Part shown: positions 1-64,000 of the stretch, piece after piece
How the letters are laid out: every line of letters begins with the position of its first letter
Position numbering within the stretch: position 1 is the first letter of the stretch
NCBI RefSeq assembly: GCF_026210795.1
Contig: NC_089439.1
Location: 806,001-870,000 of the forward strand
DNA: 64,000 nt
Origin: Rhizophagus irregularis
Taxonomy: Eukaryota > Glomeromycota > Glomeromycetes > Glomerales > Glomeraceae
Reading direction: 5' to 3'
Notes under the pieces: model-generated
The model's database searches: none
Told to the model about the DNA's origin: nothing
What the model saw: the letters and a program-made list of their open reading frames with translations, nothing else
Made by a program: the position numbers and the translations under genes

Positions 1-559
1 TGATTTTTGCATTTGCATCAATCTTTAATTTAATATTGGCAATGTCGTTAATAATATCCGAAAACTTTAAGCACGATAATTTTAAAGAATGGCTTAAAAA
101 AAATTCAATTGTCGCATCAATATTTACACTTTTTTCAGCAACGAATGTTGAAGTTTTAAATATCTTATCCTCAAAAATAGGCGGATTCAAAATGTTTTCA
201 GCAAATTTTATGGATAATACAATCTCAATAATATTTTGGTCTAGTATAGTTAATTTTGTTGTTAAAGATATTCCTCAATTTGGTATTCAGGTAACTTATA
301 ATTATTGCTGTTATTATAATTATTATTATTAAATTTCATAATTAATTTAAAATTTTTTATATATATACAGGTTTATTATATAACACATGTTATATCTTAT
401 AATGTTATTCCATTTTTAACTCTTGTAACAAGTAGCGCAATGATCGTTTTAAATATCATCGGAAAATTATATAATATAATCATAGAATGCCAAAAACGAA
501 GTAGTGGCAATGATGATGATTATGATGATGATGATGATAAAGAAGCCATTGAAGCTTGA
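1..559 (+). CDS. Multi-pass membrane protein, 3' part only (two exons)
   Basis: This is the end of a gene that begins left of the window. The frame is open from base 3. Exon 1 ends at 290 (CAG|GTAACT), the intron is 291-370 (ends ATACAG), and exon 2 runs 371-559 to a TGA. Both exon joins are in phase 0, and reading across the intron removes the stop at 330-332. The visible 145 or so residues contain several hydrophobic stretches (around FAFASIFNLILAM, IISIIFWSSIVNFVV, VISYNVIPFLTLV and AMIVLNIIG), followed by a polar Asp-rich tail ending KEAIEA. It resembles uncharacterised multi-pass proteins common in Rhizophagus, by recollection only. No enzymatic motif is visible. The true start and total length cannot be known from this window. 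Confidence 0.72.
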
Positions 560-1263
560 ATTATATTAAAATTATAAAATTATTGTAGATATTGTTTTTG
601 ATATATGTAAATATTTATTATTATAAATAAAAATATTTTAAAAAAATAATGTTTATATTTGTATAATATTATTATATTTGTATAATACTGTATCTAGTAT
701 TACAATTTAATAAATATAATTGGGTTGCACAATGATCTTGGGACTCCTGACATCGTGATGATCAGCTGACACGATGCAAAAAATATTTTTAATGTTTGGT
801 TCGATTTTGATAATATTCGATTCTCGGTAGTTCTTGTATTATTAAAAGTTTTTATCATTTGTAGAAATGACTAAATTAGTTACATTTACAGTATATTTGA
901 AATATTACATGCTCATACTAAAAAGTCACCTCTTTAGAACACAAACTAATAATTTTAAAAAATTTCTGTTCGGTTTTACAATTTCATGATTTTAAGTTTT
1001 ATTACAAAATATTACATAATATACATAATATACAAATAAATAAAAAAAAAAATAATTTAATTTTTGTTCCAAGATACAGTAAATATAAATTTACGAATGA
1101 ATAAAAAATTAATCTTTTTTTTTTAAAAAAAATTATGCGAGAATAATTATAAAAACTAATAAACAACTCACACGAAGGATTATAAAACTTGGTAGGAATG
1201 TTTATTGTCAAATATTTTAATTTTAAATATGGAAATAATAAATAAATATTTGCTGTACATTGT
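560..1263. other. AT-rich intergenic region
   Basis: Space between two convergent genes. It holds 3' flanking sequence with AATAAA-like signals near 626 (ATAAATAAAAA). No ORF longer than short AT-rich shadows is present. I see no repeat or RNA gene here. Confidence 0.6.
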
Positions 1264-3276
1264 CTAGAGCTTAAAAAACCAAGCTCCGCAATCACCATCA
1301 GGAATCTCATCCCTTTTCCGCGTAGAACCATCCTTACAATGATCCGTTGAATTTGATTTATTAACAACAAATTTTCCTACATCAGGTTGTGGATGTGGCA
1401 CATTATCTGGTGGTAGTGTTGGAGGTTGTGGTGCTGGTGCTGGTGCTGGTGTTTTAGGTGGTTCTTTTGGTGGTGCTGCTGGTGCTTTAGGTGAAGGTGG
1501 AGGTCCTGCTTTTGGCGCTTCTTTTGGTGGAGGTGGAGGTGGTGTTTTAGGTGGAGGGGCTTTTGGCGGAGAAGGTGCTGGTGGTCCTGGTGGTCCTCCT
1601 GGTGGTCCTCCTCCATCTCCTGGTGGTCCTCCTGGTGATCCTCCATCTCCTGGTCCTCCTGGTGATCCTCCATCTCCTGGTCCTCCTGGTGGTCCTCCAT
1701 CTCCTGGTCCTCCTGGTGATCCTCCATCTCCTGGTCCTTTTCCATCAGCAGGTGCTTTTCCATCAGGTGCTTTCGGTTGAGGTTGATCTTTTGGCGCATC
1801 TGGTGATTTTGGCGGAGGTGGTTCTTTTGGTGGCTCCTTTGGTGGCTCCTTTGGTGCAGGTGGAGGTGGAGGTGGAGGTGGTTCTTTTGGTGGTTCTTTT
1901 GGTGGCTCTTTTGGTTCAGGTGGAGGTGGTGGTGGTGGTGTTGGTGGTGGCTCTTTTGGTTCAGGTGAAGGTGGAGGTGGAGGTGGTGGCTCTTTTGGTT
2001 CAGGTGAAGGTGGAGGTGGAGGTGGTTCTTTTGGTGGCTCTTTTGGTGGTGGTGGTGGTGGTTCTTTTGGTGGCTCTTTTGGTGGCTCCTTTGGTGCAGG
2101 TGGAGGTGGTGGTGGTTCTTTTGGTGGCTCCTTTGGGCATGGCTCCTTTGGTGCAGGTGGAGGTGGAGGTGGTTCTTTTGGTTTGGGCCTTTCGCTTTGG
2201 TGGGCTCGGCTTTGGTGCAGGTGGAGGGCGGAGGTGGAGGTGGGCTCTTTTGGTGGCTCTTTTGGTGGTTCTTTTGGTGGTTCTTTTGGTGGTTCTTTTG
2301 GTGGTTCTTTTGGTGGTGCTTTTGGTTCCGGTTCTTTTGGTGGTTCTTTTGGTGGCTCTTTTGGTTCAGGTGGAGGTGGTGGTGGTGGTGTTGGTGGTGG
2401 CTCTTTTGGTTCAGGTGAAGGTGGAGGTGGAGGTGGTGGCTCTTTTGGTTCAGGTGAAGGTGGAGGTGGAGGTGGTTCTTTTGGTGGCTCTTTTGGTGGT
2501 GGTGGTGGTGGTTCTTTTGGTGGCTCTTTTGGTGGCTCCTTTGGTGCAGGTGGAGGAGGTGGTGGTTCTTTTGGTGGCTCCTTTGGTGACTCCTTTGGTG
2601 CAGGTGGAGGTGGAGGTGGAGGTGGAGGTGGTTCTTTTGGTGGCTCCTTTGGTGGCTCCTTTGGTGCAGGTGAAGGTGGAGGTGGAGGTGGAGGTGGTTC
2701 TTTTGGTGGCTCCTTTGGTGGCTCCTTTGGTGCAGGTGGAGGTGGCTCTTTTGGTGGCTCTTTTGGTGGCTCTTTTGGTGGTTCTTTTGGTGGTTCTTTT
2801 GGTGGTTCTTTTGGTGGCTCTTTTGGTGGTTCTTTTGGTGGCTCTTTTGGTGGCTCTTTTGGTGGTTCTTTTGGTGGTTCTTTTGGTGGTTCTTTTGGTG
2901 GTTCTTTTGGTGGTGCTTTTGGTTCCGGTTCTTTTGGTGGTTCTTTAGGTGGTTCTTTTGGCGCTTTTTTTCCTTTACCCGGTCCTTTTGCATCATCATC
3001 ATCACCTGGTTCTTTTGCACCGCCCGGATCTTTTCCGCCACCTGGTTCTTTTCCGCCACCTGGTTCTTTTGCACCGCCCGGATCTTTTCCGCCACCTGGT
3101 TCTTTTCTGCCACCTGGTCCCTTTGCATCACCTGGTCCTGGCCCTTGTCGTTTTTGAAGAGTGTTACCAGTTGAATTAATTGATTTGTAAGTTGGAAAGG
3201 CAAAATTAACAACAATAAATATTATAATAAACGTTATAATTAATATAAGCTTATTTCTAAATATAATGTAAAGCAT
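1264..3276 (-). CDS. Secreted Pro-Lys-Glu-rich tandem-repeat protein with Kex2-like site (670 aa)
   Basis: The protein has a short basic N-terminus, one long hydrophobic segment (residues about 9-28) typical of a signal peptide, then a dibasic LQKR site at about residues 41-44 followed at once by QGPGPG, which looks like a Kex2-type processing site. The rest is low complexity: GGKDPGG/GGAKEPGG repeats, a very long PPKEPPKEP tract with polyproline blocks, GDGGSPGGP repeats, and a short non-repetitive C-terminus with two Cys (DHCKDG, DGDCGAWFFKL) and another dibasic site. A wall or extracellular-matrix role is likely but not shown. Residues 1-50 are closely similar to the protein at 29604-30602, so the two are paralogues. 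The frame was chosen because it gives signal peptide, repeats and a single stop; opposite-strand and other-frame ORFs here are shadows of the repeat. The middle holds an internal 450-bp offset duplication and a local out-of-phase stretch, so the exact length may be wrong. Confidence 0.8.
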   Translation of the reverse strand: MLYIIFRNKLILIITFIIIFIVVNFAFPTYKSINSTGNTLQKRQGPGPGDAKGPGGRKEPGGGKDPGGAKEPGGGKEPGGGKDPGGAKEPGDDDDAKGPGKGKKAPKEPPKEPPKEPEPKAPPKEPPKEPPKEPPKEPPKEPPKEPPKEPPKEPPKEPPKEPPKEPPKEPPKEPPKEPPPPAPKEPPKEPPKEPPPPPPPPSPAPKEPPKEPPKEPPPPPPPPPPAPKESPKEPPKEPPPPPPAPKEPPKEPPKEPPPPPPKEPPKEPPPPPPSPEPKEPPPPPPPSPEPKEPPPTPPPPPPPEPKEPPKEPPKEPEPKAPPKEPPKEPPKEPPKEPPKEPPKEPTSTSALHLHQSRAHQSERPKPKEPPPPPPAPKEPCPKEPPKEPPPPPPAPKEPPKEPPKEPPPPPPKEPPKEPPPPPPSPEPKEPPPPPPPSPEPKEPPPTPPPPPPPEPKEPPKEPPKEPPPPPPPPAPKEPPKEPPKEPPPPKSPDAPKDQPQPKAPDGKAPADGKGPGDGGSPGGPGDGGPPGGPGDGGSPGGPGDGGSPGGPPGDGGGPPGGPPGPPAPSPPKAPPPKTPPPPPPKEAPKAGPPPSPKAPAAPPKEPPKTPAPAPAPQPPTLPPDNVPHPQPDVGKFVVNKSNSTDHCKDGSTRKRDEIPDGDCGAWFFKL
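1881..2585 (-). repeat. Internal segmental duplication in the proline-rich gene
   Basis: The segment 1881-2135 recurs almost unchanged at 2331-2585, an exact offset of 450 bp. It includes the distinctive run of poly-Pro blocks between SPEPKEPP units. The duplication lies within the coding repeat and keeps the reading frame. The segment between the copies (2170-2235) carries extra G residues on the + strand that push a short part of the ORF out of the PKEPP phase. Confidence 0.8.
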
Positions 3277-3394
3277 TTTGAATATTTTAATTGCTTAACA
3301 AAAGAATATTATATAGGTAAAATTTAAGCTCATTAAAAAAATGTGAGTTTTTTTTAAAAAAACAGAAAAAGGGGGAAAAAATACATTCGGGATT

Positions 3395-3409
3395 TTTACA
3401 TGCCGAAAT
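3395..3409 (-). promoter_or_regulatory. Shared upstream motif of the two secreted-protein paralogues (copy 1)
   Basis: TTTACATGCCGAAAT lies 119 bp upstream of the ATG at 3276. An almost identical 15-mer (two differences) lies 111 bp upstream of the paralogue ATG at 30602. A TATATAATA sequence on the minus strand near 3305-3313 could be a TATA box. The function is inferred from conservation between the two copies only. Confidence 0.4.
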
Positions 3410-3429
3410 ACGAATACACAGTTCCATTT

Positions 3430-4418
3430 TTATATTTGTTGCATATACAGTATGTTAAATAAATAATAATAAAAATAAAACAAATAAATGAACCCTTTTT
3501 TTGTTTTTTATTTTATTTACATTACAATGTAAAAAAAATAAATAAAATAAAAAAGAAGAAAATCAATAAACAAAAAACAAGATGAAATCTTTTTTTTTTT
3601 GTTTATTGTTTATTCATCTGCATTTTTCCTGCATCATACAATAAATAAGGAATTGCCTAAAAAGGAATTCGGAAAATTTATGGGAAATTTCGAAATAGGT
3701 TAAATCATTCTAACTGATATGATGATTACGGAAAAAATCGGTTGATAAGAATTTTTTGATTATTACATAAAATAGATGATAATTTAAAAAAAATTTGTAA
3801 TAGGCTATAATTATTATTACTAAGAACTTTAAATAGTATAAGCAATATATGAACGAGTCTTGATTAGTGATATGCAAAAAAAAAGAAAGAACGGTGATCT
3901 AAAATTAAGAACAATAATAAGAGATTTTTTACCTCAAAATATGTAATACGATATTTAAATTGATTATCTAGTATTATGTAATTATTAAATGAGTCATTAT
4001 TTTTAATTAATGTCTCAAGCTTTTTTTTTTAAAAAAAAAAATAGTGTATTGATAAATTCAAAAAATGCAGCTAAACTTAGAAAGTATTAATATCTTAATG
4101 GAAACTAATAAAAGAAAATCTAAATATATTAATAAATAGCACCCATTAAAATTTTTCTGGATGTTCATCAGTTCCAAAATGTATTTATTGTTTGAATATT
4201 CGTTACGAGATAATTTTTTATTATTTGGTTTTTATTTATTATAAAAATATTCAACAATTTCATCTTTCAACTACTTAATTTATATAAGAAAATCTTGAAG
4301 AGTTAATTTCTATTAACTGTCTGTGATATTGATTCATTCTTATATTCACCGCTAAGGAGATGGTTCGAGCATTAGTTGGTATATATATCATGTGATCTAC
4401 GAATATATATTATACTGT
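3430..4418. other. AT-rich intergenic region
   Basis: There is no coding region here. It contains A/T homopolymers and a small palindrome around 3505-3565, where TTTTATTTTATTTACATT is mirrored by AATGTAAAAAAAATAAATAAAATAAAA. The last bases CTGT (4415-4418) are the left target-site duplication of the LTR retrotransposon. Confidence 0.6.
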
Positions 4419-5033
4419 TGTAATACCGTAGTATATCTAGTAAATTTATTAATTGTGAGGCGCAGTATTACATTTAGTCTTAGTGTATAAAATTTTAACT
4501 TATTTTTATTTTTATTTTAAATTGGACCGAGAAGTCGTTAAACTAATAATCACATGGATTAAGGTAATTGGTCCGTGATGACCTTAAACTATTAGTCACG
4601 AGATTTAAGGATAAATGAGGATCCGAAAGATACTAAATTAAATGAAATCAAGTGATCTGAGGTGTCAAGTGATTAATTTGTTGATCACTACGTTAATATT
4701 ATAAATCATAATTCAGGAGTTTATGATGATCAAATGGATACAAAATTAAGATAATGGAAATACTTTAAAACAATGGAAATACTTTAATAATTTAAATCCA
4801 TGAATCGAAATTATGAATTTAGTTACACAAAAACAAACATAAAAGGGCGTGAAGATCACCTTTTGGAAAGGGGAGAGAGAGAAATTAGACAAATTTTGTT
4901 ATGAATCATTTATTTTGTTATTTAATGTTATTAAACCAAGCATATTATTGTATTTATTTATATTATTAATAAAGAGTCATTTTGTTAATACCTGAGGTGG
5001 CAAACATAATTCTCTATGGGCTCAGGTGTTACA
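4419..5033 (+). repeat. 5' LTR
   Basis: It begins TGTAATACC and ends TGTTACA, giving TGTAA/TTACA inverted ends with the usual TG...CA borders. AATAAA at 4968-4973 is a probable polyadenylation signal inside the LTR. I found no difference from the 3' LTR when reading the two copies side by side. Confidence 0.95.
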
Positions 5034-5035
5034 AG

Positions 5036-5051
5036 TGGTGCATGCTCCGAG
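5036..5051 (+). promoter_or_regulatory. Primer-binding site
   Basis: TGGTGCATGCTCCGAG starts 2 nt after the LTR. It begins with TGG, the complement of the tRNA 3' CCA, and predicts a primer tRNA ending CTCGGAGCATGCACCA, i.e. acceptor 3' strand AGCATGC, discriminator A. The predicted 5' acceptor strand GCATGCT occurs exactly at 14178-14184 in a tRNA-Gly-like sequence of the same element. Confidence 0.75.
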
Positions 5052-5626
5052 AAAGGAAAGTGATCATCCTCACATGATCACTACAGGTTATAAGTACAGG
5101 ATCTCTGAGAAAAGAAAATGATCACCCCCACGTGATCATTAGAAGTTACAAATAAAGGATCGACAAAGTTAAGGAATTATAAAATTAAAAGTTCTAAGTC
5201 TTGGTTGAAAAAGAATTTAAGGCGTATTAACGTTAAATTTTAATAAAATAAAGTTAAATATTTTAAAGGATACGTGAAAATAATGGTTACCAAGGTAAAA
5301 GGTATTAATTTGGGTGAGTATGACCATAAATGTATAAAGAGATAATGTTAAAAATTAAATTTTTGATCTAACTTGACCACCGGCTGATAAGTCAATGAAA
5401 AATTATTATTATAATAATTTTCATACATATGAACCAAATATGTATGGTAGTAATTGATTATCAAGGGAAATGCGAGGCTAATCAAGTTAGAAGGGGTTTT
5501 AATAGAATATTGTAAATAAGTTCCATGAATTAAGGATTAAAAATAATTTTTATAAATAATTGAGGTTAAGTTAAGGATAAAAAGTGTACCCAAAAACCGA
5601 CACTATAAATACGATGGTAGGGTAAT

Positions 5627-5775
5627 TCTGTGTGAACTCAATTGAGGTTTTCTGTGTGATCAATTGAGAATAGTTCTGTGTGAGCTTTTTCTGTGTGAAC
5701 TCAATTGAGGTATTCTGTGTGATCAATTGAGAATAGTTCTGTGTGAACTTCCAAAAACAATTCTGTGTGAGGGTA
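5627..5775 (+). repeat. Leader tandem repeats (63-bp unit)
   Basis: Two 63-bp units (starting 5627 and 5690) and a partial third lie in the untranslated leader of the retrotransposon. Each contains two TCTGTGTGA motifs and CAATTGA elements that are self-complementary. The position between primer-binding site and gag suits a packaging or dimerisation signal, which is inference. Confidence 0.7.
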
Positions 5776-6293
5776 CCCAAGAAAAATCATGATTAACGTT
5801 AACAAAAATTAAAATAATGTTTGCTGGACAAATATATTCAAGGAAGGTTATTAAAAATTAATAAGGATATAAATGATAAGAGATTTTGTAGCGTAGTAAA
5901 ATTATATAAAATGTCAATACAGGTGTCGAGATTATTAATTAAAGATTATCAAAGCACAGTAAATTTTAGGATATAATAGAATTAGAGGCGTAGTAGGAGC
6001 ATATGAAAGAGGGAGATTTGAATCTCCCACTTATTAAATGAATTGTTGACACCGAGGAAAGATACATCAGTCTTGGAAATACAACAAATAATCGGACAAA
6101 TCAAATATGGATTCACACCTCAACCTTAGGTTGGAAAATTTTATGGAATATAAATTTATTTGTACAAACCTGTAAACTACCATACTCAGTAATGAACAAA
6201 TGAGGTAAAGGCAAGCCCAGTATAGGTCAAATAAAATATAAAAGAAGGATAAAAAGTAAAAGACGCGAAAATTTTTAGAGAATTTTATTAAAA

Positions 6294-9200
6294 ATGGAAT
6301 GGTACCATGTTTGGAACGCTGAATATATAAACCATAAACAAGAACATGACCTAGGAGTGATAGAACCAGAGGAATGTTTAGCATGTGAAATATGTAATCC
6401 AATAGAAAGAGAAGTATCAGCAGCATTCAAGAAATTTTGGGATGCTTTATTTAAATTTGAGGATACAATACTAATGTACAATAATGTGACACATAAAGAA
6501 TTATTGAATTTATTAAGTATGGACAATAGAGAAAGGGAGGATACAATACATAAGGGAAAATGTAGGAATATAGTAGATAGAATAATTGAATCAATAAGGT
6601 ACAGACAACAACCAAAAATGAAGGAAAAAGGATTGAGAATAATAATTGTAGTAATTGTAAGGGATTGTATTGAAGGAAACTTGGAAAATGAAGTATTTGA
6701 TCGATTAATAGGATGTCCAGAAATAATGAAACATGGATACATTTTAGAAGATTGGGATGTTGAAAATAGATTTCAAAAATTTTGGGATTGGTATAACACG
6801 ATATTGGAAAATGAAATGAAAGCAATACATGTTAAGAAGTTAGCAATGAAGTTATTCAGGGATCTATTATATGAAGAAACAGAAGATCTGTTGAGGAAAG
6901 AAGAGGTAATTGAATTATTACTCCAGATAGAATATCAGAATAGATGTGAGACAGACACGCAAGAAGGAGGTGATGCATGGATAAGATATGTATCAAAAGT
7001 AAGACAAAGATTTATTGATACCAAACAATTTACAAGGGAACCTGAGGACCCAGAAAGTGATAGTCCTGAAAGTTATGAATTAGAGGACAGTGATGGTAGT
7101 ATACATTATGAAATAAAAATAGAGGATGATGTCGAATGGACAGTGGAATCATTAAAAAGAAAAATTGAAGAAATGGGTGGAAGGTTCACTGACAAGGATA
7201 TACAAAGAATGTGGGACCTAAGGATAAGGATAGAATTGATATTAACAGAAGACTTTTTAGGTACATTTTTCGAATTAATGAGACTAAGTGATGAAAAATT
7301 AAAAGATGAAATAAATGAATGGTTAACAAAAGAAACATTGAGATGTGGAAATTGTAGAAATAGAAAGTTACCTGATATGATAGCAGACATTGGACAATGT
7401 AAAAATTGTGAACAAAAAGAATTATTAGAATTAAAGGATGACTTAGAAAAATTAGGATACGAATTAAATGTGTCAGAAATAGAAAGAATGAGAAAATTCA
7501 GGATAAGCAATAGTATAATATTAACAACGGAATTTATGGAAAAATATTTCCAGGAAATTGATACGAATGACAAAGAATTAAGGATAAAATTATATGAATG
7601 GATAAATGAAAATACCACATTTTGTAATGAATGTGGAATAAGATGGATAAACAATAAATTTGACGAAGGAAAAACCAAGTGTAGGGATTGTGAAAATGAC
7701 GAAAATGAAATTGATATCAGGGTTAAAAGATTAAAACAAATATGTGATGATAATAAAATAGGAATAACTAATGGAGAGTTATTGAGGTTAATCAGTATGG
7801 GATATACTGATGGAGAAATATTGGATCAAGAATTTATTGAAATATTCCAAGGAAATAAAAATGAAATGGAGAAAAATTTAAGGCGAATATTAGATAAATT
7901 TCTAAAACAGCAAGCTGGAATTGAGGATAGTGAAAGTAGTGGAAATGAATCTGATAATGAAAAATCTGATGGATCTGAAAAAGAATCAGATGGATCTGGA
8001 AAAGACGGAGAAATTTTAAATCCAAATGATACCGATAACAATGAAAATTTTGAAGAACCTTATGAAGAAAACATTATAAATAGACCTGGTTTTGACTCAA
8101 GTGAAAGTTCAGAATCAAACTCTGAGGATAAAAGTGAAATATCTGATTATAATATAGAAAATTTATTTGAAACACCTTTAACACCACCGATACCACCAAT
8201 TCTACCAATAGTACCAATAATTATGGGAGCAACAAGAGCTGAAGTAAGGGAAGATTTTAGAGCGGCTTTACTAGCAGCAACGGGACATGATATAGGAGGT
8301 AATTGGGCTGGATTAGTCGCAGCCAACCCATTAGCAAATGCAATTGAGGATGCAGGAAATGTAGCTGGAGGAATAATTAGTATGCCACAATTTTATGGAA
8401 GGGAAGAAGAAGACATAAACGATTGGGTAAGACAATTTGAAACAGCATTTACTGCTATAGGAAAAGCAGCAGGAGTAAATGGAGCTAGACAAGCAGCAAT
8501 GGCAGCTACCTGTTTGAAAGGTGCAGCAGCACAATGGTATAATGAAAAGAAGGAAGCAAACAATGGTCATTTGGTAAATTGGCAAGATAACGATAATGAT
8601 AATGATTTAAAACATAGGATTAAACAAAGATTTACCAGGGAAGATGTTAGAAAAAGGAAAATGTTAGAATTAAGGAAAATAACACAAGGAGTAAATGAAA
8701 ATGTTGAGACATATACGATAAGGTTTAGACAAATATTAAGGATAGCTACCAGAGGCCATGCATTAGATGATGAATTACAAGTGGATAATTATATCGAAGG
8801 ATTAACACCAACATTGGGATATCAAGTCAGAAGACAAAACCCAGCAAATTTAAATGATGCAGTGAATACAGCAAGAAGAGAGGAGGAAGCTACTAATGAA
8901 TTAATAAGAAAGACGCGTGGTATATCAGTTAGTACCCAAAGAAAAGGAATCGATATACAAGATGACAAACCAAAGAATATATTTGAAAAACCATTGGAGA
9001 AAAATTATGAGGATGACCTTGCCGACATGTTTAAAAAATTAGAGGTAAAACTAGTAAATCAACTTGGAGGGCAAAAGAGACCACCAAACAATAATAATAG
9101 ACAAGGACCACCACCTCGAGCATGTTATAATTGTAAACAACCAGGACATTATGCAAATGAATGTAGGGTAAATAATGGTCAAAGAAACTATGGAAGACCA

Positions 9201-9881
9201 AATAATCAAAATTATAATAGAAGATCAAATAACTATAATGGAAGACCAAATAACTATAACAGACCACCAAACCACCAAAACAATAATCGAGGATTCAATG
9301 TAGTGGAATATGATAGTTATAATGACCAATATGACCAATATGATTATGATAGTCAGGATTATCAGGATAATTATGACCAAGGATATAGTTATGACGACCC
9401 GTATTATCAAGATAATGATGTAACATTTAACCATGTTGATCAAGACTTTTATATTGGTGAAAGACAAACAAGAAGTAACATAAAAAATAGGTCAAGTAAT
9501 CGAGATGTAGATATGGAAATTGACCAAGAACAAGCACGAAGAAGGAATAATAAATATGCAAGCCAAGAGGAAAGGGCAGCAGCATTACCAAAAAGAGGAT
9601 TCACTGATGAAAGTCTGAGGAAAGCACAAGAAGCAAGGAGAAATAATAATACATGTGGAAATTGTGGACAAAGAGGTCACTATGCAAAACAATGTAAAAA
9701 TGAACGTGTTGAAGGTATCCATAGGACAAGCGCATTTCAGAGGAACATACCAGAATATAACATAATAGAGGATCTGAAAAATACCAGAGCAAATGCAACC
9801 TTTTCACAAATTATAAATATGAGTCCAGAGCAAAGGAAAATATATTATGAAGGAATGAGAAGGTATCCACAAACAGATTGA
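6294..9881 (+). CDS. gag: Gag polyprotein with long N-terminal zinc-module extension (1195 aa)
   Basis: The C-terminal half is a normal Gypsy Gag. A retrotransposon-gag domain spans about residues 697-865 (PQFYGREEEDINDWVRQF, later AAAQWYNEKK). CCHC zinc knuckles are at C944-C957 (CYNCKQPGHYANEC) and C1121-C1134 (CGNCGQRGHYAKQC), with an Asn/Arg/Tyr-rich linker. Residues 1-643 are an extension rich in Glu, Lys and Ile that I do not recognise. It contains two copies, about 93 residues apart, of a four-Cys module (C351/C354/C369/C372 and C444/C447/C463/C466) preceded by a helical segment ending EW, then an acidic Ser/Asp tract at about 540-610. Gag here is about twice the common length. A second possible start is M644 (MGATRAEV). 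The ORF ends in TGA followed by CTA, with protease in the same frame. Confidence 0.93.
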   Translation: MEWYHVWNAEYINHKQEHDLGVIEPEECLACEICNPIEREVSAAFKKFWDALFKFEDTILMYNNVTHKELLNLLSMDNREREDTIHKGKCRNIVDRIIESIRYRQQPKMKEKGLRIIIVVIVRDCIEGNLENEVFDRLIGCPEIMKHGYILEDWDVENRFQKFWDWYNTILENEMKAIHVKKLAMKLFRDLLYEETEDLLRKEEVIELLLQIEYQNRCETDTQEGGDAWIRYVSKVRQRFIDTKQFTREPEDPESDSPESYELEDSDGSIHYEIKIEDDVEWTVESLKRKIEEMGGRFTDKDIQRMWDLRIRIELILTEDFLGTFFELMRLSDEKLKDEINEWLTKETLRCGNCRNRKLPDMIADIGQCKNCEQKELLELKDDLEKLGYELNVSEIERMRKFRISNSIILTTEFMEKYFQEIDTNDKELRIKLYEWINENTTFCNECGIRWINNKFDEGKTKCRDCENDENEIDIRVKRLKQICDDNKIGITNGELLRLISMGYTDGEILDQEFIEIFQGNKNEMEKNLRRILDKFLKQQAGIEDSESSGNESDNEKSDGSEKESDGSGKDGEILNPNDTDNNENFEEPYEENIINRPGFDSSESSESNSEDKSEISDYNIENLFETPLTPPIPPILPIVPIIMGATRAEVREDFRAALLAATGHDIGGNWAGLVAANPLANAIEDAGNVAGGIISMPQFYGREEEDINDWVRQFETAFTAIGKAAGVNGARQAAMAATCLKGAAAQWYNEKKEANNGHLVNWQDNDNDNDLKHRIKQRFTREDVRKRKMLELRKITQGVNENVETYTIRFRQILRIATRGHALDDELQVDNYIEGLTPTLGYQVRRQNPANLNDAVNTARREEEATNELIRKTRGISVSTQRKGIDIQDDKPKNIFEKPLEKNYEDDLADMFKKLEVKLVNQLGGQKRPPNNNNRQGPPPRACYNCKQPGHYANECRVNNGQRNYGRPNNQNYNRRSNNYNGRPNNYNRPPNHQNNNRGFNVVEYDSYNDQYDQYDYDSQDYQDNYDQGYSYDDPYYQDNDVTFNHVDQDFYIGERQTRSNIKNRSSNRDVDMEIDQEQARRRNNKYASQEERAAALPKRGFTDESLRKAQEARRNNNTCGNCGQRGHYAKQCKNERVEGIHRTSAFQRNIPEYNIIEDLKNTRANATFSQIINMSPEQRKIYYEGMRRYPQTD

Positions 9882-9884
9882 CTA
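9879..9884 (+). promoter_or_regulatory. Probable UGA-CUA readthrough site between gag and protease
   Basis: The gag stop TGA (9879-9881) is followed directly by CTA, and the frame stays open through CAA GAA TCA into the protease ATG at 9894. UGA followed by CUA is one of the established leaky stop contexts used by several RNA viruses and by some cellular genes. The in-frame arrangement in an otherwise intact element suggests that Gag-Pro is made by readthrough. A 3' stimulatory structure was not evaluated. Confidence 0.6.
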
Positions 9885-9893
9885 CAAGAATCA

Positions 9894-10421
9894 ATGAACA
9901 ACATTGAAGCAGAACACTTAACTGCATTAAGGGGTAAATTAATAATAAACCAAGAATTAAAGGACGTAATGTTTGATACAGGAGCAGCAGTAAATGTAAT
10001 AACTAGTCAGATAATGGATGAAATGGACCTAAAAATTGAGGAACCAAGTACAGTAAGATGTGTGATGATAAATGAGGATAAATTAGCATCTAGGGGTACC
10101 ACGACAATATACATACAATTTGGGGATAAGGAAATACCCATTAAGGTTGAAGTAATTGATTCAGGAAAAAACGAAATTGTGTTAGGAAATGGAGTATTAG
10201 ATATGTTCAAAGCAAATATAGATTACACAGATAAAACAATAATAATTAGAATGAATGATGAAACTATGGATATACCAGTAAAATACACACAAAGGACCAT
10301 TAAAGGGTTTGAAGAAACATTTGATGAAGAGGAAATATTAGAAGAATTATACCAGGATGAATTGTATAACATATATGAGGATGACCATGAAGGTCAGGAA
10401 GATGAAAATTTTAAAGTATAA
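9894..10421 (+). CDS. pro: Retroviral-type aspartic protease (175 aa frame)
   Basis: The catalytic motif DTG is at residues 28-30 (VMFDTGAAVNVI), followed later by the hydrophobic flap-side motif EIVLGNGVL (about residues 98-106), as in retropepsins. The C-terminal third is acidic. The ATG at 9894 is four codons after the gag stop in the same frame, so the protein may be made as a Gag-Pro fusion by readthrough rather than from this ATG. The frame ends TAA at 10419-10421, where the RT frame (offset -1) is already open. Confidence 0.88.
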   Translation: MNNIEAEHLTALRGKLIINQELKDVMFDTGAAVNVITSQIMDEMDLKIEEPSTVRCVMINEDKLASRGTTTIYIQFGDKEIPIKVEVIDSGKNEIVLGNGVLDMFKANIDYTDKTIIIRMNDETMDIPVKYTQRTIKGFEETFDEEEILEELYQDELYNIYEDDHEGQEDENFKV

Positions 10422-11896
10422 GTCTTGGTCAGAATGATACTGAAGAGACGATAAAGAAGCACAAAAGTGACCATGAAAAATTTACTGAAAAATTTAAAGT
10501 AGGGGACATAACCAATGAACAAAAAGGTAAATTAAAAGTATTAGTAGAAAAATATAAGGATATATTTGAGTACGATGGTGAAAAATATAATAGGACAAAC
10601 CTAGTAAAACATGAAATCAGATTAAAAGGGGGTACTGAACCAATAGCCCAAAAGAGGTACAAAGAAAATGATGAAAAAGGTAAATTCATCAGAAAAGAGG
10701 TTGACGAGATGTTAAAATTGGGAAAAATTAGAGAATCTAGAAGTCCATGGTCTTCACCAGTGACTTTAGCAGGGAAAAAGTCGGGAAATTATAGATTTTG
10801 CATCGACTATAGAAAATTAAATAAAGTTACAATAACAGATGCATATCCATTACCGAGGATTGATGAACAATTAGAAAGGATAAGTTCAGGAAAATGGTTT
10901 ACCAGTCTAGATTTAGCATCAGGGTTTAATCAGATAGAAATGGCTGAGGAAGATATTGAGAAAACAGCATTCATATGCTCAGCAGGATTATATGAATATA
11001 ATGTCATGCCATTTGGGTTAACAAATGCGCCTGCAAGTTTTCAAAGGTTAATGGATAAAGTATTAAAGGAGTACCTAAATGAATTTGTGATAGTATACAT
11101 TGATGATATAATGATATATTCGGAAAATTTTGAAGACCACCTAAAACACATAAAGTTAGTGTTAGAAAAATTAAAGGAAGCCAGTTTAATACTAAAGTTA
11201 AAGAAATGTATATTTGGGAAAACAGAAATAGAATTTTTAGGACATGTAGTTGGTAAGAATGGATTAAAACCAAGTCCAGGAAAGGTTGAAAAGATACAAA
11301 AATTAACAGCACCTATAAATATAAAAGGTGTAAGGTCAATATTAGGGTTATGTACGTATTATAGAAAATTTATTAAAGATTTTTCAAAAATAGTAAAACC
11401 AATAACATCTTTATTGAGAAAAGATGAAAAGTTTGAATGGGGCATCAAACAACATGAAGCATTAGAAATATTAAAAAGGAAATTAACCGAAGAACCGGTG
11501 TTAAGACAACCAGATTGGTTAAGGAAATTTATATTAATTACAGATGCTTCAGGAATAGGATTAGGGGCAGTGTTAGCTCAAAAAGATGATAAAGGTCAAG
11601 AATATGTAATAGAATATGCCAGTAAAAGTTTAAACAGGACAGAACAAAGATGGCCAATAACCGAACAAGAATGTTATGCAATTGTATGGGGAATACAACA
11701 TTTCCATAAATACTTGATCAATAGAAAATTTGAGGTAGTAACAGACCATGCAGCTTTGAAGGGATTAATGACTGCAAAAGTACCAAAAGGAAAGAGATCA
11801 AGATGGGTCATGGAATTGGAACAGTATGATTTTGAAATAACCCATAGACCAGGAAAAGAAAATAAAAACGCAGATGCCTTATCAAGAATAATATAA
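10415..11896 (+). CDS. pol: Reverse transcriptase-RNase H
   Basis: The frame is open from 10415; the first ATG is only at 10709, inside the RT domain, so the 98 codons before it belong to the protein (they include the typical Gypsy segment ending QKRY... before DEMLKLGKI). RT motifs include SPVTLAGKKSG, FTSLDLASGFNQI, PFGLTNAPASFQRLMD and the catalytic YIDD (residues 130-133 counted from 10709). RNase H follows with ILITDASG (D279), E321, TDHAAL (D346) and NADALSRI. It ends TAA at 11894-11896, followed in frame by another TAA, so the integrase is not simply part of this protein. The frame is -1 relative to protease, and a standard slippery site that works is not visible in the 7-nt overlap. 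Confidence 0.93.
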   Translation, partial: SISLGQNDTEETIKKHKSDHEKFTEKFKVGDITNEQKGKLKVLVEKYKDIFEYDGEKYNRTNLVKHEIRLKGGTEPIAQKRYKENDEKGKFIRKEVDEMLKLGKIRESRSPWSSPVTLAGKKSGNYRFCIDYRKLNKVTITDAYPLPRIDEQLERISSGKWFTSLDLASGFNQIEMAEEDIEKTAFICSAGLYEYNVMPFGLTNAPASFQRLMDKVLKEYLNEFVIVYIDDIMIYSENFEDHLKHIKLVLEKLKEASLILKLKKCIFGKTEIEFLGHVVGKNGLKPSPGKVEKIQKLTAPINIKGVRSILGLCTYYRKFIKDFSKIVKPITSLLRKDEKFEWGIKQHEALEILKRKLTEEPVLRQPDWLRKFILITDASGIGLGAVLAQKDDKGQEYVIEYASKSLNRTEQRWPITEQECYAIVWGIQHFHKYLINRKFEVVTDHAALKGLMTAKVPKGKRSRWVMELEQYDFEITHRPGKENKNADALSRII

Positions 11897-11932
11897 ATAG
11901 ATGGGTAAAAGAGTTACTTTTCAAAAATAAAA

Positions 11933-12172
11933 ATGGAACAAGTGGTAAGAAATACAAATCATAAAATAAAGGATATAATCGAAAATTTAGAAGGTATAAC
12001 AAAGGAATTAAACAGGATAAATTATAACTATAAATTCAAAGCCAAAAATTTTGAAGATAGTGAAGAAAGACCATTAATATTGGAAACTCAAGAGGAAATA
12101 TTACAAATAGAGGTGATATTAAGTAAAGTAAACAAGCTAAAATTATCAGAATTATGTAAAAATGGGACCTAA
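11933..12172 (+). CDS. Small coiled-coil-like ORF between RNase H and integrase (79 aa)
   Basis: A free-standing 79-codon frame in the same phase as RT, separated from it by two stop codons. The sequence is rich in Ile, Leu, Glu, Lys and Asn in a heptad-like spacing (KIKDIIENLEGITKELNRI), suggesting helix or coiled coil. I do not recognise it. Its last 11 nt overlap the next start: ATGGGACCTAA contains both the ATG of the kinase-integrase ORF (12162) and this ORF's TAA, an arrangement compatible with termination-reinitiation. It could also be a structural remnant of an originally continuous pol. Confidence 0.5.
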   Translation: MEQVVRNTNHKIKDIIENLEGITKELNRINYNYKFKAKNFEDSEERPLILETQEEILQIEVILSKVNKLKLSELCKNGT

Positions 12173-13943
12173 AATAATAATCATATGTGGAGTTGATGGT
12201 ACTGGAAAAACATTCATTGTAAATAAACTTATAAAAGAATTTGAAAAAGTAGGACAAAGTGTGAGGTTTAACACCTTTAAAAGGAGAAGAGAGGACAATG
12301 ATAAGTATAAAATACCAAAGAAAGGTATAGAATGGGAATTCAGGAAGGAAGTTGTCGAACAAATCAACAGGAGAATGGAAGAACATGATAATGAGGATTG
12401 GTTAATATTAGATAAAAGTCCCTATAGTGAGTACTTTTATCAACAAACACCATCATTCGACAGAGGATACATAACAAGATATGAGAACCACCTATTAGAA
12501 AAGGAAGTATTTAGGAACAAAAGGATAATTGATGAATCAATAGTGATATTTTTAGAAAATGAAAAATGTTGGGAAAATTACAAAGGTAGAGAATATTCGA
12601 AAAAGGATCAAGGACATAAAACATCATACCCATTATTAGATGAAGAAAGATATATGGAGATGGTGAAATCATTTAAAGAATGTCAAGATATTTACGAAGG
12701 AGAAAAATATGCTAATATTAAAATATCAAATAATGACACAGATTGGGAAAGAGTATATAATAAAATAATAGAATTAGATAGAGATAAACCACCAATAGAG
12801 GTTAAAAATGTTGAGATTAAGGATAACATCAGAGTAACTGATGGTAAAAAGCATATTGAGAAAAATGGTAAAAACATCAGAATAATAGAAGACTTTGAAA
12901 AGATGGGAGCACTATATTTAGCTCACAGTCATGAATTATCGGCACATATGGGAATCAAAAGTACTTATGATAATTTAAAAGATAAATATTATTGGGAAAA
13001 TATGCTGAATGATGTTGAAAGATATGTAAGGACATGTGATGAATGCCAAAGAAGGGGAAAACCACAAGGGAAAAATGAATTACACCCAATTAAAGTAGTA
13101 GAACCATGGTATCAAATCGGGATTGACTTTGTTGGACCATTGAACACAACAACAAATGGTAATAAATACATCATAGTAGCAATGGATTATTTTACAAAAT
13201 GGCCAGAAGCCAAAGCAGTAAAAGAAGCAACTGCTAAAGAAGTATCAAAATTTATTTATGAAGACATCATTTGTAGACATGGATGCCCAATGAAAATATT
13301 GAGTGATAGAGGAAGTCATTTCAATAATGAAATGATTAAAGAATTAATGGAAAAATTCAAAATTAAATGGAATTTTTCTACAAGTTATCATCCAGAGACA
13401 AACGGACTTGTTGAAAGATTCAACCGAACATTAGGCCAAGCATTAGCAAAATTATCAACCAAAGATGATTGGGATCAAAGGATAGCACCCATATTATTTG
13501 CTTACCGAAATAAAAAGCATAGTTCAACAAGAATTCGACCATTTTATTTAACATACGGAAGAAATGTACGGACAGTAATGGATGAAAATATCAAAGAAAT
13601 TAACCTAAGTGATAGAATAGTTGGATTATTAGAAGAACTACCAAAAATCCGACATGAAGCTAAAGAACAAATATTGAAATCTCAAATAAAACAAAAAGAG
13701 TATCATGACAGAAAAATAATCAAAGAACACACCTTTGGAATTGGAGATAAAATACTACTCTATGATAAAGCCAAAGCACAACAACTATCTGGAAAACTAG
13801 AATCAAAATGGTTAGGACCATTTTACATTCACGAAATACTACCGAATGGAGCTTATAGAATTAAAAATATTAAAGGTGTCATCAAGAAGATACCTGTAAA
13901 TGGAGAATTATTAAAGACTTACCATACACCGATGAGTAAATGA
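12162..13943 (+). CDS. Thymidylate-kinase-like domain fused to retroviral integrase (593 aa)
   Basis: Residues 4-205 form a P-loop kinase of the thymidylate/deoxynucleotide kinase type: Walker A GVDGTGKT (10-17), then DKSPYSEYFYQ (84-94), matching the TMK family pattern DRYxxSxxAYQ with Lys instead of Arg, and a Lys/Arg/Asp-rich segment near 140-155 where a LID would lie (GREYSKKDQGHK). Residues about 250-593 are a complete Gypsy integrase: HHCC zinc motif (H257, H262, C292, C295), catalytic D322 (GIDFVGP), D382 (LSDRGSHF) and E418 (NGLVERFNR) with exact D-35-E spacing, and a GPF/Y-type C-terminal motif (WLGPFYIHEILPNGAYRI). The start is ATG 12162 because the frame upstream is open only to 12141. 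Known biology: TMKs phosphorylate dTMP. Inference: the domain raises dTTP supply for reverse transcription or has been repurposed for binding. The kinase may be inactive, since the DR arginine is Lys. Confidence 0.9.
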   Translation: MGPKIIIICGVDGTGKTFIVNKLIKEFEKVGQSVRFNTFKRRREDNDKYKIPKKGIEWEFRKEVVEQINRRMEEHDNEDWLILDKSPYSEYFYQQTPSFDRGYITRYENHLLEKEVFRNKRIIDESIVIFLENEKCWENYKGREYSKKDQGHKTSYPLLDEERYMEMVKSFKECQDIYEGEKYANIKISNNDTDWERVYNKIIELDRDKPPIEVKNVEIKDNIRVTDGKKHIEKNGKNIRIIEDFEKMGALYLAHSHELSAHMGIKSTYDNLKDKYYWENMLNDVERYVRTCDECQRRGKPQGKNELHPIKVVEPWYQIGIDFVGPLNTTTNGNKYIIVAMDYFTKWPEAKAVKEATAKEVSKFIYEDIICRHGCPMKILSDRGSHFNNEMIKELMEKFKIKWNFSTSYHPETNGLVERFNRTLGQALAKLSTKDDWDQRIAPILFAYRNKKHSSTRIRPFYLTYGRNVRTVMDENIKEINLSDRIVGLLEELPKIRHEAKEQILKSQIKQKEYHDRKIIKEHTFGIGDKILLYDKAKAQQLSGKLESKWLGPFYIHEILPNGAYRIKNIKGVIKKIPVNGELLKTYHTPMSK

Positions 13944-14177
13944 TAACTATCATCAATGGACTTAGAAAAATAAAAATAACTTATAATCATGTGAAATAAA
14001 ATCACATGACATAAAAATAATTCTCGAAAATAGGAAAAACTAATGAAAATTTCCTAAGAAAGACCGAAGTGAAATCCGGTACAGGAAAACCGTAGACTTA
14101 ACAAACACATGATAAACCGCAGATGTAGACGCAGCAAAAAAAAGAATATTTAAAACGCAGCTGAGTCAAGTGACAAT

Positions 14178-14246
14178 GCATGCTTGATTTAGTGGTATAA
14201 TTCGCACCTACCACTTCGAGACACGAGTTCGATTCTTAGAATAAAT
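14178..14246 (+). pseudogene. Degenerate tRNA-Gly-like sequence inside the retrotransposon
   Basis: The 69-nt stretch reads like a eukaryotic tRNA-Gly: acceptor strand GCATGCT, D-arm AGTGGTA, anticodon loop CTACCAC (anticodon ACC), and T-loop TTCGATT. The acceptor 5' strand is exactly what the primer-binding site predicts for the primer tRNA. The 3' half has drifted: compared with the predicted primer end, differences are nearly all C-to-T or G-to-A, so the acceptor no longer pairs. The anticodon stem also pairs poorly. It lies between integrase and the polypurine tract. It is most likely a captured copy of the primer tRNA, not a working gene. Confidence 0.6.
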
Positions 14247-14270
14247 TTAATGTGGGCATTAAATTTTTAT

Positions 14271-14282
14271 GCGGGGGATAGT
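14271..14282 (+). promoter_or_regulatory. Polypurine tract
   Basis: GCGGGGGATAGT immediately precedes the 3' LTR. It is the expected site for priming plus-strand DNA synthesis in an LTR retrotransposon. Confidence 0.8.
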
Positions 14283-14897
14283 TGTAATACCGTAGTATAT
14301 CTAGTAAATTTATTAATTGTGAGGCGCAGTATTACATTTAGTCTTAGTGTATAAAATTTTAACTTATTTTTATTTTTATTTTAAATTGGACCGAGAAGTC
14401 GTTAAACTAATAATCACATGGATTAAGGTAATTGGTCCGTGATGACCTTAAACTATTAGTCACGAGATTTAAGGATAAATGAGGATCCGAAAGATACTAA
14501 ATTAAATGAAATCAAGTGATCTGAGGTGTCAAGTGATTAATTTGTTGATCACTACGTTAATATTATAAATCATAATTCAGGAGTTTATGATGATCAAATG
14601 GATACAAAATTAAGATAATGGAAATACTTTAAAACAATGGAAATACTTTAATAATTTAAATCCATGAATCGAAATTATGAATTTAGTTACACAAAAACAA
14701 ACATAAAAGGGCGTGAAGATCACCTTTTGGAAAGGGGAGAGAGAGAAATTAGACAAATTTTGTTATGAATCATTTATTTTGTTATTTAATGTTATTAAAC
14801 CAAGCATATTATTGTATTTATTTATATTATTAATAAAGAGTCATTTTGTTAATACCTGAGGTGGCAAACATAATTCTCTATGGGCTCAGGTGTTACA
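14283..14897 (+). repeat. 3' LTR
   Basis: 615 bp, apparently identical to the 5' LTR. It is followed by CTGT (14898-14901), the right target-site duplication. Confidence 0.95.
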
Positions 14898-16096
14898 CTG
14901 TACACTCGTTGCACGATGTTATTATCAAGATAGATTTGGTTTAGAAATAAGAACACTTAAAATGAAGCTATCGATTTGTTCGAGAAAAAACTTATTACTT
15001 AGATTTTAATATAAATATGGTACCTGTGAGAGAAATACATTTTACATATTATGTGATGTTACTAATACTTTATTTTTCTCAATAATTTTAATTTGGCCGA
15101 ATTTTGGATGAATTCTGGTCGAATTCAAAGATCGGCACTTTCGTAACACTGGTGTAAACTTAAAATTCAAATTATGTGTTATCCTTGACATGTTATAAAT
15201 GAGAAAATATAACGCCTGCAACGCTGAGTCATCCAAATTATTAATTATAACTTCCTAAACATTTTCTTATAATCTCATCAACATCATCCTAAGTAGAAAA
15301 ATTTTGTTTATTATGTTATATGACTTATTTAGTTCGTTAATCTAATGATCGAAATTTTCAGATACGTATGTATATCATAGTATCATTTCGTTGATAATTG
15401 CGTTTCCCTGTCGAGAAAGATCCATAAAAAAAAACTTTATTGATGGATAAAATGATACTAAACAAAGTAAGGTATATCGATTGTAAATATAATAAAAAAA
15501 ATATTATATTAGGACAGTCAAAAAAAAATTTTGAAAATTTTAAATCAAATAGTCAACATTAGTATAAAATTATATCAACCTTTTATCAACAGAGGTTAGT
15601 CGGGTACCTGAGAATTCATTGAGTTTATTTCTCGATGAAATTAGATAGTAAATAACATAACTGGATATATTTACTTAAAATTAAAGGTAGCATTTGTATC
15701 AGTCTTCGTCAAGACCAAAAAATAGAATGTAGGAGAGGCAATGCGATCTATAACATGCTTTACTCAATGTATTTTGCATTGTGTACTTGCATCTTATCTA
15801 TCTTATCTGTATATCACCGACGTCACGAAAAATATATATTAACATATGATACCGCTTTATTATCCGGCCGTCATTTTTTAAAAAAATTTCTAATTGCAAA
15901 AAGTCCGCGTAATTTAATATAACATAACAAATCATTATATAAATATATGCATCTATTCTTTATCGTCTTAAAAGACTCACAATAATACGATCTAAAGGCT
16001 GGAACTAAATGTGTCAATCCAATTTTTTAATACATAAAGCATCAGTTAGACGAGATTCTTCTACTATTATATAAAATATTTGTCAAATCAAAAGTA
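14898..16096. other. AT-rich intergenic region
   Basis: No convincing gene. One 64-codon minus-strand ORF (15042-15236) has no recognisable feature. No clear repeats were noted. Confidence 0.55.
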
Positions 16097-16543
16097 GAGT
16101 TTGGAACCGGATGGTACATCCCGTTCCAAATTCGGTTTACAACCAATTTTTGGTGATTCAGTTTAACCCGGATTCATATTACGAAAACCGGTTTGCGTTT
16201 AAAGCGGGTGCAACCGAATACTCAACCTGGTTTTGATATTGAAACTTTATAGTGCTGGCCCGAATTACGAAATTTAAATCACGTGACTACGGCTAAGTAA
16301 GGTATGTTACACAAAATTTTATTATAGTCCTTCTTTTGTGTTACACAAGGTTTGTAATTCTGGCCGGAATTATACTTGGCCAGATTTATGCCGATCACAT
16401 TTAATTCTGGCCAGAATTATCAAATATAAAACCAGTTGTGCAAATTGGTTATTCGGTTTCAATCGGATTTTGCAAAACCGGTTTGAAACAGATTGAACTG
16501 GTTGCACAATTTGGTTTTTCAAAATTGAACTGGTTCTAAACTC
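16097..16543. mobile_element. MITE with TA target-site duplication (447 bp)
   Basis: The ends are inverted repeats: GAGTTTGGAACCGG on the left and, reversed, GAGTTTAGAACCAG on the right. Both are flanked by TA (16095-16096, 16544-16545). The interior has several ACCGGTTT/AACTGGTT motifs and GGCCAGAATTA sequences seen elsewhere in the window. It has no ORF, as expected for a Tc1/mariner-type non-autonomous element. Confidence 0.65.
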
Positions 16544-19500
16544 TAATTAAAAGCAGGTATTGTCACAATTTCTTTTTTTTGTTAGTCTTTATTGATTTAA
16601 TATACAATTAAGTAAAACGTATTACAAGTTTACAATCAATAGAAATATATAGCTCGTCTCCCATCACTCCATTTTGTATCCCATCACTCCTCTTTATCTA
16701 CCATCATGTCCTATTTCTCCTTTTTGTTTCCTATCACTTCTCACTGCTCTTTTTACTCCCTTTCATCTTTTATTACTTTCCATTACTCCATTGTTATTTC
16801 ATTTTTTTATTAGCATCTTTCTCCTTATCATTGTAATTTACTTATCTTTATTGTTATTGTTTCTTTTATTTGTATCACTTCATTAAAATACAGTGGTTTT
16901 TTTCTTTAAAATTATAAATGTGTGACTTAAATTTTAATATTTGCAAATAAAATTTCATTAGAATAAATGTTTGCAAAAAAAATTTTTTTTAAAATATCTT
17001 TTGCGATAAAATTTTAAGTTTAGCCGATCAAAAATTAACTAAGTTAAAAAAATCCGATTAATAAATTTACTCTATATATCGTACATCATGTGACATATTT
17101 GAAAAAAAAACTCAGGCGACAATCGCCCAAGCGATGTTTATCAATTCCCCTAAATTTTTACTATTTTACTATTTTAACTTATAATAAACCAAAATCTGCC
17201 ATTTGCATATTTATAAATTGAAGTCATTTTTTTTTACGATAACTTTCACTTAAAAGATCTTTTAAAAGCATGCCAAGCTCCTCCATGAAAATGATCTCTT
17301 GTTAGATCATAGTAATTTTGGAAATTGATAAATTAGGTAGATATAGTATACTTTGTTAGTTATACGAAGGTTTTTGATATGAAGAGATTAAGTTGGACTC
17401 ATTTAGAGTTGTTTCTTAATTTCATATGTATTTCTAAATTTACGATGTAATATGAAATTTAAATACAATTACTTATAAAGAAATGCGTTTATCAAAAAAA
17501 AAAAAAAAAAAAAAATTTTAATATTCCTAGCATCGTCTAACGAAATTAGTGGAGATTTCGATAAAATAAAGTATTCTTAAATATAATTAAAAGCACATAT
17601 TTTATCTTCCAGGTTAATATATCCCAATTTTGGCAGGGTTTTAGCCTTCCTCTATTTCTTAAGAAAAGTGGTAAGCTAAACTCTTTAGTAGCAAACTACT
17701 TGAACGGAAACGTTGTTACAGATTACAGCAATTAGTTTAGTCAATTAATTATGTTAATTTAACGATTAAAATTGCAATGGGTAAGAAGTAATTACAGATT
17801 TTCAATAATGAAGAAATCGTAAAAAAAAAGTTTTTGTTCATTTATAACTGATATAAAAGATGTTTCACTTTTTTAAGGTTGGAAGTAATAGTTGAATATA
17901 GAGTTTATTTACTTAATGGCGCACCTTTTTAAAACTGAATATTTCTAAGTAATATTAATCTAAGCAATGATAGCGATAGAGTATAGACTCAACAATAAGC
18001 TTAATACTGGCGCTAGTTACTTCTTTATAAATTATTTAGTTTTCCTTGTTTAACTAATAATTATTAATAACGGATAATAAAATTAGTAAATTATAGTAAA
18101 TTGCTCAAACTTCAAAGTATAAATAACGATAAATATACAATGATATTAAAAAATCTATTTAAAGTATTAGTTTAATATTACCATTATCTATAAAAATTTG
18201 TACATAGTACATTAGAAAAGTTGTTCTTTAGAATAATAACTACATAAACCTTAAATTTAAAATAATGTGAACAATTTCTTTCACTTAATTCTTTTAATGT
18301 TTTCAACTATGAAATTTCATTCTATTATGTTTAATAAGATTATCAATAATGCATCAGCCATTTTAATGATGCATTGAAAATTCATCATATGAATCATATA
18401 TTTTTACATCACCTCAAAAACATTCAAATTTTGATAATTGTATATACTTTTTTTTTATAATGATTTGTCTGCTTTAACATATTGAGAAAGTTTGTAAATT
18501 CTTAATAAATAATTTCAAATTTTATTAATGTAAAAATGTATCTTTTTGTCTTACTACTATTACTCTTGAAAAATCAATGCAAACTAAATAATAATTCTTT
18601 AAACTAAATTATTATGATATTTATCTAAAGAAAAATCGAAAATTCTAATAGTACAAAAAATGGGTTAAAATTTAAAAATACTTTAATAATACAAACAGTA
18701 CAAAAATTACAATTTTATAATTTCATAAATAATTCAAATAGTATAATTGGTTTATTATGGAAATATGGGTAATTTACAAATTATTTTTAACTATTTACCA
18801 TTGTTTGTTTCTATCTCTATAAAATCGATAATTATTTTGTCGTTACACATACTTTAACAAATTAATATTCAAAATGTCTTAGAATATTTAGAATATTGTC
18901 TTTTTTTTATGCCATTGCTTCCGATTATAGGATATCATTAAAATGAAATAAACTGAAATTTGCTTAATATAAAGCTCAAATAATAAAAATGTTCCAGTAT
19001 TCATACGAAATTTTAACCTTATTTCCGTTAATTAAACTATTTTTAATTTAGATACATTAAGATATAAAAGTATAAATAGTTTAGCTTAAAAATGAATTAT
19101 AAAATTAAGACTACTATAAAAATAGATTAAGCAAAACGTGAAATACTATATACAACCACATAAATAATGCATACCGATTAAACCGTTTAATATAATTTTA
19201 CATAGTATCTATTAAGATTTATTTTTTTAATTTTAATTATTAAAATTATTTAGAGAATATATATATTTATAAATGATATAAGAAAAAAGGATTTTTTAAA
19301 TTGGTAACTCTAAATTTATCCATCTTGTTAGATTGTATTTAGACATTAAACTAAATAAAGTTACAATTTACTGGATTTTTAGGTTATTTAGATTATTGAT
19401 CAATTCTTTTTTATATTCAAAGGAGTATTGTTATTGGGTTAATCCCATATGTAAAAAGAAGAAATCATTTTGGAAATTTGAAATCATATTACTTAAATAA

Positions 19501-19676
19501 TAAAACTTTTAACGACAAAATTAAAATAAAATTTAATATAAAATTTATTTATTTAATAATTTATATAAAAAATTATTTAAATTACAAACTAAGAATTTCT
19601 TTTACTCTCAGTGTTTAAATAATTCCATTTCAAAATAAAATAAATAATATCGTCTTTAGTCTAATTCATGAATAAT
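16544..19676. other. AT-rich intergenic region with pyrimidine-rich tract
   Basis: About 16650-16870 is a C/T-rich tract with repeated CCATCACTCC motifs; its 70-aa ORF is low complexity and not credible. The remainder is AT-rich without gene, tRNA or clear repeat. It ends at the 3' end of the kinase gene on the minus strand. Confidence 0.55.
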
Positions 19677-21995
19677 TTAAAATCCCTCTAAGAAAAAAAA
19701 CAGATGTATTAGTAAATATTACTGTACCACTATTATATGCATTAAGTATAATTTTTGTAAAATAAAACAAACCATCAGGAATTTCAAATTCTTCTTGTTC
19801 TTTTGAATGAAGATTTGGATTATTATATTCATCATCATCTACGAAACAAAAATAATATACAATTATTTATTATCTAAAAAAATTTTAATGAATAAATAAT
19901 AGTTTACTTACCATCATTATCACCAGTTTGTGGCTGTTGTATTTCTCTATAATAGTTATTTTGTACAGTATCAACTATTGTTAAGTAAAATAAAATTTAA
20001 TATATTGTATACTTATTTATAAATAAACTCTAATTTAAGTATTTATTTGTTTAATAGTTTACTCACCACTTTTTGAATTTACCCGCAATTTTTTAAATAC
20101 CTTGGACAATCTTTTACTACCAGCTAAAATTAAAATACTAATAGTAAATATTTACTAAAAGTATAAATATTTATTTTATATTAAATTACCTTTAATAATA
20201 TTACTTATTTTTTTACTATTCTGATTACTTGATTGGCTAAAATCATCAACTAAAAATTAAACAATTATTCAATATTATACCATATAAATTCAACATAAAC
20301 TTAAAAAAACTTTTACTTACTATTTTTTGGAATATTAAAGTCATATAATTTACTATGAAATGCTATTAATAAATAAATAGATTTAGTTTTAATTTGTTAT
20401 TTACTAATTATTTTTAATAAGAATAAGCATTAAATTTATATCACCTTCTTGTTCTTCTGTTATTATTTAAATTAAAAAAAAAAAGTAATATTATATTATT
20501 AGTAATAACAAAGAAAGATTAAATAGTTACAAATGTTGATAAACTATACCTTCTGTTGCATTTTTTGGTTCAGGTAAATTTTCAAATTTATGAATTTTAC
20601 TTGTAAATAATTTACTGCTTATGTTTGTATAGTTTGCTTCTTTATCTATTTTTGCTTTTAGTTGAGGTAATTCATTTGGATTATTTTGATAATATAACTT
20701 AATTTCTCTTATTTCTTTCAAAAGTGTATAAGTGTCTGGCCTTTCTGATGGATTAGCATCCCAGCATTGTTCCATCAAATTTTTATATTTTAAAGGAATT
20801 TCTGATCTCATTTTTGGCCTCATGCCATTAATAATCTTAAGTGCAAGGTCATAATCATGTTCGTGATTATTAAATGGTGGTTGACCAGATGAAATTTCCC
20901 ACATAAGCATGCCAATACTATAAATATCAGATTTAAAAGTATATTCTTTTCCATTAATAATTTCAGGTGCTATGTAAGGAAGATTACCATATATACTCAT
21001 TGATGGTTTATCTGCAGGGCCACAAAATCCAAGATCACTAATATACCAATCATCATTAAATTGTGAATATAATATATTCCCAGAATGTAAATCTCTATGA
21101 ATCAGATTCTCTCTATGAATCCTATCAAGCGAATCAATTATTTTATAAATGATTCCAATTCTTTCTTTCCATATTAGTTGATTATGATTTTGTTGTAAAA
21201 ATTCTCTTAAATTAATATCTGCCTTTTGAATTACAAGCATGTAATTTCCATTTGATGGATTTTGTGTTAAACCAAAACATTGAACAATTATTAGCCATTT
21301 ATTACTTATAGTTAAATGTGATTTAGCCTATAAAAAAATAAATATTCTATAATAAATAATTAATTTTAAATAATATAAGTTTTTAGGTATTTTAGATTAC
21401 AAACCTCTTCAAACCAATTTTGACTTGCATTTTCAATATTTTCTAATTCTTTTAATATTACATAATGATCTCCAAGTCTTTGTAATTGTTGATTCTCAGA
21501 ATCCCACTCTTCATATTTTCCGTTAACCCATATTGCTGTATAGATTTTAGAAAACCCACCTTTTGTTAAATATTCAATATTTTGTAAATCATTATATGGA
21601 ATCCATTCAATTATCATATCTGGCATAAGTGACTCAACTTGACATTTTTGTATTAAATTATCAATCTCATTATTTCCAGATGTCCAATTTGAAAATTTTG
21701 CTTTTAAATAATTTTGAATACAATATTCACAATATGACATGGCTAAACATTCTTGGTTACAAATTTCACAAATTCTTCTTGTTCCTGAATTATAATGAAT
21801 TCTATCTCGGTCATAATCCTTATTACGCAATCTTATTGCTTCAGTTTTTTCATCAGTTGTGAGAGAATTGTCAGCAAGAATTGTTTTTTGTGTAAATTCA
21901 TGTTGTTTGTGTAAGTCATCATGAATATTATAATCAATTAATGACCATGCTCTATTAGTTACTCCATTAATTAAATCTTTTCGAATAGTAGACAT
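19677..21995 (-). CDS. Tyrosine-kinase-like protein kinase with CxxC module (9 exons, ~559 aa)
   Basis: The proposed exons are 21995-21405, 21327-20550, 20456-20445, 20362-20321, 20249-20190, 20123-20067, 19974-19912, 19838-19773 and 19687-19677. They join in frame (1680 nt with stop), with GT/AG introns of 66-93 nt and a 12-nt third exon. Residues 76-92 carry a cysteine module (CEICNQEC...CEYC) followed by FSNWTSGN, seen in many kinases of this fungal group. The kinase domain has a Gly loop (KGGFSKIY, ~146), Lys 182 (VILKEL), HRD (274-276, LIHRDLHSGNIL), DLG in place of DFG (295-297) and APE (317-319). Substrate-specificity motifs resemble tyrosine-kinase-like kinases. The tail (residues ~455 on) is split over tiny exons and is polar. 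The last intron/exon (ending EGF) is the least certain; retention of intron 8 would give a longer tail. Substrate unknown. Confidence 0.85.
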
Positions 21996-23636
21996 GATAT
22001 TATAAGGCTTTCAAAAAAATTTTTTCCAACTTTAAAAAATGAACATTTACGCCTTTCGCTTTTTTTAACGTAAACTCCGGATTGCGTAACTACAAATTTA
22101 AATTTAGCATGATCTACTACTGTATAATGTTTCACAATATAATAATGTTTCACAATGTTTTACCACATGACGTTTGTGATTATACATTTAAATTAAGAAG
22201 TGAACTACCTAAAAAGGCAATAAAAGTATATTATTAATTTTTTTAACGAAGAAAAATAATTATTAAGCAATAACTTTTCGTTCGAAAATTACCTTTTTTA
22301 TTATTATTTATATATTCTTTTTTTTTAAAAAAAAAATCTTATATAGTATATATACAGTATAATAATTCGAAAATAACAATACGCAGAAACTGAAGTTAAA
22401 ATGTTTTTTATTCTGTGTACGAGTAATAAATAATTCTAGAATTTGATCCTATAAAATAAAAAGTCATTCCTTTTTTAAAAAATTAAAAAAAAAATTAATA
22501 CTGTAGGATTTTTTTATACATATGATTGGAAGTTTCAATATGTTCTTAGGTCACATAAAAGCAAAAAGACTCATTAGTAATCCGATTCAACAACAACAAT
22601 TGTGAAAGAATTTTTGGTTTGTTATTATTGTTGAAATAATAAAATTGTAAGCAAACTTAATGTATTATTGTGTAATAACAAATCGTCTTTCTATTATATA
22701 TAATAAATTGATAGTCCTTAAATCACTTTAATAAATTATTTGATAAAAAAATATACTTACTTATCTATATCCGTTAAAATGTTAAACCATGTAACATTGA
22801 ACTCTAAAAAGTATTTTTACACGGATGTATGAATTTAACTTTAGATTCCATTTATTGAAAATGGTCTTTAAAGTTATGGAGATTTATATAATTTACTTTT
22901 CAATTCAATGTACATTTAATTTCAAATTCATTTTTAATTCTACTGTATGCTATACATTAATAAATTTTTTTATATTATTTTCTAATTTCCAATTTGTTAT
23001 ATTAATATATATACTAAAAAAAAAAAATACTGAAATATACGCTATTAATTTAAAAATGACTTAGTTTTAACTTTTCTTAATTCTATGCAAAAAAGTTTCG
23101 CTAATAATTATAAGTAAACATTAAAATCTGGTTGTTTTTCGGAATAAAAAAAGTTATTTGTGAGATAAATAATCATGAATAGAAAGAATACAATAAAATG
23201 AAATCTACATAATTAAAAAATTTGGTAATATTTAGATTTTTGAATTGTGTAACATGGAAACGCTTGAAAATTTTTGTGATCTAATTCAGTTCTGGTTAAT
23301 GAAATTTTGATCAGATTTTTTTTTATATCATAATACTGATGAAGAAAGTTTAGTTTATTAATCATATTTCCCCTCGGGATGATGCGATCGGCCGCATTAG
23401 AATGTTAAAAAAAATTTTTCCAATATATTTTTCTTTTTTTTTTTTTATTTTGATTTTTTAAAATCGAAATTTTTTTTCAAATCGGTTTTTTTCTTTAAGC
23501 CGGTTTTTTTTTAAAAAATATTTTTACTTTTTTTTCGGGGTTTAATTTTTCCCCTTTATAATCTAAATAGTAATATATTTTCCTTAATTGCTTTTTTATT
23601 CGTTCTTTCACTTTTCAGGTTTAGATCTGTGATCGG
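21996..23636. other. Intergenic region upstream of the kinase and left of the foldback element
   Basis: No gene is supported. A 79-codon ORF at 22825-23064 is AT-rich and hydrophobic by composition only. The segment 23360-23636 contains CGGCCGC, long T tracts with repeated TCGGTTTTT, and TTTCAGGTTTAGATC.TGATCGGATCGAT, a motif repeated near 27163 and 39276. Confidence 0.5.
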
Positions 23637-26600
23637 ATCGATCACCCCAGCCAAATGATCGACATAGTTTCTAAGCTAAGTGGGCGTGCACTACATCCTA
23701 GCTTATAAACTGCCCATGGGCCAGATTAGCCCACGAGATCTGATTGGTCCAAACAACTTACCAACATTTAATTACAAATAAGGCAACTTTATAACTTTTG
23801 ACCGGATATTTACTTATAAACTCATGGTCAAGGATTGCATTAATGTACATTTTGTACCACCTTGTAACTATAAAAAAGGCAAAAAATTTTCAAGGTTACA
23901 CATTAATTTGGCCAGAATTAAGATAATTTTGCCCAGCAAAATTAGGCCGGAATTATAAAACGGACATAAATGTCCGTTTGCAAATTTGGCCGGAATTATA
24001 AAAACGGACATTAATGTCCGTTTTTGTAAATTTGGTCAGCATTATAAATGCAAATATTATAAATTGCATCAATTTATCATAATCCAGTGATCATAGAAAA
24101 AATAAATTATAACTTGTTAGCTTTCTCTCATCAAGACATGTTACATTGTTAAATTGTGGTTTTTATCATCAATAGATGGAAAGTTATTGGCATTTGGAAA
24201 TATTTAAGAATACAAAAAAATTCTTTTCAAACAATGTAAATATCTTATTATTTATTAATCCTAAAGGTATAAAACTCCTACCATTTAATACATCTCAATA
24301 CAATCCAACAAGCTGTGTATTATTTTTTTACAATTACTTGATGATAAGTTAATGCAATTTAACTTTTAGCAATTTGGTATATTTTAACCAAAAAAAAATT
24401 TTTTTATTGTAAATTTAAGTTATTTAACATTTAAAAAATGATTTTTTGTTTTTATTTTTTACTATTAAATACAAATTATTTCAAAAATGCAGAAAATTAA
24501 ATCTTTTAATTATTATTTAAAAATTATGCTATTAAATAAAACATTAATTTTTTTGTTTTTTATTTACTTTTTTTATTAGATCTAAAAATTGTCAGGAATT
24601 TAAATCCTTCAATTATTAATACATTACATATTTATGGAAGTTAAATAAACATACTTATTTAATGTAATTTAGCAATTAACATTGATTAATTTTGATTTAT
24701 TAATTTTTTTTTTACTTGATGATTTTGATCCAAATTATTTCGAAAATTGATAGAAAATTAAATGATTTGGCTCTTTTAATTATTAATACATTACATACTA
24801 TTTATGGAAGTTAAATAAATATACTTATTTATTAACCTACTATTTAATGTAATTTAGCAATTAACATTTTATTTTGATTTTATTTTTTTTTTTATTGATC
24901 TAAATTATTTAAAAATTAATAGAAAATTAAATGATTTATTTGGCTCTTTTAATTATTAATATATTATATATTTATAGAAGTTAAATAAACATACTTATTT
25001 AATCTATTTAATGTAATTTAGCAATTAACATTGATTTTATTTTAATTTTATTTTATTTTTTTATTTGATCTAAATTATTTAAAATTTGATAGAAAATTAA
25101 AGGATTTGATTCTTAATTATTAGTACATTATCATATTTATGGAAGTTAGATAAACATACCTATTTAATAATGGAATTTAATGTTTAAAATTATTTTATTA
25201 ATATAAAACTTAATTTTTGTTTTGTTTTTATTTTTTTATTTACAGTTTTTTTATTTTTATTTTTTTATTAGATACAAATTATTTTAAATATTGTTAGAAA
25301 TTGGATCAACAAAATCATTCATTTAAAAAAATTTGGATTTGCAAATATTGCAAGTAAATGTTTATCAGTACATTTCGCAAATCCAAATTTTTTTTTAATG
25401 AATGATTTTGTTGATCCAATTTCTAACAATATTTAAAATAATTTGTATCTAATAAAAAAAAATAAAAATAAAAAAACTGTAAATAAAAAAATAAAAACAA
25501 AACAAAAATTAAGTTTTATATTAATAAAATAATTTAAATATTAAATTCCATTAAATATGTATGTTTATTCAACTTCTATATATATAATAATATACTAATA
25601 ATTAAAAGAATCAAATCATTTAATTTTCTAATAATATTTAAAATAAATTATATCTAATTAAAAAAAAGAATAAAACTAAAATAAAATCAATGGCCTATTA
25701 ATAAAATAATTTTTCAATTGCTAAATTGCATATGTAATGTACTAATAATTAAAGTTAATTAATAAAATAATTTTAAATACCAAATTACATTAAATACCAA
25801 TATGTTTATGTAACTTTCACATATATTCAATTTACTACTAAATACTAGGTATATTTATATATGTAACTTACCACATATATTTAATATACTAATAATTGAA
25901 AGATCCAATTTTTTGGCAATTTAAAAATAAAAAAACCAAAAAGTCAATATTTTTTCAATAAACCAATTTTTTAAATGCCAAATAGCATTAAATAAATAGT
26001 ATATTTATATAACATTATCTACAAAGATAGTATATAATGAATTGGATAATTAAATAATTTATTTATATATTCTTAATGTAATATATATATATTATATTAA
26101 AGTAAACTTCCATAAATAGCATGTGATGTATTATTTTATAACAATTAGAATAATAAATTAAATTATTAATTAATTATATCAATTATAAATTTTTGTAAAT
26201 TTCTTTACAAAATTTTCGTATAATATTTATAAAACACAATGTTCATATAACTTTTATATATTAAATAAATAATAAAACAATATTTAGTATTCTGATTTAA
26301 AAAAAAAATAAATGTCTATTATCTGATTAAATATTTACATTAAATTGCTAAAAGCTAAACTGCTTTAGCTTGAAATCAAGTAATTACAAATAGAAAGATA
26401 AAATATATATAGCTTGTTGGATTGTTTTTTTGAGATATTTTAAATGGTAGCAGTTTTATACCTTTAGGATTAATAAATAAATAATAAAATATTAACATTT
26501 TCTTGAAATAATTTTTTATATTTTTAAATATTTATAAATGCTAATAACTTTTATTTATTGATAATAGAAATATGAAATTACCACTATTTAGCATATTTTG

Positions 26601-27070
26601 ATGAGACAAAGCCAACAAAATATAATTTATTTATTTATGATTACTGAATAATTAGTTAAAATATTTACATTCATAATGCTGGCCAAATTTACAAAAACGG
26701 ACATAAATGTCCGTTTTTATAATTCCGGCCAAATTTATGTCCGTTTTATAATTCCGGCCAAATTTTGCTGGACGAAATTATCTTAATTCTGGCCAAATTA
26801 ATGTGTAACCTTAAAAAAAATTTTACCTTTTTTATAGTTACAAGGTGGTACAAAATGTACATTAATGCAATCCTTGACCATGAGTTTATAAGTAAATATC
26901 CGGTCAAAAGTTATAAAATTGCCTTATTTGTAATTAAACGTTGGTAAGTTGTTTGGACCAATCAGATCTCGTGGGCTAATCTGGCCCATGGGCAGTTTAT
27001 AAGCTAGGATGTAGTGCACGCCCACTTAGCTTAGAAACTATGCCGATCATTTGGCTGGGGTGGGATCGAT
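23637..27070. mobile_element. Giant palindromic foldback element (3.4 kb, non-coding)
   Basis: The whole segment is one inverted repeat with its centre near 25355. The outer ~400 bp are very similar (left CCCCAGCCAAATGATCGACA, right the reverse with one change; both hold GTGGGCGTGCACTACATCCT and GGACATAAATGTCCG). The inner 200 bp around the centre are nearly perfect, with a loop of about 30 nt (25343-25376). Between them the arms match with decay. Each arm consists of four or five degenerate direct repeats of ~165-170 bp containing GGAAGTTAAATAAAC and TAATTTAGCAATTAACATT. No ORF of note is present. Long TIRs made of subrepeats are typical of Foldback-class elements. I could not define a target-site duplication. 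Confidence 0.8.
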
Positions 27071-29603
27071 ACTGTGGTGCTATTATAATTTTTTCTTTCT
27101 TGGTTACTTTTTTTTTACTAATATTTCATTTTTCCTAATTTTTTTTTGTTCTTTTGTCTTTTAGGTTTGGATCGGGCCAGTGCTTTGATGTAATCAAAAT
27201 CAAAATAAATACTTTTTTTTTATTTAAATAAATACTGTATATTTTATATGATTTCTTTTAGGTTAATAGAATAAATATAATTTTTAAAAAATATCCAGCC
27301 AAAAAAAAATAAAATTAATAATTTTTTAAATATTTTCTAAATAGTTATTAGTTAGTATAATTAATACTTATTTTATTATTGTCTTTTTTTATTGTTAATT
27401 ATTATGACATAATTTATTTAATATAGTTAAAATTTTAATCAATTTTTATTTTTCATTCACATTATAATCCAAATTATAAATAAATAAAAAACCTTAATGC
27501 AATGATTAACTCAATATATATGAAATTTCATGCTAATTTAAACTCATTGATCATTTTGCAACGCGACAAGTTACAGCAAGTTATCATAAAAAAAAAAATA
27601 CAAAGTTAAATAATGAATTTAATCGGTAATTAATTTTATTATTTATCTTTTTTTTTATTTTTAAAACTAGTAGAGCCCAAATTACAAATATTTGATAAAA
27701 CGAAATACATAAAGTAGAATATAAAATATGTCCTAAATGAACTACACGCGTAAATAGAACAATGTAACAATATAAATAAAAGTTGCAATCTGACAAAAGT
27801 ATTTTCTTTTTCTGTTATTAATATACTTTTTTTTTAAAAAAAAAAAGAGATAAATCTTGAAATAAAATTCAAAGAAATTAAGTAGTAGCTTAAATTTAAT
27901 CTGCCTGAAATTTATTCATAATGATAAAACATACTTTTTTTTTCAAAAATAAATGAATAAATAAATTAATTAAACGTATAATTGGAAAAAATGATAAACT
28001 TTTAATATACTGACGTTACAAAAAAAATACTGTAGTTAATCTGAACACTAGTTAATTATTAAATTTTAATGTTAACTTTGTAGCAAAATCTGGAAGGACA
28101 GATTTTGTACTACAGTATATACTGCATATACTGTATACACGATCATACTAAATTTTGATATTATTTCTTTTGATAAAAGAAGTCTCGTCTTTAGTTTCAT
28201 AGAAAAGAATTTAATTATATCAAAAGTGTTGAAACCGGTAAATTCACTGTTTATTATAAAATAATTTAGGAATATGACCATTTAAAAACACCAAAGTTTT
28301 TTTTTAAAAAAAAATCGATACGGGTCGATTCAGAATGTCATCCATTAATAATTCTTTATCATAAAATACATATAATTGATATAAAGAAACGCTGAATTTA
28401 ATAGTTTATGTGAATCAGTTTAGATTAAGCTTATTACTGTTTAATTAAATTTCAGACATACAGTATTTTGATAACAACAAATATTACCTATCAAGCTATC
28501 ATTACTATCATTAGTTAATCAAATTTTAAATGGTGACTAACTAGAGTTACTAGACTAACTAAGCTTCTTTGTCTGTGTTGTTTTTTTTAAAAAAAATTTT
28601 CCTCTATTTACATTATTTACTATAATGTAAATATGAATTTTCAGATTGCCATATTTAATATTAATAACAGGATGATGACATAGTAATAAGCTAATTGTAT
28701 TAAATATTATGGTTGGTGAAGGGGAATCGTGATTGTTGTTTAAAGGTGTTAAAAACCGTGGTACGTAAAGTAATAAGGCTTTGAACTGGATAATTATGAT
28801 GTTTAGATTTGATAATGGTAGAATTATGCGGTTTGTATTGTTGAAAAATAAATAGATTATTGGTGTTAGATAAAATCATACATTTGGGTCGAAGATCTCT
28901 GTAATATCGAGTATAAAGAACAACCCTTACATAGAATTAGAATAGGTGTTCATTTTCGAGGCGTTGAATTTGTTTGTTCCAAAGGCTATTCATATTCTAT
29001 ATGTGATACTAATGTAAAATGGATCGTTAACTTGTTCTATACTTTTACCATATATAGGTTGATTAGTGACAACATCAGGAAATTTTTTCCACTTAAAATC
29101 CACATGGAATTCCATATTGAATATTTTTATTTTTATCATGAAGACAGAAACCGGGATTACAAGTAAAAGGTAGAAGTATGAATTACAAAAATAATACTAA
29201 ACTACACGATACGAGTTGTTCTGACCCCAAAAGGAGTTGTCCCATCTAATATTTACCAACTACTCTAGGCGTAACTGAGCTACTCACCCCCATGAAAAAA
29301 ATCCACATTGAATGTTGTGGAAATATGTGGAAATTGTGACAATACACGTGGTATTTTCAGCGTAGATCCACAAAATTTGAAACTCTATTACCTATATAAT
29401 TGGTCAATAAAAAGACTTGATAAGAATGAATGATTACAAAAGCGCTTATAATCTATATAAAACAAAATGTGTGAATATATAGTATGTCTGATATCTCTTT
29501 AAAACAAAGTTTCTCAGTTTATACACATTATCTATTAATCGTAAAATTTTTGTACTAAAATTTTCTGAAAGTTTTCACGTGCTTAGGGCCCTTTAAAGTT
29601 AAG
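27071..29603. other. AT-rich intergenic region
   Basis: No supported gene. On the plus strand 28899-29165 is open without an ATG and unrecognised; a 41-codon minus-strand ORF overlaps it. TTTTAGGTTTGGATCGG at about 27163 is a dispersed motif also present near 39276. The right part (29200-29600) is the 3' flank of the secreted-protein gene. Confidence 0.5.
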
Positions 29604-30602
29604 CTAATCTCTCCAAATTAATTTAACGGACACATGATATCTGCTGCAGCCGCAGTTTATAACTTCTTGTGATGGTGCATCAATTGCTGCATCTTGCGCT
29701 GGTGCACCTTTTGGCGGTGGTGGTATTGATGGTGGTACTGGTGGTACTGGTGCTGGTGCTGGTGGTTTGGGTGCTTTAGGCGGTGGAGGTGGTTCCTTTG
29801 GTTCTTTTGGTGGTTCTTTTAGAAGTAGAGGTGGAGCTGGTTCTTTTGGTAGCTCTTTTGGTGGAGCTGGAGCTGAAGCTGGAGCTGGAGCTGGTGCTGG
29901 TTCTTTTGGTGGCTCTTCAGGTGGAGGTGCTGGTGCTGGTGCTGGTTCTTTTGGTGGTTCTTTTGGAGGTGGAGGTGGAGGTGGAGCTGGTGCTTTACCA
30001 TCTGGTGCTTTACCATCTTCACCTGCTGGTGCTTTACCATCTCCTGCTGGTGCTTTGCCATCTCCACCATCTGGTGCTTTGCCATCTCCACCATCTGGTG
30101 CTTTGCCATCTCCACCATCTGGTACTTTGCCATCTCCACCTGCTGGTGCTTTGCCATCTCCACCTGCTGCTGGTGTTGTACCACCATCTCCATCTGCTGT
30201 TGGTGTTTTACCATCTCCACCTGCTGGTGCTTTACCACCATCTCCACCTGCTGTTGGTGTTTTACCATCTCCACCTGCTGGTGCACCTGCTGGTGCTTTG
30301 CCATCTCCACCATTTGGTGCTTTACCACCATCTCCACCTGGTGCCTTACCGCCATCTCCACCTGGTGCTTTACCTCCATCTCCACCTGGTGCTTTACCGC
30401 CATCTCCACCTCCGCCGCCTGGTGCTTTACCGCCATCTCCACCTCCGCCGCCTGGTCCTGGTCCTGGTCCTTGTCGTTTTTGAAGAGTGTTACTAATTGA
30501 ATTAATTGATTCGTAAGTCGTAAAGGTAAAATTAGTGGTAAAAAATATTATAACAATCGCTATAATAAATATAAGTTTATTTTTAAATAAAACGTAAACC
30601 AT
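29604..30602 (-). CDS. Secreted Gly/Pro-rich repeat protein with Kex2-like site (332 aa)
   Basis: Paralogue of the protein at 1264-3276. The N-terminus has the same plan: short basic start, one hydrophobic signal segment (residues about 9-28), the same TLQKRQGPGPG cleavage context at about 40-50. After the dibasic site come GGGGGDGGKAPGG and GGDGKAPAGGDGKAPDGG repeats (a DGKAP unit of 6-9 residues), then PPKEPAPAPAP blocks similar to the PKEPP tract of the paralogue. The last ~30 residues are non-repetitive with two Cys (INCGCSRYHV). The plus-strand ORFs over this region are shadows of the repeats. A secreted, wall-associated or processed repeat peptide is likely. The upstream 15-bp motif at 30713-30727 is shared with the paralogue, suggesting common regulation. 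Confidence 0.8.
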   Translation of the reverse strand: MVYVLFKNKLIFIIAIVIIFFTTNFTFTTYESINSISNTLQKRQGPGPGPGGGGGDGGKAPGGGGGDGGKAPGGDGGKAPGGDGGKAPGGDGGKAPNGGDGKAPAGAPAGGDGKTPTAGGDGGKAPAGGDGKTPTADGDGGTTPAAGGDGKAPAGGDGKVPDGGDGKAPDGGDGKAPDGGDGKAPAGDGKAPAGEDGKAPDGKAPAPPPPPPPKEPPKEPAPAPAPPPEEPPKEPAPAPAPASAPAPPKELPKEPAPPLLLKEPPKEPKEPPPPPKAPKPPAPAPVPPVPPSIPPPPKGAPAQDAAIDAPSQEVINCGCSRYHVSVKLIWRD

Positions 30603-30712
30603 ATTGTTTATTTAATTTGTTAATTCCTAATAAAAATTTTTATTTTTTATTTTTTTAATTCATTGATAAGATTAAAGCTTATGAAAGAAAGTTTCTTTAA
30701 AAAATTTTGGAA

Positions 30713-30727
30713 TTTACGTGCTGAAAT
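30713..30727 (-). promoter_or_regulatory. Shared upstream motif of the two secreted-protein paralogues (copy 2)
   Basis: TTTACGTGCTGAAAT, 111 bp upstream of the ATG at 30602. It matches the copy at 3395-3409 at 13 of 15 positions, at nearly the same distance from the start codon. Confidence 0.4.
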
Positions 30728-30799
30728 GTGATATTTTTATACATTAAATGAATTCTCTTTTTTGGTTATTCATTTACATTTCTTCATCATTGTATATTA

Positions 30800-30996
30800 A
30801 CAAAAAAGGAGAGCATAGTAAAAATGTAGTGTATGGAAACCTTTGTACTCTCGTACGTAGATAACATGTAGTGTATGGATACCTATGTATGTAGGGTATG
30901 CAATACGTAGGGTATGGTAAAACATCACTCCTTTTTTAGTAATAAACAATGTAGATCTGTATGGAATGCGCGTGTATACCCTAACATACAAAGGTA
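30800..30996. repeat. Short repeats and hairpin upstream of the secreted-protein gene
   Basis: AAAAAAGGAG (near 30803) is mirrored by CTCCTTTTTT (near 30929), and GTAGTGTATGGAAACCTTTGTA / GTAGTGTATGGATACCTATGTA are direct copies at about 30827 and 30870. The right end has the inverse CATACAAAGGTATC. It may be a small MITE; ends were not fixed. Confidence 0.4.
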
Positions 30997-31011
30997 TCTA
31001 TAAACAATAAA

Positions 31012-31290
31012 TTAAGCTCTTGTTCCTAAACATACAATAAGAATAATAGTTGAAGACGTAATAATGGGGTCGCGCAGGCAATCAGGCAGTGATATAAATT
31101 CAAAAAATTTTTTATACACGCAAAATGTAAATTGTAAAAATCCTTGAAAAGTTTGTGCGATTATGTGCACATTATATGTAAAAGTAAAATAATTAAGCGA
31201 TTCCAATTTAATGTACGCTACACCTATTGTTCTACCCCAATTTATATCATTACGCACAGGTTTATGTCCACGATAGATGATACTACTGTA
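31012..31290 (-). pseudogene. Possible terminal exon or gene remnant
   Basis: An open frame of about 90 residues begins after an acceptor-like sequence (TTCTCTTACAG) near 31290 and runs to a stop at 31012. It contains HKPVRNDINWGRTIGVAYI and CVYKKFFEFISLPDCLRDP, with less compositional bias than neighbouring spurious ORFs. No upstream exon could be joined with confidence. It is either the last exon of an unrecognised gene or a remnant. I do not recognise the family. Confidence 0.35.
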
Positions 31291-32756
31291 AGAGAATAAT
31301 TCAATAATAGTTAATACAATGTAAATTTCTTTATTTTAAATCTGAAGATTTTTGAATTTACTCGATTAGAACTTTTTGCAACAATGACGTGTTTTTTTCA
31401 ACCACTTATGATAATCCAATCTGGCGTTATAAGTCATGATAGGTTTCATTATGCATCACAGGTACATATATGGTATATACTACAAGATTATATCCTTACA
31501 TGAATATCAAATCGTTTACAATATATTTTGTTAGGAATGCAGTATATAAAAAGTAAATGTTTATGTTGTTGTAACCAATAAAGAATTTACAAAGATAAAA
31601 CTCGGATAGTTATAATAATTATAAGTAACTGATTTAAATTAAAAAATATTTATTAATAGTCAATAGTTATAAGTCAAATAATCTTATAATGTAATTATAT
31701 TATAATATATTAAATAATAATAATAAATTGTATACAAATAAATTAATCGAATATTCTATATCCTTTTAGTTTAAAATAGTTAAAAATAGTTAATCACAAT
31801 CACATGTTATCGGTTATATTCATAAATAAATAAATTTATTTTATTTATTTATTTTATTTAATTTTAGAAAATTTTTTTTTTTTCAATAAGTTATATTTTT
31901 TAATGAATTTTCGTAAAACGAAAAGAAAAAAAAAGAAAATTCTATCAAGAAAGGTAGAAGTGGCAAAATTGGATAATTTATTTATTTATTTTTTTTTTCA
32001 TTGTACTTTTCGGGTAAAATGTTGAAACAAATAAGATAGTACCAAATGCAATTCTGCCAACCCGACATGGTTTCACACACACATATATAAAATATAAGTT
32101 AATGATTGACAAAAAATTTTATCCAAGTTTCGTTTTGACTGGTGAATAACGGTGTATCGATAAGCCAATTTTTGAAAAAGGAAAAAAATATAATGTAAAC
32201 GAATAACAAATAATTTACATTTGGCTAATAAAGAAAAACTTTAGTAAAACGATTAATTCCAATTTTATTTTAAAAAGTAAAATTTGAAACTTTGAAACAA
32301 AAACTCCTTTGTTTCATATCATTTACGTTTAGTTAGTCTGTATTATTATTTAAATAGGTTATTTTAGTTAAAAAGAATTTTTTTTAAAGTAAATAATAAT
32401 ATTAAAATATACTTGCTTTCTTTTTTGTTGAAAAACTTTTCTTGCGATCCTCTATATATTTTTTTTTTATAGGCTACTGGGAATAAATAACTATATGAGC
32501 TAATTTTTTCTTCTTTATAACTAGAGTCATACCCTAGGGCCGGTGACCGGCCCCTTCTAAGAGTATGATATATACCATAAATTTTAACACTTATTTGCAG
32601 AAACAAAAGTATTGATAAGATATAATTTGAAATAAATAAATAATTTATTTTATTTTTTTTTCATCTAAAATATTTTAATTTGTTTTTTACGTTTTAATTT
32701 AATAATCTTGTAATTGGCCTTAAAAGAAAAATTTATAAAAAACAATTTTTTTTAAA

Positions 32757-32881
32757 AAATTTTTTTCGTTTCTACTTTCTAACCAAAATAAAATAATTCA
32801 ATAAAATTTATTTCTTTTTTAAAAAAATTTTTCGTTTCTACTTTCTAACCAAAATAAAATAATTCAATAAAATTTATTTCA
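32757..32881. repeat. Tandem duplication, 66-bp unit
   Basis: TTTCGTTTCTACTTTCTAAC and the following AT-rich sequence occur twice in direct orientation, starting at about 32764 and 32830, almost without differences, so the duplication is recent. Confidence 0.8.
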
Positions 32882-33724
32882 CATGATTAAAACTTAATAT
32901 TGTAGGATATTTCAAATCAAATTTGGACGATTCTATGTCCACATATTATGTTTTTAATAAATCAATTCATGTAATATATAATTTTTTTTATAAATCAATT
33001 CATGTAATATATATTTTAATAAGAAAATTCATATAATTTTTCTTTAATAATTAAATTCATATAATGTTTTTAATAATTTTAAAAGTTTGTATTATATTTT
33101 TAATTATAATTTTTTACTAATAAATATTTTTTTAATAAATAAATTTAATAAATTCGGATATATAATTTTTCTTAATAAATCAATTCATGTAATATATATT
33201 TTAATAATTAAATTTGTATAATGTTTTTTAATAATTACTAAATTTGTATAATGCTTTTTTTAATAAATAAACTCGTATAATGTTTTTTAATGAATAAATT
33301 AAATAAATTCGGGTATATATATTAAAATTCAGATATATATATATTTTTGGATATATATATTTTTTATATAATTTGGATATATGTATATTTTAATAAAATT
33401 CAGACATATTTTTTTTTATATTTGATCAGGTTCATTTAAGAATGTTATTCGCTTTATATATTTAATTTCCTTCAATTCCTATTATAATTAATCCCAAAAA
33501 TTAGCCTCCTGAACAATGTATACTGTACGAATAATAAATATTTCCTTGATGTTAATATGTAGTTAGCTCCCAGATTTTTGGCCAGCCAAATTGACAATTC
33601 ATAATTCCTTGATGTCAATATATGGTTAGCTCTTGATTTTTGATCAACCAATTCGGATCATGCTGCAGATCATGATTAATTTTTTTTTTTTTATATAAAC
33701 GACCATTGTTCGTAATATTGAACT

Positions 33725-33826
33725 CAATATCAACTCAATATCAATATCAATATCAATTCAATATCAATTCAATACAATGTCAATATCAATATCAATATCA
33801 ATATCAATATCAATATCAATATCAAT
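33725..33826. repeat. (ATCAAT)n microsatellite
   Basis: About 16 copies of a 6-bp ATCAAT unit, some imperfect. The 62-codon minus-strand ORF through it (LILILILI) is an artefact of the repeat. Confidence 0.9.
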
Positions 33827-34540
33827 AATATAAAAACGTACCCTATACTTAGCGCATAAGAGCTAACCAAATTAGTAAAATTTTCCTTCCTTTCCAGGAT
33901 AGCACGATTAGCATAACAACCAATTACAAGGACTATCACTATTAAAATGAAGATCACCTGATATCGTTAACTATATAGTGTGATCTGTATATAGTGTCAA
34001 AAAAAAGGAATCGATCTTCATTAAACAGTATACCGAAACAAATAAATAGTAATAATAATGGGAATAAAGTAAAAAAATACGAGTCCATAAAGGATGTGTA
34101 ACTAAAAATAGGTTGTTATTGACCTTCCAACTGTTTTTATTGGTGTATATTATAAATATTACAGGGCATAGATCAACGCAGGGGAGGATATTTTGTTAGG
34201 ACGCAGTATATAGTCTTTACATCCTCATTTATTTTTAAGAATATCATATCAAAGAAAAATTCTAAAAAGTTCGATAGAAAGTACTTTATTTTAATGTTGT
34301 TACTGAGAATTCACAATAATTATTATAACATATGATTTCATCTTGCATTAATACTAAACCACATTTGGACATGTCCATTGTTTTGATTCTTGTAAACTCT
34401 TGATTTACTCATAAGAAAATTAAGGTTATAATCAAAAAAAATTTTAAAGAAGGAAGAGACAAATCACAGCTGTTACCTCAAAATACATAAAAAGAACATT
34501 TATTCTAGAAAATTCTAACAATAAACACGTATTCTTAATA

Positions 34541-35092
34541 GGTAACCCCTACAAACCTACGTCAGTGGCACAGCTAGGCCACCGATTTTTGTTTTTGTTT
34601 ATACAGACTTTTTTCGCAGTTTAATTTATTTACACTACACTTATATCTTAAAATATAGAACTTAACGAAAATAAAGTATCTTTAACAAAGTAATTTACAA
34701 GTTTAATAAATTAAGATACTAAAAAGAATACTCAAAATATTAAAAAAAAAATACTTTATTTTGTTAAAAATACCTTTGTTTTCGTTAAAAATACCTTTGT
34801 TTTCGTTAAAAAAAAATAATAAAAAATGCTTTGTTTTCGTTAAAAAACCACTTTAAAAATACTTGTTTTATTAAAAAATCACTTTATAAATACTTATTTT
34901 CATTCTTTAAAATGCTTTTTTTTTGTTAAAATTACTGTTTTGTTATATACTCGTATGCAAAAAATAAAAAAAAATTCAATAATAAGATATTTTTTCTTTC
35001 ATTAAAAACGCCATGATAAATGTTACACAATGATAAAACTAGTAATATCTGTGCCACTGATGTGGTTTCCTGATGGGTTTGTAGGGGTTACC
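34541..35092. mobile_element. MITE nested in left arm (552 bp)
   Basis: The ends are inverted repeats: GGTAACCCCTACAAACC then TCAGTGGCACAG on the left, the same reversed on the right. ATTCTTA flanks both sides (34531-34540 and 35093-35099), consistent with a 7-10 bp target-site duplication with mismatches. The interior has direct repeats of TTTGTTTTCGTTAAAAATAC. No ORF. Confidence 0.7.
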
Positions 35093-35463
35093 ATTCTTAT
35101 GTCCTTAATAGATGCGGTTGTTCTAAAATATATAAAGATAAACCTTTTTTTAAAAATTCTTCTATCAATAATTTTGTGAAATAGGAAATAGAAGAAATTT
35201 AAATATTTTATTTCACCCTCAAATTACAATCTTCCTTAATTAAATAATTATTTTTTTTATTATAACAATTGAAGATTTTGGTATAGTGCATATAAGCATC
35301 ACATTGTACTTATCAAGTCATCTAAAGTTAATCAATTTTTTCATAAATATTTTTATTCTATTTTTTTTTGAGTTGTTTTTATCTCAACAAAGTAAGTCTT
35401 TTTTTTTGCCTTGATAGTTCGTTAAAATTCGCGTGCCAAATATTTATGATTTTTACTTCAAAT

Positions 35464-35581
35464 CACCGGGGGTGATCATCACCGTTGGCCAGAATTATCA
35501 ATTTTTACCGGCACTATATTTTTATAATGCTGGTCGATCATCATAATTTCAGTCACCAGTGATCATCACCCCGGTGATAAT
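35464..35581. mobile_element. Small MITE nested in left arm (~118 bp)
   Basis: Near-palindromic ends: ATCACCGGGGGTGATCATCACC on the left and, reversed, ATCACCGGGGTGATGATCACTGG on the right. The interior contains TGGCCAGAATTATC. It is missing from the corresponding place in the right arm near 41160. Confidence 0.6.
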
Positions 35582-35950
35582 TTAGAAAAATTCAATATTT
35601 ATAATATTTATGAAACGCGATCTGATTTTTTTTTTTCAGATTTTTTAATATTATTTATTTATTTATTTTTCTTTCTTTTTTCTCATTCGTTTTCCACCAA
35701 ATTATTCGTTTGTAAATCAACTCACTTTTAACCTTCTAGGTTGATAAAAAAATTAGGTGCATTTTAATAATAATAATAATAATTTTTATTATCACCTGGC
35801 CACTAATGGGCATCTAGTATTTTTTTTCGCCGTTTATAAACTATTTAACCAGTATGATAAGCTATAGTAATTATAGTTTAATTGAATAGTTACAATTTAT
35901 TAATTTTTATTGGTTTGCTATTATTATAATACATTTTAATACATTCACGT

Positions 35951-37696
35951 TCAATTTTTACTAATATTTATAGATACATTACAATTAGTGATATGAACTT
36001 TCATTCCCTCCAAATCAAGAGTCATATTTTGAGAAGATTGAGAGTCATCACTTGGTACTTTCTTATTTAAATCTATAAGAGGCGACCTGAATTTTCCTTT
36101 AAAAGTTGTTTTAAATTTATCACGTTTAGTTACTTTTGTACTCTCAATTTCTTTAGTACTAGTGCTTTTCAAACCAATGATCGATTCACAGTGCTCTTCT
36201 ATATCAAATGAGTAAAATGTCAATTTATAATTATTATTTATAGAAAAGATAATAATTATTTACGTACCTTTAGAAACCACTTTGATTGAAATAGGAGAAT
36301 TTCTTGTAAACTCAGAGCTTCTTGTTGTATTCTATAATAAAAATAAAAATTAAATATTGTACTATTATCAAATAAAATGTCTTTTTATATATTTACCAAT
36401 GTACTGCTTTTGCCAACGATAGAAGGATTTGATTGTGCTGGAAAAGCCTTTTTTGTTACTTCCATCATCTGCTTTTCATTAGGCATTCTGTATGCATTGA
36501 CTCCTGCTAAAGAATGATGTCCAGAAAATGCCATAATTTGTTGTGCATCAACATCTTGATTATTTAAATTCTGAATAGCGGATTTTCTTGTAGAATGATT
36601 TGAAATTTTTTTATTAACAGTATCAATTCCAGTTTCAGTAGCAATTGTTTTAAGCATTTGATTTAGCTTATCCCGACCAAGATGAAGGGGAAAATACCAT
36701 AGGTCTTCATTAATTTCTAGAATTAAATGAGTAATTAGTTATAGAATAACATAAACTAAAAAAAGTAATACACAGTAAAGAAGATTACTTTTAATATCAC
36801 TAATGGGCCGTAAATAAAAGTTGGGTTCTGCATTTTCAGGTCGTAAACGTAAATATTTTGATATGTCATGGCAAGATCCATTAGTTGTTCCAAATTCATC
36901 AGGTGGTATGACAGAAATTCGTGGCTGGTTTGTTTTACCTTTTTTACGACGCGAATTTAGACCACCTTATTTATTCATAAAATAAAAATGAGTAATTATT
37001 ATAGAACAGTTCACTGTTAGTAGATTCTACATGGAAATTTGTCTACCTTGATTATTTTTTTCATGTATTATTATAAAATTATAACCTCGCTCCATCAGGT
37101 CGTCTTTGAAAATCAGAAGCCATAATATTAATATAACTCCCACCACGGGCAGCTGTAAGATTGGTTATCCAGAAAAAAACTCTACGTAGCAGTCCTTCTG
37201 GATTATCACCACGCATACTTGAATGACATTTGCTTTTGTTCATCTTCGGTAAGTGGATCTGCACCTTTCTTGATATCCAAACCGTTAAGCTCACGCATTT
37301 TGGAGTGCACAACGTTTAACAGAGGTTTGAAAACTGGTTCACTGAATAAATCTAATGGTGCAATAGCTGAGTGATTTTGAAAATATCGATTTAATGCTGA
37401 CACACAATTATAAATGGATTCTGAAGAATAGTATTGTTTATTAACAGGTCTCATTTTATAATAAATTTAATGAGTATATTACAAAGTTGTGATTTTGATT
37501 GAATATCTTCAATATTTTCTACATATCCAATATCATTTTGAAATTCCTTTAGTCTCTTTAACCACATCTCTGTATTACGTTGAGTTGCAGCTGGTGTTGC
37601 TGCATTTTGGTATTTTTTAATTTCCTCTTGTGTAGGTCTTTCGTAGGGAGCCCTGTTATGCTTACTGCTTACTTTTGATGTAGTTTTGCTTGTCAT
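35951..37696 (-). pseudogene. Crypton-like tyrosine recombinase, decayed
   Basis: Pieces of one gene run along the minus strand. They comprise an N-terminal part from ATG 37696 (MTSKTTSKVSSKHNRAPYER); a SAM-like core-binding part (37454-37206, RPVNKQYYSSESIYNCVSAL...KPLLNVVHSKM); a catalytic part with ARGGSYINI (first Arg, ~37160); and, after a short intron and exons near 36966-36783 and 36716-36400, HSTRKSAIQNL (His/Arg), GHHSLAGVNAY (His and nucleophile Tyr). Small 3' exons continue to 35951. The catalytic Arg-His-Arg-His-Tyr set is therefore still readable. The architecture is like Crypton/DUF3504 YR proteins (ZMYM2/QRICH1-like). Frame changes near 37453, 37225 and 37085 break it, so it is a pseudogene unless these are sequencing errors. 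Confidence 0.7.
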
Positions 37697-37851
37697 TTTT
37701 GAGGAAAATCGTGTAAAACTAAAGGAAAGAAGAAAAAAAAGTTTCGTCAAGCTGACAAATACACAAATACACAAAAGTCTAAAATAGTTTATTTTATATG
37801 ATGATCAGTGATCACTGATCAACTAGATGCCCGTGTCCAGGATGATAAAAA

Positions 37852-37942
37852 AGTTATTTACTGACCTAGTTTAGTATATAAATGGGTCATCATCCTTCGG
37901 ATGATAACCCATTTATATACTACTAGATCAGTAAATAACTAA
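37852..37942. repeat. 91-bp near-perfect palindrome
   Basis: AGTTATTTACTGA...ATATAAATGGGT.ATCATCC, then TTCG, then the reverse complement almost base for base. It would form a long hairpin with a TTCG loop. It sits at the right end of the recombinase-bearing insertion. Confidence 0.85.
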
Positions 37943-38105
37943 TACTTAGCAAAGATAACTGACAAAGTTATTCTTGTTACGCTTAATCCGATTTCTCCTC
38001 CGAAAACAATATAAAATAATTATTAACATTATATTATTTAGTTATACGTCATCAAGTGACCCACATATTATCACGTGTTAATAATATTCGAGATATCAAT
38101 ATAGT

Positions 38106-38486
38106 ATGAATTTTACCAAAGCACAAGACGACATTAATATAACAGTTCAAATACAGTCAAAGCTTGTATTAGTCAATGTAAATCTTAAAGCTAGCTTATC
38201 GAAAATTCGTGATATACTTGAAAAAAATAGTGAAGTCAAAATGAACGATACATTTTCATTTGCAAAGATGATCAACAATAATAGTAATACTGGTGAAAGC
38301 TTGTTAGCCGTAATAGCAAGAGAAGATGAAGAGAAAAGAATTTTAGAAGATATTATAGACGTAAAAAATGATAAGTTTTTATATTTAAAATCAGAACCTG
38401 AAACTAAACCTGATTGGCTTAAACTAGAATATGGGCGTAGTGTAACTTTAGAAACAGCCAATAGTAGGGCATTCACAATAGTATGA
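38106..38486 (+). CDS. Small protein (126 aa), ubiquitin-like N-terminal module type
   Basis: An uninterrupted frame with an AATAAA signal about 35 bp after the stop (near 38520). The sequence begins MNFTKAQDDINITVQIQSKL and has a beta-rich start, a helix-like KASLSKIRDILEKNSEVKMNDTFSFAK and an acidic stretch EDEEKRILEDIID before LYLKSE, ending GRSVTLETANSRAFTIV. It resembles, by recollection, an N-terminal module found in many Rhizophagus proteins, where further domains follow; here it stops directly after the module. The gene lies between the arms of the 8-kb inverted repeat, and its upstream region is inside the left arm, so it may have been captured by the element. Function unknown. Confidence 0.6.
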   Translation: MNFTKAQDDINITVQIQSKLVLVNVNLKASLSKIRDILEKNSEVKMNDTFSFAKMINNNSNTGESLLAVIAREDEEKRILEDIIDVKNDKFLYLKSEPETKPDWLKLEYGRSVTLETANSRAFTIV

Positions 38487-38499
38487 TTGTTATGAACTG

Positions 38500-40784
38500 T
38501 TTTATTATTTTTAATTTGCAATAAATTTCCCACTAATAACTTTTAAATTATTATTTTTTTTTTTTACGTTAAAGTTGTATAAAACAAATATTTTCATCGA
38601 AGAACATTATTATTAAATTGTATTAAGAAATAAGATACAAATGAACATTATACCGAATAGTAATAGTTGCAATAGGTTGTAAAGGATTGAGTTTGTGGCG
38701 TATTTGCCGTAAAGTTGTAAATTTATGCCGTAATAACCGTAATGAGTAATGGTCAAAATGAGTGTAATGTCTGAAATGGTTGTAAACTTGTAATGTTTGA
38801 TAAATACTAACCGTACATTAGACAAGTTCTAACTATGATAGAAGTGAGGTGATTTTCATAATCTATGTAATTCTGTAACGTTTAGATTAGTCTGTATAAA
38901 TTAATTTTAAATTACTGATCCGTATTAAGACCCGCTTGATCGGCAAGTCAGAATTTTTTCGGTTTTATTCTAACCGATCTAAATTTAATTTCATTTTTTC
39001 CGACCTTTTACAAATGGTTCTTTCTTTTTTTTTCAAATTTCCTTTTTTTTTCTTTTTTTAAAATTTTTCGTTTTTTTTTCTTCTTTCTTTGTTTTTGTTT
39101 TGTTTCATTCTTTTCCCGTTTAGATTTGGTTTTTTTCCAAAACCGATAAATAATCTTTTTAAGTCTTATATTATTTTTTCGGTCTTTTTTTTTAAGACCA
39201 TATTAATTATTTTTTCGGTTTGGCTTTTTTTCTTTCAAAACGATTTTTTTTTTCCCAAATACATTCTTTCACCATTTAGGTTTGGATCGGTGATCAGATC
39301 GATGTTGCGGCGCCACGCCAATTGCCTTTCTTCCCGATTCTTAGTCTATTATTGAGCTTGATACAAAAAAATAATAATATTATTAATAATAACATAATTA
39401 CTTATTTATTTATTGTTTGTAACAACAATAGATCATTGTAATTGATTTTCTAATTAGTGAGATATTTTTTTTTCCAGAGGATGTAATTTTTTTTAATGCT
39501 ACAATGGAATTTTTCAAGATAAAAAAAATGATTTTTTTTGTAGCAATGTAACAATAAACTACTTATACAAATCGTTTTTGTAATGAATTTGTAAATTTCA
39601 CAATACTGCAACATTTGTTTCGTTTAATAAATAAAATTTGCATTTAATAATAATATTTCATATACTGTATAACACTTGCACACAATTCATTGTTATTTGT
39701 ATAATCATATAAATTGTGTAATTTATTACATTTATTTCCTACTAATGGCATCATAATAATAGTAAAAAACTAGACCTATTCACACTTGACTTGATGGGCC
39801 CCGGCGCAACGTGACGGGTTACGCCTTGTTATAATACTGTATAAAGTAAAGTAACAATTTTTATCTTATAATAGAAAATAATGACCATGTAATTTTATGG
39901 GATGATTTCATTTTAAAGTGTGGTGCAGTACTTACGGATGTTGAAGTAGTTTATGATGTATTAAATAATAAATAGTGTCTGCATTTTGCGGCTTCAACTT
40001 CCCGCAAAAAACAATGTTACGTATGACCCACTTTATTTTTTCATATACCGAAAAAAAATTTTTTACTTGTCGCAAAAAAGCAGTTTTTCCACAATAGGAA
40101 TAGTCTCAAGTAAAGTTAAACTCTAGTAACCCTTGTTACGTAAAAATTTGCAAGCACATGCATGATAAGATACAATATCACATGTACATTTCCGTTGACC
40201 TTGCATCTGTAAAACTAAATTAAAATTTCGATAAATAAAGTACATTCATACAATTGGGAATTCATTAGTTAATTGTTTCATTTAAATTTTTAGACCGCAC
40301 CATTTTTAAAATTTTGTATTACGAGAATCCAAAAATTTTACTTTTCCGGCCTTTGATATCAGTTGTGTGAAATAAAATTTTGAATACAATATATGATATA
40401 ATGAACTATGTTTTATCGACTAAACTCAGCGATACTTTTTATACAGAATTTCACAAGTTCATTATATGACAAAGAACCTTGGTATAATTTAGCAGTCAAA
40501 AATATATATATATATCTTCATATATTATGACCCTGTTTCTTGCCAGAACGTCAGTTTCTTTTAGAAAGTACAGTATATAGGTTGCATAGTTGAATAGATT
40601 GCCCAGACTCCAGACAGATTAATCCCCTTCATCATATACTCAAGTGAATCAAGGTAAAATATTCCTTCGGCAAAATCTGCAATCCCTCAAAAATCTCCTA
40701 CACCCTTTTCGAGGCATGTGACTTTGGTGTTGTTTCCTTGGTTTACATTTTGTCCGCATCCGCAAAATAAAGCTATAAATATAA
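38500..40784. other. Interior of the inverted-repeat element without further genes
   Basis: About 38930-39330 is T/C-rich with repeated TTTTTCGGTTT and ends in CATTTAGGTTTGGATCGGTGATCAGATCGAT. This motif is shared with about 23615 and 27163, so it is a dispersed repeat. GC-richer segments at 39790-39830 and 40535-40760 have no ORF or RNA fold that I recognise. Confidence 0.45.
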
Positions 40785-42308
40785 ATTGTTATTATCAACA
40801 CGTGATATATGTGTCACTTGGATGACTTCTAACGTCCGTGTAATTTAATAATATAATGTTAATAATTATTTAAATATTGTTTTCGGAGGAGAAATCGGAT
40901 TAAGCGTAACAAGAATAACTTTGTCAGTTATCTTTGTTAATAAAGATTATTATTATTATTATGATTTAAAATGCACCAAATTTAGTGTTAATTTTTTTTA
41001 TCAACCTAGAAGGTTAAAAGTGAGTTGATTCGCAAACGAATAATTTGGTGGAAAACGAGAGAAAAAAGAAGAAAATAAATAAATAAATAATTAATTAAAA
41101 ATAATTAAAAAAATCTTTTTTAAAAAAAAAGAATCAGATCGCGTTTCAAAAAATAAATAAATATTTGGAACGCAAATTTTAACGAACCATCGAAATTTTT
41201 TAGAGGAAAAAAAGACTTTCTTTGTTGAGATAAAAACAACTCAAAAAAAAAAAAAAAATTTTAACTTTAGATGACTTGTGATGTTTTTATGTTTTTATGC
41301 ACCATAACAAAATTTCCAATTGTTATAATGAATAAAAAATAATTACTATTTAATTAAGAAATATTGTAATTTGAGGACGAAATAAAAATATTTTAAGTTT
41401 CCGGCTTCTATTTTCTATTTTACAAAATTATTGATAGAAGAATTTTTTAAAAAACAGATTGCTTAGTTTGTCTTTATATATTTTAAAAGTTCACAAATCT
41501 TTGTATAATATTAAAAATCATTCTTAATTGGGAAATTTTCACAGCCATCGGATAATCAAAAAATAAATAGATATATTAAATTAGAATGTTCTTTTATCAG
41601 TAAAATGCGCAATAAACTTTCTAAATAAACAGCTTATGCAGTGACACTCTAATTATTTATATGTTATCAACGTGAATACTTCAAAAAAAAAAAACGACGC
41701 CACGTGAAAACGATGCCACATATGATTTTTTTATTTTTATTTCACAAAGTACAAAGTTCATTGTAGAACAAATTATAAGGACGATTTTAAAAAAAAAGCC
41801 AAAAGCAATTCTAATACTTACAACCAAGCAGCAACACATAGGAGGCGACGACACCTTGACACGATGCCACATATGATGTGTATATATCGACCGTCAGACG
41901 TATAGCGCACGTGTTAATCTCTAATTCTCCGATTGGTAATTATTATATTAAGAACACACGAATATATTAAATTGCATACGGGTTTATTGTTAGAAGAATT
42001 TTTAGTTTTTTTTAGTATTATTAATGTATTGGTAAGTTTTTTATAAAATATGCCGGACTTTGAGTTAACAGCTGTGATTTGTCACGTGATTCTGCCCGCA
42101 GTGACTTCCTTTTAAAAAATTTTCTTTCCCATTATTTTTAATTTTAAATATTTGATCAGTTACTTATAATTATTATTGTGAAATCTCAGTAACAACAATA
42201 TAGATATTTAAAATAAAGTACTTAGAATTTTTATTTGATATGATATTTTTCTTTTAAAAATATATAAATGAGGATGTAAAGACTATATACTGCATCCTGA
42301 CAAAATAT

Positions 42309-43560
42309 ATCAATAATGTGCGGTGTATATGTTTCTGAATACCGGTGGAAATCGGATCTTGGCCAGCATTACAAAATCCTAGTCCGGCACTATGCTTTAA
42401 TTCTGGCCAACATCCTGTATCTACATATGTGCCACATAGATTCCGTTTCTTTCTTTTTTTTTTAAAAAAAAAACTTTATTAATAACATGATGATCGCTAA
42501 ATGGCGCATCATGTTCTAGACGACGTGCATCTGCTAATAAAGTATCTATCTACTAAAACAAAAACAAAACATACAAACAAGAAAACTACTTCTAAACCTA
42601 ACTTCAAAAAAAGAGAAAAAAAAAAAAATTTAACACTAGCTATTTATACGCCTGATTTAACAACTTTTTAACCAAGCATTAGTGCCAATGTTAAACTCCA
42701 TTGAACTCCCACCATAGATACTTTACTAACAACTACCATTTTCCCTTACGCATTTCGCACTTCTCAAAAAAAACAAAACAAAACCACAAAAACTACTCTA
42801 TTTCTAACCTCTCTTTCAAAACTTACCACCAGTCACCACAGAATTGGCTAGACCCCGCAGTGAAATGTCCATCTTCCCAAAAAGAGCGTTTTCCACCAAA
42901 GAGTTGGCTAGGCCCCGCAGTGGAGCGTACATCTTCCCGAAAAGCGCGTTCTCCATAGTAACTTTATCCATTCACAATGACTTGCACAACATTAGCTTTT
43001 TGTATTTCTTTGAACAAAACAACTGTTTGTCTACATTTATTTACATTGCTACTGTCCAAGTCAAAACTAAAAACTCCAAATCATCGTAAACTCTTCTCTC
43101 ACGTAATTACTGCGGATATGGCTGATCCCTTCCTCAGAGATAAATTTGTTGCCGCAATTTGTCCTAGATTCGTTTCCACCTACAATATATATAAGCAAAA
43201 AAAATTGTGTACAATTGGCGTAAATCATTTCATTAAGTTATAAAAATAGTTTTGTGTCGCTTACGGACCGTTTCCCGACAGGACATTTTCCCAACAGCCT
43301 AACGCTGGCCGTTTGATCACATGCTAGTGCATAATTCTGCATAACTCCGGCTAAACTTGTCGGAAATCATTCATCGGAAAATCGTGCCATAATCGAAAAT
43401 TGTGATCTTGTACTTGTGATCAACGCTTTTGCGCATAATGCATTTTGCACAAATATTGTTACCATATTTATTCATACTAATAAAGGCGTTTAATAATAAA
43501 AAAAAAGGAAAAAAAGATATTTACTTTATCTTTTTCAAATTAAGAAGAGTTTTGATAGCA
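42309..43560. other. Intergenic region upstream of the second kinase
   Basis: Contains a 60-bp tandem duplication (42841-42960), short ORFs of 80-88 codons that overlap in several frames and are not convincing, and a GC-richer stretch at 43250-43480 with no recognised content. A poly-A/T tract with AAAACTTTATTAATAACAT near 42470 is also found near 55660. Confidence 0.45.
42841..42960. repeat. 60-bp tandem duplication, frame-preserving
   Basis: Two copies with exact 60-bp spacing, each with GTTGGCTAG.CCCCGCAGTG (one change) and ATCTTCCC.AAAAG.GCGTT. The length keeps any reading frame, and both strands are open across it. The surrounding frames are too short to call a gene. Confidence 0.8.
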
Positions 43561-46500
43561 ATGGATGGTAAAGGTAAAGCATATAATATTAATAATAATA
43601 TAAATTAGAATTATTCAAAATTATTAACTTGCAATATAATAAAACTAGTTTTGTGTGATACCAGATTAAATATAATATACAAAACAAAATTGAAATATTA
43701 AGATTTTTATTTGTTAAAAAAACTTAATTGTAAATAATCAAATATAATTCTACCAAATTTGCAATATAACAAAACTAGTTTCCAGTAATATTGAAGAATT
43801 TGAAGAAAGTGACACTGGAGAATTTGAGGGAAGTGGCACTAAAGAATTTGAAAGTAGTAGTATTGAGGAATTTGAAGGATGTAACACCAAGGAATCTAAA
43901 GGTATATCAAACAAGCTGAAATAATTCATAAACAATTCAAATACTACAAATATAATTTAGGCTAACTATATTATATAAAAATTATATTAAATATTTAGCT
44001 TGTAAGTTAATATTAAATGAATTACTCATTATTTTTATTGTATTCCATATAACTAAATAATTTATTTAATGATTAATAATACTGTAGTTAGTAAGTTATC
44101 AGTTATTTAAATCTTTGGTCCTTTACTTTATTTATTCTACATAACATTCAAATGACTAAATTCTTTGTTTAAACAACTATTTAATAATTGATATTACAGA
44201 TGGTAAGTTACAATATATATATTATATTTATTTGTTTAATATTTTACATAATACAACTAATTATATTCTTAATTTAAATAACTAGATTGTAAGTAATATA
44301 TATAATTTGCAGTAAATACTTTTATATTATCTTTATATCTAACAAATTAATAATCAATAATACTACAGGGTGTAAGTAATATGATATCTATATTTATATT
44401 ATTTATATAATTTAACTAATTTCTTTATTTATTTAATAGATCGTAAGTTATAAGTTATTTGTTTAATTCTATTATTAATTATTGTTATAATATTTATATA
44501 TAATTTAAACTAACTAATTTCTTTATTTAAAAAATTATTAAATAATATAGGGAGTAAGTTATTTATTTAATCTATAATTACTTATTGTTATAATATTTAC
44601 ATATAATTTAAACTAACTAATTTCTTTATTTATTTAATAGATCGTAAGTTATAAGTTATTTACTTAATTCTATTATTACTTATTGTTATAATATTTATAT
44701 ATAATTTAAACTAACTAATTTCTTTATTTAAAAAATTATTAAATAATATAGCTTGTAAGTTATTTATTTAATTCTATTATTACTTATTGTTATAATATTT
44801 ACATATAATTTAAACTAACTAATTTCTTTATTTATTTAATAGATTGTAAGTTATTTATTTAATTCTATTATTACTTATTGTTATAATATTTACATATAAT
44901 TTAAACTACTAACTAATTTCTTTATTTAAAAAATCATTAAATAATATAGCTCGTAAGTTATTTATTTAATTCTATTATTACTTATTGTTATAATATTTAC
45001 ATATAATTTAAACTAACTAATTTCTTTATTTAAAAAATCATTAAATAATATAGCTCGTAAGTTATTTATTTAATTCTATTATTACTCATTGTTATAATAT
45101 TTACATATAATTTAAACTAACTAATTTCTTTATTTAAAAAATTATTAAATAATATAGTTCGTAAGTTATTTATTTAATTCTATTATTACTCATTGTTATA
45201 ATATTTACATATAATTAAACTAACTAATTTCTTTATTTATTTAATAGATTGTAAGTTATTTATTTATTTCTATTGTTATAATATTTACATATAATTTAAA
45301 CTAACTAATTTCTTTATTTATTTAATAGATTGTAAGTTATTTATTTAATTCTATTGTTACTTATTGTTATAATATTTACATATAATTTAAACTAACTAAT
45401 TTCTTTATTTAAAAAATTATTAAATAATATAGCTTGTAAGTTATTTATTTAATTCTATTATTACTTATTGTTATAATATTTACATATAATTTAAAAAATT
45501 ATTAAATAATATAGCTCGTAAGTTATTTATTTAATTCTATTGTTACTTATTGTTATAATATTTACATATAATTTAAACTAACTAATTTCTTTATTTATTT
45601 AATAGATTTTAAGTTATTTATTTAATTCTATTGTTACTTATTGTTATAATATTTACATATAATTTAAACTAACTAATTTCTTTATTTAAAAAATCATTAA
45701 ATAATATAGCTCGTAAGTTATCATTTAATTCTATTATTACTTATTGTTATAATATTTACATATAATTTAAACTAACTAATTTCTTTATTTAAAAAATTAT
45801 TTTGTAATTTATTTTAGTTGGTAAGTCATAAGTTATTTATTTAATTCTATTATTACATCATATTGTTATTGTCCGGAGCGAAGCGAAGGACAATATATGT
45901 CTACGCACTATGAAAAAAAAATCGATCACGTGAGTTTCTCTGTCCGCCACGTGATCGTCACCCAATGAAATCAAATTTTAGTTTTTCGTTCCGGACTTAC
46001 AACAGTTCCTGTTTCCTAGTAATATTTACATATAATTTAAACTAATTAATTTCTTTATTTAAAAAATTATTTATGATCTAGCTTGTAAGTATCTCTATCA
46101 TTATATATTTTATATAATATTTATTTGTTGACTGAATTTTTTCATTTGAAAAATATCTTTTACTTTAGTTAGTAAGTTGTAAATTATAGGTTATTATATG
46201 TTTATCCAAAAATTAAGACTCATATTATATTACATTAAATCCCTATTTAAATTTTAGAGTAAGTAATAATTTGTTTTGTGTAAATTATAATACAATCTAT
46301 AATATCTATAATATAATTTTAACTGTTTAAATTTGTAGATTTGGAGGAAGTGGAAATGCAATTATAGATGAATTTATTCTTAAAAATAGATTACAATGGT
46401 TTCCTTATAACAAATTTAAAAATGTTGAATATCTTAATGAAGGAGGATTTGGTACTATATATAAAGCTACTTGGTTAAAGAATAATAGAGATGAAGAAGT

Positions 46501-47585
46501 AATTCTTAAATGCCATAAGAATTTAAATGAAAATTTAAATGAATTTTTAAAAGAAGTATGATAGTATATTATTTTCTATTTTTAATTTAAATTAAAATTT
46601 ATTTATATTAATAAATTATTATTATTTTTTATAGTGGGAATATCATGCAACTGTTTCAAATAATGTTGATATTATAAATTTTTATGGATTTACAGAAGAT
46701 CCAAATATTTCAAAATATATGGTAGTAATGGATTACGCAAATAAAGGTAATTTAAGAGAAAATTTAACAAGAATAGTTAGAAATAATTGGAAACAAAAAT
46801 TATATATGTTGCACGAAATTATTTGTGGACTTAGAATGATACATAGAGCAAATCTTATTCATTGTGATTTTCATGATGGTAATATTTTAAATCATGGTGA
46901 TGATAAAATTTATATTAGTGATTTAGGATTATGCCAACCTGTAAAATCATTTTTGAAAAAGTATGATATTTATGGTGTAATGCCATTTATGGCTCCTGAA
47001 GTTTTAAGAGGCAAATCTTATACTCCAGCTAGTGATATATATAGTTTTTCTATGATTATGTGGGAATTTACATCTGGGGTACCACCATTTAATGATAGAG
47101 TACATGATATTCAACTTAGTTTAAGTATTTGTGAAGGTGAACGCCCTGAAATTATTGAAAATACTCCACAATGTTATGTGGATTTGATGAAAAAATGTTG
47201 GGATGAAGATCCATTAAAAAGGCCATCTTCTGAAGAAGTTCGCATTATTATTAATAAATGGATTTTTAAACCTGAAAGAATGAAAATTAAAGATATTAAT
47301 GAAGAATTAAAATGCAATATTATGGAATTTATAAATGCACCAATTAGGCATAACAATAATCTTGCTACTGAATCTCATCCACAGGCATATTATACAAGTC
47401 GTTTACTTAATTTTACTAGTAAACAATTGAATGAAATTCTTGAAAGTAGAGATTTACAAAGTCAATCTACTACTAGTGGAAAAGTGAATGTAATTCTTGA
47501 AAGTGAAGATTCACAAGCTTATTATAAAAGTAATTCTATAACTGAAGATTTGAATGATTGTATAATTAAAGATACGAATAATTAG
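43561..47585 (+). CDS. Tyrosine-kinase-like protein kinase with nano-exon 5' region
   Basis: The proposed model is exon 43561-43573 (ATGGATGGTAAAG), exon 43779-43901 (acidic EEFE/GSGTKEFE repeats), a chain of 3-nt candidate exons (44200-46171) and a 1-nt one at 46258, exon 46339-46555, exon 46635-47585. The last two are certain: donor GTATG at 46556, acceptor ATAG at 46631-46634, phase 0. The kinase has a Gly loop NEGGFGTIYKATW, Lys in VILKCH, LIHCDFHDGNIL (HCD instead of HRD), YISDLGLC (DLG instead of DFG), and PFMAPEVL, then a 90-residue polar tail with a LNEILES/VNVILES duplication. The core exons plus the 1-nt exon give 1305 nt, divisible by three. The 5' part is inferred. Loss of the HRD arginine is seen in kinases not regulated by activation-loop phosphorylation. 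Confidence 0.75.
43902..46338 (+). repeat. Tandem intron array with 3-nt candidate exons (AG-NNN-GTAAGT)
   Basis: Twenty places show acceptor AG, three bases, then a donor, which is perfect GTAAGT in all but one: 44200 ATG, 44286 ATT, 44369 GGT, 44440 ATC, 44551 GGA, 44641 ATC, 44752 CTT, 44843 ATT, 44950 CTC, 45054 CTC, 45158 TTC, 45248 ATT, 45329 ATT, 45433 CTT, 45515 CTC, 45606 ATT (donor mutated to TTAAGT), 45710 CTC, 45818 TTG, 46082 CTT, 46169 TTA. A 1-nt version (A) is at 46258. From about 44400 to 46080 the introns are copies of one ~80-105-bp unit with donor, CTAACTAAT branch-point-like motif, pyrimidine stretch and AG. Spliced in phase 1 after 43901, all cassettes give no stop codon. 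Confidence 0.7.
45870..46020. mobile_element. 151-bp insertion splitting one intron unit
   Basis: A GC-richer block starting TGTCCGGAGCGAAGCGAAGG interrupts the repeat unit exactly between ATTGTTAT and AATATTTACATA. It holds GATCACGTG...CACGTGATC as an internal inverted repeat. It has no ORF and no obvious terminal repeats; it may be a short interspersed element. Confidence 0.6.
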
Positions 47586-47938
47586 GTATGTGATGTTGTA
47601 TATACAGAAATGTTAATTTTGCAGATTATTTATGTAATTATTTAGATATTAAAACAAATGAAATTAACTAATTATTAAAAAATTTATAGTTTTTCAAGTA
47701 ATATTTGATATGATGTATTTTATTCTTTTTAGATCTATTTAAACACTAAGACTAGAGTAGTAATTATTTTACAAATTTCTTAGTTTGTAATTTAAATAAA
47801 TCTTTTTTTTATAACTTTTCAAAATAATAATGCAAATATATAAAACTATTTTCCAATGTATAAAATTAAAATAAATAATGTAAAATTTTTATATTTATTT
47901 CATATTAAAATAGCATATGAGCTGATTTGTCTACTCTA

Positions 47939-48179
47939 GAGGTAGGGTCCGGTCATCCGTTCAATCCGTTATTTCATCCGATCACGTGATGTAGATCACG
48001 GGTATGTAGATCATTTCCTTTTTAGGCGATACCCGTTCCACAAAAAATATTTTTCTAAAAATCGATCTTACCGATTTTGGAAATTAGTGTAACATTCGAC
48101 CTAAAAAAGGAAATGATCGACACAAATCACGTGATTTGACCGGATGACCGGATTTACGTTTTTCACCGGAGCCTACCTC
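47939..48179. mobile_element. Foldback MITE with TA duplication (241 bp)
   Basis: Ends GAGGTAGGGTCCGG and, reversed, GAGGTAGGCTCCGG, flanked by TA on both sides (47937-47938, 48180-48181). Most of the interior is also inverted: GATCATTTCCTTTTTAGG and its mirror CCTAAAAAAGGAAATGATC, and CACGTGAT on both sides. Stowaway/Tc1-mariner-like, non-autonomous. Confidence 0.8.
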
Positions 48180-48467
48180 TAGTTTACTCTGCATTAAAAA
48201 GAGTTATTGATTGATTTTCACAATTTTTGTTACTCAAAATTGTTTTGTAATACCAAAAAATCATCTGATTGATGATCACTTGACTAAATAATAAGTTAAA
48301 CAAAAATTTACATTTGTGAAACTTAAATTATTAAATGTAAAAGAGCTGTGAAAAACCCCATTTCACTAATAAAAAACCCATTTCTCATATATATGGAATT
48401 TTTAACATATATTATTAAAAAGTAAGTATATTTTAATAAAATATAAAGTAAAATAAAAATTTATATA

Positions 48468-51025
48468 CAGTCGTCCCCCTCTATAGTCACACCTCTTGGG
48501 ACCACACAATGCTGTGACTATAGAGAGGTGTGCTTATATGAGACTTTTACAATATAATCACATATATATAAAATTTTTGTATTAGCATGACTATAAATTT
48601 TTTTTTTATTTGTTATTTTTATATAATAATCTTAAATATAATTATATAACATGATAAAAATAAAGCACGTTGCCTTCTAATATGTATATCAAATCTGATT
48701 TTATTATTTTACGCTATTATAACTATTATAACTATTATAACTAATAAAAGTATTACATCTCACAATTATTAAAAATTATATTAATGTTATTTACCTATCA
48801 AAAAAACCATCAAGTGTACTTTGCTTTTTTGCATTGATCTCTCTAACTCTAATTACTCATAAGTATTTTCTAAAAATACGCAAATCACCAATATTAAACT
48901 CAGAATCTTCTTGTTGTTCAAAATAATTAACAAAAGTTTCCAACCCATTAATTGCTTTTTTCACTGATATCAGAGGAATTTCTTCATTTTCGTCATCATC
49001 TTCACTTTCTTTTACTTGATTTTCTTCATTTCGCACAATATCAATAATTTGCTCTTCAGTAAGGTGCTCTTAAGTTGGAATTTCACGATCAAGCAACTGA
49101 AAATATTCCAATACATCAGCAGTTTCTTCCAGCAAATTAATAAGAAGATTTTCAAGTTCATCATCATCTAAATCTTCTTCATCCATATTATCATCATCAC
49201 AAGATGGAAGTATACCTGTTTTGATCCAACAATTTTGAATTGTTGTTGGAGTGACATTATTCCATGATTCAGCAATATAATCAATTGCCTCCTTAATGTT
49301 TAACTTATTTCTAAATAAAATAATAAACTAATAACATTAATAGAAAAATAATGTTAATTTTTTTAACTTAACATGATCAACTCCAGAATCAAACTGCCGA
49401 ATTAAATGTTTACAAAATTCTTGTTTATATTTAGCTTTAAAACTATGGATAATACCTGCATCCATAGGTTGGAGATGAGCGGTTATATTTGGTGGAAGAT
49501 AAACAAGCTCAATATTAGTAAGATCAACAGCAGGTTTTTCTTTTTTCTTTTGTTTTTTAGATTCATGTTCATCATCAGATTCTGAAATTTCTTCATCATC
49601 CATATCATCATTTTTTTTAAATCTTTTTGGATTAAAGTGGGATCCTGCATTATCAATAAGAAGTAAAACTCTTCTATCCATTGTGCGAAAGTAAAAGTCA
49701 AGGTGTTTAAGCCATTCAATGAAAATATCAGATCTCATCCATGCTTTTGAATTGGCTCAATAAATGACTGGAAGAGTTGACTTGTTGAGATTTTTAAAAC
49801 ATTGGGGATTTAATGATTTTCCAATTACCAAAGGACGAATTTTATGAGATCCTGTAACATTAGCACAAAATAAAACAGAAACTCAGCTTTTTCCTACAGA
49901 AAATAATTATTTTGTCAAAAAGTGATTACAGAAAAATAAAAAACATTTAAAGAGTTATTTTAATGAAAAATTATTACAATAAAAATTACCATTTTACGCC
50001 CTGCAACTGCACCAGTACTCAATGTTTGGTTTGGCTCCATTCGGAAAAAAAGCCCAGTTTCATCTGCATTATAAATATCTTTTTTGTCATACTTAGCTAA
50101 AAGTGCACGAAGACGTACATGTTCTTCTGGAAGAGTTTCTATAGGGGCACTATTAGCCTCACCTGAAAACTTAACTCTTTGAAGTCCATTCCATTTTTTG
50201 AATCTGTACACCCAACCATTAGTAAATTTTATTTGATTTTCTCCAATATTTAACATTTGTGCAAGTTCTATTCCTTTTTGTTGTAAAATCATATCAGTTA
50301 AAGGAAGTCCAGCGGTCACTGCTTGTGCTGTCCAAATTTGCAAGGCTTTATCAAGTTCTGGATACTGAACTGAGCAATGATGAAATGTACATGCAGTCTG
50401 CGAAGTTGAAAGAACTGCCATCCACTTTTCACGATTTTGCCATATTTTTGATACAGTTGATCTATCAATGTTTAATTCATTATATTTTGTATTAAAGTAA
50501 AGTGCAACTTCTTCCTGTTTCACATTACTATTTGCCATTATATATTCACATATTTCTTTTTTTATTTCATTACTAATGGCAGAACGAATTCTCCTTGCTT
50601 TTTGTAAACGTATAGGTGGCATTATATTAGATATAAAAAAAAGTGAAAAAGATAGTTTTTGTAAAAGGATGAATTTATGTAATGAAAAAAGTTTGAAATC
50701 GAAAAATAACACATTTTCAAATAAAAATTGTAAAGAAAAAGTTCAAAACATGTGGTGATTATCAACTTAAAAGGAAAATTCATTTTATGCACAAAACGTG
50801 CAATATATTGTCTGAATACATTGTTAATCACGTGATATGACTATATAAGGGGAAATTTTCATATGTTAATTATTATATCGGGACTAACTATTAGTGTGAT
50901 AGTGACTATAATCGATTTGTGACTACAAAAGGGGCATTTTAATATTTAAAAAAACGGGACTTGACAATGATATGACTAAATAGGGGGTGTTCTTATATAG
51001 GGGGTGACTATAGAGGGGACAACTG
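48468..51025 (-). mobile_element. pogo/Tigger-type DNA transposon (2558 bp)
   Basis: Ends CAGTCGTCCCCCTCTATAGT and, reversed, CAGTTGTCCCCTCTATAGTC, flanked by TA (48466-48467, 51026-51027), the duplication typical of the Tc1/mariner superfamily. Direct CTATAG-GGGG motifs next to the right end look like subterminal copies. It carries one decayed transposase gene on the minus strand. Confidence 0.9.
48791..50622 (-). pseudogene. pogo/Tigger-like DDE transposase, decayed
   Basis: It starts at ATG 50622 (MPPIRLQKARRIR); the longer frame upstream is not typical. The N-terminus has a CENP-B-type double helix-turn-helix (KQEEVALYFNTKY...STVSKIW and the second half TNGWVYRFKKWNGLQR). The DDE catalytic core has YNADETGLFF, LLLIDNAGSHF and ITAHLQPMDAGIIHSFK. 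An intron separates RKM (~49990) from the next exon near 49899. The C-terminus is acidic and ends KQSTLDGFFDR at 48791, a common ending of this family. In-frame stops are TGA 49883-49885, TGA 49757-49759, TAA 49071-49073 and TGA 48857-48859. All are explained by C-to-T changes on the coding strand (CGA or CAA originally). The gene cannot give a full protein. Confidence 0.85.
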
Positions 51026-52167
51026 TAGTTTTAGCAGCTATAAATGTTTATAAAAATATAATAAAAATATCATATAAAAGATGGTATCATAATAAATATT
51101 TTCAAACAATAAAAATAATTATTTTATGTCAGAGTTTGTATTACCATCTTTAAACGCAAATATATCAAGATTCACTGATCTGTTTTCTATAATATTAGGC
51201 TCGTTGGAAAGCCCTTATTCTGGACTTTATAGGCGAAAAGAGCTCGCTGATTGAATCATTAGATCCGGAGATATTTACGTTTAAAGTTGAAATACGAACT
51301 TTTTAACATGCTTAAATGCAAATATCTTGGGATTCACTGATCCATATTTTATAAATTTAGGCTCTTTGGAAAGCCTTTGATCTGGTCTATATGAACGAAA
51401 AAAGAGCTTGCCAATTGGATTACTGGATCTGGTGATATTTACGTTTTAAGTTGAGATACAAATTTTTAACATATATAGTAAGTGCTAAGAATTATATTAA
51501 TTTAAAAGAAATATTTACCAAATTATAGTATAATAACATTAAATAAAAATTTTTTAATACTTATTTCCAATTTACTGTATATTATATAGTATTTTGTATA
51601 ATAAAAATGTAATAAAATTAATATTTTAATTAAAGGTAAACAAATCAGCCCATATAAATTAAAATTTCATTAATAAATAACTAGAAAAACAGAAACCATT
51701 GAGGGTAATACGCTTTAATAGTAATAATGATTTTTTTTATTTATTTAACAGTAATAGTTAGTGAATACAAATTTTATAAACATATCAAAAATGAAAAGTA
51801 AAATAAAAAAAATGAACTAAACTATCAGAAGAATCTACTTTGATGGTGGGGCAATTAAACATGAAACTATTAAAGATATAACCAAATAATTAACCCACTA
51901 ACTCCCATACACTAGCCGAAACTTGGTAAGTTGAAGCCTGCCCTGCAGAAAAAAGTAAAATTGACCTTATAAAATTATATAAATCAAACTACTAAAATCT
52001 ACGATGGTGCTACGAAGTAAGATTAGTATAAAATTCTATTATATTTTTACCAAAATAAATGTAATTCCTAACACTATCTAAAGAATCATAATGAATAATA
52101 ATATTATTACTACTATTATTATTAGGTAATGAACGAACGCTTTTGAATTCTAATTTTTTCTTTTTAG
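51026..52167. other. Intergenic region with 162-bp duplication
   Basis: No gene. Two diverged direct copies of a ~162-bp unit occur at 51151-51312 and 51313-51471, each with TCACTGATC, TTGGAAAGCC, and GATATTTACGTTT. The rest is AT-rich. Confidence 0.6.
51151..51471. repeat. 162-bp tandem duplication
   Basis: Two units, 75-80% alike by eye, starting TAAACGCAAATAT and TAAATGCAAATAT. The block order is GATTCACTGATC, AGGCTC.TTGGAAAGCC, GAAAA.GAGCT, GATC.GG.GATATTTACG. The origin is unknown. Confidence 0.7.
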
Positions 52168-54127
52168 TTATTCCCAACGAAGTTCAAATTCCTTCAAATG
52201 CGAACATCTTGGAATCCAAACATTTTCAAATATTTCATTAAAAATAAACTGCCTCATTTGAATCAAAACATCAACAACATTTTTCTTTATAGTCCAAGAA
52301 TTTAACAATTCTGAAAGTGACATAGGTATAATTCCTTTAATAAGATCAATAAAAGTAAACACATTAGGATCATAAGATATATCCCATATATCAAGCGCCA
52401 TAAGAGCATTGAAATCTTGTATATTATCATTATATTCTAATATCCAAGTCAAGAGATGATTAATTGTCTTATCTCTAATATTCTTAATAATATCATAATG
52501 ACCACTACACATCCATACGTGATTAAAGGTTTCATCATATAATCCACATATAGGGTACATCCATCCATCATATAAATTAAGCAATAATTTTTTCATCTGT
52601 TCAATTGTAGGAATTTCTTTAATCAATAAATGAACTTTTTGAGCTTTCATTTTAGAAGAAGAAATAGAAGTTTCATTGTTACTTATATCACAATTTAAAC
52701 AACTAAATGTAGATGTCCAATCAACTACTAATTGGCGATATTTAGAATTTCTGTTCAAATTAATAAATTTCTCCAACCCTTTGTAGTTGCAAATATTTTT
52801 CAAAAATGAGCACAGCTTATTTTTAATAATAATCCCATTCCAACAAGGAAGAACTTTTATCATACTAGCATCACATCAAAAAATAATATAATGATCCTGA
52901 TAAAGATGTGCATTTTTTGCTAAATTATCTATATAATTATTACCCATATTATCGCCATGAGCAATAACCTTAAATATTTCAACGTGCAAGTTTAATGTTA
53001 TTATAATTCTACGTAAAATAGCTCATAAGAAATTATTATTAGCTTTAAAGTATTCACGTGAGGTTTGAGAAAACCTTGATTTCTTTAACTTTTCAAATTG
53101 AGTAATCACGTTAAGCGAATCTGTATTAATTCTAACTTTACTATTTTTTGGAACAACGCTTAATGCTAAAAGAACAGCTAATAATTCTCCTCTATACGCA
53201 GAAGGCCATTTATCAATAGCAGAATAAAATTTGATATCTAATTTAAGCAAAAGCGCAACTAATACTACATTGTTCAGTTCCTAAATCTATTAATGATTCA
53301 TCAGTATAAAATTTAAAAATATAGTAATTATTATTATCAAAAGGAGCTAATGTTTGTTGTATTGTTAGCAAGTTATTTCTTGAAATATAAGAATCTAACA
53401 AATCCAAAATTATATTATCTTGTAATTGTGAAGAAACCACATGATTTTGCGTTAATGCTTATTGTATAATATCATATTTCTTTTTTGTAAAGTCAAAAAT
53501 ATCAAAGATATTAAATTTTATTAAATTTGTAGGTTGAACAGACGCAAATTGAGATTCAGTTAACAATGGTACTAAATATTCCCAGTCAGCAGAAAAAGTA
53601 CAAGGTGAACGTGTTGATAGAGCTGCATTAGCAGCACATCCATATTCCATACATTGATATATATAAGTATGTGTGTCAGTGCATAGAGACATATTAACAT
53701 GAAAATATTTAATAACAAGTCGTTGTACTTCATCTATTCCTTGAATTTTTCCAAAAACTACCGAATTAAATTGAGGATTATAAAATGCTATTAATGATCT
53801 ATTTTTTTTATCAATATGATATGACTGAGCCTCTTCCATATTGTTAAAATAAGCATCAAATAATTGTATTATATTACAGTTCAAATGAATACTATCTGAA
53901 GTAATTAAATTTCTAATATCTGTATACCATTTGGCTTCTTTTTCGTTGTAAAGAAAGCCTTAATAAGTATTTCTTTCCATAATAATAAATGAGATTTGTC
54001 ACCTGAAATAATTTGGTCCAAAAATAAAATGTTTTTTTCATGAAGTCTCTCCCTATGTTTAAAATAATATGCATTATCTACAACATCTTCTAAAGGAAGT
54101 TCTTTAGTGAGTGAAATATCTTGCAGC

Positions 54128-55520
54128 TAAGGATGGGTCTGCAAATGATTTTCAAATTCTGCAATATTGCAGATTTTGGAGTTGAATTGCAGTTAGTAGC
54201 CCGCAATTCCGCAATTCTAATTGCTGCCCATAACTGTAGTTTCGTATATTTATAAAAATGCCGGAACTATGGGTTCCGGCATTTTCTTTTGATTTTTTTT
54301 GCATAAAAATGCCGGTACTATAGTCCCAGTGTTTTCTTTAGAATTTTTTGCATAAAAACGCTGGTACTATGGTACCGGCGTTTTCTTTTATTTTTTTTTT
54401 ACATAAAAAACCCCGGAACTATGATTCTGGCGTTTTCTTTTGACTTTTTTTACATAAAAACGCCAGAACTATGGTTCCGGCATTTTCTTTTAACTTTTTT
54501 TACATAAAAATGCTGGAACTATGGTTCCAGCGTTTTCTTTTAACTTTTTTTACATAAAAACGCTGGAACTATAGTCCCGGCATTTTCTTTTAACTTTTTT
54601 TTACATAAAAACACCGGAATTATGGTTCCAGCATTTTCTTTTAACTTTTTTTATATAAAAACACCGGAATTATGGTTCCAGCATTTTCTTTTAACTTTTT
54701 TTTACATAAAAATGCCGGAACTATAGTTCCGGCATTTTCTTTTAACTTTTTTTTACATAAAAATATCGGAACTATAGTTCCGGCGTTTTCTTTTAACTTT
54801 TTTTTACATAAAAATGCCGGTACTATAGTTCTGGCATTTTCTTTTAACTTTTCTTACATAAAAAATGCCGGTATTATGGTTCCGGCATTTTCTTTTAATT
54901 TTTTTTTACATAAAAATGCTGGAACTATGGGTTCCGGCATTTTCTTTTATTTTTTTTACATAAAAATGCCGGTACTATGGTCCCGGCGTTTTCTTTTAAT
55001 TTTTCTATGTAAAAATGCCAGAACTATTATTTTCAGCATTTTTTTTTATTATTTTTTTTTATTAAAATTGCTGGAACTATTAGTTCTAGCATTTTTTTTG
55101 CAGTTGTAATAAGAGAAAATGCCGTTTCTGGCAGTTTTTTCAATTACCAATCCATCTTTTTCTAAAAAATAAAATCATTTTTATTTAAATTTTGTTAATG
55201 AAAAATGATTTTTTTTTTATGATTAATAATAAGAGGAAATATATTTTTTAGTAGTTAAATTAAAAAATTATATTTCATTAAAAAAAAAATAAGTTTTTTT
55301 TGCGGACATTCCTCAAATCTGCAAATATTCCGCAAATCCGCAAATATTCCGCAATTGAATTGCGGTACTTTGGATATTTGTGGATTTGCGGAATATTTGC
55401 GGGATTGCGAACAATTGTGGATTTGCGGATCTGTGGATTTTAGATTTAAAAATCCGCAATGTTCCGCAATACCGTAAATCGCAATTATTCCGCAATTACA
55501 TATTTGCGGCACCATCCTTA
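54128..55520. mobile_element. hAT-like non-autonomous element (1393 bp)
   Basis: Flanked by a perfect 8-bp duplication CTTGCAGC (54120-54127, 55521-55528). Ends TAAGGATGG and its reverse CCATCCTTA. Subterminal regions are packed with CCGCAAAT/ATTTGCGG motifs in both orientations (55310-55500), as is usual for hAT transposase binding sites. There is no transposase; the middle is a minisatellite. It interrupts the RNase H pseudogene. Confidence 0.85.
54250..55105. repeat. Palindromic minisatellite, ~51-bp unit, ~17 copies
   Basis: Each unit reads roughly ACATAAAAATGCCGGAACTA then TGGTTCCGGCATTTTCTTTTAACTTTTTTT, so each contains a hairpin GCCGGAAC/GTTCCGGC. Several copies show paired changes that keep the stem (for example GCTGGAAC with GTTCCAGC). 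The plus-strand ORF over the array is repeat-derived. Confidence 0.9.
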
Positions 55521-55610
55521 CTTGCAGCTGAGACAGAAACAAAAATTTGTTGTAACGAGCCCTTTTGTATATCAACTCTCCATGAAACCAGTATCAAAAT
55601 ATAACTAAAA

Positions 55611-58283
55611 GATCAAATGAATAAACAGTAAGTTAGTAAAGGTTGTTTTGTGCTAAAAAAAAAACTTTTATTAATAACATTGAAACCTTCCACCATTTTT
55701 CGTCCTAAATTTTTTAGACCAAATGATCAGTGGGAAGAGTTTCCCAGAAAATTATTACAGTATTACCTATATACTATGATCATCAAAAAAGATTATTATT
55801 GTGTAATGTGTGATGTGATTTTTCTGTTTCCATGATCTTGATCTCTTTCTTTTATTTTTTCATTTTCTATTTTACTTTAACATTAACTTTAGATGGTTCT
55901 CAAGTTTTTTGATGTTCTTAAGCATTCATTTGGTTTTAGTTGAGCTATTATACTTTATTTATTTATTTATTTATTTATTAACGAAACAAGAGTGGCCACA
56001 ATTTATATATTACCCAAATTTATAACAAGCTTTAGTAAACCCAGGGTGTTAAAGTCAAAAATCAAAATACTTTATTTGTAATATAGATCAAAACTGCTAT
56101 CTAATCAGAAAAACTACCCTTACAGATCCAGTAACTATGCTCTGGCATAGGTTCTTAGACATATACGAACATAGTAAATGATCTTTTTCCGTGATAACAA
56201 AGTAAAGTTTTTAAGCCCAGATTACCTCCAATAGAAAAAAAAGCCAAATGTATAATCCAGAATGGAATCAATAAATGAAATAAAGTAAAAAGAAGGAAAT
56301 CTACCTAAAGGGCGAAAGAAAAAAAAAATAATGGGTAAAATCACAAACAAAACAATAAAGAAAACGAAATTAGAACTATGACTACACAATACCTATAACT
56401 ACAACTATTATTTTAACAAATCTAAAGTTAATTTCAGCAGATCTGCTGTGTCTACTGATTACCTTTGATGAAGTATTGTTTGGCTTATGGTGAAAGATTT
56501 CCCTTTGCCTTGCCTCTTCTAAGAATCGGAGGAAATACTAACAGCACTTTTACTGGCATCATTTCGAGATGACTTCAAAGAATTAAAATTCTCCTTTTTG
56601 ATTACATTAAGCAAGAAATATGACCTGTCTTTCATACGTAAAAGGAGTCTCTGTGAACTGTTATGCAAATCTTAGGTTATCTCGATTAATATATATCATG
56701 TGATTATGAACAAAGACGCGAATTTCAATGAGTATTATTTTTTTTCATTTTAATTTGTTTCCTTTATTAATTAATGTTTACTAACTGTTCAATTACTTTA
56801 TTTTTTTTTTTAGGGATTTTTGAAGTATTTTCAATTTACTATTTAGAGTTAGGAAGACCTTGGCATGCATTTTTAACCACTTCCTTTTTTGTTGAAAATT
56901 TATAGAAAATTTATGAAGTTACATAATAAGAATTTGGATTACTTGAACAAAGTAAATTGAAAGAAGTGCTATTTTGTTTGTTTTTTATTCAAGGAAAATT
57001 ACTAATATGAATCTTATATAATATAACTATATTTTTTATTAGCGATGTAAACATTCTGGATTTGTTAATATAAACTGATTGAAGGTTAAAGGTCATAAGC
57101 TATCCCACTAGCTGGCAAAGTGTATGAAATTTCTTTTATTCACAAAGAAAGCCTTGCTAAAGTTATCTTTAGTGTAGGTCTAGTAATACATTGCCTTAAT
57201 TGAGCGTGGCTACAAAGTTAATTTATGATTTTTAATTACACAATTTATTTTACTATTTAAATTTACAATATATATGTAAAAGTCTTTGTACAAATCATTT
57301 GATAATAAACTTTTAATATTTATTGTACAAGCCCATTTTATAATAAATTTTTGATATTTATTTCATGATTCATTTGTAATTTCTATTTCACAATTAATTT
57401 TATATTATATATATTACAATTAATTTTACGATAATGTATTTTTATAATTAATCTCACAATTTATCAATAAATTAATGTTACAATTAATGTTTACTAACTA
57501 TTGTAATATATCCCTACAAGACCAATAACAAGTATCTTATCATAGTTTGTATATAATGTACTGTAATATTAATTTTACAATACATTTAAAAAATTTTAAG
57601 TTGTTAGCAAAGTATACATACGATTTCTAACATGTGTACAGTCTAACCTCGATATACCAATATTCAATATACTGATATACTATTAAAAACTTGATATACC
57701 AATAAAATTTTATTTTTCTACTATATGTAAGGACATATAAATATCGGTATAACTTTGATATAACAATATTTCCTAAAAATTTCATATATATCCCGACATA
57801 TCATTATATAAAGGTTTGACTGTATGCATTGTTGCATGATATTATACTAAATCCAAAAAAGTAAAATTTACTCTATACTAAAGTGTTAACCAATATCGTA
57901 TTTATCATATTTAAATAACTTCATACAAGTTAATAATTGCAAATTCTAATAACTTATTTCAAAAATATGGATTATTTTTGCTTTCCCATCGAAAAATTAA
58001 AGCAAGGTTACCTGTTAAATTATGAATAATTTAAAATTGGTTAAAAAATTACAGATTCTTTTAATTTTATATACACATAGTTGTATATCATGCCTTCTGT
58101 CAAGTGGACTGACATTCATCTCCGCATTCTCATTAATAACTGAAATGAAATCAAAGAAATTCTGAGTATCATGGCACTACAAATAAAAAGAAATAATTTT
58201 TTTAGGAAGATAAACAAATAAGAAATTCTAATTTTGCTGGCGAGGATTGTCATAAAAACTTTTCATTAGTAATAACATATTTA
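55611..58283. other. AT-rich intergenic region
   Basis: No supported gene. It contains one MITE (57639-57822), a run of TTTA repeats near 55958-55979 and a purine-rich part around 56200-56350. I see nothing else that can be supported. Confidence 0.5.
57639..57822. mobile_element. pogo-type MITE (184 bp)
   Basis: Ends CAGTCTAACCTCGATATACC and, reversed, CAGTCAAACCTTTATATAAT, flanked by TA (57637-57638, 57823-57824). The start CAGT is like the Tigger element at 48468. The interior repeats the GATATACCAATA motif. No ORF. Confidence 0.75.
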
Positions 58284-58816
58284 CACTGGTCGAAATCAAA
58301 ACTTTCGACCGTTAAGAGCTTTCGGCATAAATTTTGCCGATTGGTCATGTGATTCGTCACATTTTTTGACCAACGGCAAAAATCGGTATAATCAATCACA
58401 AATCGACTGATACTGATTGTTAAACGAAAACTCGTTCAGTCTTTTGGTGAAAAATCGACTTATACTGATTGTTATACGAAAACTTGTTCCTTTAAGGTTG
58501 TTCAGTAAATTTTGCCGATTGGTCACATAAATCGACACAATTTTGCCAAATGGTAAAAACATTATTTTTTAATTCGAATTTTATACTTTGTTTACATTGT
58601 TTATTATATTCAGTGCATAATCATTAACGAAAATTTTATTGTAAAATGAATTTCGACTTGTCTTTCGTCAAGTAATTATAATAAAAATACTACAAAAGAA
58701 TCTTTTCGTAAAAATGAAATTTCGTCTAATAAACGTGTCTCTCGTCAAGTAATTATAAAAATGTTTTAAAAAAATAAAAAAATAATTCGGCCGATTTTTA
58801 TCAAAACACTTAATTA

Positions 58817-61800
58817 TTAACGAATTTGGAGTTTGCGATTAATTGAATTAATCGCCAAATATTCAATAGCATTACTCCGAGTAGAAATTCGATATTTTGA
58901 TGGTATAAATCGACAAAGGATATTATGTACAGGAATAATACAGTCGTGGCTTTCATCATAAAATTCAGATTTCCACAACTCGACATTACAGCTCTCGTCT
59001 TTATCATCAATATGAAAATAATATCGACTTTCACTCGTACTAGCTGGTCGATACTAACGAATATATGCCAAATTATGTTCCATTTGTCCATTTGGCAAGT
59101 TGACTGTATGTTTGAAGAAGTATTGAATTTGTCCAGGATAACTGTCAACTTCCCCATCACTAGTTATAAATTTGGCTAGGACATACGAGCTTTTTGTATG
59201 TCGAACTGACATTGCGGAGCCAAATACTTCGGAACCAATTCGGCATCTTCCAAATTGATTTATCTTTACTCGAATTGTTATAGAATCTTGGATAATTTCA
59301 TCTGCTGGTTTGTGAAACTTGTACATTTCGATATAAGAAGCATTATAAAAAGCAACCATCAGTTCGAGCATTGATTCGGTCATTATTGCTTCGGAACTAG
59401 GCTTCAGCATTTCTCCAGGAAACGGCTCGCATCCAGTAATAGTTGATTCCTGTATGTTTTTAGCATTTAGCCAAAACCGCTCTAGTTCATCTGAAGAAAA
59501 TTGGTCCGCAGCCAGTTGTGGGTCGATCTTCAAGCAATTCTAAACCTTTCGTTTGAATGTCAGAACTAATGATATCTCCAATTCGATTATCATTCATTAT
59601 CCGACGCATTATTTCTGGTTCAATTTGTCTATTACTTGTTGGCAATGAGCCTTAAAAATTATTAAAAATAAGACTAACAATGTAAACATCCGAATAAAGT
59701 AAAAAAGTAAAAAAAAAGAATATCTTACCGAGTATTCCATTCATACGCTCAAATGAAAAACACCAAAATGCATATAATGGACCAAAATCATTCGAACAAT
59801 CGCACAAATGGAGCGAAAGGTGAAGATTAGGCGTAATTTTTACTCTTCCATAGTGTTCTTCAATAAGCTTAATTATTTTAATTAGCCTCTCATGAGCTTC
59901 TTCCATTAATTCAATTTCTAAAATTCGGCTTACTAAAATAGAACAAACTCTAACGAAATATGTCAAGATTTTTCGATCTTTTGACGGTAAATGTTCTCAC
60001 AATGAGGTAGTTGCATAGATCATAAAGAAAATTCGCCACTGATCGGCTGTATAGTTCGAAAACCCTTCTCCGCGTTCAATATTTCCAGGAATTTGTCCCA
60101 AATCAGCCGGTATTTTGAATTGATTCATTTTTTCTTGAATCTTCTTTAGATCGTTCAGGGTTAAAATACCCTCATCGATCCAAATCCTCTTCATTATCCA
60201 CCTCGCAATTTCTAAGAATAAGCAGTGCATTGGATCTACAATAATAAAACGAATTGGGTCAAAGTACGGCAATCGAAGTAACTCCGACCACCTAACCCCT
60301 TTTTCACTAACGAAATTCTTTCTTGAATTGGTGGAATTGCAACTTCGCCATGCAAGAGCATTCCAACGATGTTCGGTCAAATCGCGAGTAATGAACCAAT
60401 TCTCCATATCCTCCATACCTGCAAAATTATGTTGGTGGTCTTCATAATTTGCTCATTTCATACACCGATGGCAAGAAACCAAAGCTGAAATATGCCCGCA
60501 TATTTTCCGAGCAGCAGGGATATCGCACGAAATTAGTACTAAAGCCGCACAAATATTTTTCCCGTTTTGGCACTCAAATGTTCGATTTAAAGTTATTTTA
60601 CTTTATAGTAACTCTAATTCATTGACAATAGGCGCAATATAATGATTAATCTTGTACAAGCTTACTTCGTTCGGTCCTGGTAGTAGACCGAGAACCAGCA
60701 AATTTTTGCGCTTGAACTGAATGTCATGGGGTAAATTACAGATAGCCGCGTAAATTACCCTGATACTATAAAATGTACCATCGTAGGGCTGGAACCAATC
60801 AAGGTTTATCATTAGTCCTAGATGTGAATCGGCTACTTCTGGTCAGAAAAATTTGGCTGAATTTTCATCGTCAGTTTCTCTGAATGTTTTCCAGATTTGA
60901 CCGTCATATATATCGGTCAGTATATTATCGAATTGTCGACGATTTGACCAATGTCGAAGTAACCGTTCAAAGTGAGGCCGACGATATAGAGTTTCCAATT
61001 GTTGATGAATCGGTACAAACGGATATATTAATTCTGGCTTTTTAACCTCTCTCTCGGCCAAGACCGTTTGACATGATTTCGTCCTTCGAGACGCAGAATT
61101 TGAAAATTTGATGTGACTGCATCTTATGATACCGATACTGTTATTTTTTTGAATTTCGTCCATGTCTGTTTTATTATATAATTTATGACATTTCGGACAT
61201 GGCACGAAACTATGGAAACGATCTTTCAGGCCAAGTTGAATTCTTGCCAGATATAGAGAGTCAGGAAAGCTATCGTAAATGTCCCCACCGATTTCTTTTA
61301 ACACTATTTTCATGAATTTTAGTTGAGATTCGGTCGCTGTTTCAGGGAGATTGAACTTTTTTCGAAAGGTCATTATCCACAATAAAATCCATGAAAATTT
61401 ATCATCAATTGTCATTTTTTCTTCCTTTTGATATGATTTTAAATCTGGCGGTGAATAATTTTCAAAAGTATCGGCAAAAGTTCCATCATCTGACTCATTG
61501 CCATCAGAAGAAGAAGAAGTATCAGTATGTTGTTCATAATCAGAATTGCTCAAATCTTCTGTTCCCGAATGTTCGAGCATAATTTGAAGGCGATTTATGT
61601 AGCTTCTTGTACGGCTTTGAGGTAAAAAAATATATTCGTTTTCATTGTATTCTGGAGTTGTCAAATTATCTTTTTCATTTAATAGAATTGTTGTCAAATC
61701 TTCTTCTAAAGGAGTTATTACCGAAATCTCTTCATTTAATGGAGGTATCAAAATATCTTCATTTATCGGATTTTCTTCTAACGAAGTTATTGTCGAATCC

Positions 61801-62030
61801 TCTTCTTGATTAATTAGTAACAATGAAGCCAAACCACTATTAAGATTCGAGTCAGTTGTGTTTTCCGCCGCTTCGTGAAGCATTTTGGTTCATGTTACAA
61901 CCAGTTTTCCATTACATTTGTCACAATAACAAGGGACTTTGGTTTTTTTTTTGCTAAACCTTCTAGAAGATAGTCGGTTTGCTATCCTTTCCGAACCCAT
62001 AATTTGATTAATCGATCTTCTTCTCGTCAT
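58817..62030 (-). pseudogene. tnp2/CACTA-like transposase, decayed
   Basis: It starts at ATG 62030 (MTRRRSINQIMGSERIAN) with PCYCDKCNGKL, then an acidic N-terminal region, a zinc motif CPKCHKLYN with a later Cys, then the tnp2-type core: LDWFQPYDGTFYSIRVIYAAICNLP, LVLGLLPGPNEVSLYKIN, VDPMHCLFLEIARWIM, and NLHLSLHLCDCSNDFGPLYAF followed by SFERMNGILG. After an intron (donor in GILG|GTAAGA near 59730) the C-terminal part includes AYIR.YRPASTSESRYYF. In-frame stops: TGA 61890-61892, TGA 60843-60845, TAA 60603-60605, TGA 60453-60455, TGA 59997-59999 and TAG 59054-59056, plus a frame change near 59540. Nearly all stops fit C-to-T or G-to-A changes from Arg, Gln or Trp codons. The end is TAA at 58817. 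Confidence 0.8.
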
Positions 62031-62119
62031 GTTTTATAAAATTTGATAAAGAATCGGTTATAATTAATATGTACTTTAAAATTTAACGAAATTTTGACAA
62101 ATGAAGTCAATTTTTCTCT

Positions 62120-62690
62120 TGAAAATTAAAATTTTATGAAATTTTTTTTTAATTTGAAAATTTCGGTTAAAATTGATCCGTTAGCAATTGATTTAATAAA
62201 GTTTAATTTCGAGATTTTGATTTAGTCGATTTAATTAAATTTTCAATCATGAGAAATTTTTTTAATTTGAAAATTTCGGTTAAAATTGATCCATTAGCAA
62301 TTGATTTAATAAAAGTTTAATTTCGAGATTTTGATTTAGTCGATTTAATTAAATTTTCAATCATGAGAAATTTTTTTAATTTGAATATTTCGGTTAAAAT
62401 TGATCCGTTAGCAATTGATTTAATAAAAGTTTAATTTCGAGATTTTGATTTAGTCGATTTAATTAAATTTTCAATCATGAGAAATTTGTTTAATTTGAAT
62501 ATTTCGGTTAAAATTGATCCGTTAGCAATTGATTTAATAAAAGTTTAATTTCGAGATTTTGATTTAGTCGATTTAATTAAATTTTCAATCATGAGAAATT
62601 TTTTTAATTAATTTGAATATTTCGGTTAAATTGATCCTTTAGTAATTGATTTAATAAAAGTCTAATTTCGATTAGACTTTTTTTAACGAT
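62120..62690. repeat. ~115-bp tandem repeats between the two divergent genes
   Basis: About five copies of a unit with TTTCGGTTAAAATTGATCCG, TTAGCAATTGATTTAATAAA, TTTAATTTCGAGATTTTGAT, TTAGTCGATTTAATTAAATT and TTCAATCATGAGAAATTT. The last copy is diverged and truncated. The location between divergent start codons suggests a shared regulatory or transposase-binding region. Confidence 0.85.
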
Positions 62691-62973
62691 TAATTAACTT
62701 ATAAATCAAATTTCGGTTTTATTTTTATCAAATAAACTTTTTCCCAGGAAAGCTTATTTTGAATTTATAAAGCTCCATCAATCGAATTTTTTTCGCAAAA
62801 ATAATTTTATTTTTTCGATAAACAATTCTCGTAATTTTTATAAAATCTGCAATACATTTTTATATTGATCAACTTTTATATAAATCGAACAATATTTTTC
62901 GTCATTTTGAAAGAAAGTTCTACTTTATTTACTAATTTTACTATTCTTCTGTTTATTAAAATCTCTATAAAGA

Positions 62974-64000
62974 ATGAAACGATCTGGAAAAAAAAGTGTC
63001 GAAAAAAGTCGTCAAGAGTCTTACAAACAAACTTCTTCACAGGAATTTGTAAGTTCCGATTCTTCCAAACAAACGTCGATATCAAAATAACAATCTGCAG
63101 CTTCCGGTTCCGGTTTTGCCAAAACTCAAAAATAAGCGTCGAAACAAGAATCCGCAGCTTCCGGTTCCGGTTCTGCCAAAACTCAAAAACAAGCATCGAA
63201 ACAAGAATCCGCAGCTTCCGGTTCCAGTTCTAACAAAACTCAAAAACAAGCATCGAAACAGGATTCCACAGCTTCCGGTTCCGGTTCTACCAAAACTCAA
63301 AAACAAGTGTTGAAACAGGATTCCGCAGCTTCCGGTTCCGGTTCTACCAAAACTCAAAAACAAGCGTCGAAACAGGATTCCGCAGCTTCTGATTCCGGTA
63401 CTACCAAAACTCAAAAACAAGCGTCGAAACAGGATTCCGCAGCTTCCGGTTCCGGTTCTACCAAAACTCAAAAACAAACGTCGATACCAGAAGCTTCGGA
63501 AGATAATGGGCCATTTCGCTTAGTGGTACCATCCAGCTTGTACTCGCAATAAAGCAGGGTGGTACCACCAATTCGTAATGTAACCGTACATAGGGAATTA
63601 ACGCCCATTACACGCACAGCCGAACCGTATAGGAGCAATGTACATAGGGAATTAACGCCCATTACACGCACCACCGAACCGTATAGAAGCAATGTACGCA
63701 CCGTCGAACCGTATAGGAGCAATGTACGCACCGCCGAACCATATAGGAGAGAATCAACGCCAATTATACGTGAACCTTATAGTAGTAATTGGACTAGAGA
63801 TGTAAATGGTGAGCTACAATTGACTTTTGTATTTATTTTAGAGTTCTGGTCAACTTTAACGTTTTTTTAGAAACGTATGATCTCCGAGAAGAAAATGCCT
63901 ACTTACGGGGAAGAATCGACGAATTAAATCGGCAATTCGATAATGCAAATGGCGAGTTGCGTGACCTACAGCTAGACGTTGGCCAATTACAATCGTATAA
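62974..64000 (+). pseudogene. Ser/Lys/Gln repeat and coiled-coil protein of the CACTA-like element (3' partial)
   Basis: From ATG 62974 (MKRSGKKSVEKSRQES) the frame carries seven ~20-residue repeats of the type KTQKQASKQDSAASGSGST (60-bp DNA unit, 63090-63480), then a region with repeated HRELTPITRT and EPYRSNVRT (about 63590-63760), an intron 63809-63870, and a coiled-coil start (ENAYLRGRIDELNRQFDN...) to the window edge. Stops TAA 63088-63090, 63133-63135 and 63550-63552 interrupt the frame. Each replaces the Gln expected from neighbouring repeats or is a CAA-to-TAA type change. In CACTA elements a second DNA-binding gene is common; this may be it. Confidence 0.6.

Follow-up and report, generated by a model that had tools for sequence, protein, structure and literature searches.

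Ty3/Gypsy retrotransposons of one group in the glomeromycete Rhizophagus irregularis carry a P-loop domain between the RNase H and the integrase of pol. By its sequence, this domain resembles thymidylate kinases (TMKs) and deoxynucleoside kinases (dNKs). It is found across related elements, its motifs are conserved, and it has passed as a cassette from one subfamily to another. In the reading preferred here, which stands at about even probability, the kinase of these elements would be packaged, phosphorylate a deoxynucleotide and feed reverse transcription. The window analysed is a stretch of 64,000 nucleotides of contig NC_089439.1, from a genome of 146.7 Mb in 32 contigs. It contains one such element, 10.5 kb long, at positions 4419–14897. 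Its features are listed below in window coordinates (+, forward strand).

4415–4418, no strand: target-site duplication (TSD) CTGT, 5' copy; same letters as 14898–14901
4419–5033, +: 5' LTR (TGTAATACC...GGTGTTACA); identical to 14283–14897, 615 bases
5036–5052, +: putative primer-binding site, complementing the 3' end of a tRNA, probably tRNA-Gly (direct reading)
6294–9881, +: gag ORF, 1195 aa, with a capsid-like part and zinc knuckles in the C-terminal half; ends UGA then CUA (Retrotrans_gag 3.9e-12, zf-CCHC 8.5e-8)
9882–10421, +: protease ORF in the gag frame, past the UGA (gag-asp_proteas 2e-7)
10415–11896, +: reverse transcriptase (RT) and RNase H ORF, 493 aa (RVT_1 7.7e-42, RT_RNaseH 2.2e-36)
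12162–13943, +: kinase–integrase ORF, 593 aa, open (ORF call)
12162–12782, +: thymidylate/deoxynucleoside-kinase-like P-loop domain, residues 1 to about 206–207; P-loop 10–17, DKS motif 84–94, LID-like segment 136–156 (profile matches, alignments)
12912–13058, +: integrase HHCC zinc-binding domain (Integrase_H2C2 1.6e-17)
13113–13478, +: integrase DD35E core (rve 9.2e-11, rve_3 1.2e-5; D322, D382, E418)
14178–14239, +: presumed tRNA-Gly-like sequence, upstream of the polypurine tract (direct reading)
14271–14280, +: polypurine tract, adjoining the 3' LTR (direct reading)
14283–14897, +: 3' LTR, identical to the 5' LTR
14898–14901, no strand: TSD CTGT, 3' copy; same as 4415–4418

The element begins and ends with TGTAATACC/GGTGTTACA, its LTRs agree at 615 of 615 bases, and the 4-bp CTGT duplication flanks it. 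The LTRs, the TSD, a primer-binding site and a polypurine tract (the last two found by eye), together with the Pfam domains in the order protease, RT, RNase H, integrase, identify a Ty3/Gypsy element into which the kinase is placed after RNase H. A preliminary description made from the letters of the window had proposed a Gypsy element with identical LTRs and without decay, and an uninterrupted frame running from a kinase-like domain into a full HHCC-DD35E integrase. The window copy bears this out. The frame is open throughout, the integrase is complete, with an HHCC finger followed by D322-59-D382-35-E418, and the motifs GVDGTGKT (residues 10–17) and DKSPYSEYFYQ (84–94) lie exactly where they had been placed. 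The kinase shares its frame with the integrase in the subfamily of the window. No dUTPase family is among the Pfam matches of the four scanned element ORFs.

The gag frame stops at UGA-CUA (9876–9890) and the protease continues in the same frame. The same letters stand ahead of the protease in 16 of the 17 copies with a protease match (20 loci tested among L009–L028). UGA-CUA is a known readthrough context, so the gag–protease product is probably made by stop-codon readthrough. A −1 slippery site leading from protease to RT was rejected: worked out by hand, slippage runs into a stop immediately. Other details of the element were noted in passing. The acceptor stem of the tRNA whose 3' end the primer site complements would pair with GCATGCT. 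The sequence just 5' of the polypurine tract, which we take to resemble tRNA-Gly, begins GCATGCTTGATTTAGTGG; ARAGORN reports no tRNA in the window. The leader before gag contains tandem-repeat-like copies of a 62-base unit (5626–5774). The N-terminal region of gag (6294–8300) places more than 600 residues, with repeated Cys-rich stretches, ahead of the capsid-like part, and has no Pfam match below E 0.1.

The class of the domain is indicated by profile matches. PHROG 761 (thymidylate kinase) covers residues 3–198 of the window domain (E 8.9e-13) and matches all 13 aligned genomic relatives (best 1.3e-15). TIGR00041 (dTMP kinase) likewise matches 13 of 13 (best 4.3e-7), and at E ≤ 0.1 PF02223 (Thymidylate_kin) matches all 13 of them as well as all 20 members of a wider set. 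A precomputed table assigns PF02223 to several relatives, and one related fragment elsewhere in the genome scores 27.7 bits. Residues 1–215 of the window protein thus have the predicted profile similarity to Pfam Thymidylate_kin, though at 21.3 bits against a curated cut-off of 27. Other families count against a TMK-type reading. Generic P-loop families score as high as Thymidylate_kin or higher; in Pfam AAA_28 (best 3.4e-7) outscores it (1e-5), in NCBIfam PRK08233 (best 7.9e-9) beats dTMP kinase, and the adenylate kinase PRK04040 matches 13 of 13 relatives. PHROG 761 is not confined to TMKs: besides E. coli Tmk (7.3e-38) it recognises a fungal dNK (2.4e-17), and each of 14 control genomes has matches to it. 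It is therefore a marker of the combined TMK/dNK group. The dNK family PF01712 is missing from the 23 families that match the window domain at E ≤ 0.1; for other members of the domain, the 25 commonest Pfam families were listed. In one-to-one hhalign comparisons, whose E-values are uncalibrated and without a decoy, the domain can be aligned to E. coli Tmk, to phage TMK-like proteins and, along 165 columns, to the dNK of the R. irregularis genome. A sequence search of solved structures gives matches at the level of the P-loop only; most are to FtsY, and no TMK chain scores better than E 0.05. Because PHROG 761 spans both groups, the PF02223 cut-off is missed and a dNK aligns as well, the domain is classed as a TMK/dNK-like P-loop kinase domain and not as a strict TMK. 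The earlier label of thymidylate kinase holds as to the P-loop nucleotide-kinase type and is too specific beyond that, given the D-K-S motif and the low PF02223 score.

The motifs point the same way. Invariant in 20 diverse aligned sequences are G10, D12 and Lys16 of the P-loop GxDGxGK[S/T], D84-K85-S86-P87-Y88, R143-E144, K147, R41, R43 and R61. A chance P-loop is ruled out by these conserved motifs and the PHROG 761 match. The second motif is D-R-Y in TMKs and E-R-S, within E-R-S-x-Y-S, in dNKs; the D-K-S of the domain shares features with both. Like thymidylate kinases (PF02223/PHROG 761, phage enzymes included), the domain has a P-loop of the GxDGxGK[S/T] form, a match over the full length of the PHROG, and the E. 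coli Tmk-type pattern D-x4-[SC]-x3-Y-Q, so that D-K-S-P-Y-[SC]-E-Y-[FY]-Y-Q aligns with D-R-H-D-L-S-T-Q-A-Y-Q. Unlike them, it has Lys for the Arg of DR[YHS] in 20 of 20 aligned sequences and in 50 of 50 genomic copies, falls below the Pfam cut-off and has no close cellular or phage TMK relative among the proteins found. Its D-K-S-x-Y-S also resembles the dNK motif, whereas the Asp of its P-loop is of TMK type and PF01712 is missing from its matches.

This same Arg-to-Lys change would suit a domain that binds nucleotides without converting them, or whose role in pol is that of a spacer or a structural part. A precedent is BIV, whose replication depends critically on a dUTPase-like protein devoid of dUTPase activity, according to the available portion of PMC4261571. 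Such a role is unlikely. The catalytic motifs are kept in sequences just 53–65% identical to the window's domain, which a spacer would not need, and the less similar element L062 does without a spacer at that site. Phosphorylation of nucleic-acid 5' ends, on cDNA, primer or RNA fragments, is a distinctly unlikely function. In its favour are a relationship to the P-loop kinases of the polynucleotide kinase group, several basic residues (KRRR), and matches of the polynucleotide kinase family PHROG 505 to the metagenome protein P0123 (0.0016) and to one of the 13 aligned genomic relatives (0.014); against this, the TMK-type PHROG fits far better, at 1.3e-15 versus 0.014.

The position of the kinase is constant. 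In 25 of 28 mapped loci the order is RT, RNase H, kinase, integrase; in the stretch read, RT is missing from L010, L023 and L027, and integrase also from L027, with the remaining parts in the same order. The reading frames vary. Among 50 copies, RNase H is separate from a joined kinase–integrase in 26, and RNase H–kinase is separate from integrase in 13; the kinase frame includes neither neighbour whole in eight, and is broken in three. The metagenome relatives P0043, P0045, P0055, P0059, P0061 and P0074 are separate predicted proteins of 252–264 residues. The conserved feature is therefore the place in pol, after RNase H and before the integrase. Fusion to the integrase, put forward for the window copy, is correct for one subfamily and does not extend to the 13 copies in which the integrase lies outside the kinase frame. 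Those 13 copies also speak against a role in regulating or tethering the integrase, in which the P-loop would act as a nucleotide-driven switch in target choice or intasome assembly. The single frame in 26 copies, the weak AAA-type Pfam matches and the precedent of other elements, where ATPases such as IstB and TnsC help the DDE enzyme, favour such a regulator. However, the acceptor-side and LID motifs of the domain, which are typical of phosphotransferases, are no less conserved than the P-loop, and the kinase has been exchanged between elements without the integrase. On balance a regulator or tether is rather unlikely.

Presence of the kinase follows RT similarity. With the RT of the window as query, 150 of 284 candidates were scored and a kinase was sought up to 4.5 kb downstream on the same strand. 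It is found at 30 of 32 RT matches with at least 98% identity and at 89 of 90 with 66–75%, giving 119 of 122 related RTs (at least 66% identity); in the three others, a kinase match lies 5–17 kb downstream on the same strand. At or below 65% identity, 0 of 28 RTs are followed by a kinase, 27 of them judged by absence from the kinase match list (150 of 177 candidates scored) and one, L062, read directly. In L062 the distance from where RNase H should end to the start of the integrase is about 200 bases, and this gap holds no kinase. The contrast of 119 of 122 with 0 of 28 suggests that the kinase was probably gained once in this RT group, as judged from identity levels and no tree. The less similar elements may also have lost it.

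Copies are numerous. With 150 of 177 candidates scored, at least 151 kinase-domain matches are present in the R. irregularis genome, some of them fragments or split. Thirty-four cover at least 214 of 215 residues at 89–100% identity and lie on many contigs; the larger set, fragments and split matches included, is mostly 53–62% identical. A single copy or an assembly error is thereby ruled out, and the domain recurs in other Gypsy copies and in other Glomeraceae. Some copies look recent: at least 16 listed RT matches, the window's own included, have 100% protein identity to the window's RT, and the two LTRs of the window copy are identical. Of 50 sampled copies, weighted to the best matches (30 loci and 20 further copies), all keep the DKSPY motif, 49 the LID motif and 47 the P-loop, with Gly or Ala allowed at the second Gly; the aligned part is free of stops in 47.

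The domain is under purifying selection. By the Nei–Gojobori method, applied to 14 chosen pairs among 12 copies, which share copies and are not independent, kinase dN/dS is 0.07–0.14 in 11 pairs. The other three pairs comprise values of 0.18 and 0.19 with dS above 1.3, and one that is saturated. For the same 11 pairs, dN/dS is 0.03–0.11 in RT (eight pairs computed) and 0.10–0.19 in integrase (10 pairs computed), so constraint on the kinase is of about the same strength as on the domains beside it. For L001 against L009, a pair within the family of the window's element, the kinase is less constrained than RT, at 0.14 against 0.03. Retroelements occasionally capture host sequence, and a functionless host gene fragment carried by chance (transduplication) would be one way to explain an odd domain in pol. 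It is highly improbable and already contradicted by dN/dS about 0.1 rather than near 1, by some 150 genome matches (fragments included, 150 of 177 candidates scored), by relatives in at least three named species and by PF02223 scores below those of the genome's own matches.

Comparison of subfamilies indicates that the kinase has been swapped as a cassette. At the DNA level L021 and L020 are 97–100% identical to L016 through RT, RNase H and linker, while the kinase is 63–77% and the integrase core 85–92% identical. Against L022, the same two loci are 81–93% identical in the kinase and 61–83% elsewhere outside gapped windows. The dS values between L021 and L022 fit kinase exchange, being lowest in the kinase (0.58), followed by RNase H (0.97), RT (1.40) and integrase (2.5). 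The likely route would be template switching.

Relatives in the protein collection come from R. irregularis, R. clarus and Glomus cerebriforme, together with many metagenome proteins. The R. irregularis proteins P0001 and P0002 are 100% and 98% identical over the part searched, which agrees with the species of the window. Because candidates were required to share short words and to be close in length, this search may have passed over relatives that are strongly diverged or very long. Single proteins are already labelled 'thymidylate kinase-like' in databases, without the element context. No strong match outside the kinase family appears in this collection; the next best are metagenome proteins of about 200 residues (P0136 and others) at E 1.1e-3 and worse, and all five tested (P0136, P0139, P0141, P0146, P0156) match PHROG 761. 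In the metagenome protein P0123, a NUDIX domain precedes the same kinase family, a joining that points to nucleotide handling. No NUDIX partner is found in the R. irregularis genome: 104 of 105 matches to P0123 start at residue 157 or later, past the NUDIX domain (58–143), and the remaining one begins at residue 114 and holds six stops.

A phage or prokaryote donor was considered; at the sensitivity of the search, neither viral contigs nor prokaryote genomes contain a relative of the kinase domain. Phage matches by tblastn are weak (47 records, with E 0.4 or worse among the 20 listed). Recent capture of a host thymidylate kinase is also rejected as the likely source. The genome's own PF02223 matches, on C13 and C24, differ in sequence from the element domain, and the best of them scores higher. 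A separate locus, L033 (G000:C28:1224005-1224616), has a 336-aa ORF with a dNK domain (PF01712, 1.2e-31); inspected by eye, the surrounding 3.6 kb contains no obvious RT or integrase ORF.

The closest parallels are retroelements that carry dUTPase, in which a deoxynucleotide enzyme is likewise inserted in pol; the enzyme here is a P-loop kinase-like domain instead. In non-primate lentiviruses the dUTPase occupies the same slot between RNase H and integrase, as stated in the accessible text of PMC4261571. The preliminary description took nucleotide-enzyme retroelements to be mainly dUTPase-bearing retroviruses. This was too narrow: the parts available of two papers report dUTPase in fungal Gypsy elements of Postia, Phanerochaete and Tuber (PMC2864245) and in the rotifer LTR elements Juno, Vesta and TelKA (PMC5408684). 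In Postia and the rotifers the same excerpts place it elsewhere, at the ends of Pol or between protease and RT. Rotifer LTR elements also resemble the present ones in that a captured enzyme, a GDSL esterase or DEDDy exonuclease, is common to several lineages; theirs is a separate ORF3 for which the accessible portion of PMC5408684 reports no significant departure from neutrality, whereas the kinase here lies in pol and is strongly constrained. Accessory domains are also treated in PMC6338049, as far as its available text goes. As had been supposed, no kinase-bearing LTR element is described among the open-access journal articles whose full text was searched. The word 'thymidylate' is absent from the available text of two papers on R. 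irregularis transposable elements (PMC8647823, PMC11075540), as is 'kinase' from that of a paper on fungal LTR elements (PMC3248453). Nucleotide enzymes in retroelements are already known through dUTPase; what is new, within this literature, is a kinase-like domain.

The supply of dTDP/dTTP by the domain is plausible, and the preferred role would comprise the following steps. (i) The kinase would be made as part of the pol products. (ii) It would be packaged into the particle, free or joined to RNase H or integrase. (iii) It would move a phosphate from ATP to a deoxynucleotide, with dTMP as the first guess. (iv) The product would feed dTTP to reverse transcription in hyphae and spores, or hold the dUTP/dTTP ratio low. 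The nuclei of hyphae and spores are mostly not replicating. Two findings count against a supply role. The host genome already contains a dNK gene and PF02223 matches of its own, so the need for an element kinase is not obvious, and elements with less similar RTs exist without a kinase (0 of 28). A broader proposal, towards which the balance leans slightly negative, is that an active deoxynucleotide kinase in the particle would make reverse transcription partly independent of the host's nucleotide supply in non-dividing multinucleate hyphae, and that the cassette circulates among element families. No nucleotide kinase within pol would have been known before. The kinase, if active, would extend the enzymes of retroelements from dUTPase to nucleotide synthesis, and would allow one to ask in a natural setting whether reverse transcription in arrested nuclei is limited by the supply of dNTPs. 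Recent-looking copies stand beside related kinase-less elements in one genome, which opens the benefit of the kinase to comparative study. Among the kinase-less elements, L062 has, at its positions 131–277, the short peptide HC-x-LFEDK-x-I-x-FILPFE-x-EIE ahead of the integrase, and the same peptide recurs at the end of the kinase protein P0068.
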